The notes under the pieces: generated by a model
The model's database searches: none
What the model saw: the letters and a program-made list of their open reading frames with translations, nothing else
What the model was told of the DNA's origin: nothing
Shown: positions 1-64,000 of the stretch, one piece after another
How the letters are laid out: every line of letters begins with the position of its first letter
Numbering within the stretch: the stretch's first letter is position 1
Source of the DNA: Brachyspira sp. SAP_772
Lineage (GTDB): Bacteria; Spirochaetota; Brachyspiria; Brachyspirales; Brachyspiraceae
Reading direction: 5' to 3'
Length of the DNA stretch: 64,000 nt
Assembly (NCBI RefSeq): GCF_009755885.1
Contig: NZ_VYIX01000002.1
Location: forward strand, 668,864-732,863
Position numbers and translations under genes: made by a program

Positions 1-322
1 CTATATCTATGCATATAATATCGCCTTGCACTAATATCTTTCTATTGGTTGGTCTTCCATGTGCTATTTCGTTTCCTATAGATATGCTAGTAGAATAACC
101 ATATTCAGGTACTTCCAAATTAGCAGGATATGCCCCTTTAGATTTTATAAACTTCTCAACATCTTTATCTATTTTTGAAGCTCTTGTTCCTGATAGAGAA
201 TGTTTAAATGCTAAGTCTATAGCTTCTTGTGCTATTTTAGCTGCTTTTCTAATATTTTCTATGGCTTTCTCATCTTTGATAGAAGGCTTTACAATATCTG
301 TTGTATTGCTTTTAATAAACAT
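1..322 (-). CDS. map: Methionine aminopeptidase, type I (N-terminal part, cut by window edge)
   Basis: The minus-strand reading frame starts at an ATG ending at 322 and runs off the left edge, giving 107 residues. The segment NEIAHGRPTNRKI followed by LVQGDIICIDI matches the region around the first catalytic histidine and the start of the metal-binding core of type I methionine aminopeptidases, which remove the initiator Met from nascent proteins. The N-terminal stretch (KAAKIAQEAIDLA) is the usual leading helix of the fold. The metal ligands lie further along and are outside the window. It is the last gene of a minus-strand run and lies 17 bases after the small membrane protein gene, so co-transcription is likely. 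Confidence 0.85.
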   Translation of the reverse strand, partial: MFIKSNTTDIVKPSIKDEKAIENIRKAAKIAQEAIDLAFKHSLSGTRASKIDKDVEKFIKSKGAYPANLEVPEYGYSTSISIGNEIAHGRPTNRKILVQGDIICIDI

Positions 323-339
323 TATTTTACAGCCTTACT

Positions 340-606
340 TTATTTTAATGATTTAGGTGTGAATATTCTTAGCAGTATAACTAAAATAATGGCACCTAAA
401 ATTGCAGATGATAGATTTATGTTAAAATAACTCACTATCTCAGTTAATCTTGGCAAATAATATGAACCAAGCAAAGCTCCAATAGTAGCTATTATAAACA
501 TCATAACCCAACCGCCGAATACTTTTATATGCAAAACATTATAAAAAATTAAGCTTATCACTATTCCTATTAATATATAAGCAGCTACTACTATCAAATA
601 TTCCAT
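340..606 (-). CDS. Small three-helix membrane protein, YeaQ/GlsB-like
   Basis: This 88-residue protein is nearly all hydrophobic, with three predicted membrane segments (about residues 4-22, 28-48 and 65-83). A Gly-rich central helix (GGWVMMFIIATIGALLG) resembles the GlsB/YeaQ/YmgE transglycosylase-associated family, but the match is to general character rather than a diagnostic motif. The start is supported by an AGAGG ribosome-binding site about five bases upstream. It sits between the large acidic membrane protein gene and map on the same strand with short gaps. Function is unknown. Confidence 0.6.
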   Translation of the reverse strand: MEYLIVVAAYILIGIVISLIFYNVLHIKVFGGWVMMFIIATIGALLGSYYLPRLTEIVSYFNINLSSAILGAIILVILLRIFTPKSLK

Positions 607-645
607 CTTTACCTCTATTATTTATTTTTGATATATATATTAATA

Positions 646-3249
646 TCAATTTGAAGAAAGCCCTATAAAGAAAGATTTTAATTGAGCTTCTTCATCTTGT
701 ATAGGTATAAATATCATATGAGAAATATTTTCTCTGTCCTTCTCATCAAATTTAATTTTTAAAGATAATGATGAGAAAGGATCTGATACATATAATGTTT
801 TTCTAGATGATAATATCTTTTTAAATAAAGCTTCATTTTCATCTATTTCTAGTTTATTTTTAGTATCTTCTGTAAGGTTTTTGGAATCTACTATTTTGTA
901 TATACCATTTTCATCTTTAGTAAGCATAGCAGAATGTAATATATTAAGCCCAGATTTTTCTTTTATCCAATCTAGCATTTCATATAAATTTTTATTTACA
1001 AACTTCTCACCTCTAATTGCTTTAAGAATATTTTTCCAATTTGAAGTCATATTATCTCTTACTTTCTCTTCAGCATCTTTATAATCTTCAGGCATAGCAG
1101 GTCTTTTCTCTTCAGGGTCGTATAATTCGCTATCTATTAAATCTTCTGTATCAAATACATCATCTTCGCTTGCTTTTCTTATTACTTCATCACTATCATA
1201 ATCATGTGATTTATCAAATTCGTTTTTATCATCATCAAATAGAAAATCTTTATTAAGAGCAAGATTAAAAGAATCTAAAGAAGAGAAATAATCATCTTCC
1301 TTTTTACTAATTTCATCATCAATTATAGAACCGTGACTTATCAAAATATCCTCCTCATCATCAGAAATAATATCATCTATCCCTCTTATAATATCTTTAT
1401 CATCATATTCTTCATTCTCTTCTAGTACATTATCTAATGTAGGTACATAATCCAATTCTTTATCTTCTTCAGATACAGTATTTATGTTATTATCCAAATT
1501 ATCTATATTTGGTATTGAATTATACTCTTCTTCTAAATCTTCATCAAGATTATTTATAGTTTCATTTTCTTTAATATTGTCTTCTATATCTTCTAAATCT
1601 TCAATTATATGCTCATCTGCATTATTTTCTACATCATCAATATTGTCTATTTTAATAGCCTCATCATCAATATTATCTTCTATATTTTCTAAATCTTCTA
1701 TATTATCTATATTCAAATGTTCATCAGTGTTATCTTCTACATCATCAACATTATCTATTTTAATAGCCTCATCGTCATCAATACTATCTTCTATGTTTTC
1801 TAAATCTTCAATATTTTCAATATTCAAATGCTCATCAGTGTTATCTTCTACATCATCAACATTGTCTATCTTAATAGCCTCATCATCAATACTATCTTCT
1901 ATATTTTCTAAGTCATCAATATTATCTATATTTAAATGCTCATCTGTATTATCTTCTACCTCATCAACATTGTCTATCTTAATAGCTTCATCGTCATCAA
2001 TACTATCTTCTATATTTTCTAAGTCATCAATATTATCAATATTTAAATGCTCGTCAGTGTTGTTTTCCACCTCATCAACATTGTCTATTTTAATAACCTC
2101 ATCGTCAATACTGTTCCCTATATCTTCCAAATCTTCAATATCTAGTGAATTTTCTTTACTTATATTATTTTCTATTTCATCTAAATCAGGTAATTCTAAT
2201 TTACTATTCTTATCAATATGTTTCTTATTTTTTGATTCTATTCTATTTAAATATTCTATATCTTCATTTAATGTATCTAAATCATAATTAAAATCATCAA
2301 GATTATTATCATCATCAAAATTATTATATTCATCATCTTCTACAATATTATCATTATCTGAATATATAACGTCATCTTCTATATCAGTAACATTTTGTGC
2401 TTGTAATTTTTTTCTTTCATATAATACGCTTGATATTAAAAATATTAATGAAGAAGAAAGTATAATAAGCAAAATATATTTTAAATATCTTTGTATAATA
2501 GGTACATCAAGTTCTAATATTCCAACATTAAAATTATATATGTCTTTAACATTGCTTGAATGTAATATATATGAATAAGCACCTATATTTATTAAACCGG
2601 GATTATTCATATATTGATATAATGCATCTCTTGAAATACTATTAATATTTATAGAAGGGTTATAATATATTACACCATTTGGTATAAGTAGGAAGTTTAA
2701 ATTATACGAAGTGTTTTCAAAAATCTTTTTAAACACACTTGCTACAATATAGCCAACCTCTAAACCTTTATCATTTTTTATAGGTTTAACAAAATAAACC
2801 CCATCAAAATCTTGATCGAAATAAGCCTTTTTATCATTTGCTTTTAATGCATTAAGATTTATGCTTTTTCTATTGTCTGGAGAAGAGAATACTGCCTGCC
2901 CATCAGAAAAATAAAGCCCTACAGTATCAAAAGCATAATTGCCGCTTCTGAAAATAGATATAATTCTGTTTTTTTCATCTTCATTCATTCCGTTTAATAC
3001 CACATTTTGAAGTAGTGAAGGAAAATTATAACTTTCTATTATTTTATCTAATCTATTATCATAATCATTTATTAGGCTTAATATACTATTTTGACATATT
3101 AAAGATGTTCTATCAAGTTTTTTAGTATCTATATCAAAAGCATCTTTTTTTAATCCAAATACAAAAGTAATAAATAGAGCAATAATTATAGCATTAAGCA
3201 AAATAGCTATATATACAAAAATAGAAATATTATTATGTCTATCAAACAT
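646..3249 (-). CDS. Two-TM protein with extracytoplasmic sensor-like domain, acidic repeats and GAF-like C-terminus
   Basis: The 867-residue protein has a membrane helix at about residues 9-32, a roughly 220-residue extracytoplasmic part, a second helix at about 256-276, then a very long cytoplasmic tail rich in Asp, Glu, Asn and Ile. This N-terminal layout is that of Cache-type sensors, though no family motif is certain. About residues 390-590 hold five near-identical 38-39-residue units containing IKIDNV and DEHLNI. The last 150 residues look like a compact GAF-like alpha/beta domain. No kinase, methyl-accepting or cyclase motif is visible, so the output is unknown. It follows the 658-residue gene by 15 bases; the two share architecture and probably an operon. 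Confidence 0.7.
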   Translation of the reverse strand: MFDRHNNISIFVYIAILLNAIIIALFITFVFGLKKDAFDIDTKKLDRTSLICQNSILSLINDYDNRLDKIIESYNFPSLLQNVVLNGMNEDEKNRIISIFRSGNYAFDTVGLYFSDGQAVFSSPDNRKSINLNALKANDKKAYFDQDFDGVYFVKPIKNDKGLEVGYIVASVFKKIFENTSYNLNFLLIPNGVIYYNPSININSISRDALYQYMNNPGLINIGAYSYILHSSNVKDIYNFNVGILELDVPIIQRYLKYILLIILSSSLIFLISSVLYERKKLQAQNVTDIEDDVIYSDNDNIVEDDEYNNFDDDNNLDDFNYDLDTLNEDIEYLNRIESKNKKHIDKNSKLELPDLDEIENNISKENSLDIEDLEDIGNSIDDEVIKIDNVDEVENNTDEHLNIDNIDDLENIEDSIDDDEAIKIDNVDEVEDNTDEHLNIDNIDDLENIEDSIDDEAIKIDNVDDVEDNTDEHLNIENIEDLENIEDSIDDDEAIKIDNVDDVEDNTDEHLNIDNIEDLENIEDNIDDEAIKIDNIDDVENNADEHIIEDLEDIEDNIKENETINNLDEDLEEEYNSIPNIDNLDNNINTVSEEDKELDYVPTLDNVLEENEEYDDKDIIRGIDDIISDDEEDILISHGSIIDDEISKKEDDYFSSLDSFNLALNKDFLFDDDKNEFDKSHDYDSDEVIRKASEDDVFDTEDLIDSELYDPEEKRPAMPEDYKDAEEKVRDNMTSNWKNILKAIRGEKFVNKNLYEMLDWIKEKSGLNILHSAMLTKDENGIYKIVDSKNLTEDTKNKLEIDENEALFKKILSSRKTLYVSDPFSSLSLKIKFDEKDRENISHMIFIPIQDEEAQLKSFFIGLSSN
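1600..2112 (-). repeat. In-frame tandem repeat (about five units of 114-117 bp) in the acidic tail
   Basis: Within the 867-residue gene, five units of alternately 38 and 39 codons follow one another, each encoding an acidic block with IKIDNV, DEHLNI and DLENIED. The units are very similar at DNA level and all keep the frame. The one-codon length difference is an extra Asp in a run of Asp codons. Such an array is prone to gain or loss of units. Confidence 0.8.
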
Positions 3250-3264
3250 AAAAAACCACCTATA

Positions 3265-5241
3265 TTATTTTTTAGTTATACTTTTTCTTGCATCTTCTTC
3301 TGCTTTACTTATTATTGAAGATAACATCTTATCAAAAGCAGCAAATACATCTTCTGTTCTTTTAGTGTCTATATTTTTTATTTTTTCCTCATTATTATTT
3401 TCTATATTGTTATATGAATTATATATATCCATATTAATATTATTATTTTCTTCTTTTACTTCTTCTGTTTTATCTATATCTTTTGCTTCACTTGTTTCTT
3501 TTATTTCTGAATTAAAAGTATTTTCATTACTGTAATTATTATATGATAATGGCAAGTCGCTTTTAATAATTTTTCTATCTCTTATATCTTCAGCATTAGA
3601 ATATTCATCATTTAAAGAATAATATTCATTATTTTCTGTTTCTTGATAATTGTTGTATTCTTCTTCAGCTTCTTGAATGATTATCTCTTCATCTTTATAT
3701 AAATCTATATCATCTTGAATATTTTCTATTTTGTACTCATATTCTTCATTATATTCATCATTATTATATTCGCTATTATAGTCATTATGCTCTTGTGTTT
3801 TTTCAATATCTTCTAATGTATTATTATATTCTAATATTTCATCATCTTCTTTTATGTTTTCTTCTTCTACAAATTCTATTACATCTTCTTTTTTATCATT
3901 TTCTAATTCTTTATCAACTTCATTTTCTATATAGCTTAATGAATAAATATTATCAAGATTAGCTTCTTCTATATTATTATCTTTTGTTTCTGCTGTTTCT
4001 TCTATTTTTTCTATTGCTGTATTATTATTATTTATCTCTTCATTTTTATCAGGATCATATTTATTAAACTTTATCATGTTTACAATACTTGATATATCTT
4101 TTGCAATACTAAATTTATTTTCTTTTTCTTCTTCTTTTTTATTATCATCAAAGTATTTTTCTGGTATTTTATAATGAAGTTTTTCTATTATTGGAGGCAT
4201 ATCATCTATTGTAGTAGATTTAGGTATATCTGCCTTTACTAAACTTTCATCTATAAATAACTCATTTTCACCCTTCACACTCTCTAAAAAATCTCTATTA
4301 GTTTTAATTTGCATTAAATATTTAAAGAAATTAATTATTCCAGTTAATATTAATTGGAATAATAATATAAGTAAAGCAGTAGCAGCTAATACTATCAATT
4401 CAAAATAATTAGGATACTCTTTTCCTATCATAGATACAGATAAAGAATCATTAACTATAAAACTAGGCTGTTTTTTATAGTAAGCAAATCTATTAATAAC
4501 ACTAGATACTTTTTCTATAGATTTCTCTCCAACAGATTCTCTTACATTGTAAACCAAATCTCTAGAATCGCTTATATAAAGTCTTTTATCTGCTACTTGA
4601 TAATACATAGCTATATCAGAAACATAAGAATAATCATTTCTTGTAGTAACAATAATTTCTCCATGTTTATTTTTAATATATTCCATTATATAGAATGCAT
4701 TTTCATTTTCAGCATTTAATACCAGAGAGCCTTTATTTTTTATTTCTTTTAATAGATTATCTTGCAATTCTATAGGCCAAGATTTATTATTAGCCGAATA
4801 TAGATTGAGTCTCATTTTACCATCTATAGAAAAAACGGTCATGCTTCTTAAATAAGGGTTTTCTAAAGTCATTTTATAATAATCATTTTTATATTTTTCT
4901 AATTCTGCTTTAGAATAATTTTTATATGGGTTATAGTCTTTTAATATATCAGACGTTTGATACATACTATACCCTACATAATCTGATATAGATTGAGTTA
5001 TTAAATTTACTTGATATTCTGAAACTGTATTTCTTTTTATTTTTAAATTTGTGGCAAATTTATCCATCATTTCCATCATCATATCTAAATAATCATTAAT
5101 TAATACAGATACTTTACTATTTTGAGGTAATACTGTATTACTTGCTACTCTTGCAAACATAGCAACTATAAAAATCATTAAAAATGATATCATCAAACTA
5201 AGAATTGTTTTAATAATTTTTTGCTTTTTATCATTATTCAT
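3265..5241 (-). CDS. Two-TM protein with extracytoplasmic domain and long acidic tail
   Basis: The 658-residue protein has the same plan as its downstream neighbour: helix 1 at about residues 9-33, an extracytoplasmic domain of about 245 residues, helix 2 at about 280-308, then a cytoplasmic tail dominated by Glu, Asp, Asn, Lys and Tyr. The extracytoplasmic part contains a short stretch, LRSMTVFSIDGKMRLNLYS, that reads like the strand-turn-strand core of PAS/Cache sensor folds, so a ligand-sensing role is possible but unproven. The C-terminal 30 residues (VFAAFDKMLSSIISKAEEDARKS) form a more ordered amphipathic helix. It is probably the first gene of a minus-strand operon that ends with map. 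No enzymatic motif is visible. Confidence 0.65.
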   Translation of the reverse strand: MNNDKKQKIIKTILSLMISFLMIFIVAMFARVASNTVLPQNSKVSVLINDYLDMMMEMMDKFATNLKIKRNTVSEYQVNLITQSISDYVGYSMYQTSDILKDYNPYKNYSKAELEKYKNDYYKMTLENPYLRSMTVFSIDGKMRLNLYSANNKSWPIELQDNLLKEIKNKGSLVLNAENENAFYIMEYIKNKHGEIIVTTRNDYSYVSDIAMYYQVADKRLYISDSRDLVYNVRESVGEKSIEKVSSVINRFAYYKKQPSFIVNDSLSVSMIGKEYPNYFELIVLAATALLILLFQLILTGIINFFKYLMQIKTNRDFLESVKGENELFIDESLVKADIPKSTTIDDMPPIIEKLHYKIPEKYFDDNKKEEEKENKFSIAKDISSIVNMIKFNKYDPDKNEEINNNNTAIEKIEETAETKDNNIEEANLDNIYSLSYIENEVDKELENDKKEDVIEFVEEENIKEDDEILEYNNTLEDIEKTQEHNDYNSEYNNDEYNEEYEYKIENIQDDIDLYKDEEIIIQEAEEEYNNYQETENNEYYSLNDEYSNAEDIRDRKIIKSDLPLSYNNYSNENTFNSEIKETSEAKDIDKTEEVKEENNNINMDIYNSYNNIENNNEEKIKNIDTKRTEDVFAAFDKMLSSIISKAEEDARKSITKK

Positions 5242-5368
5242 AACTCTAACCCTTATTATACTACTATAGCTATATCTTTATTATTATATTTTATCGGATA
5301 AAGAGTTTTTTACTTGAAAACTTTATTTCAAAAGAATATTTGGTATTTTTATATGTTTTATTGTATTT

Positions 5369-6190
5369 TTATAAATTATGGAACTCTGGGATCATATTAT
5401 TATAAGTGCAAAACTGTTTAAATCCTATATCTTTTAGAATTTCTTTTGCTTCATTTATATGAAAACCTAAATGACTAGGCTGATGGCTGTCGCTTCCTAT
5501 GGTTATAATATTGCCGCCCAATTTATGATATAGTTTTAATATATCTATAGAAGGAGTTGTATCTTTTAAGCCGTATCTAGTGTAAGAAGTATTAAACTCT
5601 ATTCCTTTGCCATCTTCTATCACTATTTTTAATATATCTTCTATAATAGGTTTTACTTTTTCAAATGGGTAGATTCCTTTTTTATCATATCTTATGATTA
5701 AATCTAAATGCCCTAACACAGAATAATTTTTGAATTTTTTTACAACTTCAAGAATCTCTTTATAATATGCTTTATTATATTCTTTTTGAGTTTTATCTCT
5801 TTGAAAATCCTGTGTCCAGAATTCTTTATCATTTACTTGATGAACAGAAAGTATAATAAAATCAAAATCATATTTTTTTAAAAGAGCTTCATATTTATTA
5901 ATAGTATGAGTTTGTATTCCACATTCAAGACCTGTTTTTATATTAATTTGTTTTGAGTATTTTTCTTTCATTTTGTTAATATCTTCTATATATTTGGGAT
6001 AATTAACATTTGTAATTGTGCTTTTATCTTTTATTTCAATTTCTTCCCAATCTTTTTTTATGCCATAGTCTACATGGTCAGTTATGCAAATATCATCTAT
6101 ATTTAGTTTTATGGCATCTTTTATAACTTCTTCTAATGGATAATTAGAATCATCACTAAAATCTGTATGTACATGATAGTCGGCAAACAT
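5369..6190 (-). CDS. hisK: PHP-domain phosphatase, histidinol-phosphatase type
   Basis: The 273-residue protein starts with DYHVHTDFSDDS, the first metal-binding motif of the PHP superfamily. It continues with ITDHVDYG, GLECGIQ, LSVHQ, LGHLDLI and GSDSHQPSHLG, giving the His, Asp and Glu ligands expected for the trinuclear metal site. Length and motif order match HisK/HisJ histidinol-phosphatases, which dephosphorylate L-histidinol phosphate in histidine synthesis. No other his genes are nearby, so the in vivo substrate is uncertain and another phosphoester is possible. An AGGAAT ribosome-binding site precedes the ATG. Confidence 0.8.
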   Translation of the reverse strand: MFADYHVHTDFSDDSNYPLEEVIKDAIKLNIDDICITDHVDYGIKKDWEEIEIKDKSTITNVNYPKYIEDINKMKEKYSKQINIKTGLECGIQTHTINKYEALLKKYDFDFIILSVHQVNDKEFWTQDFQRDKTQKEYNKAYYKEILEVVKKFKNYSVLGHLDLIIRYDKKGIYPFEKVKPIIEDILKIVIEDGKGIEFNTSYTRYGLKDTTPSIDILKLYHKLGGNIITIGSDSHQPSHLGFHINEAKEILKDIGFKQFCTYNNMIPEFHNL

Positions 6191-6280
6191 ATTAATAATT
6201 CCTATTTTTATATATAATTATATATGTAAATAATTTTTATTGTATATATTTTTATGATTTTTTTAATAATTAACTATTAA

Positions 6281-6321
6281 AATAAAAATTAGGTATTAGT
6301 ACATAAAATACCAATACCTAA
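6281..6321 (-). terminator. Rho-independent terminator after the alcohol dehydrogenase gene
   Basis: TTAGGTATT (6289-6297) pairs with AATACCTAA (6313-6321). On the minus strand the stem is followed by a T-rich tract at 6281-6288. It lies 19 bases beyond the stop of the alcohol dehydrogenase gene. Confidence 0.65.
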
Positions 6322-6339
6322 TAAAATTATAAATATAAA

Positions 6340-7428
6340 TTATTGTAATGTTTTCATGTCTATTACATATCTAAATTTAGCTTGTCCGCTTGTAAGTTTT
6401 TGATAAGCCTCATCTATTTGATTAGCAGCAATAATTTCTGTTTCTGGGTATATTTTGTGTTTAAGAGAAAAGTCAAGCATTTCTTGAGTTTCTTTAATAC
6501 CGCCAATCATAGAGCCATAAACTTTTTTACCTCCAGAGAATATTAATCTTGCTAAATCTATGCTTTGTTTTAATTCGGCAGGAGGAAGTCCTACAATAGC
6601 CATTTCTCCGCCGTATTTTAATAAGTCAACATAATTATTAACATCATATCCTGTAGGAATGGTTGATATTATTAAATCAAAACGAATAGTAACATCTTTT
6701 GTAGAAGTAAATAAATCTTTTGCTCCCATCTCTAAAGCTTCTTTTTTCTTTTTGTCGTTACGAGCAAATACATAAACATCAGCTCCCATATTAACAGCAT
6801 ATTTTACAGCCATAGAGCCAAGTCCGCCGAAACCAGCAACACCTACTACATCGCCTTTTTTAACACCAGAAAATTTAAGAGGTGAATAAGTTGTAATTCC
6901 AGCACATAAAAGCGGAGCAACTTTTTCCATTGGTGCATCTTTTGGCACTGTGATAGCAAACTTTTCACTTACCACTATATTGTTTGAATATCCGCCGTAA
7001 GTAGGCTCATCATTGTGAAAATGATCTTTACAGTCATAAGTAAGTACAGTAAGACCTCTTTCGCAAAATTGTTCATGACTTCTTTTGCAAGCCTCACATT
7101 CTCCGCAAGAGTTTACCATACAGCCCACACCTGCATAATCACCAACTTTAAATTTTGTAACATTCTTTCCAACAGCTACAACCTTTCCAGCAATTTCATG
7201 ACCCGGCACCATTGGATATATTCCCTCATGCCACTCACTTCTTGCAGAGTGTATATCACTATGACATATTCCTGCATACATTATCTCTATTAAAATATCA
7301 TTGTCTCCCATAGAGTGCCTTGAAAACTCAAAAGGCTTAAATGTATCAGTTTTGCTATGAACTGCGTATCCTTTAGCATTTATTCTTTTTCCAGAATTAG
7401 CTTCTTCTAAGTTCTTTTCTAATAACAT
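6340..7428 (-). CDS. Zinc-dependent NAD(P) alcohol dehydrogenase, YahK/CAD type
   Basis: This medium-chain dehydrogenase has the catalytic zinc motif GICHSDIHSARSEW plus GHEIAGKV, and four structural-zinc cysteines in CMVNSCGECEACKRSHEQFC. The Rossmann motif GVAGFGGLGSMAVK lies in the middle. This is the cinnamyl-alcohol-dehydrogenase/YahK subgroup, which reduces aldehydes with NADPH. The frame is open to an ATG at 7446, but that ATG precedes the AGGAG ribosome-binding site; the downstream ATG at 7428 lies seven bases after AGGAGTG, so I use it (362 residues). It appears monocistronic, with a terminator after it. The exact aldehyde substrate cannot be read from sequence. Confidence 0.85.
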   Translation of the reverse strand: MLLEKNLEEANSGKRINAKGYAVHSKTDTFKPFEFSRHSMGDNDILIEIMYAGICHSDIHSARSEWHEGIYPMVPGHEIAGKVVAVGKNVTKFKVGDYAGVGCMVNSCGECEACKRSHEQFCERGLTVLTYDCKDHFHNDEPTYGGYSNNIVVSEKFAITVPKDAPMEKVAPLLCAGITTYSPLKFSGVKKGDVVGVAGFGGLGSMAVKYAVNMGADVYVFARNDKKKKEALEMGAKDLFTSTKDVTIRFDLIISTIPTGYDVNNYVDLLKYGGEMAIVGLPPAELKQSIDLARLIFSGGKKVYGSMIGGIKETQEMLDFSLKHKIYPETEIIAANQIDEAYQKLTSGQAKFRYVIDMKTLQ

Positions 7429-7562
7429 ATATATATCACTCCTCATTATTAAATATGTTTTATTATGGTATTTATTATAACATTGAAGTGCACTCTAATG
7501 TCAATATTTTTATACTTTAAAATTTTTAAGTTTGTAAAAATTGATTTTTGTTTTAATTATTT

Positions 7563-7837
7563 GCAGGGCTTTGCCCCCTGCGAAGCGTGCCCTTAGGGTA
7601 GCACCCCATTTCTTTTACGACCGAAGTAAGTGCCTGTGGTATTGGTATAAAAGAAGCAAAAGAACTGCATTTTTAATCTAAGTTTATGGTATTATTTTAA
7701 TACATATTCTAGTACATGGAGTTAAAATATTTGCACTTTTTGCAACTTTTGACGAAGTCCGCACAGCGACCGAAGGAAGTGCCTGCGACTGAAAGGAGTA
7801 CCTTTAGGTATGGGTGCGAAGGCGGGAAAAGTTGATA
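7563..7837 (+). repeat. Dispersed intergenic repeat element, copy 1
   Basis: This fills most of the 530-base gap before murB. It starts with GCAGGGCTTTGCCCC, has a stem-loop module bounded by TTCTTTTA and TAAAAGAAG, then TGCATTTTT, an AT-rich spacer containing GGTATTAT, TTTGCACTTTTT, and a second module bounded by CAACTTTT and AAAAGTTG. The loops carry GC-richer units of the form GACCGAAGGAAGTGCCT. The same order is found at 27.4 kb (inverted) and 29.9 kb. No convincing ORF or RNA family is visible. Confidence 0.75.
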
Positions 7838-7903
7838 ACAATTTTACAAAAATATATTAATTGAGAAAATATAGATGTTTAACTATATAAATTTGAAAAT
7901 ATT

Positions 7904-7932
7904 TTGACAATTTGGCTTTATTCAAGTATATT
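7904..7932 (+). promoter_or_regulatory. Sigma-70-type promoter for murB
   Basis: TTGACA (7904-7909) and TATATT (7927-7932) are separated by exactly 17 bases, and murB starts 28 bases further on. Confidence 0.65.
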
Positions 7933-7960
7933 ATTTTTAGTAATTTTTTAGGATAATTAT

Positions 7961-8863
7961 ATGCATAAAATTAACGGTGTTCTATATAAACAAAATTGTT
8001 CATTAAAAAAATATAATACTTTTAGAGTAAATGCTAAAGCACTTCATTTTTATATGCCTGAAACTATTAATGGCTTTATAGATTTAATTAAATATTTAAA
8101 TGATGCTGATAAAAGATATATTATTTTAGGCGGCGGGAGCAATGTACTTTTTTTGGATAAAATAATAGAAGTTCCTATAATACACACTGGATTTTTTACA
8201 AGAATAGAGCAGACTAGTAATAATATTTTAGCTTATTCTGGGGCTAATGTTATGGATGTTGTAAAGTATGCTTATAGAAATAGTTTTACAGGTATAGAGT
8301 TTTTGTATGGGCTTCCGGGAAGTATTGGGGGAGCAGCGTACATGAATGCCCGTTGTTATGAACATTCTATATCAGAGTTTGTAGATAGTGTGGGCATTAT
8401 AGATGACAATATTGAATATATGCATATAAAGGCAGATGAATGTAATTATGGTTATAAAAAAAGTATATTCCAAGATAAGAAATATATTATAATAGATGTG
8501 AGGCTAAAACTAAATAAAGGCTTAAAAAAGATAATTAAAAAAGATATGAATAAATATATAAGAGACAGAAAAAAAAAGAATCAATATAAATATCCATCTG
8601 CAGGAAGCACTTTTTTGAATGATTATGAAACTAATATGATAGCTGGTAAAGTGATAGATTCACTTAATATGAGAAACACTAGGGTAGGGGGAGCTATTGT
8701 TTCGCCTTATCATGCTAATTTTATTGTTAATTATAATAATGCTACGGGAAGAGATATTTTTGAATTAATGAAAAAGGTAAGAGAGGAAGTGTATACTAAA
8801 ACAGCTATAAAGTTGAATGCTGAAGTGCGTATCATAGGAAATGATGAAAATGAAGTTTTTTGA
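7961..8863 (+). CDS. murB: UDP-N-acetylenolpyruvoylglucosamine reductase (MurB)
   Basis: MurB reduces UDP-GlcNAc-enolpyruvate to UDP-MurNAc with NADPH and FAD in the cytoplasmic phase of peptidoglycan synthesis. The 300-residue protein shows the FAD-binding motifs LGGGSNVLF and GIEFLYGLPGSIGGAAYMNARCY, the YGYKKSIFQ region, the catalytic serine motif YPSAGSTFLND, and the C-terminal VGGAIVSPYHANFIVN. Length fits the short type II MurB lacking the extra loop. It follows a good promoter. Its 3' end overlaps the start of the radical SAM gene by 14 bases, implying translational coupling. Confidence 0.95.
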   Translation: MHKINGVLYKQNCSLKKYNTFRVNAKALHFYMPETINGFIDLIKYLNDADKRYIILGGGSNVLFLDKIIEVPIIHTGFFTRIEQTSNNILAYSGANVMDVVKYAYRNSFTGIEFLYGLPGSIGGAAYMNARCYEHSISEFVDSVGIIDDNIEYMHIKADECNYGYKKSIFQDKKYIIIDVRLKLNKGLKKIIKKDMNKYIRDRKKKNQYKYPSAGSTFLNDYETNMIAGKVIDSLNMRNTRVGGAIVSPYHANFIVNYNNATGRDIFELMKKVREEVYTKTAIKLNAEVRIIGNDENEVF

Positions 8864-9836
8864 TAAAGATTTTAATAATTATAATGAAAAGCATTTATAT
8901 TATATTGATAGTGCTATAGAAAAAGCTAAGGCACTTTATGACAGCTGTATATGCTGCGGACATTTATGCAGAATAAACAGAAACAATAACAAAATAGGAA
9001 GATGTAAGATTTTTGAAGACACTAATCATATAAAAGTAGCTTCTCATACTTTGCATTTTGGTGAAGAGCCTATGCTTGTCGGAAACACTGGAAGCGGAAC
9101 TGTGTTTTTTTCTAATTGCAATTTATCTTGCGTTTTTTGTCAGAATCATCAAATAAGCTCTGAAGGCATGGGGGAGATTATAGACTTAGATACATTGTCA
9201 TCTTATTTTTTAGATTTAGAGAGAGAGGGTGCTAATAATATTAATCTTGTAAGTGCAACGCATGTAATTTATCCTGTATTAAAGGCTTTAAAAATTGCAT
9301 TACTAAATGGCTTAAACTTGCCTATAGTTTACAATACAAATGGTTATGATACTAATGAATTATTAGATTGTTTGAATGGGATAGTTGATATTTATTTGCC
9401 AGATTTAAAATATTTTAATAATGAGAAGGCTATAAAATATTCTAGGGCTGAGAATTATTTTGATGTTGCAATTAATGCTATAACTATAATGAAAAATCAG
9501 GTTGGGGATTTAATTGTAGATGATAATGATATTGCCAAAAGTGGTATAATAATAAGGCATTTAATTTTACCAAATAATGAATCAGATTCTTATGATATAT
9601 TAATAGAATTAAAAGAGAGAGGATTTTTAAATAGCTATATTTCCTTAATGTCTCAGTATAGTCCAGAGTTTATGGCAAAAGATTATGATAATATTAACAG
9701 AAAACTATATGTTAAAGAATATAATGAAGTATTAAACTTTGCATTAGATTTGGGTTTTGAAAATATATTAGGACAAGAGATGGAAAGCAGTGAAAATTAT
9801 TTACCAGATTTTAGAAAAGACAAGCCGTTTGAATAA
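8850..9836 (+). CDS. Radical SAM protein, PflX-type (putative pyruvate formate-lyase activase relative)
   Basis: The protein has the radical SAM cluster motif CNLSCVFCQNH and, upstream, CICCGHLCRINR with GRC, a cysteine-rich N-terminus typical of the PflX/AmmeMemoRadiSam-like group. The SAM-binding region LEREGANNINLVSATH follows. It is of the size and type often annotated as pyruvate formate-lyase activating enzyme-like, but no glycyl-radical enzyme is next to it and the true substrate is unknown. Three ATGs (8841, 8844, 8850) are possible; AGGAA at 8836-8840 gives nine-base spacing to 8850, so I use that (328 residues). It overlaps the end of murB. Confidence 0.8.
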   Translation: MKFFDKDFNNYNEKHLYYIDSAIEKAKALYDSCICCGHLCRINRNNNKIGRCKIFEDTNHIKVASHTLHFGEEPMLVGNTGSGTVFFSNCNLSCVFCQNHQISSEGMGEIIDLDTLSSYFLDLEREGANNINLVSATHVIYPVLKALKIALLNGLNLPIVYNTNGYDTNELLDCLNGIVDIYLPDLKYFNNEKAIKYSRAENYFDVAINAITIMKNQVGDLIVDDNDIAKSGIIIRHLILPNNESDSYDILIELKERGFLNSYISLMSQYSPEFMAKDYDNINRKLYVKEYNEVLNFALDLGFENILGQEMESSENYLPDFRKDKPFE

Positions 9837-9854
9837 AAAGAAATAAATAAAAAA

Positions 9855-9929
9855 TGGAGCGGGCGAACGGAATCGAACCGTCATCTTTAGATTGGAAGTC
9901 TAAGGTAATAACCATTATACGACGCCCGC
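9855..9929 (-). tRNA. tRNA-Gly (anticodon TCC)
   Basis: Reading the minus strand, a seven-base acceptor stem GCGGGCG/CGCCCGC closes a normal cloverleaf. The D-arm contains TATAATGGTTATTA, the anticodon loop is CTTCCAA with anticodon TCC, and the T-arm contains GGTTCGATTCC. The 3' CCA is encoded (TGG at 9855-9857 on the plus strand). It lies antisense between a plus-strand radical SAM gene and a plus-strand lipoprotein gene. Confidence 0.95.
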
Positions 9930-10074
9930 GATTAAAGTTTATTTATTATAACATACAAATAAAAAAAAGCAAGCTATTTTATATTATTATTACTAATATT
10001 TTACCAAGAATTTTACTTATTTATTGTAATATGGTTTTACTGTTTAAGAATAATTTTAAATAATTGGGGAAAAA

Positions 10075-10659
10075 ATGAAAAAAATAATATTAATTCTATC
10101 ATTTATTTTAACTACAGTAGTTGCTTGTTCTAGTACACCTAAGGCGACTACTCCAGAAACAACATCTGGTTTTAATACTCAATTAAATCTTCCAGATGGT
10201 GTTAGGGTGAGAGAAACTCCTAGAGGAAAGGTATTAGAGCTTTATGACCCTAAAGCTAAAAGTGATGTTGGTAAGCAGACAGGAATTTATGAAGTAAAAT
10301 TCCAATTCGACAAAGCTGTAGAAATAGGAGAGTATAAACAAGCTTATAATTTAGTTTATACTATATTAAACAATAATCCTGAAATAAGAATTATGGTAGA
10401 AGGTAATTCTAGTAAAGAAGGTAGAGCTCCTTATAACTACAATTTGTCTGTAAGAAGATCTGATACTAGTTACAATTATTTAATAAAATTAGGCACTAAA
10501 AATAACAGACTTCTTAAAAATGCTTTTGGTGAGGCTCTTCCAGAATATCCTACTTTAGAAGCTAATAGAAGAACTGAATTTATAGTAATAATGAATGAAG
10601 CGGATTTAAAAAAGTATAATGACTTTGCAAAAACTGTCGATGTTAATAAAGAAAATTAA
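10075..10659 (+). CDS. OmpA-family lipoprotein (first of a tandem pair)
   Basis: This 194-residue protein begins with a lipoprotein signal peptide ending in the lipobox TVVAC (Cys about residue 18). Residues about 85-185 form an OmpA-like peptidoglycan-binding domain: RIMVEGNSS, the LSVRRSDTSYNYLIKLG helix, and EANRRTEFIVI at the end. Such proteins link the outer membrane or periplasm to peptidoglycan. The canonical Asp in the GHTDxxG motif is missing here (EGNSSKEG), so diaminopimelate or ornithine recognition may differ. GGGGA precedes the ATG. The next gene, 23 bases on, is a paralogue. Confidence 0.85.
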   Translation: MKKIILILSFILTTVVACSSTPKATTPETTSGFNTQLNLPDGVRVRETPRGKVLELYDPKAKSDVGKQTGIYEVKFQFDKAVEIGEYKQAYNLVYTILNNNPEIRIMVEGNSSKEGRAPYNYNLSVRRSDTSYNYLIKLGTKNNRLLKNAFGEALPEYPTLEANRRTEFIVIMNEADLKKYNDFAKTVDVNKEN

Positions 10660-10682
10660 TATCTAAGGTTTTGGTAAAGGCT

Positions 10683-11279
10683 ATGAAAAAATTAATATTT
10701 ATTTTTGCTTTATTTATTTTTGTAATATCTTGCGGAACTACTCCAGAAATGGCGGCTCCTGTTGAAACTGCAGAACCTGTTGTTTTGGCTGTAGAAGAAC
10801 CTCAAGTTGTTACTAATACTGCTGAACTCTATTTACCTCAAGGTACTTCTATAAGAGATTCTCAAAGGGGAAGAATACTTGAGACTAATCCAAAAATAAT
10901 ATTTGGATTTGCTAAAACTACTATGCCTGCAAATGCTAATGCTGTTTTTGCTAAAATAATAGAGTTTTTAGATAAGAATCCTAATGTTAGATTAGTAATA
11001 GAAGGACATACTAGCAATAGGGGAATAGCTTATCCTTATAATTACAATTTATCTGTTAATAGAGTGAGAAGTGCTAGGAATTATTTGGTTAATAATGGGG
11101 TTGATGCTAATAGATTAATTGAAAAACCGCTTGGTGAAGCATTGCCAGAGTCTAGTATTCAAGCTAATCTTAGAAGATATGAATTTGTAATTATTGAAAA
11201 TCAAGCAGATTTGGATAAATATAATAGTTTTGTATCTACTCTTAATGTGAGAAAGGAAACTGTATATACTGGAAATTAA
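10683..11279 (+). CDS. OmpA-family lipoprotein (second of a tandem pair)
   Basis: The 198-residue protein has a lipoprotein signal peptide with lipobox VISC and a C-terminal OmpA-like domain: LVIEGHTSNRG, NLSVNRVRSARNYLVNNGVDANRL and QANLRRYEFVII. It keeps the classical EGHTS form better than its upstream paralogue. An in-frame TTG lies at 10671, but the ATG at 10683 just after AAAGG is the better start and begins the signal peptide. The two genes look like a local duplication and share an operon, closed by a terminator. Confidence 0.85.
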   Translation: MKKLIFIFALFIFVISCGTTPEMAAPVETAEPVVLAVEEPQVVTNTAELYLPQGTSIRDSQRGRILETNPKIIFGFAKTTMPANANAVFAKIIEFLDKNPNVRLVIEGHTSNRGIAYPYNYNLSVNRVRSARNYLVNNGVDANRLIEKPLGEALPESSIQANLRRYEFVIIENQADLDKYNSFVSTLNVRKETVYTGN

Positions 11280-11308
11280 TTAATTTTTATGTATACTATT
11301 AAAAATTT

Positions 11309-11345
11309 AACCTCCTTCTTTCTGTAATGGAAATTGGGAGGTTTT
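11309..11345 (+). terminator. Rho-independent terminator after the OmpA-like lipoprotein pair
   Basis: AACCTCC (11309-11315) pairs with GGAGGTT (11337-11343), followed by a short T run. Confidence 0.65.
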
Positions 11346-11373
11346 CTAAATTCAATTAAAGGTATTATGTTTT

Positions 11374-12480
11374 ATGAAACAGTTTGTTATTTTATTTTTA
11401 TTAATTATTTCTTTTAATTTAATTGCACAAAGTACTAATGAAACTTTATCATCATCTACTACTAATGAAGCTGCTTCATCAGGCTATGTTGTAAACGAGG
11501 AATTAATCAACACTTTTAAATATGGTACTACTTCTCAAAAAATATCAGCTATTTCAAAAATAAAAAAGACTAAAAATGAAAATGATATTTCTGCTATGGT
11601 GGAATATTATCCTAATGAAAAAAATAATAAAATAAAAATAGAGATAATTAATTTCTTTAAGCAAAATGTTAATGATAAAGGAAAAACTATAATAGATTAT
11701 GCTATAGTAGATGAAGATGATAGTGTGCGAAAAGAGGCTTATTATTTATGTTCTATTTATCCTGATATAAAGTATGAGGCAAGTATTATGTCTTCTATTA
11801 GCAATGAATCTGGGCTTATATTAGATAGTATGATAAATGCTTTAGGTGCTATTAAATCCACTTTAGCATCAGATTATTTGGCAGAGAAATACACTAATGA
11901 TGTGATTGGCTCTAGCACAAAGATAGAGATATTAAGATATTTTTCTGAAACTAAAGATAGTAAAGGTGAAGTTATTTGTAGAAATGTGGCACAAAATACT
12001 GGAGAGCCTGCTTTGGTTAGATATATGGGAATAGTGGCAATGGGGGCTTATCCTAGTGCTGAAAATTATGAGATATTACAAAAAATATTAAAAGAGGATT
12101 TGCCTGAAGTTACTGCGAGGGTTATTTATATACTTCCAGAGTATAGTGCTTATGGGGATATTAAAACGGATATTGTTGAGGCTTGCAAAAATGATAGCGA
12201 ATCTGTGAGGATATATGCTATTAAGGCTTTGAAAGATTATAAGACAGAATCAGAGATTCAAGAGCTTTTGCTTTATAGACTTCAAAATGACAATTCTGAA
12301 AATATTACTCTTGAGGTATTAAATCTTTATAACGATTCTATGCCTACTGGAGAGATGTTTGATGCCATAAAAAAATTAGCTGACTCTTCTGCAAACAAGA
12401 AAATTAAAGAAAAAGCAAAATCAATAGTAGAAGGCTCTAATAATACAACAACAGAAACAACTACAGCTACTGCTTATTAA
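11374..12480 (+). CDS. Secreted HEAT-repeat protein
   Basis: The 368-residue protein starts with a signal peptide (MKQFVILFLLIISFNLIAQS; likely cleavage after about residue 18). The rest is built of alpha-helical pairs with the spacing of HEAT/PBS-lyase repeats, for example DDSVRKEAYYLCSIYP, PALVRYMGIVAMGAYP and DSESVRIYAIKALKDYK. Such repeats are protein-binding scaffolds; no enzyme domain is seen. A Ser/Thr-rich stretch follows the signal peptide and a Thr-rich tail ends the protein. Its stop overlaps the ATG of the next gene by one base, so the two are translationally coupled. Confidence 0.75.
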   Translation: MKQFVILFLLIISFNLIAQSTNETLSSSTTNEAASSGYVVNEELINTFKYGTTSQKISAISKIKKTKNENDISAMVEYYPNEKNNKIKIEIINFFKQNVNDKGKTIIDYAIVDEDDSVRKEAYYLCSIYPDIKYEASIMSSISNESGLILDSMINALGAIKSTLASDYLAEKYTNDVIGSSTKIEILRYFSETKDSKGEVICRNVAQNTGEPALVRYMGIVAMGAYPSAENYEILQKILKEDLPEVTARVIYILPEYSAYGDIKTDIVEACKNDSESVRIYAIKALKDYKTESEIQELLLYRLQNDNSENITLEVLNLYNDSMPTGEMFDAIKKLADSSANKKIKEKAKSIVEGSNNTTTETTTATAY

Positions 12481-12758
12481 TGTTTATGATTTTAGAAGAA
12501 ATTGTTAAAGAGTTAGAGATTATTTTGTCGGATATCGCATTTTCTGGAATAGACAATATTGACAGTTCATTTGTAGAGAGAATAGAGATGCTTGAAAATA
12601 GTGCTAGAGAAAAAAATATACTTAATCTTAGTAATTTATTAAATGATTTTGTAAGTTCAATTAAAGATTATAAATTAGAAGATTCGAGAGAGAATTTGCA
12701 AAAAGTTTTTATCAATGTTTCTAAATTAGATTTTTACATAAAGAATGCATCATATTAA
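12480..12758 (+). CDS. Small helical protein of unknown function
   Basis: This 92-residue protein is predicted to be all alpha-helical and acidic, with no signal peptide. It starts at the ATG in TAATG, overlapping the stop of the HEAT protein gene by one base; a second in-frame ATG at 12486 is also possible. The overlap and the terminator directly after it make it the last gene of the HEAT protein operon. I do not recognise a family. Confidence 0.6.
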   Translation: MFMILEEIVKELEIILSDIAFSGIDNIDSSFVERIEMLENSAREKNILNLSNLLNDFVSSIKDYKLEDSRENLQKVFINVSKLDFYIKNASY

Positions 12759-12760
12759 AA

Positions 12761-12797
12761 AACCTACTTAAACTTTTATAATTTAAGTAGGTTTTAT
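12761..12797. terminator. Bidirectional terminator between the HEAT-protein operon and flgD
   Basis: AACCTACTTAAA (12761-12772) pairs perfectly with TTTAAGTAGGTT (12782-12793), with T-rich sequence on the plus-strand side and A-rich sequence before it, so it can work for both converging operons. Confidence 0.75.
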
Positions 12798-12824
12798 ATA
12801 TGTATAATAATAAATTAAATAGTT

Positions 12825-13523
12825 TTATTTCTTAATAGTTTTATTTCCTATACTATCTTTCTCATCATTTTGTTTATTATCTTCTTTTGCTGTCATCATA
12901 ATAGAATTATTAATACTATCACCATTTCCATCGTCTTCTGAAGGTCTTACTATTTGAGCTTTATCTGCTAATGATGATTTAAATATTTTTGTAGCTTCAT
13001 CTTCGCTTTGATTTTCCATAATTGCAGCAGCGGCAGCAGATTCTGAAGCCATTAAATCTCCGCTAGAGTGTACTATCATAACATCTTCAGGTCTAACAGT
13101 GATAAGTCCATTAGAAGTTCTAACAGCCAAAGCAACTCCAGTATCATTTTCCATAACCATCTCAACAGGTCCTAAAAATCTATTTCCCGCCTCGTCCATT
13201 ACTTCAACACTTTTACCAAGCATAGAATAACCGCTTTGACTAGAATAAAATGTTTTCATAGATTCTAAGTTTTTATTAACTTCAGTCATTTGCTCTACAG
13301 AAGAAAACTGTGCAAGCTGTGCTATCATATCTCTGTTATCCATAGGAGCCAATGGGTCTTGATGGCTCATTTGTACTGTTAATAGTTTTAAAAAGTCATC
13401 TTTACCTAAGGAGTTTTTAGCAGGATCTCTTTCAAAATTATGCTGCAAGTTAAAAGCTCCAACTTCTTGCTTTAATATTCTTATCTCCTTATCACTCATT
13501 CTTAATGCTTCTGCTGATATCAT
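12825..13523 (-). CDS. flgD: Flagellar hook assembly (capping) protein FlgD
   Basis: FlgD caps the growing hook and is needed for polymerisation of the hook protein. Residues about 38-85 contain the conserved N-terminal signature: LGKDDFLKLLTVQMSHQDPLAP, then DNRDMIAQLAQFSSVEQM. The middle part (MLGKSVEVMDEAGNRFLGPVEMVMEND) fits the FlgD tudor/Ig-like region, and the C-terminal 70 residues are hydrophilic and variable. At 232 residues it is normal length. It lies 41 bases downstream of fliK, the order usual in spirochaete flagellar operons. The rest of that operon is not present downstream, where a terminator follows. Confidence 0.93.
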   Translation of the reverse strand: MISAEALRMSDKEIRILKQEVGAFNLQHNFERDPAKNSLGKDDFLKLLTVQMSHQDPLAPMDNRDMIAQLAQFSSVEQMTEVNKNLESMKTFYSSQSGYSMLGKSVEVMDEAGNRFLGPVEMVMENDTGVALAVRTSNGLITVRPEDVMIVHSSGDLMASESAAAAAIMENQSEDEATKIFKSSLADKAQIVRPSEDDGNGDSINNSIMMTAKEDNKQNDEKDSIGNKTIKK

Positions 13524-13564
13524 AATTTTTTGTCTCCTAAGTTATTTTTTTATTTAATTATTTT

Positions 13565-15076
13565 TTATATTAATAAGTTTAATTTTCTCTCTGGAACTAT
13601 ATTATAATTTTGTACGCTTACAGTTTCTTCTTCTATATTGTCTGCTCCAAAGCCATTTAAATTATTGTTGTTACCTTCAAACTCAAACTCTCCATTTTCA
13701 TTTGGCATGTCCTGTCTAAGCATTACATCAAACCCTTCTATGTTTATTCCAATCTCATTTAAAGAACTAATAACAGTGTCTAAGTTTTTTGTAAATATGT
13801 CTTTTATCTCAGCATTATCTACAAATATTTTACCTACTAAATTATTGTCAGCGTCCATGCTTATTTTTAATCTCACCTTACCCAAATATTCAGGATTAAG
13901 AGACATCAAAACTTCACTCTTGCCATTATTAACAGCAACCTGTGCTTTCTCTACCAATTTTGACATCAAATCTTGAAATCTAATCATATTCTCAGCAAGA
14001 TTATTAGTGCTTTGTGATTTAGATACATTGTTGTAATGATTATATCCTTTTAAATTAGAAGAAGAATCTTTCATGTTAATGATTGTAAGTTCGCTTCCTT
14101 TTTCATCGGATATAGTGTTATTTAAATTATTATTAGCATTCTCTTTAGCTTCTTGCAATCTCATCTCTCTTTTATCAGCAACATTATCATCATTGCTTAT
14201 AAGAGTTTCTGTAGAATTATTAATTATATCATCATTTATATTTTCTACTATTTTTGTATCTTTTATATCTTTTGCATCTTTCACATCTGCTTTTTCTATA
14301 TTTTTAGCTTTTTCTTCTATATTATTATCATCTTTAACTTCTACCAACTCAAATATGTCTGATAATTTTTCAACATTAATATCATCATTTTGATGAGATA
14401 CAGCAATCTCTTCTAAACTCTCTAAAACAATTATTAAATCAATAATTTCTTTTTTATCTTTTTCATCTAATTCTTCTAAATTAATGTTTTTTAGCTCTTC
14501 TTTTATGTTCTCGATATCTTTAAGCAATGAAGATAATTTCTCTTCATTAACTTTATTATCAATATTTTTATCTAATTGAGCCTTTTTATCAGCCTTATAA
14601 TTTTCTATTATGAGTCCTGCTTTATCAATTAATTTTTTTGCTTTCTCTTTAGAAGACATTATATCTTTTTTAATTTCATTATTATCTGCATTTTCAGTGT
14701 TTTCTATATTTTTATTTTCTTTGTTTTCGTTTTCTGATATTTCTTCTTTTTTCTCATTTATAGTTTTTTCTAACTCACTATTTTTTACTTCATCTTTATT
14801 ATTTTCAATGCTTTCTCTTTTTATGTTTTCAGTGCTATCAGCATTTTGAGAGTTTTCATCTGTTATATTGTTTTTATATAAACTATCTTGATAATCTTCT
14901 TCTTTTTCTATAGATTTGTTTGTAACACTTTGAGAATAAATCTCCTCGCTATTTTGTGCTTCATCTAGCATTTTAGCAAAACTATTATTATCATCATATA
15001 TATTATAAGTTGTATTATTATTAGCAGATATATTGCTGTCATTAAAAGATAATACATTGCTAACTGAGTTTATCAT
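13565..15076 (-). CDS. fliK: Flagellar hook-length control protein FliK
   Basis: FliK measures hook length and switches export to filament substrates. The first about 330 residues are low-complexity, rich in Asn, Glu, Lys and Asp, as is usual for the ruler part. The C-terminal domain (about residues 365-470) holds the hook-length signature: AQVAVNNGKSEVLMSLNPEY, LGKVRLKISMDADNNLVGKI and a helix ending LNEIGINIEGFDVML. The first in-frame ATG (15082) lies only two bases after AGAGG; the next ATG (15076) has eight-base spacing, so I use it. It precedes flgD and has a candidate sigma-28 promoter upstream. Confidence 0.9.
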   Translation of the reverse strand: MINSVSNVLSFNDSNISANNNTTYNIYDDNNSFAKMLDEAQNSEEIYSQSVTNKSIEKEEDYQDSLYKNNITDENSQNADSTENIKRESIENNKDEVKNSELEKTINEKKEEISENENKENKNIENTENADNNEIKKDIMSSKEKAKKLIDKAGLIIENYKADKKAQLDKNIDNKVNEEKLSSLLKDIENIKEELKNINLEELDEKDKKEIIDLIIVLESLEEIAVSHQNDDINVEKLSDIFELVEVKDDNNIEEKAKNIEKADVKDAKDIKDTKIVENINDDIINNSTETLISNDDNVADKREMRLQEAKENANNNLNNTISDEKGSELTIINMKDSSSNLKGYNHYNNVSKSQSTNNLAENMIRFQDLMSKLVEKAQVAVNNGKSEVLMSLNPEYLGKVRLKISMDADNNLVGKIFVDNAEIKDIFTKNLDTVISSLNEIGINIEGFDVMLRQDMPNENGEFEFEGNNNNLNGFGADNIEEETVSVQNYNIVPERKLNLLI

Positions 15077-15117
15077 AAACATAACCTCTTAAAAAATAAA
15101 AATCATATCACTTACTA

Positions 15118-15144
15118 TAATCGGAAATATGGAAATTTGCTTTA
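15118..15144 (-). promoter_or_regulatory. Candidate sigma-28 (FliA) promoter for fliK-flgD
   Basis: On the minus strand TAAA (15144-15141) is followed after 15 bases by TCCGATTA (15125-15118), close to the flagellar sigma-28 pattern TAAA-N15-GCCGATAA. Transcription would start about 35 bases before the chosen fliK ATG. Confidence 0.45.
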
Positions 15145-15191
15145 TAAAAAATATATTGCTTTTACAACTATATTTTTAATGTAAGTTTTTT

Positions 15192-15598
15192 GCTGTTCTT
15201 TTTCCTGCGTACGAGCTGCACCACCTTGCCGCACTACTCGCCTAGCTGTGCACTCCCTACGGTCGGGGGCTTACCGCACGGTAATGTTATGCTTTAATTA
15301 TAACTTATTAGTCGTGCGGGGGAGTGCCTTTTAATGTACAATTAAATTATAAAATTTATAATAAAAATGCAGTTCTTTTGGTTCTTTTATACCAATACTG
15401 AAGGTACTTCCTTCAGTCGCGGTGTGTACTTCGTCAAAGTTGCAAAAAGTGCAAATACTAGAACTTTATGTTAAAAAATACCTATTAAATGTAGTATAAA
15501 ATATAAATTTTAGTTAAATGCAGTCTTTTTGCTTCTTTGTTCCAATACCGAGTAGGTGCCTATCGGCAAAAGAACTGGGGGTGCTAGTCACCGCAAAT
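15192..15598. repeat. Dispersed intergenic repeat element, copies 2a/2b (mosaic)
   Basis: The 545-base gap between fliK and lemA contains pieces of the same element as at 7.6 kb, mostly in inverted orientation: GTTCTTTTT, a GC-rich block, TGCAGTTCTTTTG, ACTTCCTTCAGTCG, GACTTCG-like and TTGCAAAAAGTGCAAAT. A second partial unit follows (GCAGTCTTTTTGCTTCTTTG, then AAAAGAACTGGGGGTGCTAG). One extra part at about 15215-15330, with GCACTCCC and GGGGGAGTGCC forming a long hairpin, is not seen in the other copies. No gene was found in the gap. Confidence 0.65.
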
Positions 15599-15621
15599 AA
15601 TTAAATAAAATTAATTTAATA

Positions 15622-16230
15622 CTATTGAAATATATGTGCTGTTTGAGAAATGATATTTGTGCCTGTTTCAAATACCAAAAAAGGAAATTTCCCCATAATG
15701 CCGGCTACTATATTTGAAGGGGGCATTGTTGATAATCTATTATATTCATTTACATGTGTATTATACGTTTCTATTGCTTTTTTCTCTTCTTGTATTATTG
15801 GTCTTATTACTCTTAAAGCTTCTATATAAAATTGATTTGTCCTTAAAACAGGATAATTCCTTGCTGTATAATCTATTTTATTGATATTCTCTTGTATTCT
15901 TGCTTGAACATATTGAAACTCTTGAAAAGTTAGCGGCTTTTCTATTAATTTATCATCTATATCTATTTTACTTAGTCTTATTATATAATTACTTAATGAA
16001 CTTACGGTGTATGTATCTAATCTTGGTATTTTTGATATGGCATTATAATATTGTATAGAAGCTTCTCTTTTTTTTGAATAAATATTTAATATATTATTTA
16101 AATGTTCTCTTGATAATTTTTCTTCTGTGAGAATAGATTCTTTTATAGAAGTAGTAGTTACTATCATAAATATACTAATAGCTATAACATTAACTATTAT
16201 AAATATAATAGCTACAATAGAACCTTTCAT
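15622..16230 (-). CDS. lemA: LemA-family membrane protein
   Basis: The 202-residue protein has one N-terminal membrane helix (about residues 4-26) and a helical cytoplasmic or periplasmic body. The C-terminal part carries the LemA signature pattern: RNYPVLRTNQFYIEALR, EKKAIETYNTHVNEYNRL, and PPSNIVAGIMGKFPFLVFE. The N-terminal half is more divergent than in typical LemA. LemA proteins are of poorly known function. It is the last gene of the minus-strand run galT, glycosyltransferase, TM2 protein, lemA. Confidence 0.75.
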   Translation of the reverse strand: MKGSIVAIIFIIVNVIAISIFMIVTTTSIKESILTEEKLSREHLNNILNIYSKKREASIQYYNAISKIPRLDTYTVSSLSNYIIRLSKIDIDDKLIEKPLTFQEFQYVQARIQENINKIDYTARNYPVLRTNQFYIEALRVIRPIIQEEKKAIETYNTHVNEYNRLSTMPPSNIVAGIMGKFPFLVFETGTNIISQTAHIFQ

Positions 16231-16315
16231 TACTTTCCCTTAAATTTTTTTTGTTTAAACAATAAAACAATTATATATAAATAAAAGTAAATTGTCAAAA
16301 ATAATATATATTGTA

Positions 16316-16969
16316 TTATCTTTTTGAAGTTGATTTTATAACTTCTATATCACTTGAAATGTCAATAATGTTATTATTATATATCGTGTCTAATATAGTT
16401 TTTAATTTTTCTTTTATTGCTATAATAGAGTCCATTATATCATTTTTTAATTTAGTATTATCTTGTTCTATTTTTGATTTTTCTAAGTCTATATATGTAT
16501 TTATTATTTTTACTATTGTAGGTATATTATATTCTAAAAGTTTTTCTAATTCTTTTATTGCTATTTTATTGTCGCTAGTATCTTTTGCAGATATGTCTAT
16601 TATATTTTTATAAAGTTCATTTAACTCTTTAATATTTTCTTTTAATTTATTGTCTTTAATTTTCATTGATATAGTGTTTATGAGTTTATTATATTTTAAA
16701 GACTGTTTTATGATGTTAGATTCTTTTTTATTATTAGAAAAATTATTAGTTAATTCTATTTTATTGTATTTCTCATCAAACTCCTCTTCTGTCATAAATG
16801 TAAACTTTAATAAATCTATTACACAGATAATTGTAGGTATAAAAGTCCAGAAGAATAAAACATGTAATATTCCTCTTTTTGTTTGTCCAAGATAGAATTT
16901 TTGTATACCAATACCGCCAAGCATTATAGACAATGCAGAATATATTATGGCATATGCTCTTTTTTTCAT
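16316..16969 (-). CDS. TM2-domain protein with XpaC-like helical tail
   Basis: Residues 1-65 form a TM2 domain: two helices around GGIGIQKFYLGQTKRGILHVLFFW and an IPTIICVIDLLKF segment. The remaining 150 residues are helical. The end (NIPTIVKIINTYIDLEKSK, then IIDISSDIEVIKS) resembles the XpaC family (named for 5-bromo-4-chloroindolyl phosphate hydrolysis), often linked with TelA or LemA-type proteins. The XpaC link is a resemblance I noticed, not a proven match. It lies 85 bases before lemA, which supports a joint envelope-related role. Confidence 0.65.
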   Translation of the reverse strand: MKKRAYAIIYSALSIMLGGIGIQKFYLGQTKRGILHVLFFWTFIPTIICVIDLLKFTFMTEEEFDEKYNKIELTNNFSNNKKESNIIKQSLKYNKLINTISMKIKDNKLKENIKELNELYKNIIDISAKDTSDNKIAIKELEKLLEYNIPTIVKIINTYIDLEKSKIEQDNTKLKNDIMDSIIAIKEKLKTILDTIYNNNIIDISSDIEVIKSTSKR

Positions 16970-16996
16970 TTTACAATTTTACCATATTTTTAATTT

Positions 16997-17992
16997 TTAA
17001 GAAAATGATTTATATTTATTTATATTAAATTTTGTTACTCTCTTATAACCAGTTATAATTCTAAAAATAGCATAAAAAAATCCTAATCCGTAAAACAGAT
17101 GAGTGATAAAAAACATAAAAGGATATATAAATATTCCTAAAATTTTATTTATAAGTCCTTCATCTCTTATAGATTTTATTATACCCGCCAAAATTGTCAT
17201 TGCAGAATATACAATAAATGGAATAAAATATAATGCTATATAATTAATTTTAGTATGTAAATAAATAGTTAATATTATAGGTAGTGATAAAATATAAACA
17301 CTAAAAAAAGCAGGTAATGTAAATATTAAGTTTTTTTTATTGAAGTTTTTATAAAGCTGTTCGAATCTTCCCCTTCCATAGTTAAGAAGCATTTTTATAT
17401 ATGATTTTAAATTTCCTCTAGGGGGTCTTCTTACTATTATTTCAGGGTCATACATTAATTTGTAGCCCAAAGAAAGTATTTTATCAATTAATGCATTCTC
17501 TTCATTTGGGTATAAATCTTCATCAAAAAGCCCCGCTTCAAATATTACATCTCTTCGCACAAACAAATTACAAAGTATTACATCTCTATCTGTTCCTTCT
17601 CTATAAGTAGAAGAGTTTTTACTGTATCTATTTGCTATAGGCCCTACAGCATAATAAGAACGCATACAAGAGTCAATATATCTCTCTTTTGCATTTGAAA
17701 TAATATGAATAGCAGGCCCGCCAACTATTGCAACTTTTTCATTGCTTTCAAATATCTCTACAGCCCTTTTTATATTAAGAGGATCTACAAGCGAATCATT
17801 ATCTATAAAATATATAATATCTCCAGAAGCCTTTTTTAAACATTCATTTCTTTGTACGGTAGGATGAGTACCTTCGGCTTGAAATATTTCTATATTATTT
17901 TTATTATAATCAGATAGATAAATTCCTACTAATGTACTTTCTATATTTTCACCTATTCTATGAGGAATAATTACAGTTACTTTTAACGACAC
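16997..17992 (-). CDS. Family 2 glycosyltransferase with C-terminal membrane segments
   Basis: The first 220 residues form a GT-A glycosyltransferase: VTVIIPHRIGENIES at the start, DIIYFIDNDSLVDP as the nucleotide/metal-binding DxD-type region, and RDVIFEAGLFDEDLYPNEENALIDKILSLGYKLMYDP as the acceptor-side ED-like motif. About residues 228-310 contain three or four membrane helices. It probably transfers a sugar to a lipid-linked or envelope glycan at the inner membrane. The start is GTG. The gene begins six bases after the galT stop, so the two are surely co-transcribed. Confidence 0.8.
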   Translation of the reverse strand: MSLKVTVIIPHRIGENIESTLVGIYLSDYNKNNIEIFQAEGTHPTVQRNECLKKASGDIIYFIDNDSLVDPLNIKRAVEIFESNEKVAIVGGPAIHIISNAKERYIDSCMRSYYAVGPIANRYSKNSSTYREGTDRDVILCNLFVRRDVIFEAGLFDEDLYPNEENALIDKILSLGYKLMYDPEIIVRRPPRGNLKSYIKMLLNYGRGRFEQLYKNFNKKNLIFTLPAFFSVYILSLPIILTIYLHTKINYIALYFIPFIVYSAMTILAGIIKSIRDEGLINKILGIFIYPFMFFITHLFYGLGFFYAIFRIITGYKRVTKFNINKYKSFS

Positions 17993-17998
17993 TTATAT

Positions 17999-18973
17999 TT
18001 ACATCCCAATATTTCTAAAATAAGCAGTTCTCAAATTAGCAGCCATCTCTTCAGGGCTAGTAGGGTTACAAGGCGCCCAAGCACCTGTTTCTGATGAAGC
18101 ATTGAATTTTTGTTTTTCTTTGCTTCTCATAGGCGGAAAGAACTCTATATGATAACGCCATATATCATTATAGTTAAAACCATCATTTACAGGTGCACTA
18201 TACATACACATCATATAAGGAAATTTCATGTCAAATAATGTGTCTAATGTAGTAGTAGCTTTTTTTATAGTATCAGCTAAAGATAAAGATTCTTTTTCAT
18301 TAAAATCATTTATAGCTATAACATTTCTTTTGGGCATAATCATAATGCCATAAGGATATTCAGAAGCAAAAGGAAGAAAACATACAAAATCATCATTTTC
18401 AAATATGATTCTTCTTCCATCTTCAATTTCTTGTTCAAGCATATCGGCAAATAAATTTTTATTTTTTATATTATAATAGCTTGAAGCCATTTCAATTTTT
18501 CTTTTAATTCTTAAAGGTATCCAACTATAACCATATATTTGTCCATGAGGGTGCGGCATAGTAACGCCAACTACTTCTCCTTTATTTTCAAAAGGCATAA
18601 TATATTTTATTTTTTTATTTTCAGCTATTTTAACCATTCTCTCTTGCCATAATTTAACAAGTTTTAATATATGTTCAACAGGCAATTCTGGAAGGGTAGT
18701 ATTGTGGTCTGAAGAGTATAAAATTACTTCGCATTTTCCTATAGAAGGAGCAGTTTTAAATAGTTTACCATTATCAACATCATCAGGATAAGGCGGTTCA
18801 AAAGATAGAGCAGGAAAGTCATTATCATAACAGAGAACATCATAACTATCAGGCACTTTACCGCTTCCCGGGCAAAAAGGGCAATAGTCTTTAGGCATCT
18901 GCGGACGTGCTTGCCTATGACTTGCTATCATAACATAATCACCAAGTAAAGGATTATAACGTAATTCTGCCAT
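17999..18973 (-). CDS. galT: Galactose-1-phosphate uridylyltransferase (GalT)
   Basis: GalT exchanges UMP between UDP-glucose and galactose-1-phosphate in the Leloir pathway. The 324-residue protein has RYNPLLGDYVMIASHRQARP at the N-terminus, CPFCPGSG (zinc-type cysteines), FENKGEVVGVTMPHPHGQIYGY with the catalytic HxHxQ triad, and the second half motif FEFFPP-like (IEFFPPMRS). ATG follows AGGAG. It heads an operon with a glycosyltransferase, which suggests UDP-galactose supply for a glycan. galK and galE are not in the window. Confidence 0.9.
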   Translation of the reverse strand: MAELRYNPLLGDYVMIASHRQARPQMPKDYCPFCPGSGKVPDSYDVLCYDNDFPALSFEPPYPDDVDNGKLFKTAPSIGKCEVILYSSDHNTTLPELPVEHILKLVKLWQERMVKIAENKKIKYIMPFENKGEVVGVTMPHPHGQIYGYSWIPLRIKRKIEMASSYYNIKNKNLFADMLEQEIEDGRRIIFENDDFVCFLPFASEYPYGIMIMPKRNVIAINDFNEKESLSLADTIKKATTTLDTLFDMKFPYMMCMYSAPVNDGFNYNDIWRYHIEFFPPMRSKEKQKFNASSETGAWAPCNPTSPEEMAANLRTAYFRNIGM

Positions 18974-19265
18974 AATTAATATACTCCTAAAATATTTATT
19001 ACTTATTAATTATATATCTATTTTTTATAATAAGCAAATATTTTATATTTTTATTATGATACTCTGGCAAATGTTTTTTATAAAAAAATATATAAAGATT
19101 ATTTTAAAGCTTTTTTAATATAGCTAACATTGAAAACATATAATAATGATGAATAATTATATTAGTTTTTACAAAATAAATAAAAGACGAATTTTTAATA
19201 CATTAAAATACATTTTATTCATTAATAATATTATAAAATTAGTAAAAATTATATATTATTTTTAA

Positions 19266-19293
19266 TTGACAAATTAGCATATTTTATTATAAT
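19266..19293 (+). promoter_or_regulatory. Sigma-70-type promoter in the 480-base gap before the double-cubane operon
   Basis: TTGACA (19266-19271), 16-base spacer, TATAAT (19288-19293). It would give a leader of about 155 bases before 19455. The rest of the 18974-19454 gap is AT-rich with no gene seen. Confidence 0.55.
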
Positions 19294-19392
19294 CATAAAC
19301 TATATGATTATTGATTTTGCTATAAACAAATTGATAGTAGTCTTTTCTTACTTATCCAAAAAATACACAAGACATATAATATAATCTTTTAA

Positions 19393-19411
19393 ATTCTATA
19401 GGCTATAGAAT
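19393..19411. promoter_or_regulatory. Perfect palindrome in leader of the double-cubane operon
   Basis: ATTCTATAG (19393-19401) and CTATAGAAT (19403-19411) form a perfect inverted repeat around one base, 44 bases before the start codon. It could be an operator or an RNA hairpin; no regulator can be named. Confidence 0.45.
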
Positions 19412-19454
19412 CTATTTCTATTTTTTAATTAACAATATATTAGGAGTATATGCT

Positions 19455-20603
19455 ATGTCTAATAATTATTTACCAGAAATTTTTGAAACTTTTAATGATG
19501 CCCGCAAAAAAGGCTTTATTACAATGAAAGAAGAGAAAGATAAAGGTAGAAATGTAGTTGGTACTTTTTGTACATATACACCAAGAGAGGTGATATATGC
19601 TGCTGATGCTATAGCGGTGTCATTATGTTCTACTAGTGATGAAACTATACCTGAGGCAGAGAAGTATTTGCCTAAGAATTTATGTCCGCTAATAAAATCT
19701 AGTTATGGTTTTGCTGTTACAGATAAATGTCCTTATATGTATTTTTCTGATATTATAGTAGGTGAGACCACTTGCGATGGAAAGAAAAAAATGTATGAGC
19801 TTTTGGGAGAGATAAAAGACACACATGTTATGCAGCTTCCATATTCAAAAAATGAATTTGCTGTTGCTCTTTGGAAAAACGAAATTAAAGAGCTTATAAA
19901 AAAATTAGAAGAAAAATTTAATGTAAAAATTACAGAAGAAAAGTTGAAAGAAGCTATAAAGTTATGCAATGAAGAGAGAAAAGTAATAAGAGAGTTTTTT
20001 AATTTAGGTAAACTAGTGCCTTCTCCTATAAAGGGAAGTGATATGCATGAGGCTTTGCAGTCATCTAACTATAAATTTGACAGAAAGCTTTATATAGAAG
20101 AGATAAAAAATTTAGTTGACACTTTTAATGATAAATATAAAAAAGGAGAATCTCCATTTAATAAAAACACTCCGAGAATACTTATTACAGGATGTCCTAC
20201 TGGAGGGCTTGTAGAAAAGATAGTAAAGCAGCTTGAAGAGGTTGGCGGAAATGTTGTATGTTTTGAAAGCTGTGTAGGTACAAAGAGTTTTGAGATGCTT
20301 GTAGATGAAAACAAAGATCCTATAGAGGCTATTGCTGAGAGATATTTAAATATACCTTGTTCTGTTATGAGTCCTAACAATGAAAGAATGGAGATTATAA
20401 AAAGATATATTGATGAATATAAAATAGATGGTGTGGTAGATGTTACTTTAAGTGCTTGTCATACTTATGCTGTGGAAGGCGAAAAGATTAGACGCACTGT
20501 AGAAGAATGCGGAAAGTCATATTTACAAATAGAGACTAATTATTCTAACAGCGACACTGCTCAGCTTAGAACTAGATTAGAAGCTTTTGTTGAAATGCTA
20601 TAA
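19455..20603 (+). CDS. Double-cubane-cluster / 2-hydroxyacyl-CoA dehydratase family protein (YjiM-like)
   Basis: This 382-residue protein belongs to the HgdB/FldC/BadD-type family of iron-sulphur reductases. The layout (GTFCTYTPREVIYAADAIAVSLCST, NLCPLIKSSYG, DKCPYMYFSDIIVGETTCDGKK) is that of YjiM and double-cubane-cluster proteins rather than true dehydratase alpha or beta pairs, since only one subunit gene is present. Further cysteines (ITGCPTGG, FESCVG, LSACHTY) can ligate clusters. Family members take low-potential electrons from an ATP-driven activase and reduce small or hard substrates. The cognate activase is two genes downstream, with a cysteine desulfurase between. ATG follows AGGAG. 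Confidence 0.82.
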   Translation: MSNNYLPEIFETFNDARKKGFITMKEEKDKGRNVVGTFCTYTPREVIYAADAIAVSLCSTSDETIPEAEKYLPKNLCPLIKSSYGFAVTDKCPYMYFSDIIVGETTCDGKKKMYELLGEIKDTHVMQLPYSKNEFAVALWKNEIKELIKKLEEKFNVKITEEKLKEAIKLCNEERKVIREFFNLGKLVPSPIKGSDMHEALQSSNYKFDRKLYIEEIKNLVDTFNDKYKKGESPFNKNTPRILITGCPTGGLVEKIVKQLEEVGGNVVCFESCVGTKSFEMLVDENKDPIEAIAERYLNIPCSVMSPNNERMEIIKRYIDEYKIDGVVDVTLSACHTYAVEGEKIRRTVEECGKSYLQIETNYSNSDTAQLRTRLEAFVEML

Positions 20604-20655
20604 ATATATTATTTTTTAATAAACTTTTTATAATATTTAGTTATGGAATTTAAAA

Positions 20656-21795
20656 ATGATATATTTTGACAATGCAGCAACCACATTAAAAAAACCAGAC
20701 ACTGTTGCTAAGGCAGTTTTTGATGCGATAAACAGCTTTGCAAATGCTTCAAGAGGTTCCTATGAATCATCATTAAATAGCGAGAGAATGATACTTGATA
20801 CAAGAGAGAGAATAGTTAAACTTTTTAATGGATATAGCCCTAATTATGCTGCATTTACAAGCAATTCCACAGAGGCATTAAACACAGCAATAAAAGGCAT
20901 AATTAATAAAGATAGCCATGTTATAACCACATCGCTTGAACATAATAGCGTTTTAAGACCTCTCTATGAAATGGAAACTTTAGGAACAGAGCTTACAATA
21001 ATAAAAGCAAATAATAAAGGTGAATTAAATTATAACGATATAGAAAAAAGCATAAAACCAAACACTAAAGCAATTATTTGTACGCATGCTTCTAATGTTA
21101 TAGGCGATATTTTGGATATAGAGTTTATTTGCAATTTATGCACTAAACATAATATATTATTTATATTAGATGCTTCACAAACAGCAGGAAGTATTGATAT
21201 AGATATGAAGAAAAACAATATAGATGTTGTATGTTTTACAGGTCATAAAGGTTTGATGGGACCTCAAGGTACGGGTGGATTATGCATAAAAAAAGGTGTT
21301 GATATTAAGCCATTAAAAACAGGAGGCTCTGGAATAAAAACATATTCAAAGACACATCCAGAAAATATGCCTACAAGACTTGAGGCGGGTACATTAAATA
21401 GCCATTCTATAGCTGGGCTTAATGCTGCTTTAGAGTTTATAGAAAATGAAACTGTAAAAAAAATTAGAGATAAAGAAATGGAATTAGCAGATTGCTTTTA
21501 TAATGGTGTGAAAAATATAGAAAACATTAAGCTTTATGGAAATTATAATACAAAACAAAGAACTTCTATAGTGGCTTTAAATATTGGGGATACGGATTCG
21601 GCAAAAGTGTCTGATATATTATCAAGCAAATATAATATAGCAACGAGGGCAGGAGGTCATTGTGCACCTCTTATGCATGAGGCTTTAGGCACTGTTAAAC
21701 AGGGTATTGTGAGATTTAGCTTTTCTTATTTTAATACATTTGAAGAGATAGAAAAAGGAATTGATGCTGTGAGGGAGATAAGTAAAAGTTTATAA
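20656..21795 (+). CDS. Cysteine desulfurase family protein (class V aminotransferase fold)
   Basis: The 379-residue PLP enzyme starts with MIYFDNAATTLKKP. The PLP lysine is in VVCFTGHKGLMGPQGTGG, and the mobile catalytic cysteine is in ATRAGGHCAPLMHEALG. It belongs to the NifS/CsdA-like group that takes sulphur (or selenium) from cysteine (or selenocysteine) and leaves alanine. It is placed between the double-cubane protein and its activase, with 52- and 65-base gaps, so a role in supplying sulphur or selenium to this particular system is a reasonable inference. Housekeeping IscS is expected elsewhere. Confidence 0.88.
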   Translation: MIYFDNAATTLKKPDTVAKAVFDAINSFANASRGSYESSLNSERMILDTRERIVKLFNGYSPNYAAFTSNSTEALNTAIKGIINKDSHVITTSLEHNSVLRPLYEMETLGTELTIIKANNKGELNYNDIEKSIKPNTKAIICTHASNVIGDILDIEFICNLCTKHNILFILDASQTAGSIDIDMKKNNIDVVCFTGHKGLMGPQGTGGLCIKKGVDIKPLKTGGSGIKTYSKTHPENMPTRLEAGTLNSHSIAGLNAALEFIENETVKKIRDKEMELADCFYNGVKNIENIKLYGNYNTKQRTSIVALNIGDTDSAKVSDILSSKYNIATRAGGHCAPLMHEALGTVKQGIVRFSFSYFNTFEEIEKGIDAVREISKSL

Positions 21796-21860
21796 GTTAT
21801 ATAATAAAAACTATTAGATAGAATAAAAAAATTAAATTAAAGAAAGAAGGAAGAATAAAA

Positions 21861-22931
21861 ATGTATTATGTTGGCATAGATATTGGATCAACTGCTTCTA
21901 AGGTAGCTGTTTATGATGATAAAAAAAATGATTTTGTAGAATTGTTTATGATACCTACGGGCTGGTCTGGAGTGGAAGCTTCTTTGCAGATATTAAAAAT
22001 GCTTGAAGATAAAAACATTAAAAAAGAAGAATCCTATTTTGTTGGCACTGGTTATGGGAGGGTTGCTATAGAATATGCTGATAAAACTATAACAGAGATT
22101 ACTTGTCATGCTAGGGGGGCTAATTTTTTATTTTCAAATTTAGACGGCACATTGATTGACATAGGAGGTCAGGATACAAAAATAATAAGTATAAAAAACG
22201 GCAAAGTTGACAATTTTATTATGAATGATAAATGTTCTGCTGGCACTGGGAGGTTTATAGAGTTAATGGCTAATTCTTTGGGCTGTTCTATACCTATACT
22301 TCTTGAAGAAGCTCAAAAATGTGAAAGCACAGATGTTGTAATAAGTTCTATGTGTACAGTATTTGCTGAAACTGAGGTTATAGGGCTTAAGGCTAGCGGA
22401 AAAGAAAAAAATGAGATTGCTTATGCTATAGTAAACTCTGTTGCAAATAAAGTGTCTTCATTATGCGGAAAGTTTAAAGATGATACTTATTTTCTAACGG
22501 GCGGATTGTGCATGTTTGATTATTTAGTTAAAGTGTTAGAAAAAGCTTTAGGCGGAAAAGTTATAACTGATAAAAGAGGACAGTATGCTGGTGCTATAGG
22601 TGCTGCTATTATAGGCTTTGAAAAAAAATCTAATAACACAGCATCTAACAATACAAAAAATAATACAATAGTAGAAAATAATAATAATAAAGAGAAGAGA
22701 TTAATCATAACATTTAATACCACAACAGATGTTATGAGAGCAGAAAAGACTTTTAAAAATATTATGACTCAAACTAATGAAGTATTGGGAAAGATAATAT
22801 CTATACCAAGTGAAATATCTGCAGGGTGCGGTATGTGTTGGGAGAGTGAAGTTGATTTTGAATATAAGTTAATTGATATATTAAAAGAAAATGATATAGA
22901 ATATGATAATTCTTATAAGATAGAAAAATAG
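21861..22931 (+). CDS. Acyl-CoA dehydratase activase fused to DUF3343-like putative S/Se carrier domain
   Basis: Residues 1-255 are an ASKHA-fold activase: GIDIGSTASKVAVYD and DIGGQDTK bind ATP, and two cysteines (NDKCSAGTGRF, SSMCTVFAETEV) are positioned to hold the [4Fe-4S] cluster shared between two subunits. After an Asn/Lys linker (about 255-278), the last 80 residues (RLIITFNTTTDVMRAEKTFK, then SAGCGMCWES) resemble DUF3343, a small family with a conserved cysteine motif proposed as sulphur or selenium carrier. The fusion with a cysteine desulfurase upstream is suggestive. Usual YjiL-type activases lack this extension. Confidence 0.82.
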   Translation: MYYVGIDIGSTASKVAVYDDKKNDFVELFMIPTGWSGVEASLQILKMLEDKNIKKEESYFVGTGYGRVAIEYADKTITEITCHARGANFLFSNLDGTLIDIGGQDTKIISIKNGKVDNFIMNDKCSAGTGRFIELMANSLGCSIPILLEEAQKCESTDVVISSMCTVFAETEVIGLKASGKEKNEIAYAIVNSVANKVSSLCGKFKDDTYFLTGGLCMFDYLVKVLEKALGGKVITDKRGQYAGAIGAAIIGFEKKSNNTASNNTKNNTIVENNNNKEKRLIITFNTTTDVMRAEKTFKNIMTQTNEVLGKIISIPSEISAGCGMCWESEVDFEYKLIDILKENDIEYDNSYKIEK

Positions 22932-23072
22932 TTTTTGCACATTTTAAATTTGTTAAAAATATTTTTAATATAAGTTTATATAATTTTATTATCATAAAGT
23001 ATATAGTGTGTTACATAACTTACTAGTTTTTTCTCAAATATATTTAATAAGTTCTATAAATTATTAATAACA

Positions 23073-23101
23073 TTGACAGTGAATATTTTTCAATATACAA
23101 T
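23073..23101 (+). promoter_or_regulatory. Sigma-70-type promoter for the large ankyrin gene
   Basis: TTGACA (23073-23078), 17-base spacer, TACAAT (23096-23101), 30 bases before the ATG. Confidence 0.6.
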
Positions 23102-23131
23102 CAAATAGGTTTTAAGCTATGTGGGGTATAT

Positions 23132-25300
23132 ATGAAAAAAGTATTTATTATATTATTCTTGTTTAATATTCTTTTGTATTCTAAAACTTTAGATGAATCG
23201 TTATTTTCCGCTGTAGAAGATAATAATATAAAAAAAGTTAAATCATATTTAGATAAAGGTGCAAACTGTAATGCATTAGATTCTTATAATAGAACGGCTT
23301 TAATAAATGCTTCTGTATGCGGATATGATGATATAGCAAAATTACTTATAGAAGAAGGTACAGATGTCAATATTAAAGATAAAGCAGGTGCTACAGCATT
23401 AATGTACGCTTCTAGAGATACAAATTATGAAATAGTTGAATTTTTATTAAAAAATGGTGCTGATGTAAACATTAAAGATATTGCAGGAGAAACTGCATTA
23501 TATTATAGTATTGAGCATAATAGTTACGGACAGGAAAATGAAAGAGAAAATGCTGTAAAAATACTTAATTTATTAATAAAATACGGTGCTGATGTAAATA
23601 CCAAAAATGATGAAGGTGCATCTCTTCTTGATGTATCCTATAGAATTTCAGAATCTTTTGATAAAAATAAAGAAATGTTTAAAATATTAGTTGAAAATGG
23701 TTTTGATGTAGAATCAAAAATAAAGTCGGATAGTACTGATTATGATTATACTCCTTTAATGATTTCTGTTTATAAAGAAGATTATGATATGGTTCAATAT
23801 TTGCTTGATAAAGGTGCCAATCCTAATGCGGCAAATAATGAAAACAAAACCGCTTTAATGATTGCTAATGATGATGGAAATTTTGATATTTCAAAATTAC
23901 TTATACAACAAGGTGCTAATATAAACGCACAAGATGAAGACGGCTGTACAACATTAATGACAGCTACTGTAAGCGGAGATTATGAAATGGTTAAATTTTT
24001 ATTAGAAAATGGTGCTGATATAAATACTAAAGACAATGATGGAAACACTGCATTATATTATAATATTTACTATGATCATTACGGAAAAGAAGAAAGACTA
24101 GAAAATGCTAAAAAAATATTTAATTTATTAATAAAATATGGTGCTGATGTAAATACTAAAGACAATGATGGAGCATCACTTCTTGATATATCTTATAGAC
24201 CTTCAACAGCCTTGATACAAAATAGAGAAATGTTTAAAGTATTAGTAGAAAATGGTTTTGACTTAGAATCAAGAATAAAGGGTGGGGATGATTATCCTAC
24301 TGATTATGATTATACTCCTTTAATGATAGCAGCTTTAAGAAATGACTATGATATGGTTAAATTTTTAGTTGAAAAAGGTGCCGATGTAAATGCTAAAACA
24401 CATTCTGAATATAGCTCAGTGGAAACTCCTCTATTACTCTCATTAGATTATGAACATATTGATTCTAGATATGATGAAAATTCATCTGTTGCAGAATTTT
24501 TAATAAATAATGGTGCTGATATAAATGTAACAAATGAGGATGGAGAGACACCTTTAATGTATGCTTCCAAAGTTCATAATATAAAAGTGGTAGAACTTCT
24601 AATACAAAAAGGTGCTGATATAAATGCTTTCAATAATTATGGAAATACAGCCTTAATATATGGTGTAAATAATTTAGAAACAGTAAAATTATTAGTGGAA
24701 AATGGTGCAGATGTAAACTTTTATAAAGGAGGAAGTACTGCTTTAATATCAGCATGTGAGTATAGTCATGAAAGAAATATAGATGTAATAAAATATTTAG
24801 TTTCAAAAAATGCCAATATAAATGCACAAGATAATGAAGGATACACAGCTTTAAATAAAACTCTTGATACTTCAGATGAAGGCAGTATTGATATATTAGA
24901 CTTTGAAATAGCTAATTTTTTAATAGAGCAAGGTGCTGATGTAAACATAAAGAATAAACGAGAATATACTCCTTTGATATATCTTGGTATGGGTGAAGGT
25001 AATTTTAATAATAAAAGTTTTCAGGAATATCGTATAAAATTAGCTGAAGTTTTATTAGAAAAAGGTGCAGATATTAATGCAAAAGATTATAATGGATACA
25101 CTTCTTTAATTTGGGCTTGTTCATCATATGGCTCAAGGTTTGCTGAACCATTTGTTAAATTTTTAGTAGAACAAGGGGCTGACATAAATATTACAAATAA
25201 CTATGGAGATACCGCTTTAGATATAGCAGAACATCTTAAACTTAGAAAAATTGTAAGCATTCTAAAAAAAGCTCAAAGAACTCAAATAAATAGAAAGTAA
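23132..25300 (+). CDS. Secreted ankyrin-repeat protein, 722 residues
   Basis: A signal peptide (about residues 1-18, MKKVFIILFLFNILLYSK) is followed by about 16 ankyrin repeats with the usual GADVNxKDxxGxTALMxA pattern, filling the whole mature protein. Such proteins bind other proteins; spirochaetes of this type carry many of them and their targets are unknown. A block of about 185 residues is duplicated in tandem: the parts containing ALYYSIEHNSYG and ALYYNIYYDHYG, ILNLLIKYGADVN and IFNLLIKYGADVN, and FKILVENGFDVES and FKVLVENGFDLES match at a constant 555-base offset. No catalytic domain is seen. GGGG before the ATG supports the start. Confidence 0.85.
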   Translation: MKKVFIILFLFNILLYSKTLDESLFSAVEDNNIKKVKSYLDKGANCNALDSYNRTALINASVCGYDDIAKLLIEEGTDVNIKDKAGATALMYASRDTNYEIVEFLLKNGADVNIKDIAGETALYYSIEHNSYGQENERENAVKILNLLIKYGADVNTKNDEGASLLDVSYRISESFDKNKEMFKILVENGFDVESKIKSDSTDYDYTPLMISVYKEDYDMVQYLLDKGANPNAANNENKTALMIANDDGNFDISKLLIQQGANINAQDEDGCTTLMTATVSGDYEMVKFLLENGADINTKDNDGNTALYYNIYYDHYGKEERLENAKKIFNLLIKYGADVNTKDNDGASLLDISYRPSTALIQNREMFKVLVENGFDLESRIKGGDDYPTDYDYTPLMIAALRNDYDMVKFLVEKGADVNAKTHSEYSSVETPLLLSLDYEHIDSRYDENSSVAEFLINNGADINVTNEDGETPLMYASKVHNIKVVELLIQKGADINAFNNYGNTALIYGVNNLETVKLLVENGADVNFYKGGSTALISACEYSHERNIDVIKYLVSKNANINAQDNEGYTALNKTLDTSDEGSIDILDFEIANFLIEQGADVNIKNKREYTPLIYLGMGEGNFNNKSFQEYRIKLAEVLLEKGADINAKDYNGYTSLIWACSSYGSRFAEPFVKFLVEQGADINITNNYGDTALDIAEHLKLRKIVSILKKAQRTQINRK

Positions 25301-25342
25301 GTTTTTATGATTAACCTTTTAATTTTACATTTATATTTAATT

Positions 25343-25371
25343 TTGTTGTAAAGTTTTGAAGCAAGTATAAT
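25343..25371 (+). promoter_or_regulatory. Sigma-70-type promoter for the SPL-type radical SAM gene
   Basis: TTGTTG (25343-25348), 17-base spacer, TATAAT (25366-25371), 45 bases before the start codon. Confidence 0.5.
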
Positions 25372-25416
25372 ATATAAAACTGCTAGAATACAAACAAAAC
25401 AGGAGACATTCATATA

Positions 25417-26310
25417 ATGGATACTATTATTCGTAATATTGAAGTAAAAAATGTATTAACAAAGTCCAATTTACCAGTAAGTGATTATTCGGTAAATCCT
25501 TATATAGGCTGCACTCATGCATGTAAATATTGCTATGCATCATTTATGAAAAGATTCACAAATCATACAGAACCTTGGGGAGAGTTTTTAGACATTAAAC
25601 TATGGCCTGACATTAAAAATCCGCAAAAATACAAAGGTAAAGAATTATTTATGTCTTCAGTTACAGATCCATATCAGCCTGCTGAAGAAACTGCTTGCAG
25701 AACTAGAGCTATTCTAAAACAGATGCAGGGAAGCGGCTGCAGTATTGGCATTGCTACAAAATCGGATCTTGTAGTTAGAGATCTTGATATTATTAAAACA
25801 TTTCCTAATGCAAGAGTTTCATGGTCAATAAATACTCTTGACGAAAATTTCCGTGCTGATATGGATAAAGCAGTAAGTATTGAGAGAAGATTGTCAGCTA
25901 TGAAAATATTTTATGATGCTCATGTGCGTACAACATGCTTTATATCTCCAATATTTCCAGCTATAACAGATATACCTGCTATAATAAGAAGAGTAAAAAA
26001 GCAATGCAATATGATATGGCTTGAAAATCTTAATCTAAGAGGCGGATATAAAAAGATAATATTAGAATATATAAAAGAAAAATACCCAAAGTTTGAAACT
26101 TTATACAATGACATATACATTAAAGGCGATATGAAGTATTGGTATGAACTAGATGCAGAAATGACAAAATTTTGCAATGAAGAAGGACTGCTATATGTAA
26201 GAAATGATGATTCAATAAAACGTCCTTTCAATGAACCTCCAATAGTTGTAAATTATTTCTTTCATGAAAAGATTATACCTTCTGCAAAGAAAAAAGAAAA
26301 AAAATTATAA
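25417..26310 (+). CDS. SPL-family radical SAM protein
   Basis: The 297-residue protein has the radical SAM motif CTHACKYCYA (CxxxCxxC) with the flanking YSVNPYIGC and the later MSSVTDPYQPAE segment. These are typical of the spore-photoproduct-lyase-like family found in many non-sporulating bacteria (Rv2578c type). The rest follows the TIM-barrel pattern (IGIATKSDLVVRDLDII, TCFISPIFPAITD). Despite the family name, the reaction is not known, and a DNA photoproduct repair role cannot be assumed. Its own promoter lies upstream. Confidence 0.85.
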   Translation: MDTIIRNIEVKNVLTKSNLPVSDYSVNPYIGCTHACKYCYASFMKRFTNHTEPWGEFLDIKLWPDIKNPQKYKGKELFMSSVTDPYQPAEETACRTRAILKQMQGSGCSIGIATKSDLVVRDLDIIKTFPNARVSWSINTLDENFRADMDKAVSIERRLSAMKIFYDAHVRTTCFISPIFPAITDIPAIIRRVKKQCNMIWLENLNLRGGYKKIILEYIKEKYPKFETLYNDIYIKGDMKYWYELDAEMTKFCNEEGLLYVRNDDSIKRPFNEPPIVVNYFFHEKIIPSAKKKEKKL

Positions 26311-26439
26311 TAAAAAATGCATTTATATATTTTATAGGTGTGTAATTAAGAAAATAAAGAATAAGTTTAAAAAATATTTTCTTGTAAAAAATTTATTGTT
26401 GAAGTATGATTTTTTAATAATGGTTTCGGAGTATATATT

Positions 26440-27348
26440 ATGGCACTTTTAGGAACATACGATTATTGTAAATATGTTTTAAGGTTTTTTTATGAAACTA
26501 CTGGAGCAGTACATAGAAGTAAATCATATGAGAAAGTAAAAGAATATTCAAATACAAGTGATGAAGATTATAATATAGTTTATGAACATGTAAAATCAAA
26601 TAAGAATGGATATTCAAAATTTAAAGATAAGATAAATTGGAATTTTACTTTTTTAAAACAAGCAGAATTAATTGAAAACGTTGAGAGGGGAGTATATCAA
26701 ATAACTGACTTCGGCAAAAAATTCTATGAAGAAAATCCAAACTTTGATTTCAAAACGCTAAAAGAAAAAACTCCGTATTTAGAAAATAGCAAAAGCCATG
26801 ATAATGAAGAAGATAATGATGACATAGAAGAAGATGAAAACAGAAGCGAGGTTGAAAAGAGCATTGAAGAATATTATGAGGGTGTGGAAAAAGATATATT
26901 AGACAGATTGCAGCTAATGGGTGAGAGTAGTGTTGATAAGGGGACTAGGTTTGAAAATATATGTTTAGATTTGCTTGAGAAAATGGGCTATGGTAAAAAA
27001 TATAGAACAGGCGGAAGCGGTGATAGGGGAATTGACGGCACGCTTACTATGGATAAATTCGGTTTTGATATAGTGGGTGTGCAATGTAAATGCTACAAAG
27101 AAAATAACAAAGTTAATGACACAGAAATAACAAAATTTGCACATGGTCTTAAAAATGTTAATGGCATAAGCAGAGGAATTTTTATTACAACTTCAGATTA
27201 TACTCCGCAAGCAAAGAAGGTTGTAGAAGAGTTAAAAGATATAAAAATAATTCTTATAAACGGATATAAGCTTGCTAAATATATGCGTGAATACGAGGTT
27301 GGAGTAAAAGTATTAGAGACAAGGAATATATATGATATTATTATTTAA
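26440..27348 (+). CDS. mrr: Mrr-type restriction endonuclease (type IV, modified DNA)
   Basis: The N-terminal about 105 residues form the winged-helix Mrr recognition domain (INWNFTFLKQAELIENVERGVYQITDFGKKF). An acidic linker follows. The C-terminal catalytic domain has TRFENICLDLLEKMGYGKKY, the GDRGIDG aspartate, and VQCKCYK as the QxK element of the PD-(D/E)XK fold, then GIFITTSDYTPQAKKV. Mrr enzymes cut DNA carrying methylated bases, acting as a barrier to foreign modified DNA. It stands alone, with no methyltransferase nearby, as expected for type IV systems. GGAG lies before the ATG. Confidence 0.88.
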   Translation: MALLGTYDYCKYVLRFFYETTGAVHRSKSYEKVKEYSNTSDEDYNIVYEHVKSNKNGYSKFKDKINWNFTFLKQAELIENVERGVYQITDFGKKFYEENPNFDFKTLKEKTPYLENSKSHDNEEDNDDIEEDENRSEVEKSIEEYYEGVEKDILDRLQLMGESSVDKGTRFENICLDLLEKMGYGKKYRTGGSGDRGIDGTLTMDKFGFDIVGVQCKCYKENNKVNDTEITKFAHGLKNVNGISRGIFITTSDYTPQAKKVVEELKDIKIILINGYKLAKYMREYEVGVKVLETRNIYDIII

Positions 27349-27394
27349 TTTAGATGTAGAGAAATAATTATGTTTTGTCATATAAGTTTTTTAT

Positions 27395-27875
27395 TCAACT
27401 TTTTCCTGCAGCAAAAACTTTTCGCCCTTTGGGCACGCTTCGCGAAAGTGCAAATATTTAAGTTTTATATCTAGAAAATATATGAAATAATACCATACAT
27501 TTTTGGCTATATTTTATAAAAATGCAGTTCTTTTGCTTCTTTTATACTAATACCACAGGCACTTCCTTCGGTCGTAAAAGAAGTGGGGTGCGGGGCAAAG
27601 CCCTGCAAGTAATTAAAAAATTCAGTATATATTAAAACTATTATTTTAAATCAATTTTTTATTGTTCTTTTTCCCGCAGCTCGCGGTGCGGACTTCGTAA
27701 AAAGAACCAAAAAGTGCAAATGAAAAATACTATTAAGTAATACCAGTTATGTTTTATTAATATAATATCTATGTTTTGTATAAAATGCAGTTCTTCGAAA
27801 AGTGTGCTGACGAAGTCTAACTATGGCAGCAACTTTTGCAAATCCCACAGAGAATGTGCGACAAAAAAGTTGATA
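27395..27875 (-). repeat. Dispersed intergenic repeat element, copies 3a/3b (inverted orientation)
   Basis: Read on the minus strand, the stretch 27610-27395 gives the same order as copy 1: TTGCAGGGCTTTGCCCC, CTTCTTTTACGACCGAAGG, TATAAAAGAAGCAAAAGAAC, TGCATTTTT, GGTATTATTT, TTTGCACTTT. A second partial unit at about 27661-27875 has GTTCTTTTT/AAAAAGAAC arms and includes the left arm of the 96-bp inverted repeat. It fills the 670-base gap between mrr and the OppA-like gene; no gene is visible there. Confidence 0.75.
27699..27794 (+). repeat. Left arm of 96-bp inverted repeat around the OppA-like gene
   Basis: This segment is the reverse complement of 29702-29797 with one mismatch in 96 positions. 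It runs from AAAAAGAACC to TGCAGTTCT and belongs to the dispersed repeat element. The arms are 1907 bases apart. Confidence 0.9.
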
Positions 27876-27938
27876 ACATCTATATAATGTACATAAGCTA
27901 ACAAAAACTAATTGTTTAGTTATATTAACATAAAATAG

Positions 27939-27966
27939 TTGACATAATTATATATTTGGTTATTAT
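27939..27966 (+). promoter_or_regulatory. Sigma-70-type promoter for the OppA-like gene
   Basis: TTGACA (27939-27944), 16-base spacer, TATTAT (27961-27966). It lies inside the inverted-repeat-flanked segment, so promoter and gene would move together. Confidence 0.55.
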
Positions 27967-28022
27967 ATTTTAAAAATTAAATAAAGTAATATGAATAGTA
28001 TATATAGTATAAAGAGAATAAT

Positions 28023-29627
28023 ATGATAAAGAAAGTTATAATAATTTTGCTTGCAAATATATTTTTATTATCATGTTCTAATAGTAAGTCATCTAATGAA
28101 GGAATAGTGGTATCAGTTGGAGGGATGCCAAGCAGTTTAGATCCAGCATTTGCAAAAGGCATTAATACAGCAGTTTACATAACACATGCTTTTGAAACTC
28201 TTACTCAAAGAGATGAAGATGGTACTATAATTCCTGCACTTGCTGAAAGCTGGGAAGCTATGAGCAATAATACAGTTTATATATTTCATTTGAGAGAAAA
28301 TGCTAAATGGTCTGACGGGAAGACAGTAACTGCAAATGATTTTGTATACACTTTAAGAAGATTGATAGATCCTAAAGTTGCTTCCCCATTTTCTTTGGGT
28401 TTTGATATAATAAAAAATGCACATTCTATAATGTTGGGAGAGAAGCCATTAGAAGAATTAGGAGTTTATGCTTTAGATGATTATACTTTAAAAATAGAGC
28501 TTGATATACCGCTTCCTTATTTTGAGGAGGCTATGGCTAGTGATATTGCTTCTCCTGTGAGGGAAGATATTATAGAAGCTTACGGAGAAGATTGGGCATT
28601 AAATAAAGAACATTATATAGGAAACGGTCCTTATATAATAACAGAATATGATAAAGCTGTGAAAATAGTAATGGAGAAAAATCCTTATTATTGGGATAAA
28701 GATAATGTTAAGGCTGAAAAAATCACTTTTGAGTTTTTAGAAGATGTTAATACTGCAGTTGCGGCAATTTATGCAGAGAGTATATTATTTTATCCGGAGG
28801 CACCAGAAAATGAAAGAGCTTCTTTAATAGAGCAGGGCATAGGGATAGAAGTTGACATAACATCAATAGCTTACTATATGGTTAACTTAAAGAGAAAGCC
28901 TTTTACTGATCCTTTAGTAAGAAAAGCATTGGCGCTTGGCATAGATAGAAATTATATAGTAAATAATGTTTTAGGAGGAGGAAGGGTAGCAGCTAATGGT
29001 TTTGTTCCTATCAATGTAAAGAATGGTACTAATAATTTTAGAGATAATGCTCCTGAATATTTTTCTCTTAAAGAGAGCGATTATCAAAAAAATATTGAAG
29101 AAGCTAAAAAACTTCTTGCTCAGGCAGGATACAGTGACATGAAAAAATTCCCTATAATAGAGTTAATTACAACAACTAATCCTTCTTCATTATTTGTGGC
29201 AGAAGCTATTCAAAGTATGTATAAAAATAATTTAGGTATAGATTTAAAACTTAGATATGAAGAGCCCACAAGTTATTTGCAGTCTATAAAGGACGGAAGT
29301 TTTCAAATGATTAAGGCTGCTACAAGTGTTGCTTACAATCAGGCTACTGGTTATTTAAGACTTTTTCAGCTTGACGGTTTAGGAAATGACGGTGGATATA
29401 CTAATGAAGTTTATGATTATTTAGTTGATATTGCTATGACTAATGCCAATGAAGATATAAGAATAAAAGCAGCTTATGATGCAGAACGTATACTTATACA
29501 AGAGGATATGGCTATTATTCCTATATATTATGATAAAGCTACTGTTATGCAGAGTAAAAAGCTTCATGGTGTGAAATATGATATTTTCTCAATATATGAT
29601 TTTAGAAATGCCTATATAAGTGAATAA
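28023..29627 (+). CDS. oppA: Oligopeptide ABC transporter substrate-binding lipoprotein (OppA-like)
   Basis: The 534-residue protein begins with a lipoprotein signal peptide ending in LLSC. It has the family 5 solute-binding pattern: PSSLDPAFAKG, YITHAFETLTQRDEDGTIIPALAESWEA, HLRENAKWSDGKTVTANDFVYTLRRLIDPK, and FTDPLVRKALALGIDRN. Such proteins bind peptides outside the inner membrane and pass them to an Opp permease. No permease or ATPase genes adjoin, so it is an orphan binding protein or works with a transporter coded elsewhere. It is the only gene between two arms of a 96-bp inverted repeat. Confidence 0.9.
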   Translation: MIKKVIIILLANIFLLSCSNSKSSNEGIVVSVGGMPSSLDPAFAKGINTAVYITHAFETLTQRDEDGTIIPALAESWEAMSNNTVYIFHLRENAKWSDGKTVTANDFVYTLRRLIDPKVASPFSLGFDIIKNAHSIMLGEKPLEELGVYALDDYTLKIELDIPLPYFEEAMASDIASPVREDIIEAYGEDWALNKEHYIGNGPYIITEYDKAVKIVMEKNPYYWDKDNVKAEKITFEFLEDVNTAVAAIYAESILFYPEAPENERASLIEQGIGIEVDITSIAYYMVNLKRKPFTDPLVRKALALGIDRNYIVNNVLGGGRVAANGFVPINVKNGTNNFRDNAPEYFSLKESDYQKNIEEAKKLLAQAGYSDMKKFPIIELITTTNPSSLFVAEAIQSMYKNNLGIDLKLRYEEPTSYLQSIKDGSFQMIKAATSVAYNQATGYLRLFQLDGLGNDGGYTNEVYDYLVDIAMTNANEDIRIKAAYDAERILIQEDMAIIPIYYDKATVMQSKKLHGVKYDIFSIYDFRNAYISE

Positions 29628-29664
29628 TAATATGATTTTAGTTTATAAAGAAATTTTTTATTGT

Positions 29665-30225
29665 CATAAAAGAAGTTTATATGCTTCTGATATGCTTCAC
29701 GAGAACTGCATTTTATACAAAACATAGATATTATATTAATAAAACATAACTGGTATTACTTAATACTATTTTTCATTTGCACTTTTTGGTTCTTTTTGCT
29801 GCGGGAAAAAGAACTGGGGGTTCTACCCTACGGGTACGCTTCGCAGGGTGGCTAGTCCCCGAAAACAATAAAAATTAATTTTTAATAAAATATCAAATTT
29901 TTAGTGTATAGTTAAATAATTATATTTTATTTTAATGTCCGGGGCTTTGCCCCAGACCCCACTTCTTTTACGACCGCAGGAAGTGCCTTCGGTATTAGTA
30001 TAAAAGAAGCAAAAAGGCTGCATTTTTAGCTAAAATATAAGTATTATCTTACACTTTATACATATTCCAAACGTACATAGCTAAAACACTTGCACTTTTT
30101 GGTTCTTTGACGAAGTCCTCACCGCGACTGAAAGGAGTCCTTCAGGGCGACCGAAGGAAGTGCCTGCGACCGTAGGAAGTACCTTTAGGTATGGGTACGA
30201 AGGCGAAAAAAAGAACAATAAAAAA
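29665..30225 (+). repeat. Dispersed intergenic repeat element, copies 4a/4b
   Basis: Two copies in plus orientation fill much of the 920-base gap after the OppA-like gene. Copy 4a (to about 29875) contains the right arm of the inverted repeat and a GGTTCTTTTT/GAAAAAGAAC stem. Copy 4b (29937-30225) has GGGGCTTTGCCCC, CTTCTTTTACGACCGCAGG, GTATAAAAGAAGC, TGCATTTTTA, TTGCACTTTTTGG, then three successive GC-rich units of the type GACCGAAGGAAGTGCCTGC, closed by AAAAGAAC. Confidence 0.75.
29702..29797 (-). repeat. Right arm of 96-bp inverted repeat around the OppA-like gene
   Basis: Matches the reverse complement of 27699-27794 at 95 of 96 positions. Beyond the arms, similarity drops to the general words shared by the repeat family. 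Confidence 0.9.
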
Positions 30226-30272
30226 TATACAAAATTTTTTATTTAATAAAAAAATCTATAATTTTAAATTAA

Positions 30273-30338
30273 TTATCTATTATATAAATACATCATAGCA
30301 GTAAGCACAGCTCCGCCTAAATTCCTTGTCTTGTCTGA
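30273..30338 (-). pseudogene. Possible 3' remnant of a lost gene
   Basis: On the minus strand 21 codons (SDKTRNLGGAVLTAMMYLYNR) end in a stop; upstream codons hit stops at once. The peptide looks like a true protein C-terminus with a hydrophobic tail, but I cannot name the family. It sits between repeat copy 4b and the YheO-type regulator, where the remaining sequence shows nothing else. Confidence 0.25.
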
Positions 30339-30548
30339 AATTGTAAATCAATTATTGTATTCTCATTGGCTGTATAACTATATTAATACTTCCGTAATAA
30401 TTAGAAAATAAAAAAAGAGATTTGTAGGCAATGCATATAGAAAATCAAAAAAGATTTTATTTTTTATTGAAAATCTAAAAAAAAATTAGTATACTATAAA
30501 CTAATCAATTAATAATGTTAAAATATTTTATCATTTTGTAGGTATTTT

Positions 30549-31202
30549 ATGAGTTCTAATATAATACTTGAAACATTAATAAGTGTAGCAAATGGCATAG
30601 CAAAGCAATTTGGAAATAATTGTGAAGTTTGTATTTATGAATTAAAAGATGAAAGCTTAGAACATACAATACTTTTTATAATCAATGATAGAGTTACAGA
30701 AAGAAAATTGGGCGATGGTGTTTCAAATGTAGTATTAAAAACTATAGAAAAGATAAAAAAAGGTGAGCCTATAACTAATCATTTATCATATCTTACAAAA
30801 TCATCAAATGGCAAAATATTAAAGTCTTCAAGTGTATTTATAAAAGATATGGAAGGAAAATATCGATATATGCTTTCTATAAACTTTGATATAAGCAGTT
30901 TTATTCCATTTAAAAGTGATTTAGAGTTATTAATTCAAACAGAAGATAAATCTAAACTTGAAGAGATACCAAACAGTGCTCAGGAGCTTATGGATAAACT
31001 TATATTAAAAAGTGAAGAATTAATAGGAAAGCCTGCTTCTATAATGAATAAAGATGAAAAAATAAAAGCTATTAAGTTTTTAAATGATTCTGGGGTATTT
31101 TTAATAACAAAGTCAGGAGATAAGGTATCAAATCATTTTGGAATAAGTAAATTTACTCTATATAATTATATAGATTCAAAAAAGGAGGAAGTAAATGAGT
31201 GA
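30549..31202 (+). CDS. YheO-type PAS/HTH transcriptional regulator
   Basis: The 217-residue protein has a YheO-like PAS domain (about residues 5-115: LISVANGIAKQFGNNCEVCIYELKD, then SSSVFIKDMEGKYRYMLSINFD) and a C-terminal HTH (GVFLITKSGDKVSNHFGISKFTLYNYIDS). Members such as DauR control amino-acid catabolic genes, sensing a small ligand. Its last codons overlap the start of ygeX, whose product degrades diaminopropionate, so this regulator probably controls that gene. A strong AGGAGG for ygeX lies inside its 3' end. Confidence 0.82.
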   Translation: MSSNIILETLISVANGIAKQFGNNCEVCIYELKDESLEHTILFIINDRVTERKLGDGVSNVVLKTIEKIKKGEPITNHLSYLTKSSNGKILKSSSVFIKDMEGKYRYMLSINFDISSFIPFKSDLELLIQTEDKSKLEEIPNSAQELMDKLILKSEELIGKPASIMNKDEKIKAIKFLNDSGVFLITKSGDKVSNHFGISKFTLYNYIDSKKEEVNE

Positions 31203-32387
31203 GCTTAAATGGGCAGAAAATAAAATGCCTAAGTCAGATGATAAAAATGCAGCAATAATGTCTATAGATGAAGTAAAAAAGCAAAAGCATTTCATCAAAG
31301 TTTTCCTCAATACACACAAACACCATTATCAGAATTAAAAGAAATGTCAAAATATTTAAGTTTGGGGGCAATAAAAGTAAAAGATGAGTCATATAGATTT
31401 GGTCTTAATGCTTTTAAAGTATTAGGCGGTTCTTATTCTATTGCTAAATATATAGCTCAAAAAATGGGAAAGGATGTAAGCGAATTATCTTATGAAGTAC
31501 TTACTTCAAAAAAATTAAAAGATGAGTTTGGTCAAGCTATATTTTTTTCGGCTACAGACGGAAATCATGGTAGGGGAGTTGCTTGGGCTGCTAATAAATT
31601 AGGACAAAAATCAGTAATTTTTATGCCTAAAGGCTCTACAGAAAGAAGATTAAAAAATATTCAAGCTGAGGGTGCAACTGCAACAATAGAAGAATATAAT
31701 TATGATGAATGCGTTAGAAAAGCTGCTCAAGAAGCCGCTAAAGTTCAAAATGGAGTATTAGTACAAGACACTGCTTGGGAGGGCTATGAAGAGATACCTG
31801 CTTGGATTATGCAAGGTTATGGTACTATGGCTTTAGAGGCAGATGAGCAATTTGGTGAAAGACCTACACATATATTTGTACAGGCTGGTGTTGGATCTTT
31901 TGCTGGTGCTATGGTTGGATATTTTGCTAACAGATATAAAGATAATCCTCCTATAATGGTTGTGGTGGAAGCTGAAGCGGCTGCTTGTTTATATAAAGGT
32001 GCTGCGGCAGGTGATGGAAAAATGAGAATAGTAGAAGGTGATTTAGACACTATTATGGCTGGACTTGCATGCGGTGAGCCTAATATTACTTCTTGGGATA
32101 TACTTAAAAATCATGCTGATTGTTTTATAGCTGCTAAAGATATAGTTGCTGCAAGGGGTATGAGAATGTTAGCAGCTCCATTAAAAGGAGACCCTCAGGT
32201 TGTATCTGGTGAATCTGGTGCTTCTTCTTTTGGCGTTTTGGCTACTATAATGCTTAATGATGAATATGTTGAATTAAGAAAAAATTTAAAACTTGATTCT
32301 AATTCTAAAGTATTATTATTCAGCACAGAGGGTGATACTGACCCAATCAGATGGAAAAATATCATTTGGGAAGCAAAAGAGAGATAA
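31195..32387 (+). pseudogene. ygeX: 2,3-diaminopropionate ammonia-lyase (YgeX), frameshifted near the N-terminus
   Basis: The normal start is the ATG at 31195, eight bases after AGGAGG, and gives MSELKWAENKMPKSDDKN followed by SIDEVKKQK, then drifts into a wrong frame and stops at about 31338. The +1 frame carries the expected continuation (AKAFHQSFPQYTQTPLSELKEMSKYLSLG) and stays open to 32387. One extra A in the A6 run at 31275-31280 would restore a roughly 398-residue enzyme. The PLP lysine motif RFGLNAFKVLGGSY and the rest of the fold are intact. The enzyme makes pyruvate and ammonia from diaminopropionate. The shift may be a real mutation, a phase-variable homopolymer or a sequencing error. 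Confidence 0.85.
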
Positions 32388-32468
32388 TATAAAAATAATT
32401 TATTATGTAAAAATAATTATTGCTTAATTACTTGAATATGGTTGAAAAATTTATATACTAATATTGGT

Positions 32469-33635
32469 ATGAATAATAGTATAGAATATATATGTAATCA
32501 TATTTTAAAAATTATTCAATCCCCTGTTAGAATTTTTGATTTATCCAATTCATTAGAAAAAATTATAGGCATTGAATCTTATATAGAAGATTTACTCGAT
32601 GATAATATCAAAAACTTTTTACTTGATAATTCAAATAAAAATTATCCTATTTTAAATGTTGATAAAGATAATATAGTTTATTGCTGTATTTATCTTATTG
32701 ATAAAAAGATTATTATAGGACCAAATTGTATAAATAAAAATTATAAAAATGTTAATAAAAAGTATGATAATATATTTGAAATGCCATTAGATATATTTTG
32801 TGAGGAAATATTATTCATTCATAATTTATATAATAATACTGAAGTATCTTATGATGAAATGCTTATAAAAAATTTTATTAGTGATGAGTTATTGCATAAA
32901 ATAAGTAAAGAAATTACAGATACTTATATAAATACTTACTCAAATAATAGTTTTCATAATCCTTATGATAGGGAATTGCGTATATTAGAAAGCATTAGAA
33001 ATGGAGATTTAAATAATTTAAAACAGAGTTTAGATGAGAAATTTATAGGTCAATATGGTGTCATGGCTAAAGACAAAATACGTTCATATAAGAATGTAGC
33101 AATATGTCATATATGTTTATCGAGCAGAGCGGCTATAGAAGGCGGTATTTCATCTGAGATAGCTTTTTCTATTTGTGATAATTTTGTTAGACGATTAGAA
33201 GATATGGATAAAATAGAACATATACAATCCATAGAAAAAGAAGCTCAGTTTTATTTTGCTCAATTTGTACATAATGAAAAAAATAATGAGTATATAGACA
33301 ATAAAAATTATTTAATAAACCAATGCAAAGAAATAATAATAAAAAATATTAATAAAAAAATAATAGTAAAAGATATAGCTAAAAAACTCTGTACCAATTC
33401 AGAATATCTTTCAAGAGTGTTCAGTAGACAAGAAGGAATCACAATAAAAGATTATATACAGCGAGAGAAGGTACAATTTTCAAAAAATATGCTGATTTAT
33501 TATAAATATTCATTTGGAGAAATATCACAGTATTTTTCTTTTTATTCACAAAGCCATTATATAAAAATATTTAAAAAATGGACTGGTACAACCCCAAAAA
33601 AATTCAGAGATGAATATGGATTGAAAGAAAGATAA
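32469..33635 (+). CDS. AraC-family transcriptional regulator of the arabinose locus
   Basis: The C-terminal about 100 residues form two helix-turn-helix motifs of the AraC family: IVKDIAKKLCTNSEYLSRVFSRQEGITIKDYIQREKV, then FGEISQYFSFYSQSHYIKIFKKWTGTTPKKFRDEYG. The first 280 residues do not look like the cupin of classical AraC and I cannot name that domain. The open frame begins at a TTG at 32442, but neither it nor the ATG at 32469 has a good ribosome-binding site; I use the ATG. The gene lies upstream of the arabinose genes on the same strand and is the obvious candidate for their regulator. Confidence 0.82.
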   Translation: MNNSIEYICNHILKIIQSPVRIFDLSNSLEKIIGIESYIEDLLDDNIKNFLLDNSNKNYPILNVDKDNIVYCCIYLIDKKIIIGPNCINKNYKNVNKKYDNIFEMPLDIFCEEILFIHNLYNNTEVSYDEMLIKNFISDELLHKISKEITDTYINTYSNNSFHNPYDRELRILESIRNGDLNNLKQSLDEKFIGQYGVMAKDKIRSYKNVAICHICLSSRAAIEGGISSEIAFSICDNFVRRLEDMDKIEHIQSIEKEAQFYFAQFVHNEKNNEYIDNKNYLINQCKEIIIKNINKKIIVKDIAKKLCTNSEYLSRVFSRQEGITIKDYIQREKVQFSKNMLIYYKYSFGEISQYFSFYSQSHYIKIFKKWTGTTPKKFRDEYGLKER

Positions 33636-33932
33636 ATAGAGTATTTAATTATATATTAATATTTATATATAATTTATAAAAAATATTAACAATAGTTATT
33701 CAATTATATAATAAATTATCAGTACGAAATTATACTAATTATATTTATCCTTTATAGATAGCTAAAATACTATTGAATTTATAATTTTATTATACATAAA
33801 TTAATTATATAAAAATTAGTACAATTTAATACTATTATGAATTCTTATAAAAAATCAAAAATATAATATATAAGTAATTTTTATAGTATAACTATTATTT
33901 ATTATAATTATACTAATAGGAGGCTTGATAGT
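33636..33932 (+). promoter_or_regulatory. Regulatory region upstream of decayed arabinoside genes
   Basis: This AT-rich stretch has no gene. It contains TAGTATA at 33884-33890 facing TATACTA at 33909-33915, a further TATACTA at 33731-33737, and AGGAGG at 33919-33924. The TAGTATA word recurs before both sugar-binding protein genes downstream, suggesting sites for the local AraC-type regulator. Confidence 0.4.
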
Positions 33933-34783
33933 AGGAACTTAAAAGCTTATGGTAATACTCAAACAAGTTGGGCTATGGCTTATGGTATTTATAGTATTAT
34001 AGGAGTAATATTATTCCTTATTACATTTAAATACACCAAAGAAAGAGTTGGAAGTATATCAAGTACAACCAGACAAAAAGTTCCTATAGCTGAAAGTTTA
34101 AAAAGTCTTTTAAAAAATAAGTATTGGATTATAATTTTTGTTTATAGCATAGTTCAGACTATAGGTATAATAGTAACAAATACTAGCACAGTATATTATG
34201 CTAAATATATTTTCGGCGATGAAAACATAGTAAAATATTTTACAGTAACAAATTTCATTCCTGTAATATTAGGTGTTGTATTTTTGATGCCTTTTCTTAT
34301 TGAAAAATACGGTAAAAGAAATGTGGGGATAATGGGCCGTATTATATATATAATTTCTACATTTATTATTATATTTGCAGGAAATGATTTTACAATTGTA
34401 ATGATAGGCAATATAATAAGAGGTTTTTCAGGTTCATTCAATTGTGCGGCTGGATGGGCATTTTCTCAGATATAATAGAATATGGAGAATAGAAAAATGG
34501 AATTAGAAATGAGAGCGTTATATATTCTGCTGGCAGTTTTGGACAGAAATTTGGATCTGGAATAGCTGCTGCATTGTTTGGTTGGATATTAACTGCTTTT
34601 GGATATCAAGCTAATGCGGAGGTCGTTTCATCTGGTACAATATTTGCTATAAAATTTTTATTCTTATATTTGCCTATTTTAGCTAATGTTATACAGATAA
34701 TACTTTTATATTTATATAAACTAGATAAACTTTATTCTCAGATAATAAAAGAATTACAAGAAAGAAATTTACAAAATAATTAA
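33933..34783 (+). pseudogene. GPH-family sugar:cation symporter remnant
   Basis: Several disjoint frames encode the C-terminal half of a melibiose/xyloside-type symporter. Recognisable parts are WAMAYGIYSIIGVILFLITF, KYWIIIFVYSIVQTIGIIV, FSGSFNCAAGWAFSQI, then IEYGE, stop, KNGIRNESVIYSAGSFGQKF and a final two-helix part. Defects: the first about 220 residues are absent, a frameshift follows FSQI, and a TAG stands where the family has Trp (EYGEW). These transporters take up glycosides. Together with the following broken arabinofuranosidase it implies a lost arabinoside pathway. Confidence 0.8.
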
Positions 34784-34792
34784 ACAATTTAA

Positions 34793-35874
<1,082 letters not shown>

Positions 35875-35961
35875 CATGATATATTAGCGGCATATTTAGT
35901 TATGGTTGTTATATTGTATGCATGTAATGGTAATTTTGCTTGTATTTTATGTTAGCTATTA

Positions 35962-36209
35962 TCAAAACAGAAGAAAATTCTTAAATCTAAAAATCTTTGA
36001 GTAAAAAAAATCTATTTTTATAATATTTATTTTTAAATAAATCAAATTTGTAGTATAAAAGTAATAATTATAGTATATAATGCGTTTCATTTTTATATAA
36101 TAAGAAAATATAATCAATAAAATATTTGGAGGGTTTAATATGATAAAAAAATTATCTATTATTCTTTGTTCTTTCGTATTCTTTATGATTTCTTGCTCTG
36201 GAGGAAATG
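35962..36209 (+). repeat. Direct repeat, copy A: leader and signal-peptide region
   Basis: About 245 bases here are very similar to 39981-40225. The match begins with TCAAAACAGAAGAAAA, which in copy B is the coding 3' end of the GguB permease but here lies in non-coding DNA, continues through the promoter and leader, and ends after the lipoprotein signal-peptide codons of the following binding-protein gene. Copy A therefore carries a fossil of a permease gene end. Confidence 0.88.
36051..36081 (+). promoter_or_regulatory. Promoter/operator of the ChvE-type transporter operon
   Basis: TAGTATA at 36051-36057 and 36071-36077 form a direct repeat with 20-base spacing, typical of AraC-family half-sites; the second overlaps a TATAAT -10 box (36076-36081). 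No good -35 box is present, as usual for activator-dependent promoters. Confidence 0.5.
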
Positions 36210-37222
36210 AAAGTAGTGGAGATAAACTTTTAGTAGGTGTTGCTATGCCAACACAATCATCAGAAAGATGGATAAATGATGCTGCTAATATGAAAGCTAA
36301 TTTAGAGAAATTAGGCTATGCAGTAGACATTCAATTTGCAGAAGATGATGTTCAAACACAAGTATCACAAATTGAAAACTTCATAGCTAAGGGAGTGAAT
36401 TGCTTAGTTGTAGCTTCAGTAGATTCTCAAGCATTAGTAAATGTTTTGGATCAGGCAAAAAATAACGGTATACCGGTAATAGCTTATGATAGATTATTAA
36501 TGGATACAGATTCTGTTTCATATTATGCTACATTTGATAATAAAGGTGTAGGAACTAAAATAGCTGAATATATAGTAAAAGCAAAAAATTTAGAAACAGC
36601 TAAACAAGAAAATAGAAGTTATACTATAGAATTCTTTATGGGTTCACCAGACGATAACAATGCTCTTTTCTTATATAATGGTATAATGGAAGTTTTACAA
36701 CCATATCTTGATAATGGTGTATTAGTTTGTAAAACTAAAAGAACAAGTTTCCAAGATACTTGTATTTTAAGATGGTCACAAGAAACTGCACAACAATGGG
36801 CAGAAAATTATCTTTCTGGCTACTATAATAATCAAAAATTAGATATAGCTTGCAGCGCTTTTGATGGTTTTGCTTATGGTATACGTTCTGCTTTAGAGGC
36901 TTCTGGTTATCAAGTTGGTAAAGACTGGCCAATAATAACAGGACAGGATGCAGATTTGATGGCTATAAAAAATATTATTTCAGGTCATCAAACTATGACT
37001 ATATTTAAAGATACAAGAATATTAGCTGAGAAATGTGCTACTATGGTAGATGCAGTATTGAAAGGCGGAGAGCCAGAAATAAATGATACTACTCAATATA
37101 ATAATAATGTAAAAATAGTACCTACTTATTTATGTGAACCTATTGCTGTTGATAAAGATAATTATCAGACAGTAATAGTTGATAGTGGATATTATACAAA
37201 AGAACAACTTCAAATTAATTAA
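36140..37222 (+). CDS. chvE: ChvE-type monosaccharide ABC transporter binding lipoprotein
   Basis: The 360-residue protein has a lipoprotein signal peptide (lipobox MISC) and a periplasmic-binding type 1 fold: VGVAMPTQSSERWINDAANM, FIAKGVNCLVVASVDSQAL, GIPVIAYDRLLMDTDS, and GQDADLMAIKNIISGHQTMTIFKDTR. This is the ChvE/XylF-like group that binds arabinose, xylose, glucose or galactose. It leads the gguA-gguB operon, with a strong GGAGGG before the ATG. The first 23 residues are identical to those of the second binding protein at 40155, owing to a shared DNA repeat; the mature parts are unrelated in detail. Arabinose is the likely ligand from context. Confidence 0.88.
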   Translation: MIKKLSIILCSFVFFMISCSGGNESSGDKLLVGVAMPTQSSERWINDAANMKANLEKLGYAVDIQFAEDDVQTQVSQIENFIAKGVNCLVVASVDSQALVNVLDQAKNNGIPVIAYDRLLMDTDSVSYYATFDNKGVGTKIAEYIVKAKNLETAKQENRSYTIEFFMGSPDDNNALFLYNGIMEVLQPYLDNGVLVCKTKRTSFQDTCILRWSQETAQQWAENYLSGYYNNQKLDIACSAFDGFAYGIRSALEASGYQVGKDWPIITGQDADLMAIKNIISGHQTMTIFKDTRILAEKCATMVDAVLKGGEPEINDTTQYNNNVKIVPTYLCEPIAVDKDNYQTVIVDSGYYTKEQLQIN

Positions 37223-37253
37223 TATTCTTAATTGATTAAGGGAGGACATTCAT

Positions 37254-38783
37254 ATGGATAATAATTATATTCTAATGATGGAAAACATTACTAAAGAATT
37301 TTCATCTGTAAAAGCGCTTAATGATGTTAATTTAAAGGTAAGAAAGGGTGAAATACATGCTTTATGTGGAGAAAATGGTGCTGGTAAATCAACACTTATG
37401 AATGTTCTCTCAGGAGTTTATCCACATGGCAGTTATACAGGAAAAATATATTATAATGGGGAGGAATGTAAATTTAAAAATATTAAAGATAGTGAGCATA
37501 AGGGTATAGTTATAATACAACAAGAACTTGCATTAATTCCTTATCTATCAATAGCTGAAAATATATTTTTAGGAAATGAACAAATTTCTTTTAAAGGTGT
37601 TATTGATTGGAATAAAACTAGAGAAAAAGCTATTGAAATGCTTAAAGTTGTTGGATTAGAAAATGAAAATGTAATGGACCCTATTTATACTATAGGTGTT
37701 GGTAAACAGCAATTAGTTGAAATATCTAAAGCTTTAGCCAAAAAAGTAGAACTTTTAATATTAGATGAGCCTACAGCATCTCTTAATGATAAAGAAAGTA
37801 TGAATCTACTAGAAATCATTAAACAGCTTAAAAATGAAGGTATTACTTGTATTATTATATCTCATAAATTAAATGAAATAAGTTATATAGCAGATTCAAT
37901 TACTATTATTAGAGATGGTCAGAGTATACAAACATTACATAAGGGTAAGGATAATTTTGATGAGGATACTATAATAAAAGGAATGGTTGGAAGAGAGTTA
38001 ACAAATAGGTATCCGAAAAGAGAAAATACTCAAATAGGAAAAGTAATATTTGAGATAAATAATTGGAATGTATTTAAGGGTAGTAAACATGTTTTAAAGG
38101 ATATATCTTTAAATGTGAGAGCTGGAGAGGTAGTTGGTATAGCAGGTTTAATGGGAAGCGGCAGAACTGAACTTGCTATGAGTATATTTGGAAGGACTTA
38201 TGGGGATCGCATTAGCGGCAACATGAAAATACATGAAAAAGAAGTTTTCATAAAAAGTGTTAAAGAGGCCATAGACAATAAAATAGCTTATACTTCAGAA
38301 GACAGAAAAACTTATGGTTTAGTTCTTATAGATGATATAAAACATAATATGACTATGGCTAGTCTTAGAAATGCTTTTTCTAAGTTTGGGGTTGTTAATG
38401 ATAATGAAGAAATATTAAAGTCTCATGAATACAAAAATTTATTAAATTTAAAATCTAATTCAATTAATCAGGTTGTTGGTTCTTTATCAGGAGGAAATCA
38501 GCAAAAGGTTGTTTTAGCAAAATGGATGCTTTCTAATCCTGATGTTCTTATATTAGATGAACCTACACGCGGTATAGATGTTGGGGCTAAATATGAAATA
38601 TATTGTATTATTAATGATTTAGTAAAAATGGGTAAGGCTGTAATCATAATCTCTTCAGAATTACCAGAAGTTATTGGAATGTCAGATAGGGTTTATGTAT
38701 TAAATGAAGGTAAAATAGTAGGTGAATTAAAAGAAGACATAAATCAAGTAAATATAATGAAATGTATTATTCAAGATAGTTAA
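37254..38783 (+). CDS. gguA: Sugar ABC transporter ATP-binding protein (GguA/MmsA-like)
   Basis: The 509-residue protein contains two ABC ATPase domains. The first has the Walker [17 protein letters not shown], signature region [16 protein letters not shown] and Walker [13 protein letters not shown]. The second has [16 protein letters not shown] in place of a canonical P-loop, then [14 protein letters not shown] and [15 protein letters not shown]. This duplicated layout is typical of carbohydrate importers of the RbsA type. It is placed directly between the binding protein and permease genes of the same transporter, with ribosome-binding sites GGGAGG and CGGAGG at the successive starts. Confidence 0.92.
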
Positions 38784-38816
38784 TTAAGAGAGTCAAAATA
38801 ATAACGGAGGATATTT

Positions 38817-40004
38817 ATGGATAAAACAAACTCTAATACTAATAAATATATTAATATAGATGTAAAACAATATGGGATGATAATAGCTTTAATAGCCATA
38901 TTTTTTCTTTTCTATATTCTTACAGGTGGGAAAAATGCATCTCCTACAAATATAAATAACTTAATAATGCAAAATGGATATATAGTTATATTATCTATAG
39001 GTATGCTATTATGTGTATTGACTGGTAATATAGATTTAGGTGTTGGTTCTATAGTTGCTCTTTGCGGTGCTACAAGTGCAATATTTGTTGTTGATTTGGG
39101 TATGCCCACCCCTGTTGCTTTTTTAGCAGCTATAGTTATAGGTACTTTATCTGGTGTTGTTGTTGGATTTTTTGTTTCTGTTTTATCAATACCGCCTTTT
39201 ATTGTAACTTTGGCTACTATGTTAATGGGAAGAGGTTTGACATACACCATGCTTCAAGCTCAAACTAAAGGTCCTTTGCCTAAAGATTATACTTTTTTGG
39301 CTATTGGATTTTTACCTAATATAGAAATTTCATTAGGTGCAATAAAATTAGATTTGGTTCCTATTATAATAGCTTTAATAATAACTATATTTATAATATT
39401 ATCAGCAATAAAGAAAGACAGAGAAAGAGCTAAATATGGTTTTCCTACTATTGTAAAATGGCAGCAGGCAATAGTACTTTTTGTAATATTAGCTGTATTA
39501 TGGTTTTTCTTATATAAATTAGCTAGATATAATGGTATACCTGTTGTATTAATATTAATGTCAATACTTATTGCTATATATCACTTCATTACAACAAAAA
39601 CAATAGCTGGAAGACAGATATATGCTTTAGGAGGAAATGCTAAGGCTGCTAGATTATCAGGTATTAACACTAAATTAGTATTTTTCTGGGTATATGCTAA
39701 TATGGGACTTTTATCTGCTGTAGCAGGGATAGTATTATCAGCAAGAAATGCATCTGCTACACCTAAGGCTGGAGACGGTTTTGAAATGGATGCTATAGCT
39801 GCATGTTATATAGGCGGTGCTGCAACATCAGGCGGTGTTGGTACTATTATTGGTGCAGTTGTTGGTGCTTTTACTATGGGTATATTAAATAATGGTATGT
39901 CACTTGTAGGATTATCTACAGATATACAAAAGATAGTTAAAGGCTTGGTATTATTAGGTGCTGTTACATTTGATTTATTGTCAAAACAGAAGAAAAATGC
40001 TTAA
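38817..40004 (+). CDS. gguB: Sugar ABC transporter permease (GguB/XylH-like)
   Basis: This 395-residue permease has about 10-11 membrane helices. The signature GNIDLGVGSIVALCGATSA near residues 65-85, YALGGNAKAARLSGINTK and GAATSGGVGTIIGAVVGAFTMGILNNGMSLVG are typical of the RbsC/XylH family. Its length, larger than RbsC because of an insertion around residues 185-225 (IKKDRERAKYGFPTIVKWQQ), is characteristic of XylH/GguB-type xylose-arabinose permeases. It forms one importer with the two genes upstream. Its last codons belong to the direct repeat shared with 35962. Confidence 0.9.
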   Translation: MDKTNSNTNKYINIDVKQYGMIIALIAIFFLFYILTGGKNASPTNINNLIMQNGYIVILSIGMLLCVLTGNIDLGVGSIVALCGATSAIFVVDLGMPTPVAFLAAIVIGTLSGVVVGFFVSVLSIPPFIVTLATMLMGRGLTYTMLQAQTKGPLPKDYTFLAIGFLPNIEISLGAIKLDLVPIIIALIITIFIILSAIKKDRERAKYGFPTIVKWQQAIVLFVILAVLWFFLYKLARYNGIPVVLILMSILIAIYHFITTKTIAGRQIYALGGNAKAARLSGINTKLVFFWVYANMGLLSAVAGIVLSARNASATPKAGDGFEMDAIAACYIGGAATSGGVGTIIGAVVGAFTMGILNNGMSLVGLSTDIQKIVKGLVLLGAVTFDLLSKQKKNA

Positions 40005-40225
40005 ACCTAAAATCTGTGAGTAAAAATTGTTTTTATGATTTTTATTTTTAAATAAATCAAATTTGTAGTATAAAGGTAATAATTATAGTATATAAAGTGT
40101 TTCATTTTTATATAATAAGAAAATATAATCAATAAAATATTTGGAGGGTTTAATATGATAAAAAAATTATCTATTATTCTTTGTTCTTTCGTATTCTTTA
40201 TGATTTCTTGTTCTGGAGGCAATAA
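39981..40225 (+). repeat. Direct repeat, copy B: permease end, leader and signal-peptide region
   Basis: Copy B of the repeat at 35962-36209. It spans the last codons of gguB, the whole intergenic leader and the signal-peptide codons of ytfQ. Differences are scattered small substitutions and short indels. Confidence 0.88.
40066..40096 (+). promoter_or_regulatory. Promoter/operator of the YtfQRT-YjfF operon
   Basis: Same arrangement as at 36051: TAGTATA at 40066-40072 and 40086-40092, 20 bases apart, the second overlapping a TATAAA -10-like box. The -10 box is one base weaker than that of copy A. Confidence 0.45.
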
Positions 40226-41138
40226 TGCTGGAGCAGCTTCTGGAGGAGATAAACAAATAGTTCTTGGTTTTGCTCAAGTAGGTGCTGAAAGTGAGTATAG
40301 AACAGCAAATACAAAATCTATAAGAGAAGCAGCTTCAAATGCAAACATAGAGTTGGTATTCTCTGATGCTCAGCAAAAACAAGAAAACCAAATAAAAGCT
40401 ATACGTAGTTTTATAGCTAGAAAAGTAGATGCTATAGCTTTTTCTCCTGTAGTAGAATCAGGTTTTGAAGCAGTTTTACAAGAAGCAAAACAAGCTAATA
40501 TACCAGTAATAGTTACAGATAGAAGAGCAACAGTAAGCAGTGATGATTTATATGTTGCTTTTATAGGTTCTGATTTTATAGAAGAAGGAAAAAAAGCAGC
40601 TAATTGGTTAGTAGAATATATGAATAAATTAGGCAGAGGTTCAGAAGAGTTAAATATAGTTGAACTTCAAGGAACAGTTGGAAGTTCTCCAGCTAATGAC
40701 AGACAAAAAGGTTTCTTGGAAGTAATTAGTAATTATCCTAATTATAAAGTTATACGTTCTCAAACAGGTGATTTCACTAGAGCAAAAGGTAAAGAAGTAA
40801 TGGAAGCTTTCTTAAAAGCAGAACCAAAAATAGATATTTTATTTGCTCATAATGATGATATGGCTATAGGTGCTATACAGGCTATAGAAGAAGCAGGTAA
40901 AAAACCAGGTGAAGATATTGTTATAGTATCTATAGATGGTGTTAGAGGTGCTTTTGAAGCTATGATGGCAGGAAAACTTAATTGTACTGTAGAATGTAAT
41001 CCTTTATTTGGAGATCTTTTAATGGAAACTGTTAAAAAGGTTGTAGCAGGAGAAGAGGTTCCAAAATCAATATATGTAGAAGAAGGCATATTCCCAGCAG
41101 AAGTTGCTGCTCAAGAATTCCCTAATAGAAAATATTAA
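40155..41138 (+). CDS. ytfQ: YtfQ-type sugar ABC transporter binding lipoprotein
   Basis: The 327-residue lipoprotein (lipobox MISC) has VLGFAQVGAESEYRTANTKSIREAA, QENQIKAIRSFIARKVDAIAFSPV, VIVTDRRATVSSDDLYVAFIGSDFIEEG and ILFAHNDDMAIGAIQAIEEAG, the pattern of YtfQ, the galactofuranose-binding protein of E. coli. Related transporters in other bacteria (AraUVWZ type) import arabinose or arabinosides; the linked araBA genes make arabinofuranose or a close sugar the likely ligand here. Start and signal peptide coincide with the direct repeat B. Confidence 0.88.
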   Translation: MIKKLSIILCSFVFFMISCSGGNNAGAASGGDKQIVLGFAQVGAESEYRTANTKSIREAASNANIELVFSDAQQKQENQIKAIRSFIARKVDAIAFSPVVESGFEAVLQEAKQANIPVIVTDRRATVSSDDLYVAFIGSDFIEEGKKAANWLVEYMNKLGRGSEELNIVELQGTVGSSPANDRQKGFLEVISNYPNYKVIRSQTGDFTRAKGKEVMEAFLKAEPKIDILFAHNDDMAIGAIQAIEEAGKKPGEDIVIVSIDGVRGAFEAMMAGKLNCTVECNPLFGDLLMETVKKVVAGEEVPKSIYVEEGIFPAEVAAQEFPNRKY

Positions 41139-41150
41139 TATTCTAAGTGG

Positions 41151-41189
41151 TTGGGTGTTTGATTTAATAATTTATAATCAAATGCCCAA
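41151..41189 (+). promoter_or_regulatory. Intercistronic hairpin between ytfQ and ytfR
   Basis: A 14-base stem, TTGGGTGTTTGATT (41151-41164) with AATCAAATGCCCAA (41176-41189), pairs fully in RNA with two G-U pairs. No T run follows, so it is more likely a 3' stabiliser that raises binding-protein mRNA relative to the membrane genes than a full terminator. Confidence 0.55.
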
Positions 41190-41209
41190 TTAAAAAGGAA
41201 ACATGCTAT

Positions 41210-42709
41210 ATGAAAACTATTTTAGAGATGAAAAATATACAAAAGACTTTTATTGGTGTTCAAGCTTTAAAAAATATAAATTTTTCATTAAATTCTGGAG
41301 AAGTATGTGCTCTCATGGGAGAGAATGGAGCAGGCAAATCTACTTTAATTAAAGTTCTTACAGGCGTACATAAATTAGACGGCGGAGAAATTATTTTAGA
41401 GGGTAAAAAAGTTTTTCCTAATTCACCTTTAGATGCTCAAAAAATAGGAATCAGTGCAGTTTATCAAGAAGTAAATTTATGCAATAATTTAACTGTAGCA
41501 GAAAATATTTTTATAGGTAGAGAGCCTAAAAAATTAGGTATTTTTATAGATAAAAAGAAATTAATATCCAAAGCTCAGGAAGTAGTTGATAACCTATCAT
41601 TAAATATAGATGTAACCAAACCTCTATCATACTACTCTTTAGGTATACAGCAAATGATAGCTATTACTAGGGCTATTCAATTGAATGCTAAAATACTTAT
41701 ATTAGATGAACCTACATCATCACTTGAAGAAAATGAAGTTAATCAACTTTTTGATATTATTAGAAAATTAAAAAATGAGGGATTAGGTATAATCTTTGTT
41801 ACACATTTTTTGGATCAGGTGTATAAAATATCTGATACTATTACAGTTTTAAGAAATGGAGCTTTAGTTGGAACTCATAAGACTTCTGAGTTAAGCAAAT
41901 TAGATTTAATAAAAGAAATGCTTGGAAAAGAGTATGATGATATGTCAACTCTTACATCAAAAAAAGAATATAATGGCGATGTTGATAATTTTATTAAGAT
42001 TGACAATTTAGGTAAGAAAATGTATATGAGTCCTGTATCTTTCAACATTAATAAAGGAGAGATAGTTGGATTTTCTGGTTTATTAGGTTCTGGAAGAAGT
42101 GAAACAGCAAAACTTATATTTGGGGCAGTTAAAAAGGATACGGGTAATATTTTTATAAGAGATGAAAAAAAGGATTTTTCTCAGCCTATAGATGCTATAA
42201 ATAATAAAATAGGATTTTGTTCAGAGGATAGAAAATTAGAAGGAATTATTGGAGATTTAAGTATTAGAGAAAATATAATATTAGCATTACAGGCAAAAAA
42301 GGGAATATTTAAATATATTGATAGAAAAAAACAAGAAAAAATGGCAGATAAATACATAAAAGCACTTAATGTAGTAACGGTAGATGCCAATAAACCTATA
42401 AAATTTTTAAGCGGAGGAAATCAGCAGAAGGTTCTTTTAGCTAGGTGGCTTTGTACAAATCCAGAGTTATTGATATTAGATGAACCTACAAGGGGTATTG
42501 ATATAGGGGCTAAATCTGAAATACAAAAAATGATGCTCGATTTAAGCAGTAAAGGAATGTCATTTATCTTTATATCATCTGAAATGGAAGAGGTTATACG
42601 TTCATCAGATAAAGTTGTGGTATTTAAAGATAATAGAAAAATAAAAGAACTTTTTGGAAATGATATTAATGAAAAGAATATATTAAATAGTATTGCTCAG
42701 GAAAAATAA
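41210..42709 (+). CDS. ytfR: Sugar ABC transporter ATP-binding protein (YtfR-like)
   Basis: The 499-residue double ABC ATPase has Walker [33 protein letters not shown], and ILILDEPTSSLEENEV in the first half. The second half has [32 protein letters not shown] and [15 protein letters not shown]. The arrangement between YtfQ and two permease genes identifies it as YtfR. AAGGA precedes the ATG. Confidence 0.92.
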   Translation: MKTILEMKNIQKTFIGVQALKNINFSLNSGEVCALMGENGAGKSTLIKVLTGVHKLDGGEIILEGKKVFPNSPLDAQKIGISAVYQEVNLCNNLTVAENIFIGREPKKLGIFIDKKKLISKAQEVVDNLSLNIDVTKPLSYYSLGIQQMIAITRAIQLNAKILILDEPTSSLEENEVNQLFDIIRKLKNEGLGIIFVTHFLDQVYKISDTITVLRNGALVGTHKTSELSKLDLIKEMLGKEYDDMSTLTSKKEYNGDVDNFIKIDNLGKKMYMSPVSFNINKGEIVGFSGLLGSGRSETAKLIFGAVKKDTGNIFIRDEKKDFSQPIDAINNKIGFCSEDRKLEGIIGDLSIRENIILALQAKKGIFKYIDRKKQEKMADKYIKALNVVTVDANKPIKFLSGGNQQKVLLARWLCTNPELLILDEPTRGIDIGAKSEIQKMMLDLSSKGMSFIFISSEMEEVIRSSDKVVVFKDNRKIKELFGNDINEKNILNSIAQEK

Positions 42710-42711
42710 TT

Positions 42712-43764
42712 ATGGAAAAATTAAATAAACTAAGAAGATATAAATATTTTTGGCCTATTTTGGCTTTGTGTATAATATTACTTTATAATTTAATATTCAC
42801 GCCAAATTTCTTCAAAATAGAAGTAATGGGAGATAGATTATATGGTAATTTAATAGATATATTACATCGTGCTACTCCTGTTATGTTAGTTGCTATAGGT
42901 ATGACATTGGTTATTGCTACAGGAGGTATAGACTTATCTGTAGGTGCTATAGTTTCAATAACTGGTTCAGTTGTTGCTAGTTTAATAGGAGGAAAGTTGG
43001 TGTTGCTTGCTGACGGCACTCAACATTATGTTTCTAATTATCCTATGCCTTTTGCTATAATAGTGGCTATATTGGTTGGATTATTATGCGGAGGGTGGAA
43101 TGGATTTTTGGTATCTAAAATAAAAATACCTCCTATTATAGCTACACTTATATTGATGGTTGTTGGAAGAGGAATAGCACAATTAATTACAAATGGAGAG
43201 ATTATTACAGTTTATTATGCTCCTTTTTTCTTTATAGGAAATGGATACATATTTAAAATACCTTTTACTATAATCATATCTTTAATAATAATTGTATTTA
43301 CTATAATTTTTACTCGAAAAACTGCTTTGGGATTATTTTTGGAATCTGTTGGTATAAACAGAGAAGCGAGCAGATTATCTGGTATTAAGGCTAGTATAAT
43401 ATTGTTTATATCTTATGCTTTTTGTGGATTTTGCTCAGCTATTTCAGGGTTAATAGTTTGTTCTAATGTAAAGAGTGCAGATGCTAATAATGCTGGGTTA
43501 TTATTTGAAATGGATGCTATATTGGCTGTGGTAATAGGCGGAACTTCTCTTAATGGCGGAAAGTTTTATATTATGGGCACTGTAATAGGTGCTATTATTA
43601 TACAAACTTTAACTACAACTATATATTCTACAGGTGTTCCTCCAGAGATTACTTTGGTTATAAAAGCTATTGTTGTGTTTATAATAAGTTTAATACAATC
43701 AGAAGAATTTAGAAGTTTTGTAGTAAAACCATTTTCAAAAAAAGGTGGTAAATTATATGAATAA
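42712..43764 (+). CDS. ytfT: Sugar ABC transporter permease (YtfT-like)
   Basis: The 350-residue membrane protein has about ten helices and the family signature IATGGIDLSVGAIVSITGSVVAS near residues 65-85, plus GINREASRLSGIKAS and IGGTSLNGGKFYIMGTVIGA. It begins three bases after the ytfR stop with AGGA inside the end of ytfR, so it is translated in the same message. It pairs with YjfF as a heterodimeric channel. The first ten residues (MEKLNKLRRYKY) are a basic cytoplasmic lead. Confidence 0.9.
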   Translation: MEKLNKLRRYKYFWPILALCIILLYNLIFTPNFFKIEVMGDRLYGNLIDILHRATPVMLVAIGMTLVIATGGIDLSVGAIVSITGSVVASLIGGKLVLLADGTQHYVSNYPMPFAIIVAILVGLLCGGWNGFLVSKIKIPPIIATLILMVVGRGIAQLITNGEIITVYYAPFFFIGNGYIFKIPFTIIISLIIIVFTIIFTRKTALGLFLESVGINREASRLSGIKASIILFISYAFCGFCSAISGLIVCSNVKSADANNAGLLFEMDAILAVVIGGTSLNGGKFYIMGTVIGAIIIQTLTTTIYSTGVPPEITLVIKAIVVFIISLIQSEEFRSFVVKPFSKKGGKLYE

Positions 43765-44731
43765 TAGATTTGTTTTATTTATTAGGAGAAATATATCTGT
43801 ATCAATAACAATAATATTATTTTTATTGATGTTTGCAATAGGAAGCATAATGTTTAGGGGATTTTTCTCTGCCCAAGTATTTTATAACCTATTTATAGAT
43901 AATGCATTTATGATGGTTACAGCTGCTGGTATGACAATGGTTATTATTACAGGAGGTATAGATTTATCAGTTGGTTCTATAATAGCATTAACAACTATGG
44001 TTGTAGCACATTTAAGTGAGAAAGTTGGAATAAATCCTATTATAGTTATATTTATGGGATTATCTGTGGGTACAATTTTTGGACTTGTACATGGTGTTGT
44101 TATAAGTATATTTAATGTTGCTCCTTTCATAGTAACTCTTGCTGGTATGTTTTTAGCGAGAGGATTATGCTATATTATAAGTACTGAATCTATAACTATT
44201 AATAATGCTTTATTTCAAAAGATAGCATTATTTAAAATACCATTCATCAATGGAACTATCACTGTTAATGTTGTAATAGCAATAATAGTTCTTGTTATAT
44301 CATATATAATTCTTTATTATACTAAATTTGGAAGGACTTTGTATGCCATAGGAGGCAATGAACAATCAGCGATGTTAATGGGATTGAGTGTAAGAAAAAC
44401 AAAAGTTATTGTATACACTATTAATGGTTTTTTAGCTTCTTTATCAGGAGTTATATTTTCTCTATATATGTTATCTGGATATTCTTTGCATGCTCAAGGG
44501 GGAGAATTAGACACTATAGCTTCTTGTGTAATAGGCGGTACGCTTTTATCTGGAGGAGTTGGAAATGTTGTAGGTACTCTTTTTGGAGTATTAATATTAG
44601 GAGTTATACAAACATTAATAATGTTTCAAGGTACTTTAAGCTCTTGGTGGACTAGAATAGCTATAGGTATATTACTTTTATTCTTTATACTATTCCAGAC
44701 ATTTTTTATTAAGAAAACAAATGTTAATTAA
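43757..44731 (+). CDS. yjfF: Sugar ABC transporter permease (YjfF-like)
   Basis: The second permease of the YtfQRT-YjfF importer (324 residues) has IITGGIDLSVGSIIALTTMVVAH near residues 60-80, GGNEQSAMLMGLSVRKTK and IGGTLLSGGVGNVVGTLFGVLILG. The frame opens at 43745 with a GTG, but the ATG at 43757, after AAAGGTGG, is the better start; it overlaps the end of ytfT by eight bases, giving translational coupling. It closes the transporter part of the operon; araB follows after about 100 bases. Confidence 0.9.
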   Translation: MNNRFVLFIRRNISVSITIILFLLMFAIGSIMFRGFFSAQVFYNLFIDNAFMMVTAAGMTMVIITGGIDLSVGSIIALTTMVVAHLSEKVGINPIIVIFMGLSVGTIFGLVHGVVISIFNVAPFIVTLAGMFLARGLCYIISTESITINNALFQKIALFKIPFINGTITVNVVIAIIVLVISYIILYYTKFGRTLYAIGGNEQSAMLMGLSVRKTKVIVYTINGFLASLSGVIFSLYMLSGYSLHAQGGELDTIASCVIGGTLLSGGVGNVVGTLFGVLILGVIQTLIMFQGTLSSWWTRIAIGILLLFFILFQTFFIKKTNVN

Positions 44732-44829
44732 GTTAATTAATATTCTTAGATTAAACTTTTAAAGTTTTTTATTTTTGCTAAGAACTTTAAGGATTATAAT
44801 ATCAAGAATGATAGGAGAGTAATTATAAA

Positions 44830-46506
44830 ATGAAAAATTTTAATGTTAATGAGCATTATGTATTAGGTGCAGATTTTGGTTCAGATTCAGTTAGGGTTGT
44901 TATTTTAGATGCTAAAAATGGCAATGTAGTTGGTTCTTATGTTAGTTATTATCAGAGATGGAAAAATGGTCTTTATTGTAATAACAAAATAAATCAATTT
45001 AGACAGCATCCTTTAGATTATATTGAAAGTTTAACAGAAGCAGTTAATAAAGCTATTGAAGAGGCTAAGAAGAATTTTAATGATGTTGCAGAAAAAATAA
45101 GAGGCATATGTATAGACACAACAGGCTCTACGCCTTGCTTATGCGATAAAGAAGGTATGCCTTTGGCTATGAGTGAAAAGTTTAAAGATGATCCAGATGC
45201 TATGTTTATACTTTGGAAAGACCATACTTCAGTGAAAGAGGCTGATGAAATTAATGAAGTTTCACATAATAATGATGTAGATTATACACAATATCTTGGC
45301 GGTGTTTATTCAACAGAATGGTTTTGGGCAAAAACTTTGCATGTTATAAGAAATAATAAGGCAGTAAAAGATGCTGTATATACAGTTATGGAACATTGTG
45401 ATTGGATAACAGCTTTATTATGCGGCAATACTAATCCTAATACAATAAAAAGAAGCAGATGTGCGGCAGGTCATAAATGTATGTGGCATAAGAGTTGGGG
45501 CGGATATCCTCCTAGAAGTTTCTTTGATAAATTTGATACTAAGTTAGGAGATATAAGAGATTCATTGGGTAGAGAAACATATTCAACAGAAACTATTGAG
45601 GGATATTTAACAAAAGAATGGGCTTCAAAATTTGGTCTTAATGAAGGTATATTGGTTTGTGTGGGAGCTTATGATGCTCATATAGGGGCAGTTGGCGGCT
45701 TGGTAGATGTTGGTGTTTTGGTAAAAAGTATTGGTACTTCTACTTGTGATGTAACTATTGGAAATATTACTTCTGGTGAAGAAAAATTAGTAAAAGGAAT
45801 ATGCGGTCAGGTTGATAGCTCAGTAGTTGAGGGGTATATAGGTTATGAGGCAGGACAGTCTGCTTATGGTGATTATTATTCTTGGTTTAGAAATATGTTA
45901 ATGTGGCCTTATAAAAATATAATAAAAAGCACAGAAGAAGAGACAGAAATGTTTGAAAAAAAGATATTGCCTTTGTTGGAAGAAGAGGCTAGTAAAATAA
46001 AAACAGATGAAAACTCTCCTGTTGCTGTGGATTGGATTAATGGAAGAAGAACTCCTTTTGCTAATCAAAATTTAAAGGCTACTATATTTGGAATGTCATT
46101 GGGGGTAGATGCTTCTGTTTTTATGAAGATGCTTTTAGAGTCTACAGCTTATGGTGCAAGGGCTATAATAGAATGTTTTGAGGATGGTGGAATAGAGATT
46201 AAAAAAGTTATGGCTATAGGGGGAGTTGCAAGAAAAAGTGTTTTAGGTATGCAGATATTGGCTGATGTTACAAATAGAGAGATATATGTAACAAAAGGCG
46301 ATCAGGCACCTGCTATAGGGGCTGCTGTATTTGCTGCTAAGGCTTATGGGTTATATGATACAGTTTTTGAGGCACAAAATGCTTTATCTGCTGGTATAGA
46401 TAGAATACATAAACCTATAAAAGAAAATGTTGAAATATATGAAAAATTATATAAAAAATATAAAGAACTTGCTAAGTTTAGTGAGGATTTAATTAATAAT
46501 AACTAA
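44830..46506 (+). CDS. araB: Ribulokinase (AraB)
   Basis: AraB phosphorylates L-ribulose to L-ribulose-5-phosphate with ATP. The 558-residue FGGY-family kinase has GADFGSDSVRVVILDAKNG at the N-terminus, CIDTTGSTPCLCDKEG, VCVGAYDAHIGAVGG and the C-terminal AIGGVARKSVLGMQILADVTNREI. Length is right for AraB. AGGAG precedes the ATG. The 98-base gap after yjfF has a short AAACTTT/AAAGTTT hairpin and a T-rich stretch (44754-44776), which may lower read-through; araA follows after 19 bases. Confidence 0.92.
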   Translation: MKNFNVNEHYVLGADFGSDSVRVVILDAKNGNVVGSYVSYYQRWKNGLYCNNKINQFRQHPLDYIESLTEAVNKAIEEAKKNFNDVAEKIRGICIDTTGSTPCLCDKEGMPLAMSEKFKDDPDAMFILWKDHTSVKEADEINEVSHNNDVDYTQYLGGVYSTEWFWAKTLHVIRNNKAVKDAVYTVMEHCDWITALLCGNTNPNTIKRSRCAAGHKCMWHKSWGGYPPRSFFDKFDTKLGDIRDSLGRETYSTETIEGYLTKEWASKFGLNEGILVCVGAYDAHIGAVGGLVDVGVLVKSIGTSTCDVTIGNITSGEEKLVKGICGQVDSSVVEGYIGYEAGQSAYGDYYSWFRNMLMWPYKNIIKSTEEETEMFEKKILPLLEEEASKIKTDENSPVAVDWINGRRTPFANQNLKATIFGMSLGVDASVFMKMLLESTAYGARAIIECFEDGGIEIKKVMAIGGVARKSVLGMQILADVTNREIYVTKGDQAPAIGAAVFAAKAYGLYDTVFEAQNALSAGIDRIHKPIKENVEIYEKLYKKYKELAKFSEDLINNN

Positions 46507-46525
46507 TAATTTGGAGGTCATAATT

Positions 46526-48019
46526 ATGATAGATTTATCTAAATATGAATTTTGGTTTTTAACAGGAAGTCAATATTTATATGGTGAAGAGACATTAAAA
46601 GAGGTTAGGGCTAATTCTAAGAAGATAGTTGAGGCATTAAATAATAGTTCTTTGCCATATAAAGTTGTATGTAAAGAGATATTGACAGATTCTGATAAAA
46701 TACTATCTCAATTAAATGAAGCTAATTCTAATGTAAATTGTGCTGGTGTTATATGTTGGATGCATACATTTTCTCCTGCAAAGGCATGGATAAAAGGATT
46801 AAATGTATTAAAAAAACCTATGTTAGAATTAAATACTCAGTTTAATGTTGAAATACCTTATGACAAAATAGATATGGATTTCATGAATTTGAATCAGTCT
46901 GCTCATGGTGATAGAGAGTTTGGTTTTGCTACTTCAAGAATGAATATACCTCGTAAGGTTATAGCTGGACACTGGTCTCATAAACAAGTACAGGATAGAA
47001 TATCTGTATGGATGAGAGCGGCAGTTGCTTATGTTGATGGTATGGATATGAATATTGTAAGATTTGGCGACAATATGAGAGATGTTGCTGTTACTGACGG
47101 TGATAAAGTTGAGGCTATGATTAAATTTGGATGGTCAGTTCAATATTATGCTGTTGGTGATTTGGTAAAATATATAAATGAAGTTAGTGATGCCGAAGTT
47201 AATAAGCTTATAAAAGAGTATGAAGATACTTATAATATAGCTTATGGAGACAATAAAGACTTTGTTATCTCACATATAAAAGAACAGGCAAAAACAGAAA
47301 TAGCCCTAAAGGCATTTTTGAAAGATAAAAAAGCAAAAGCATTTACTAATACATTCCAAGATTTGTATGGAATGAAACAATTACCTGGTTTAGCTACACA
47401 GAGATTGATGGCTGAAGGTTATGGTTTTGGTGCTGAGGGAGATTGGAAATTATCTGCTTTGGTTAGAACTATAAAGGTTATGGCTAATGGTTTAAAGGGT
47501 GGAACTTCTTTTATGGAAGATTACACTTATCACTTTGAAGAAAATAATATGATGAACTTGGGAGCTCACATGCTTGAGGTTTGTCCTTCAATAGCAGATG
47601 CTAAACCTAATTTAGAGGTTCATGAGTTAGGAATAGGGGATAAAGAAGCTCCTGCTCGTTTGGTATTTAATGGTCAGCCTGGAGAGGCTTTATGTGCTTC
47701 TATAGTTGAGATGAGAAACAGATTCAGAATGGCTGTTAATGTTGTTAATGCTGTAAAAATAGAAGATAATAAATTCCCTAAATTGCCAGTAGCAAGAGTA
47801 CTTTGGAAGCCTGCTCCTAATTTAATTACAGCTGCAGAAGCTTGGATATTAGCAGGAGGCGGACACCATACTGCTTACTCTAATGCTATTAATGTTGATT
47901 ATTTGGTAGACTTCGCTGAAATGGCTCAAATAGAACTTTTAGTTATAGATGAAAATACTAAAATTAATGAGTTTAGAAAAGAAATTAATTGGAATGAAGC
48001 TTACTGGAATATGAGATAA
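46526..48019 (+). CDS. araA: L-arabinose isomerase (AraA)
   Basis: AraA converts L-arabinose to L-ribulose, using Mn2+. The protein starts YEFWFLTGSQYLYGEETL, contains CAGVICWMHTFSPAKAWI, LNTQFN, and the metal-ligand region GAEGDWKLSALVR with HMLEVCPSI and AGGGHHTAYS (catalytic Glu and His). The frame opens further upstream at 46511, but the ATG at 46526 after TTTGGAGG is the clear start (497 residues). It ends the operon, with a strong terminator after it. araD for the next step is absent from the window. Confidence 0.95.
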   Translation: MIDLSKYEFWFLTGSQYLYGEETLKEVRANSKKIVEALNNSSLPYKVVCKEILTDSDKILSQLNEANSNVNCAGVICWMHTFSPAKAWIKGLNVLKKPMLELNTQFNVEIPYDKIDMDFMNLNQSAHGDREFGFATSRMNIPRKVIAGHWSHKQVQDRISVWMRAAVAYVDGMDMNIVRFGDNMRDVAVTDGDKVEAMIKFGWSVQYYAVGDLVKYINEVSDAEVNKLIKEYEDTYNIAYGDNKDFVISHIKEQAKTEIALKAFLKDKKAKAFTNTFQDLYGMKQLPGLATQRLMAEGYGFGAEGDWKLSALVRTIKVMANGLKGGTSFMEDYTYHFEENNMMNLGAHMLEVCPSIADAKPNLEVHELGIGDKEAPARLVFNGQPGEALCASIVEMRNRFRMAVNVVNAVKIEDNKFPKLPVARVLWKPAPNLITAAEAWILAGGGHHTAYSNAINVDYLVDFAEMAQIELLVIDENTKINEFRKEINWNEAYWNMR

Positions 48020-48036
48020 TATTTAGTTGCTTAAAT

Positions 48037-48077
48037 AAGCTTTCTATTATGATTAACATAGTAGAAAGCTTTTTTAT
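48037..48077 (+). terminator. Rho-independent terminator after araA
   Basis: AAGCTTTCTA (48037-48046) pairs with TAGAAAGCTT (48062-48071); further TATG/CATA pairs extend the stem. Six T follow directly. Confidence 0.85.
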
Positions 48078-48240
48078 TTTAAATAAATTTTTTTAAAATG
48101 ACTGATTTTCAATTAGAAAATATATTAACTTTATTAATATAATTAATAAATGATAGGCTATATAGAATAATACTTAATATGTATTTTTTATATTATTGAT
48201 TGATATATTTATTTATATTAATATATTTATATAGAAAGAA

Positions 48241-48270
48241 AAAGCCAACCGTGAATTTACGGTTGGCTTT
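48241..48270 (-). terminator. Terminator of the but-acd-fprA operon
   Basis: AAAGCCAACCGT (48241-48252) and ACGGTTGGCTTT (48259-48270) form a 12-base perfect stem with a six-base loop, followed on the minus strand by TTTCTTTC. The stretch between it and the araA terminator is AT-rich with nothing else seen. Confidence 0.8.
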
Positions 48271-48296
48271 ATTATGCTTTTTTAATGATTTTAATA

Positions 48297-49508
48297 TTAT
48301 TTCATAGATTCAACTATAGCATCAACTAAACCATCAATCTCACCAATATTAGCATCTTTCATAGCAGAAGAAACAGATACTTGTGGATCAATAATTTCGC
48401 ATTGTTTTAAGTTGTTTTCAATGAACTCTTGCATCAAAGCACCAGATTTAGGAGCCCAAGAACCATTTTCTATGATAGCAAACTTACGCTTTTGAACATT
48501 AAGAGCCTTCATATCGCTTAAGTAATTATGCATAGGAGGATAAATATTCAAGTTGTAAGTAACAGAAGCAAGTATAACATGGCTATATTTGAAAGTTTCA
48601 GAAATCAAATAAGAAACATGAGTACTTGAAACATCATACATAACAGTGTTAGTAACACCTTTTTCAGCCAATTTAGAAGCAACAACACCAGCCATAGCTT
48701 CGGTATTGCCATACATAGAAGCATAAACAATTAATACACCTTTAGTTTCAGGCTCATAAGTGCTCCACTTGTTGTATTTTTCAAGTATATAACCTAAATC
48801 TTTTCTCCATACAGGACCATGTAAAGGACAAAGCATTTTAATTTTGTCTATTATACCGCCAGCTTTTTTAAGCAGATGCTGTACATGAGGGCCATACTTG
48901 CCAACGATGTTAGTATAATATCTTCTAGCTTCATCAAGCCATTCTCTGTCGAAATTAACTTCATCAGCAAATAATCTTCCATCTATAGCAATGAAAGTAC
49001 CGAAAGCATCAGCAGAGAATAAAACACCATTAGTGCTGTCAAAGCTAACCATAGCTTCAGGCCAGTGAACCATTTGAGCAGCAATGAAGTGAATTTCATG
49101 CTTACCAAATTTTCTAGAATCACCTTCTTTTACCTGTATTTTTTTGTCATCAGTAATAGTGAAACCAAATTGATCCATAAACATGAAAGCTTTTTCAGTA
49201 GCGATAACTTGAGTTTCAGGGTGACGAATCAATACTTCTTCAATAGAAGCAGCATGGTCAGGTTCCATGTGGTTGATAATCATATAATCAAGTTTTTTAC
49301 CGTTTAAAACATATTCTATATTATCTAAGAATTGTCTGCAAACTGCCCAATCAACAGTATCAAAAAGAACAGTTTTTTCATCTAATAAAAGATAAGAGTT
49401 ATAAGAAACCCCTCTAGTTAAAGGGTGAACATTTTCAAATAGAGCCAAGCGATGTTCATTAGCTCCAACCCAATATAAATCTTCAGTAACTTTTCTAACG
49501 CAATGCAT
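48297..49508 (-). CDS. fprA: Flavodiiron protein (A-type flavoprotein, FprA)
   Basis: FprA-type proteins reduce O2 to water or NO to N2O with electrons from rubredoxin. The first 250 residues form a metallo-beta-lactamase fold with the diiron ligands in NHMEPDHAASIEE, VHWPEAM, and CPLHGPVW. The C-terminal 145 residues are a flavodoxin (VYASMYGNTEAMAGVVASKL) that binds FMN. At 403 residues it has no rubredoxin of its own. The upstream gene, 54 bases away on the same strand, ends in a rubredoxin domain, so electron flow from it to FprA is a natural inference. Confidence 0.93.
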   Translation of the reverse strand: MHCVRKVTEDLYWVGANEHRLALFENVHPLTRGVSYNSYLLLDEKTVLFDTVDWAVCRQFLDNIEYVLNGKKLDYMIINHMEPDHAASIEEVLIRHPETQVIATEKAFMFMDQFGFTITDDKKIQVKEGDSRKFGKHEIHFIAAQMVHWPEAMVSFDSTNGVLFSADAFGTFIAIDGRLFADEVNFDREWLDEARRYYTNIVGKYGPHVQHLLKKAGGIIDKIKMLCPLHGPVWRKDLGYILEKYNKWSTYEPETKGVLIVYASMYGNTEAMAGVVASKLAEKGVTNTVMYDVSSTHVSYLISETFKYSHVILASVTYNLNIYPPMHNYLSDMKALNVQKRKFAIIENGSWAPKSGALMQEFIENNLKQCEIIDPQVSVSSAMKDANIGEIDGLVDAIVESMK

Positions 49509-49562
49509 TAAAATTCCTCCTTTGTTAGTTTATCAAAATTAAGCATTTTACTTAATTATTAT

Positions 49563-51488
49563 TTACGCCTTAATGAAGTTAGCTTTTTCTTCACTACATT
49601 CAGGACATACCCACTCTTCTGGAAGAGCAGTGAAGTCTGTACCTGGAGCTATTTCAGCCTCTGGATCTCCAACGAATGGATTATACTCATAACCACAACC
49701 AGAACAAACATATATTTTTGGCATTTCCATAACTTTCTTAGGTACGATTCTTTTAATTTTCTTGTAAGGTACTTCAGCAGGTTTTTTAGCAGCATCTCCG
49801 CCCAAAGCAGCAGTAAGTAAAGGAAGTATCTCAGTAACATCACCAACTATACCATAGTCAGCATTTTTGAATATTTTAGCAGAAGCTTTAGTATTGATAG
49901 CAACTATGATAGAAGCGTTTTTAATACCTTTCAAGTGTTGGTTAGCACCAGAAATACCGCAAGCAATATACAAGTTACCATTGAATTTTTGACCAGACAT
50001 ACCAACATATCTATTGATAGGTAAGTATCTCAATTCTTCAGCAACAGGACGAGAACAACCAATAGCAGCACCAGCAGCCTTAGCTAAATTCTCAACAAGC
50101 TTCATATTTTCTTTACCGCCAATACCTTTACCAGCAGAAACAACTCTCTCAGCATCAACTATAGGTGTATTAATGTCAATACCAACAGAGAAGTCAATTC
50201 CATCTTTCTGTAAAGCAGCAACAAGAGCATTAACTTTGTCTTGAGCAGAACCTTCTTTGAAGATGATATTTCTTCTTTCACCAGTGATAGGACCTTTTTT
50301 AGCCATAGGACCAGCAACAGCAGCTGCAGGAGATTTAGGCATTTTACCAAGTATAGCAGCAGAAATAACAACTCTTTGAATTTCGTTAGTACCTTCATAG
50401 ATTGTACAAATCTTAGCATCGCGGTAAGCTCTCTCAACCATGTAAGCACCTTTAATATAACCGTTACCGCCATGGATTTGAAGAGCATCATTAACAACTT
50501 CTAAACCTATATCAGAAGCATACTGTTTAGCCATAGCAGCTTCCATACCATAAGGTTCATGTTTTTCTTTAAGATAAGCAGCACTGTAAACAAGTAATCT
50601 TGCAGCACGTAATTTAGTAGCCATATCAGAAAGTTTGAAAGCAATAGCTTGTTGCTGAGCGATAGGGCGACCAAACTGTATTCTGTCTTTAGCATATTCT
50701 AAAGCAGCCTCATAAGCTCCTTGTGCTATACCTAAAGCTTGAGCAGCAATACCTATACGTCCGCCGTCAAGAGTTTGCATAGCAATTTTGAAACCTTGTC
50801 CTTCTTTACCAAGTAAGTTTTCTTTAGGAACTTTTACATCAGAGAAAAGTAATTGAGCAGTAGAAGATGAACGTATACCAAGTTTGTTATAATGTTCACC
50901 AAACTCAAAACCTTCCCAACCTTTTTCTACTATGAAAGCACTAATACCTTTAGTACCAATACCAGGAGTAGTAACAGCAAATACTACATAAGTATCAGCT
51001 TTAGGAGCATTAGTGATAAATATTTTTTCACCGTTTAATATGTAGTGATCACCATTTAATACAGCAGTAGTTTCTGTACCGCCTGCATCAGAACCAGCTT
51101 CAGGCTCAGTTAAACCGAAAGCACCTATTTTTTCTCCTTTAGCTAGAGGAACCAAATATTTTTTCTTTTGTTCTTCAGTACCGAAAGCAGCAATAGGATA
51201 AGAACCTAAAGAAGTGTGAGCTGATAAAATTACACCAACACCACCATCAACTCTTGAAAGTTCTTCTACAGCTATAGCATAACTAATAACGTCTAATCCT
51301 GCACCGCCGTATTCTTTACCATATGGTATACCCATAATATCTAATTTCTTTTTACCCATTTCTTTTACAGCTTCATCTGGGAATTTATTATCAAGGTCAA
51401 GCTCTACAGCAATAGGTTTTACTACTTCTTCAGCCCAAGCTCTGACCTTAGCACGAAATTCTTCGTGTTGTTCAGTTGTTTTAAACAT
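49563..51488 (-). CDS. Acyl-CoA dehydrogenase fused to EtfA C-terminal domain and rubredoxin
   Basis: Residues 1-380 are a short-chain acyl-CoA dehydrogenase: FGLTEPEAGSDAGGTET, FITNAPKADTYVVFAV, and IYEGTNEIQRVVIS with the catalytic Glu. About residues 400-570 match the FAD-binding C-terminal domain of EtfA (GCSRPVAEELRYLP, VGMSGQKFNGNLYIACGISGANQHLKGI, IVAINTKASAKIFKNADYGIVGD) but without its N-terminal domain. About 589-641 are a rubredoxin (YVCSGCGYEYNPFVGDPE, EEWVCPECSE) with all four iron cysteines. It probably reduces crotonyl-CoA to butyryl-CoA, or the reverse, with a built-in electron path. No etfB is nearby. Confidence 0.9.
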   Translation of the reverse strand: MFKTTEQHEEFRAKVRAWAEEVVKPIAVELDLDNKFPDEAVKEMGKKKLDIMGIPYGKEYGGAGLDVISYAIAVEELSRVDGGVGVILSAHTSLGSYPIAAFGTEEQKKKYLVPLAKGEKIGAFGLTEPEAGSDAGGTETTAVLNGDHYILNGEKIFITNAPKADTYVVFAVTTPGIGTKGISAFIVEKGWEGFEFGEHYNKLGIRSSSTAQLLFSDVKVPKENLLGKEGQGFKIAMQTLDGGRIGIAAQALGIAQGAYEAALEYAKDRIQFGRPIAQQQAIAFKLSDMATKLRAARLLVYSAAYLKEKHEPYGMEAAMAKQYASDIGLEVVNDALQIHGGNGYIKGAYMVERAYRDAKICTIYEGTNEIQRVVISAAILGKMPKSPAAAVAGPMAKKGPITGERRNIIFKEGSAQDKVNALVAALQKDGIDFSVGIDINTPIVDAERVVSAGKGIGGKENMKLVENLAKAAGAAIGCSRPVAEELRYLPINRYVGMSGQKFNGNLYIACGISGANQHLKGIKNASIIVAINTKASAKIFKNADYGIVGDVTEILPLLTAALGGDAAKKPAEVPYKKIKRIVPKKVMEMPKIYVCSGCGYEYNPFVGDPEAEIAPGTDFTALPEEWVCPECSEEKANFIKA

Positions 51489-51545
51489 TTGCTTCTCCTT
51501 TTTTATTTTATATTAATTTGTTTATTATGAATTTAGTTAATTTTC

Positions 51546-52895
51546 TTATTTATTGCTCTTTCTCCAGATATTGCATTCTTCAGCTTTTTTGATTAACTCT
51601 TCTCTAAAGTCTGGATGAGCTATAGAGATTAAAGCTTCAGCTCTTTGCCAAGTAGTTAAACCTTTTAAATTTACTTTACCATATTCTGTAACAACATAAT
51701 GAGTATTAGCTCTTGTATCTGTTACAATAGTACCGTTAGTAAAGCTAGGAACTATTCTTGATTGTAATGAACCATCTTTACCTTTTACAGTTGATGATAA
51801 ACAAATGAAGCTTTTACCGCCTTTTGAAAGATAAGCACCTAATACAAAGTCTAATTGTCCGCCAGCACCGCTTATATGTTTGAATCCTGTTGATTCAGCA
51901 CTTACTTGACCAAATAAATCTACCTCAACAGCATTGTTTATAGACATGAAGTTATCTATAGAAGATATAACTCTTACATCGTTAGTATAATCTACAGGAG
52001 CAGACAAACATTGAGGGTTATTATGAATAAAATCATATAGCTTTTTGGTGCCAGCACCAAATGCATAAGTTTGTCTTCCTTTATCTATATTCTTTTTATT
52101 TCCAGTGATTTTACCAGCTAATGATATATCAACGAAAGCATCAACATACATCTCTGTGTGTACGCCTAAATCTTTAAGGTCAGATTCTGCTATAAGTGAA
52201 CCTACAGCACTAGGCATACCGCCTATACCTAGCTGTAAACAAGACCCATTAGGTATTTCTTCTACTATAAGTTTTGCTACAGTTTTATCTACCTCACATA
52301 TAGCACCGCCTCCGCCTAATTCTACTATAGGAGGATTATCACCTTCTACTATCATATCAACTTGATTAATATGTATAGCTTCTCCTCCAATATTACTAGC
52401 ACCTAAACAGCGAGGCATATTTTCATTAACTTCAACTATAACACATTTACATCTTTCTATCATAGCCTGCATATGTGAAGCATTAGGGCCATAATTGAAA
52501 AAACCATTTTCATCCATAGGTCCAACTTGGAACATTGCTACATCTATTCCGCGAGGCAAATCTCTATAATATCTAGGCATTTCAGAATAACGAATAGGGT
52601 CATAAAAACAAAAACCTCTTGATATTGCTTTTCTTTCTAAACCAGACATGTGCCAAGAGTTCCAAGTAAAATGTTTTTCTGGGTTAAGAATTTTAAATAT
52701 TTGAGGCTCCCAGCATAATATACCGCCTCTAATATTAATATCTGTTAAATCAGGCATTCTTTCTGCCAATGCTTTATCTAATTCTATTGGTGTAGCTGTT
52801 ACCCAGCCATAGTCTATCCAATCACCAGATTTTACAACCTTAACGGCTTCATATGGTGAGGTTAACTTCTCATTATAAAGTTTACTATAATCCAT
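51546..52895 (-). CDS. Butyryl-CoA:acetate CoA-transferase (acetyl-CoA hydrolase/4-hydroxybutyrate CoA-transferase family)
   Basis: The 449-residue protein has the two-domain CoA-transferase fold: [57 protein letters not shown], and the motif region [28 protein letters not shown]. The GGQLDF type is seen in butyrate-forming CoA-transferases. The reaction makes butyrate plus acetyl-CoA. The ATG at 52895 after GTGGGAG is used rather than the in-frame GTG at 52907, which is part of the ribosome-binding site. It heads the operon with the dehydrogenase and FprA. Exact acyl specificity cannot be fixed from sequence. Confidence 0.88.
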
Positions 52896-52931
52896 AAGAT
52901 CTCCCACTAAAATGATTTTTTGATATACTCT

Positions 52932-52960
52932 AGTATAGTAAAATAAATTTTAATTGTCAA
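52932..52960 (-). promoter_or_regulatory. Sigma-70-type promoter of the CoA-transferase/dehydrogenase/FprA operon
   Basis: On the minus strand TTGACA (52960-52955), 17-base spacer, TATACT (52937-52932), 37 bases before the ATG. Confidence 0.65.
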
Positions 52961-53160
52961 TCTAAATTTAGAAGATATTACTTTTAAATTTCAATTATCT
53001 ATTAAGATTAGATATCATTATGACAATTTTATATTTTTTTATTTCACAAAAACTACATTTTTATTTTTTATTTTTGGCTTTTATTTGTTTTTTACTTGAC
53101 TTATATACATTTATTGACATAATTATTATATAACACATAAAAGTACTATGGGGGTATATT

Positions 53161-53991
53161 ATGATAGTAAAAAAAGTCTATGCCGTATATTATAGTGCTA
53201 CTGGTACTACTCAAAAAATAGCTTCTTTTATAGCGGAAAATGTCGCTAAAAAACTTAATGTTGAATGCGAAAAATATAATTATAGCTTACCTAAAAGAAG
53301 AGAAAAAGTACTTGAGTTTGAAGAAAATGATTTAGTGGTATGCGGAACTCCCACTTATGCTGGAAGAGTGCCAAACATAATGCTTCCATATTTAAAAAAC
53401 AATATTAAAGGTAATGGAGCTTTGGCTATACCTGTGGTGCTTTTTGGTAATAGAAACTTTGATGATGCTTTAATTGAGCTTAGAAACATAATGGAAGATA
53501 ATGGATTTCATACTATAGCTGGGGCTGGATTTGTTGGGGAGCATGCTTTCTCTTATACTTTAGGGGCTAATAGACCTGATGAAAAAGATATGCAAGTAGC
53601 TTTAGATTTTGTAGAAAAAATAGTAGAGAAAATAAGAACTGTAGAGAATATACCTTCTGAGCCTATTAAAGTGAGAGGAAATGAACCTATTCGTCCTTAC
53701 TACACTCCAAGAGATAGGCATGAGCATGCTATTGATATATTAAAAGTAAAGCCTAAAGTTAATTTATCAAAATGTACAGATTGTAAAATATGTGCACATG
53801 TATGCCCTATGGGTTCTATTGATTTTAATGATGTAAGTAAATATGTAGGAATATGTACAAAATGTGGTGCTTGCATCAAAAAATGCCCAGAAAAATGCAG
53901 ATATTATGATGATGAGGGCTATTTATATCATCAACATGAGTTAGAAGAACAGTTTGAAAGAAGAGCTGAACCTGAAATATTCTATATGTGA
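53161..53991 (+). CDS. Flavodoxin-ferredoxin fusion (EFR1 family)
   Basis: Residues 1-165 are flavodoxin-like (VYAVYYSATGTTQKIASFIA with the FMN phosphate-binding loop, VVCGTPTYAGRVPN). The C-terminal part has two [4Fe-4S] motifs, CTDCKICAHVCP and CTKCGACIKKCP. EFR1 proteins are small electron-transfer proteins of anaerobes with unproven partners. A linker rich in Pro and Arg connects the two halves. It is divergent from the CoA-transferase operon and convergent with the cyclase-like gene; its place among butyrate genes suggests a redox role with them. Confidence 0.85.
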   Translation: MIVKKVYAVYYSATGTTQKIASFIAENVAKKLNVECEKYNYSLPKRREKVLEFEENDLVVCGTPTYAGRVPNIMLPYLKNNIKGNGALAIPVVLFGNRNFDDALIELRNIMEDNGFHTIAGAGFVGEHAFSYTLGANRPDEKDMQVALDFVEKIVEKIRTVENIPSEPIKVRGNEPIRPYYTPRDRHEHAIDILKVKPKVNLSKCTDCKICAHVCPMGSIDFNDVSKYVGICTKCGACIKKCPEKCRYYDDEGYLYHQHELEEQFERRAEPEIFYM

Positions 53992-54002
53992 TTTTGGTCT
54001 TA

Positions 54003-54053
54003 TATAACTTATCATTTTATTTACATATATATGTATTTTAATGATAAGTTATA
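54003..54053. terminator. Bidirectional terminator between the flavodoxin-ferredoxin gene and the cyclase-like gene
   Basis: TATAACTTATCATT (54003-54016) and AATGATAAGTTATA (54040-54053) form a 14-base perfect stem between two converging genes, overlapping the stop codon of the minus-strand gene. Confidence 0.75.
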
Positions 54054-54711
54054 ATTTTATTAACTTCTTAATGTAAGAGTTTCCAATATCAGCAAAATTG
54101 CAAGTTTGAGAACCAATAGACCAAGAAGCTCTTAACTCTTTATCAGCATAAACCATATAGCTTATATTTTCTGGAACTAATATTTCATTTGCATCTGCTA
54201 TATTTATTAATTTATTTGCAAAAAGCATAGGCTCACCCATGCATACTACTTCATTAAATAATACTTCAGTATCTGAAACTTGACAAAAACATAAGTCTCC
54301 CATAGCTATTGAGATGCTTACATAAAATCTATTTGCTTTTAATGTGGATATTAACTCTTTAGCACAACTATATGCATCCTTTAAAATATCGCTGTAAGTT
54401 GTATTTCTAAATTTAAAATTGTCTGAAAATACTGCCACTATATATTGAGCTGATATTTGATCAACTTTTCCGCCATATTTGTTGTTTATTATAGGTAATG
54501 ATATACTATAGTAGTCTTTTAGGTATGAATTAATGTTTTTTTGCTTTAATGTGTTTAGAGCTCCATATAAATTACATAGCTTTAATGATAATACCACAGA
54601 AGAAGCACTTGTGTTTTTTATGTAAGTTTCGCCTTCATTTATACTAAAAAATACTTTTTTATCGGTAAAATTTGATAAATATTCTTCGTATTGTGATTTT
54701 CCTATTATCAT
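54049..54711 (-). CDS. Degenerate class III nucleotidyl cyclase-like protein
   Basis: The 220-residue protein follows the fold pattern of class III adenylate/guanylate cyclases: SSVVLSLKLCNLYGALN, YYSISLPIINNKYGGKVDQISAQYIVAVFSD, SISIAMGDLCFCQV, VVCMGEPMLFANKLINIADANEILVP. But the metal-binding Asp after the first strand and the GD of the GGxVDKxxGD motif are replaced (SAQY), so catalysis is unlikely. It may be a regulatory or structural relative. No membrane segment or signal peptide is seen. It is divergent from the thiolase gene, separated by a 363-base gap. Confidence 0.55.
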   Translation of the reverse strand: MIIGKSQYEEYLSNFTDKKVFFSINEGETYIKNTSASSVVLSLKLCNLYGALNTLKQKNINSYLKDYYSISLPIINNKYGGKVDQISAQYIVAVFSDNFKFRNTTYSDILKDAYSCAKELISTLKANRFYVSISIAMGDLCFCQVSDTEVLFNEVVCMGEPMLFANKLINIADANEILVPENISYMVYADKELRASWSIGSQTCNFADIGNSYIKKLIKL

Positions 54712-54853
54712 AAAACCTCTCCTAAAAAATAAACTATTATTTTTAAATTTTATCTCTTAATATATATAATATAAATAATAATATTTTATATGTCAATAAT
54801 AAAACACAAATTTAATAATATTTTATTATATTATGATGACATTATATTACATT

Positions 54854-54884
54854 ATGTTAACATTATTTTTGATTATGTTAACAT
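54854..54884. promoter_or_regulatory. Paired palindromic operator-like sites upstream of the thiolase gene
   Basis: ATGTTAACAT occurs at 54854-54863 and 54875-54884, 21 bases apart, and a degenerate third copy (ATGTTAAATA) at 54903-54912. Each full copy is a perfect palindrome. The rest of the 54712-55074 gap is AT-rich with the thiolase promoter. Confidence 0.5.
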
Positions 54885-54972
54885 AAATATTATTTTTAAA
54901 TTATGTTAAATATATGTTTTTTATAATAATATTATACTACATAAGGGTATAATAAAAATTTGTTTATTTTAT

Positions 54973-55001
54973 TTGAATTAATAATAAAAATGTACTATAC
55001 T
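54973..55001 (+). promoter_or_regulatory. Sigma-70-type promoter of the thiolase gene
   Basis: TTGAAT (54973-54978), 17-base spacer, TATACT (54996-55001). The start codon is 73 bases further on. Confidence 0.55.
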
Positions 55002-55074
55002 TAAGAAAGCATATTATAAAAAATAAAAACGTATAAGATGTGAATAAATTATTTTTTTGGGGAGATTTTTTATT

Positions 55075-56259
55075 ATGGCTAAGAAAGTAGTAATAGCTAG
55101 TGCTTGCCGTACACCTATAGGAAGTATGGGAGGCTCATTAAGTACTGTTCCTGCTGCAGAGTTAGGAGCTATAGTGATTAAAGAGGCTTTAAAAAGAGCT
55201 AAAGTAGAACCTAATCAAGTGGATATGGTTTACATGGGCTGTGTAATACAAGCTTCTCAGGGGCAAAACGTTGCTCGTCAATGTTCTATTAAAGCTGGTT
55301 TGCCAGTTGAAGTTCCTGCTATGACTCTTAATGTTGTTTGCGGTTCTGGACTTGATGCTGTTAATATGGCTGCTAATATGATACTTGCTGGTAATGCTGA
55401 TATAGTTGTTGCTGGTGGTACTGAAAATATGAGTATGGCTCCTTATGCTTTAAAAAATGCTCGTTATGGTTATAGAATGGGAAATAACACTATTGTAGAT
55501 ACTATGGTTAATGATGCTTTAACTGATGCTTTCCATAATTATCACATGGGTATTACTGCAGAAAATATTTGTGATGATTGGCAGCTTACTCGTGAAGAGT
55601 TAGATGAGTTTGCTGCTAAATCTCAGCAAAAAGCTGTTCAGGCTCAAGATTTAGGTAACTTTACAAGAGAGATTGTTCCTGTAACTATAAAAACTAAAAA
55701 AGGCGATGTAGTATTTGATAAAGATGAAGGCCCTAGAGCTGGTACAACAGTTGAGAGTTTGGCTAAATTAAAACCTGCTTTCAAACCAGATGGCGGTAGA
55801 GTTACAGCTGGTAATTCTTCTAGTATTAATGACGGTGCTGCTGCAGTTGTTGTAATGAGTGAAGAGAAAGCTAATGAATTAGGAATTAAACCTATGGCTA
55901 CTTGGGTTACTGGTGCTTTAGGCGGAGTTGAGCCTAGAATTATGGGTATAGGACCTGTGGCTGCTACTAAAAAAGTATTGGCTCGTACTGGTTTAACTAT
56001 TAAAGATTTTGACATTATTGAATCTAATGAAGCTTTTGCTGCTCAATCTATTGCTGTGGGCAGAGAGCTTGGAATAGATGTTGAAAGACAGCTTAACCCT
56101 AATGGCGGAGCTATAGCTTTAGGTCACCCAGTAGGTGCTTCAGGCTGCAGAATACTTGTTACTTTACTTCATGAGATGGATGCTAAAGGAGCTAAGAGAG
56201 GACTTGCTACTTTGTGTATCGGTGGTGGTATGGGTTGTGCTACCATTGTAGAGATGTAA
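55075..56259 (+). CDS. thlA: Acetyl-CoA C-acetyltransferase (thiolase)
   Basis: Thiolase condenses two acetyl-CoA to acetoacetyl-CoA, the first step to butyrate. The protein has the acyl-carrying cysteine in [41 protein letters not shown] with the catalytic His, and CIGGGMGCA with the second Cys. The open frame begins at a TTG at 55057, but that codon is part of the GGGGAGA ribosome-binding site; the ATG at 55075 is the start (394 residues, normal). It has its own promoter and terminator, so it may be regulated apart from the crotonase and hbd genes that follow. Confidence 0.95.
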
Positions 56260-56272
56260 TAATTTTGTTGGG

Positions 56273-56306
56273 CAGGTTTAGAGAGTGTGTTTTTCTAAAC
56301 CTGTTT
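56273..56306 (+). terminator. Rho-independent terminator after the thiolase gene
   Basis: CAGGTTTAGA (56273-56282) pairs with TCTAAACCTG (56292-56301), followed by five T. Confidence 0.8.
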
Positions 56307-56350
56307 TTAATTTATTACAACATAATAATATTTAATTTAAGGAGAAATTG

Positions 56351-57127
56351 ATGGATTTTGTAAAGTATGAAGAGAAGGGTATGGTTGGTATTATCACTAT
56401 TAGCAGAGAGAAAGCTCTTAATGCCCTTAACTCTCAGGTTTTAGATGAACTTGACAAAACTTTAGATGCTGTTGATATAAATAATATCAGATGTTTAATA
56501 TTAACTGGTGCGGGAGAGAAATCTTTTGTTGCTGGTGCGGATATATCTGAGATGAGTAAGGCAAGCAAATCAGAGGGGGAAGCTTTTGGTAAGAAGGGTA
56601 ATGATGTATTTAGAAAGATAGAAACTTTTCCTTTACCTGTTATTGCTGCTATTAATGGTTTTGCTTTGGGCGGCGGTTGTGAAATAGCTATGAGTTGTGA
56701 TATACGTATTTGTTCTGATAATGCTGTATTTGGTCAGCCTGAAGTTGGACTTGGTATTACTCCCGGTTTTGGAGGTAGTCAAAGACTTCCTAGATTGGTG
56801 GGACCCGGTATGGCTAAACAGCTTATATATTCTGGTAAAAACATTAAGGCTGATGAGGCTTATAGGATTGGTTTGGTTAATGCTGTTTATACTCAATCTG
56901 AACTTATGCCTCAGGCTGAGAAATTAGCTCAAACTATTGCTAACAATGCTCCTATTGCTGTTCGCAATTCTAAAAGGGCTATTAATAGAGGACTTGATGT
57001 TGAGATGGATATGGCTATTATTATAGAAGAAAAGTTATTTGGGGATTGTTTTGAAAGCGAAGACCAAAGAGAAGGTATGGCTGCTTTCTTAGAAAAGAGA
57101 AAAGTTGAAAAATTTGTTAATAGATAA
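56351..57127 (+). CDS. crt: Enoyl-CoA hydratase / crotonase
   Basis: Crotonase removes water from 3-hydroxybutyryl-CoA to give crotonyl-CoA. The 258-residue protein shows the oxyanion-hole segment SFVAGADISEM, FALGGGCEIAMSCDIRI, and PEVGLGITPGFGGSQRLPRLVG with the two catalytic Glu. The ATG at 56351 after GGAGAAA is chosen over an in-frame TTG three bases earlier. hbd follows after 92 bases with no obvious terminator between, so the two are probably one operon. Confidence 0.93.
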   Translation: MDFVKYEEKGMVGIITISREKALNALNSQVLDELDKTLDAVDINNIRCLILTGAGEKSFVAGADISEMSKASKSEGEAFGKKGNDVFRKIETFPLPVIAAINGFALGGGCEIAMSCDIRICSDNAVFGQPEVGLGITPGFGGSQRLPRLVGPGMAKQLIYSGKNIKADEAYRIGLVNAVYTQSELMPQAEKLAQTIANNAPIAVRNSKRAINRGLDVEMDMAIIIEEKLFGDCFESEDQREGMAAFLEKRKVEKFVNR

Positions 57128-57219
57128 TAATTTTTTTTTATTATCTTTTTAAGATTAATTTATTTAATAAAATAAAACTAAAAAATTGTTTATAAAATTA
57201 TAAAAAAGGAGAAATAAAA

Positions 57220-58059
57220 ATGAAAGTTGGTGTTATTGGTGCTGGAGCTATGGGTTCTGGTATTGCTCAAGCTTTTGCTCAAACTGAAGGTTATGAAGTT
57301 TGTTTATGTGATATTAAAGAAGAATTTGCTGCTAGCGGTAAGGCTAGAATTGCTAAAAGTTTTGACGGAAGAATTGCTAAAGGTAAAATGGAGAAGGCTG
57401 ATGCTGAGAAAATTTTATCTAAAATATCTATTGGTTTAAAAGATATTTGTAAAGATTGTGATTTAATTGTTGAGGCTGCTTTTGAAAATATGGAAGTTAA
57501 AAAAACTACTTTCAAAGAATTACATGAAATTTGTAAGCCTGATTGTATATTCTCTTCTAATACTTCTTCACTTTCTATTACTGAAATAGGTGCTGGTATT
57601 GGAAGACCTGTTGTTGGTATGCACTTCTTTAACCCTGCTCCTGTTATGAAATTGGTTGAAGTTATTTCTGGTATTAACACTCCTAGAGATGTTGTTGAAA
57701 GAATTATCAAAATATCTGAAGAGATTGGCAAAACACCTGTTGAAGTTAATGAGACAGCTGGTTTTGTTGTTAACCGTATATTAGTGCCTATGATTAATGA
57801 AGCTATAGATTTATATTCTATGGGAGTTGCATCTGTTGAGGGTATAGATAATGCTATGAAACTTGGAGCTAATCATCCTATGGGTCCTTTGGCTTTAGGC
57901 GATTTGATTGGTCTTGATATTGTACTTGCTATTATGGAAGTGCTTCAAAGAGAAACAGGGGATCCTAAATATAGACCTAGTGCTTTACTTAAAAAAATGG
58001 TTCGCGGTGGCTTGCTTGGACAAAAAACTGGTAAAGGTTTCTATGAATATTCTAAATAA
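57220..58059 (+). CDS. hbd: 3-hydroxybutyryl-CoA dehydrogenase
   Basis: Hbd reduces acetoacetyl-CoA to 3-hydroxybutyryl-CoA. The 279-residue protein starts with the dinucleotide-binding motif [18 protein letters not shown] and contains [31 protein letters not shown] with the catalytic His, [18 protein letters not shown] and [16 protein letters not shown]. This is the short bacterial form without a fused hydratase. AAGGAG precedes the ATG; a clear terminator follows. Order here is thiolase, crotonase, dehydrogenase. Confidence 0.95.
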
Positions 58060-58084
58060 TTAATATATAGTTTGTTTGTTGTTT

Positions 58085-58120
58085 GCGAAGGGATTAGTTT
58101 TAATCTCTTCGCCTTTTTTT
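58085..58120 (+). terminator. Rho-independent terminator after hbd
   Basis: GCGAAG plus GATTA (from 58085) pairs with AATC plus CTTCGC (ending 58112), with one G-T wobble, followed by a run of seven T. Confidence 0.8.
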
Positions 58121-58181
58121 ATTTGTAATAATTTAAAATATAGTATACTATTTTTATATTACAAAATAAGGATATGTAATT

Positions 58182-58556
58182 ATGAAATACAAAGAAATTA
58201 ATGATGAAAGTATAGAGAAATTAATGGATATTTTTTATGCTAAAATTAGAGTGCATAAAGAATTGGGACCTATATTTAATGAACATGTTGGAATTGATGA
58301 TGACTCTTGGGAGAGACATAAAGAAAAGATTGCTAAGTTTTGGAAGACTATGCTTTTAAATCAAAGGCTTTATATGGGAAACCCTGTTCAGCCGCATATT
58401 AATCTTATGCCTTTTGATATGAAGTTGTTTGACACTTGGCTTGATTTATTTAAGGAGTGTCTTGATAATGTATTTGAAGAAGAGGCTTCTAATCATTATT
58501 ATGAAGTAGCATGCAATATTGCTAAAAACTTTAAGGCTGTATTATTTAATCAGTAA
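58182..58556 (+). CDS. Group III truncated haemoglobin
   Basis: The 124-residue globin lacks helix A, as truncated globins do. It has the group III pattern: FYAKIRVHKELGPIFNEHV, WERHKEKIAKFWKTMLLNQRLYMGNPVQPHINL, and FDTWLDLFKECLDNVF. The proximal heme His is most likely the one in QPHINL. Proteins of this group bind O2 or NO and often help against nitrosative stress. It stands alone with its own RBS; its neighbours are the butyrate genes, and a flavodiiron protein lies in the same region. Confidence 0.85.
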   Translation: MKYKEINDESIEKLMDIFYAKIRVHKELGPIFNEHVGIDDDSWERHKEKIAKFWKTMLLNQRLYMGNPVQPHINLMPFDMKLFDTWLDLFKECLDNVFEEEASNHYYEVACNIAKNFKAVLFNQ

Positions 58557-58575
58557 TATTTTTAAATATTTTAAT

Positions 58576-58616
58576 GGCAGAAGATAAAAACTTACTATAT
58601 AATTTTATCTTTTGCC
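58576..58616. terminator. Hairpin between globin and marR genes (convergent)
   Basis: GGCAGAAGATAAAA (58576-58589) pairs with TTTTATCTTTTGCC (58603-58616) with one mismatch. It lies between two converging genes and ends directly at the marR stop. T runs are weak, so it is a probable but not certain terminator. Confidence 0.55.
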
Positions 58617-59033
58617 TTATATTTCTGATATATTGCTTCTAATTTTCTTTAATGTATTTTTTATTGTTTCAGCATCATTTGGATTGAGTTCTTTTACTAT
58701 TGTATTTAAAACTTGATTTTCATAATTTTCTATAATTGGTAATTCTTTTTTCGCCTTTTCTGTGAGAAATAATGAAAAAGCTCTTTTATCGAGTTTATTT
58801 TCTTTTCTTCTTATAAATGATTTAATTTCTAATTTATCTATCATAGCTTTTACAGTATTTTGATCTTTATCAAGTTTTATAGATAATTCTTTTTGAGATA
58901 TACCTTCTTCTTTTGCAAGTTCTTTTAATACGATTAATTGTTCTGGTGTGATATCGAAATTAATTATTTGTTTTCCTATATACTGATATATTTTTCTTGC
59001 GGTATAGCATATATCATAGCCTATGTTATTAAT
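58617..59033 (-). CDS. MarR-family transcriptional regulator with no ATG/GTG/TTG start
   Basis: The frame encodes a complete MarR winged helix: INNIGYDICYTARKIYQYIG, the helix QLIVLKELAKEEGISQKELS, the recognition helix DQNTVKAMIDKLEIKSFI, the wing, and the C-terminal dimer helix. The only ATG in frame (58844) lies inside the recognition helix, so it cannot be the start. Upstream, AAGGAG (59048-59043) is followed by TTT ATT ATC ATT in frame; I take the ATT at 59033 (nine-base spacing; ATC at 59036 is also possible). Such starts are rare. A frameshift or decay is the alternative. A terminator of the preceding gene lies just upstream. Confidence 0.7.
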   Translation of the reverse strand: MNNIGYDICYTARKIYQYIGKQIINFDITPEQLIVLKELAKEEGISQKELSIKLDKDQNTVKAMIDKLEIKSFIRRKENKLDKRAFSLFLTEKAKKELPIIENYENQVLNTIVKELNPNDAETIKNTLKKIRSNISEI

Positions 59034-59054
59034 GATAATAAACTCCTTATATAA

Positions 59055-59090
59055 TAAAAAATGCTATCATAACTTTCACTATGATAGCAT
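59055..59090 (-). terminator. Terminator of the metallo-hydrolase gene
   Basis: ATGCTATCATA (59061-59071) and TATGATAGCAT (59080-59090) form an 11-base perfect stem, followed on the minus strand by six T at 59060-59055. It lies just before the marR ribosome-binding site, so marR can be read only by read-through unless it has its own promoter. Confidence 0.8.
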
Positions 59091-59121
59091 ATAATTTATT
59101 TTTTGTATATAATATAATTTA

Positions 59122-59952
59122 TTATTTAGCCCTTTCTATTAGAGAGTTCAAATATTTTTCCATTTGTGGTTTTGTCATAATAAATGGATTTGCTTCTCCT
59201 GCTTTTAGATTAGCAACTTTTTCTAAATTAGCGTATCCATTATCTGCAAATAGATGTGCTGTTAATGATACTAATGCATTTCTTGCAAGAGCTTCTTTTT
59301 TGAAATACTCTGCAGACTCCTTGTATTTTACTACTAATTCTTTTTCTTTTGGAAGTCCTGTTCCGCCCCAAAGTACAGCAGTATATTCTTTTCCTTTATA
59401 TTTTACAGGGAATATAAAAGAGCTGCATCCTGCAGTGTGGCCCGGAGTTTCTAATATTGTTATGCTTGTATCTCCAAGTTTTATTACATCTTTATCTTTT
59501 GAGTATATATCAACTTTTGTTTTTGGAGAGCGCGGAGAGTTTGCTCCAGTATTTAAATTGTACATTAAGTCGGTATCAGTTTTTGTTAATAGCACTTTAG
59601 CACCATATTTGTTTCTTAAATAATTAGCTCCGCCATAATGATCGCCATGACCATGACTTATTATTATGTATTTTAAGTCTTTAGGGTCTAATCCAAAACC
59701 TTTAATGCCTTCTTCTATGAGTTTGGCATCTCTGTCGTCCCACATAGCGTCTATTAAAATAAGCCCGTCAGAAGTATCAATTACCCAAGCAACAACACTT
59801 ACGGTTCCTATGCAGTATACGTTATCGAATACTTTAGTAGGTTTTAGGGGAGTGTTGTCGTTTAGATAATCCATAGGTGTTTTTTCAGCAGCAAATACTG
59901 AAAAAACTGATACTAAAAAAATGAAAAAAGTTTTTTGTAATAAATTAATCAA
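59122..59952 (-). CDS. Exported metallo-beta-lactamase-fold hydrolase, subclass B3-like
   Basis: A signal peptide (about residues 1-21, ending FSVFAA) precedes a metallo-beta-lactamase fold. It has HGHGDHYGGANYL (HxHxDH), PGHTAGC with the third His, and SLTAHLFADNG with a His at the last ligand position, the zinc-ligand set of subclass B3. The sequence is otherwise divergent, so beta-lactamase activity is possible but unproven; another exported hydrolase role is equally likely. The start is a TTG at 59952, eight bases after AGGAG; no other start would keep the signal peptide. The MarR regulator lies downstream on the same strand. Confidence 0.82.
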   Translation of the reverse strand: MINLLQKTFFIFLVSVFSVFAAEKTPMDYLNDNTPLKPTKVFDNVYCIGTVSVVAWVIDTSDGLILIDAMWDDRDAKLIEEGIKGFGLDPKDLKYIIISHGHGDHYGGANYLRNKYGAKVLLTKTDTDLMYNLNTGANSPRSPKTKVDIYSKDKDVIKLGDTSITILETPGHTAGCSSFIFPVKYKGKEYTAVLWGGTGLPKEKELVVKYKESAEYFKKEALARNALVSLTAHLFADNGYANLEKVANLKAGEANPFIMTKPQMEKYLNSLIERAK

Positions 59953-59985
59953 TTCTCTATCTCCTATTAATTATTTATTTTAAAT

Positions 59986-60005
59986 ATAGTATGTATACGT
60001 ATTAT
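59986..60005. promoter_or_regulatory. Imperfect palindrome upstream of the metallo-hydrolase gene
   Basis: ATAGTATGTA and TACGTATTAT match as inverted halves at 8 of 10 positions. Size and place suit a MarR-type operator; the link to the nearby MarR gene is inference. Confidence 0.4.
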
Positions 60006-60131
60006 TTTCAATATGAAAATTAATTTTTTTTTTGTTTTTTATATAAAATTAGATAAAAAAAATTATAAATGAATGACTATAATAATATTTTATATATGTT
60101 ATAATTAAAAATATATTATTTTGGATTAATT

Positions 60132-61301
60132 ATGTTAAAGAGATTAGTATTTATAATTTTATCTTTAAATATTTTGTATTTAAATAATTTGTATTCTCAA
60201 GATTATAATGAAGAAGAGCAAAATCCTCCTATAGATATTCCTATAATTAAGGCTATTGCTGAAGATGATATTAATACTTTAAAAAATATTATAAATAGCG
60301 GTGAAGATTTGGAGATTAGGGATGAGCAGGGTAATACTCCTTTAATATGGGCTTCACTTTACGGAAATGCTGATATAGTAAGAGAGCTTATTAAGGCTAA
60401 TGTAGATGTTAATAATACTAATAATTTTGGAAATACTGCTTTGATGGGTGCCGTACTTGAGGGGCATTATTCTGTAATTAAACTTTTAATTGATAACAAA
60501 GCAAACATTAATATAACAAATAATGACGGCTGGTCTGCTTTGATGTGGTCTTCTATAAGGGGGAATATTGATATTTTTAATTTGCTTATAGAATATGGGG
60601 CTGATATTAATGTTGCTGATAGAAATGGTAATACTCCTTTGATGATAGCTTCAGATTCTGCTTATATAGATGTTGTTGATAGGCTTATAAAGTTAAAAGT
60701 TGATGTTAATAGGGCAAACAATTTAGGAGATAATGCTTTGCTTATGGCTTCTATATCTGGAAATGTTGATATTGTGAGAAAGTTAATTGAAGCAGGGGCT
60801 GATGTTCATTTTAGAGGTTCTAATGGGGTGAATGCTATAATTTATTCTTCTAGGTTTGGAAGATTAGAGATAGTAAAAGAGCTTATAAAAAATAAAAGTG
60901 ATATAAATAGCTCTTCTTCTGACGGTACTACTCCTTTAATTGCTGCTTCTATAGACGGCTACACTGACATAGTAAAAGAATTGTTAAGAAATAAGGCTGA
61001 TGTTAATAAAGCTAACAACTCTGGATATAATGCTTTAATTATAGCTTCTATAGAAAATCATATTGATATAGTAAAAGAGCTTATAGTATATAAAGCTAAT
61101 ATTAATGCTGTTACAGAAGAGGGTTATACTGCTTTGATAGGTGCTGCTGCTGCGGGTAATTTGGATATTGTAAAGGTATTAATTGATGCTGGTGCTGATA
61201 TTAATTACAAATCAAAGGCAGGGGACACTGCTTCAAGCATTGCCAAGAGAAAGGGTCATTTAGATATATTTGAATTTTTAAATGGCATTTCTAAAAAATA
61301 A
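60132..61301 (+). CDS. Secreted ankyrin-repeat protein, 389 residues
   Basis: After a signal peptide (about residues 1-22) and a short acidic lead come about eleven ankyrin repeats of 33 residues, from AIAEDDINTLKNIINSGEDLE to the final KAGDTASSIAKRKGHLDIFEF. Nearly all have the TPLI/TALM-ASxxGxxDIVxxLI pattern, so the whole mature protein is one solenoid. It is much more regular than the 722-residue ankyrin protein at 23 kb and lacks its inserted loops and internal duplication. It probably binds other proteins in the periplasm or outside the cell; targets are unknown. Confidence 0.87.
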   Translation: MLKRLVFIILSLNILYLNNLYSQDYNEEEQNPPIDIPIIKAIAEDDINTLKNIINSGEDLEIRDEQGNTPLIWASLYGNADIVRELIKANVDVNNTNNFGNTALMGAVLEGHYSVIKLLIDNKANINITNNDGWSALMWSSIRGNIDIFNLLIEYGADINVADRNGNTPLMIASDSAYIDVVDRLIKLKVDVNRANNLGDNALLMASISGNVDIVRKLIEAGADVHFRGSNGVNAIIYSSRFGRLEIVKELIKNKSDINSSSSDGTTPLIAASIDGYTDIVKELLRNKADVNKANNSGYNALIIASIENHIDIVKELIVYKANINAVTEEGYTALIGAAAAGNLDIVKVLIDAGADINYKSKAGDTASSIAKRKGHLDIFEFLNGISKK

Positions 61302-61353
61302 TTAAAAAAACTTTACTTTTTATTGTTTTTTAGTAAAAAATATTTACTTTTAC

Positions 61354-61382
61354 TTGACATTTACTTTACAATTTGCTATAAT
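61354..61382 (+). promoter_or_regulatory. Consensus sigma-70-type promoter for the outer-membrane barrel gene
   Basis: TTGACA (61354-61359), 17-base spacer, TATAAT (61377-61382): a full match to the consensus, suggesting strong constitutive expression. Confidence 0.75.
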
Positions 61383-61430
61383 AAATAATGTCCTTCATTG
61401 ATATACATAATTAAAAAAAGGAGATTATTT

Positions 61431-62150
61431 ATGAGAAAGCTATTTCTATTAATTTTTTCATTATTTTTAATTCAGTCATATAGTATTTTTGCTGCAGATT
61501 TAGGAATTGGTATAGTAGTTCCTCTTGGGGCTTCTATATCACAAAGTTCTATAACTCACAAGGCTGGGGTAGATACTAAAAATGGTGCTTTAAGTACATC
61601 TGCTGGTTTTGAATGGGGGGTTGGTATTACTCCCGGTTTTTATAAAGATTTTGAGGATTATTTGGGCTTTTCTTTCGCATTAGATTTGGCTTATCATAGA
61701 GATGTTTTTGCATATAAAGAAAGTGTGGCTACTGGAAGTACTTATTCTACTGTTAATACTTCTTATAATTTTGACACTATATCTGTTGGTATTCTTCCAA
61801 AGCTTAATATAGCAAGATTTTTTATAGGACTTGGAGCTGGAATTAAAATTCCTCTTGCTTTAAATGAAACTACTAAAACATACAACGAACAAACTCAGCA
61901 ATTAGTAGATGCTAATAATAAATATAATTTTAATGATACAAAAAATAAATTTGATATGTTTGTAATACCTTATATAAAACTAACAGTCGATTATTTATTT
62001 TTCTTTAATAAAGAAGCTGCATTCGGACTTGGAATATATGCAGGATACGATTTTGGTCCTTCATTTAAAGCAGATGATAGATTTAGCAAAAAGTCTTTGG
62101 GTGCTTTTGATATAGGAGCACAAATAAGCCTTTATTTTGTAGATAATTAA
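61431..62150 (+). CDS. Outer-membrane beta-barrel protein
   Basis: The 239-residue protein has a signal peptide ending in SIFAA and then alternating short strands with aromatic residues typical of an eight-strand barrel: DLGIGIVVPLGASISQ, FEWGVGITPGFYKDF, LGFSFALDLAYHRDV, KLNIARFFIGLGAGIKIPL, AAFGLGIYAGYDFGP, FDIGAQISLYFVDN. It ends with the C-terminal aromatic-bearing strand expected for BAM recognition. ATG at 61431 follows AAAAAGGAG. The promoter is a consensus one, so it may be an abundant surface protein. Exact function unknown. Confidence 0.8.
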   Translation: MRKLFLLIFSLFLIQSYSIFAADLGIGIVVPLGASISQSSITHKAGVDTKNGALSTSAGFEWGVGITPGFYKDFEDYLGFSFALDLAYHRDVFAYKESVATGSTYSTVNTSYNFDTISVGILPKLNIARFFIGLGAGIKIPLALNETTKTYNEQTQQLVDANNKYNFNDTKNKFDMFVIPYIKLTVDYLFFFNKEAAFGLGIYAGYDFGPSFKADDRFSKKSLGAFDIGAQISLYFVDN

Positions 62151-62194
62151 TCCCCTCTATATAAAAATTTCATAAAAACAATTCAATGTTTTGA

Positions 62195-62225
62195 GGTGTA
62201 TGCAAAAAATGCATACACCTTTTTT
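62195..62225 (+). terminator. Rho-independent terminator after the outer-membrane barrel gene
   Basis: AGGTGTATGCA (62195-62205) pairs with TGCATACACCT (62210-62220), followed by five T. Confidence 0.85.
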
Positions 62226-62289
62226 ATTGATATTTATTAATTTTTATATTATTATTTTTTATAATTTAATTCTACTTGGCTTTATAATA

Positions 62290-63627
62290 ATGAAAAATTA
62301 TAATATAAATAATTTAATATATTTTGTTAATAGTTCTTTCAAAAATAATTCATATAATTTAACACTAAAATTATTAGAAGAATTAATTAAGTTAGATAAA
62401 ACTTCTTATAAAGCATATTGTCTTTTAGGATATATTATTTTTATAAAGTCAGAAAATAATATAGAAAAATTAAAACAAGCTATTAAGTATTTTGATATAT
62501 CTATAAAGATTCAAAAATATTATCCATTATCATACTATTATAGAATTAAGTCAAAAAAGAAACTAATTAAAATTAATGGCGAAGAAGTTCCTACAATTAA
62601 AGAAGAGATAAAATCAGATATCGCTCAATTAAAAAAACTTGCAAATAATTATTTAATAAAAAATTTAATAAAAAATTTCTTAAAAAATCCATTATGCTGT
62701 CAAAATAAGAAGAAATTAATTTTAAAAAATATTGAAGAGATAAAAGCCTATATGATAAAATTTAATAATCAAAAAGTAAAATATGATTATTTTGATATTA
62801 TAGAAAATTATAATTATTTTATAGAAACAAACAACAATATGGAATATGATTTATATAATTTGAGAGGTTTTATTAAATTCAATTTAAATATATATGATGA
62901 AGCTTTAGAAGATTTCAATATTTCAATAAGTAAATATCCGTATGGCTATTATAATAGGGCAAAGCTAAAATATAAATTAAAAAAATATGATGAAGCTTTA
63001 AAGGATTTTAAAGAAGCTAAAAAAATATTTATGAGAGAATCTTCTTCAAGTGTTGTAGATAGAATAAAATGCGATCATTATATTGCTTGGTGTAATTATG
63101 AATTAAATAATAGAGATATTGTTTTTGATGATATTGAAGTTGATTATAAAGATGATTCTTTAGCTTATTATAACATAGCAAAATTAAAACTTCAGTTTAA
63201 GAAATATGATGAGGCTTATAAATATTTTTCTAAAATAGATGAAAATTGCAAAAATTACAAAAAAGTAAAACATTATATTCCAGTGTGTAAATATAAAATT
63301 AATAATAATTATGATGATATAGACTTTTTAGAAAATATTTTAAAATTAATCTCTATTTATAAAGAAGAGAACGATTTTGGGAGCGTGAATGATATTTGCT
63401 ATAAAATTTTAGAGCATATTGAAAGGTTTGATAAGAAGTCTTTTAATTATCATTATTATAAAGCTTTGGCATTATACCATATTTATGAGATTGGTAGTTA
63501 TAATAAAAAATTAAAAAAGCAATTAGTAGATAGTTTAAAAAGTGTACTTATCATGATAAAAGATAAAAAAAGAGAATATTATATAATAAAAAAAATATTT
63601 ACGGATTTACAAATATATGGCATCTAA
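62290..63627 (+). CDS. TPR-repeat protein
   Basis: The frame is open from before the upstream terminator, but the ATG at 62290 (MKNYNINNLIYFVNSSF) lies beyond that hairpin and is the realistic start, giving 445 residues. The protein is helical with several tetratricopeptide-like units, for example YNRAKLKYKLKKYDEALKDFKEAKKIF and YYNIAKLKLQFKKYDEAYKYFSKI. No signal peptide or enzyme domain is seen. The next gene starts inside its last codons. It is very Lys/Asn/Tyr-rich, in line with the high AT content. Confidence 0.75.
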   Translation: MKNYNINNLIYFVNSSFKNNSYNLTLKLLEELIKLDKTSYKAYCLLGYIIFIKSENNIEKLKQAIKYFDISIKIQKYYPLSYYYRIKSKKKLIKINGEEVPTIKEEIKSDIAQLKKLANNYLIKNLIKNFLKNPLCCQNKKKLILKNIEEIKAYMIKFNNQKVKYDYFDIIENYNYFIETNNNMEYDLYNLRGFIKFNLNIYDEALEDFNISISKYPYGYYNRAKLKYKLKKYDEALKDFKEAKKIFMRESSSSVVDRIKCDHYIAWCNYELNNRDIVFDDIEVDYKDDSLAYYNIAKLKLQFKKYDEAYKYFSKIDENCKNYKKVKHYIPVCKYKINNNYDDIDFLENILKLISIYKEENDFGSVNDICYKILEHIERFDKKSFNYHYYKALALYHIYEIGSYNKKLKKQLVDSLKSVLIMIKDKKREYYIIKKIFTDLQIYGI

Positions 63628-64000
63628 AAATAAAGATATTAGTTATAATAGTTTGAAAGACAATAAAAAAAATATTATACCTTCATTAGAGGATATAAAA
63701 AATAGCAATAAAAATATTTATATTATAGAAAGCATTTCTGGAAGGGAAAAAGAAAAAAATAAAGATTATAAGATAAGAAAAATATTATTAGAAGATATAG
63801 ATACATTTGATTATGATATAAAAAATATAAATAAAAAAGAAACTAAAATAGATAAAAAAAATATCTATAAGACTATTTCAAATATTGAAGGATTTTGTTT
63901 TTTGAGTGTAGATGCTTTTATAGAATATTATAATTATATTACAAATAAAAAGATAGAAACACAAAATGATATAAATAAAATAAAAGACAAACTTAAGCAA
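63617..64000 (+). CDS. Lys/Asn-rich protein of unknown function (cut by window edge)
   Basis: An ATG at 63617, overlapping the last 11 bases of the TPR gene, opens a frame that stays open to the window end (128 codons). It encodes a hydrophilic sequence (MASKNKDISYNSLKDNKKN, then YKIRKILLEDIDTFDYD). No motif or signal peptide is recognised. The overlap suggests co-translation with the TPR protein. Confidence 0.5.
   Translation, partial: MASKNKDISYNSLKDNKKNIIPSLEDIKNSNKNIYIIESISGREKEKNKDYKIRKILLEDIDTFDYDIKNINKKETKIDKKNIYKTISNIEGFCFLSVDAFIEYYNYITNKKIETQNDINKIKDKLKQ

Follow-up and report, generated by a model that had tools for sequence, protein, structure and literature searches.

At this locus a single gene for an OppA-type lipoprotein lies between two almost identical inverted repeats, and the question it raises is whether the arrangement reflects a segment that flips, a segment that has moved as a unit, or two repeats that recent copying has made alike. 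The window, that is the whole stretch of 64,000 nucleotides of Brachyspira sp. SAP_772 DNA analysed here, was surveyed by ungapped self-comparison. This recovered positions 27699-27794 and 29702-29797 as inverted copies matching at 95 of 96 positions and spaced by 1907 nt, as the first-pass annotation had described them (about 1.9 kb apart). The likeness does not end with these arms. A perfect 17 nt, GTTCTTTTTCCCGCAGC, lies outward of the left arm at 27664-27680 and has its complement at 29798-29814, and the block that the two copies really share measures 113 bp (27664-27794 / 29702-29814), with one difference. Its sole interruption is an insert of 18 bp (27681-27698, TCGCGGTGCGGACTTCGT) within the loop of the left hairpin, which the arm alignment shows to be missing from the right copy; the module that makes up this insert (ACGAAGTCCGCACCGCGA on the other strand) is found again in other loops.

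The left repeat unit, on the plus strand, thus comprises the arm and the outer hairpin half (27664-27794, profile match 27664-27790), and the right unit, on the minus strand, comprises its arm and hairpin half with the usual loop of 8 nt (29702-29814). Further outward, profile matches place one more unit of the same repeat family on each side, at 27399-27526 on the plus strand and at 30018-30215 on the minus strand. The outer repeats 27508-27621 and 29924-30037 are inverted too, at 82% identity, or 91% over 87 ungapped bases. The arms are the best pair in the window, but the earlier description, which set them far apart from all other pairs there, was overstated, since two rivals reach 95-96%; positions 7601-7675 and 27517-27591, for example, are 96% identical over 75 bp.

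Between the arms, the expected single intact lipoprotein gene and its promoter were found. The gene, hereafter oppA (28023-29627, plus strand), is conserved in the genus and encodes 534 amino acids with a match to SBP_bac_5 (E = 8e-85), a lipobox-like LLSC close to the start of the open reading frame, and OppA/MppA as best solved relatives. A promoter-like site, TTGACA-16-TATTAT, lies on the plus strand at 27939-27966, past the left arm and ahead of the start codon. The leader (27920-28022) is 98% identical to that of L001, the locus of B. pilosicoli PC5538III-hc, which is the nearest relative carrying the gene (its contig is shared with genome G041). No match to oppA was found among viral contigs. 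It is an ordinary transporter gene with its own promoter-like site inside the segment, and this site would travel with the segment.

Genome searches and a profile search agree with the earlier assignment of both arms to a dispersed intergenic family. When the arm was searched in 41 genomes, copies were found in nearly all those of Brachyspira, and outside the genus none was found bar one marginal match. A profile grown from the right arm was run over stretches totalling 1.14 Mb, and detected 73 copies in 744 kb of the 3.04-Mb genome of the window and 17 copies in 400 kb of genome G007. The window holds six copies, two of them on either side of oppA, those on the left on the plus strand and those on the right on the minus strand. 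Copies sit after genes: 30 of 86 occupy gaps between convergent genes and only 3 are in divergent gaps, yet the latter make up 27% of gap length, and 4 of 90 fall inside open reading frames. Many units carry a hairpin with the stem GTTCTTTTT/AAAAAGAAC or CAACTTTTT/AAAAAGTTG, and with both strands counted the matched forms number 32 and 57 against 3 of each mixed form. At 27399-27794, at 29702-30215 and in the family copies of L035-L088 the stems likewise pair GTTC with GAAC or CAAC with GTTG, and mixed forms are few. The hairpin loops vary in length and content and include nested G+C-rich modules; the usual loop has 8 nt, and a 26-nt loop occurs at the left arm only in the 1.14 Mb surveyed.

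These features recall the short extragenic palindromic repeats known as REP, BIME and REPIN (PMC3116915, PMC3733652), in that the family is short, dispersed, extragenic and hairpin-forming, lies mostly after genes and is often clustered. As a palindromic extragenic repeat dispersed in many copies it fits what defines REP and REPIN elements, but its units are longer and modular, with a core of about 113 bp and flanking modules. It is not filed here as a REPIN because no match to Y1_Tnp, the Y1 transposase (RAYT), was found in the genome, in a search in which control genomes including E. coli were positive. Brachyspira is not named in PMC3733652, the searched literature on Brachyspira repeats held no description of the family, and an Rfam search of the window returned nothing but a tRNA.

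How unusual is the likeness of the arms for such a family? In the 1.14 Mb from two genomes, intergenic pairs of at least 97% identity were denser within 3 kb than far apart, an excess that consists mostly of direct repeats, several beside related tandem genes, and in which inverted pairs are represented by one case. Were copies evenly scattered, 0.13 close inverted pairs of at least 97% identity and at least 60 bp would be expected (P about 0.12); at the level of at least 98% and at least 80 bp the survey contained no distant pair, and the expectation there is under about 0.03. A third comparable copy of the arm, above 82% identity, was not found in the genome, the next match of similar length being 82% over 66 bases. 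Other single genes lying between near-identical repeats were considered as further cases and set aside, as these are direct repeats beside related ankyrin genes, for which tandem duplication is the best reading. A large ankyrin-repeat gene also lies beside the present locus (23132-25300), and elsewhere in the genome ankyrin genes are arranged in tandem, separated by near-identical intergenic repeats.

In L001, oppA occupies the same site as in the window and has the same orientation, and there is no arm pair. The two loci are 96.3% identical in the DNA of oppA and 94.6% in the unique flank R (30208-30367), which is also present in genomes G041, G007, G015 and G001. The right-hand unit of L001 has about the inner 30 bp in common with the right arm of the window and is then diverged with gaps, and to the left of oppA, where the window has the inverted arm, L001 has a direct duplication of R. 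In L001 these direct copies of about 120 bp of unique flank DNA (L001:9668-9787 and L001:12105-12227) show the pattern expected from single-crossover integration or a tandem event.

The arms differ at 1 position in 113. Between the two genomes neighbouring DNA differs by 4-5%, the values being 3.7% for oppA and 5.4% for flank R; arm to arm the identity is 99%, whereas the right arm is clearly diverged from the unit at the same position in L001. Recent copying or conversion, as the first-pass annotation proposed from the likeness of the arms (95 of 96 positions), is the explanation that we favour. We give a probability of roughly 0.7 to the arm pair being the product of recent local short-patch copying between two repeat units, and the presence of oppA at the same place in L001, where the right unit is diverged and the left arm is lacking, supports it. 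Further support comes from the failure to find a comparable third copy, from the greater density within 3 kb of pairs of at least 97% identity, and from a second probable short-patch copy in the window, the 112 identical bases shared by two binding-protein genes described below. Two dispersed hairpin-repeat units flank oppA in opposite orientations, and one of them would recently have been replaced by a copy of its partner, or generated afresh from that partner, by RecA-type gene conversion or by replication template switching between hairpins. The left unit would since then have acquired one substitution and the 18-bp loop insert. Mechanism, direction and date of this copying are what we infer from the comparison of sequences. 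Of the two, the right unit more probably served as the source: its loop has the common length of 8 nt, and where the arms mismatch it carries the base of the unit in G007. That the block shows a single difference in 113 bp while neighbouring sequence differs by 3.7-5.4% suggests that the copying took place after the window genome and L001 had split.

The likeness to gene conversion between dispersed repeats lies in the short near-identical tract with sharp ends amid nearby repeats that are otherwise diverged; here, however, donor and tract ends are deduced, and a replication template switch would look alike. By analogy, the arm pair may work like gene conversion between REP-like repeats. The conversion reading draws on a single strain of the species, and a mobile repeat that had inserted twice would leave much the same picture. 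Such independent recent insertions of the same unit, in opposite orientations around oppA, would accord with a family that is dispersed and has other copies at 97-98% identity far apart in the genome, and also with a shared block that starts and ends at the hairpin motifs of the unit. We nevertheless consider them unlikely, as neither a comparable third copy above 82% nor a Y1 transposase was found and a diverged unit already occupies the right-hand place in L001.

In favour of the earlier suggestion that the segment could flip by recombination between the arms, inverted repeats 113 bp long that mismatch only once are a possible substrate for RecA-dependent inversion. Rare flipping of this kind is possible with arms this long, and the gene would keep its own promoter. 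As a standing invertible segment, in which recombination between the arms turns oppA over, the locus is nonetheless very improbable, because L001 has the same orientation in the absence of the arm pair, the promoter-like site lies inside the segment, no match to Resolvase (serine recombinase) turned up in the genome, and matches to Phage_integrase (tyrosine recombinase) were found on contig C1 only, while the window is on C2. The orientation of the segment is that of one assembly and is the same in the nearest relative. Invertons, such as invertible promoters (PMC8748976, PMC11892184), likewise consist of a DNA segment between inverted repeats. They differ from the present locus in that here promoter-like site and gene both lie inside the arms, and inversion would not change which gene is read; in addition, there is no invertase nearby, no alternative orientation was seen, and the arms belong to a repeat dispersed throughout the genus.

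In the comparison of the locus among relatives that had been proposed alongside these ideas, the nearest relative has the same gene orientation without the arm pair, and three others have the flank without the gene. In G007, G015 and G001 the right-hand flank is present and no ortholog of the oppA of the window was found. G015 is the clear empty site because the left-hand gene is present there too, while the contig of G001 begins at the flank. In G007 a single arm-like unit adjoins the right-hand flank; it has the orientation of the left arm, yet runs into the inner module of the right unit. Between flank R and a YheO-like gene, G041, G007, G015 and G001 have about 8 kb that are missing here (at 30367-30409).

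In the other Brachyspira examined, oppA is mostly found in another neighbourhood, near kptA and recA as judged from open reading frames; a kptA-like protein was not found in the searched genomes of the pilosicoli clade. In the oppA tree, the genes of the window and L001 group beside an uncultured species within the genus (support 98/97), a position which hints at transfer in a tree with a long outgroup branch and no species-tree control. These observations bear on the proposal that the segment has moved as a unit, oppA having been brought to its site by a composite mobile cassette that has the arms as its ends. The differing sites of oppA, the flank that lacks it in three genomes, its nesting among other species in the tree and the direct duplication of unique flank DNA around it in L001 would all suit such a cassette. 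The boundaries do not. Homology with most Brachyspira loci starts at about 27920, a short way ahead of the promoter, and what the genus conserves extends from this point to about 29640-29663, inside the arms at both ends. Since this homology begins inside the arms, they do not delimit a moved cassette. L001 moreover carries oppA in the same place without them, and neither a Y1 transposase nor a serine recombinase was found. Although oppA does occupy different sites in different species, an arm-bounded mobile unit is highly improbable.

With local copying kept as the preferred account of the arm pair, the pair itself is ordinary repeat turnover, and the family and the turnover of genes at this site are the better leads. 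The family is abundant, lies mostly 3' of genes, has compensated hairpin stems and surrounds a site of variable gene content. One may speculate that such dispersed repeats act as portable homology for the gain, loss and movement of single genes between Brachyspira genomes, although we regard this as doubtful. If it were true, the VSH-1 gene transfer agent, for example, could be a vehicle, oppA would here be one such exchange, and the fresh arms would have arisen incidentally in the recombination by which the gene was put there or retained.

Two further observations concern the DNA to the right of the locus. Short open reading frames at 33975-34475 and 35272-35874 have partial matches only, to parts of an MFS sugar transporter and of an alpha-L-arabinofuranosidase C-terminal domain, and are possibly remnants of longer genes. 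About 6 kb to the right of the arm pair, 36007-36208 and 40022-40223 are direct copies with 95% identity over 202 bp. They belong to two Peripla_BP_4 (binding-protein) genes, and a stretch of 112 identical bases takes in the promoter, ribosome site and signal peptide of each, although the two proteins share only 31% identity. This repeat may reflect either local short-patch copying or the sharing of promoter and signal peptide.
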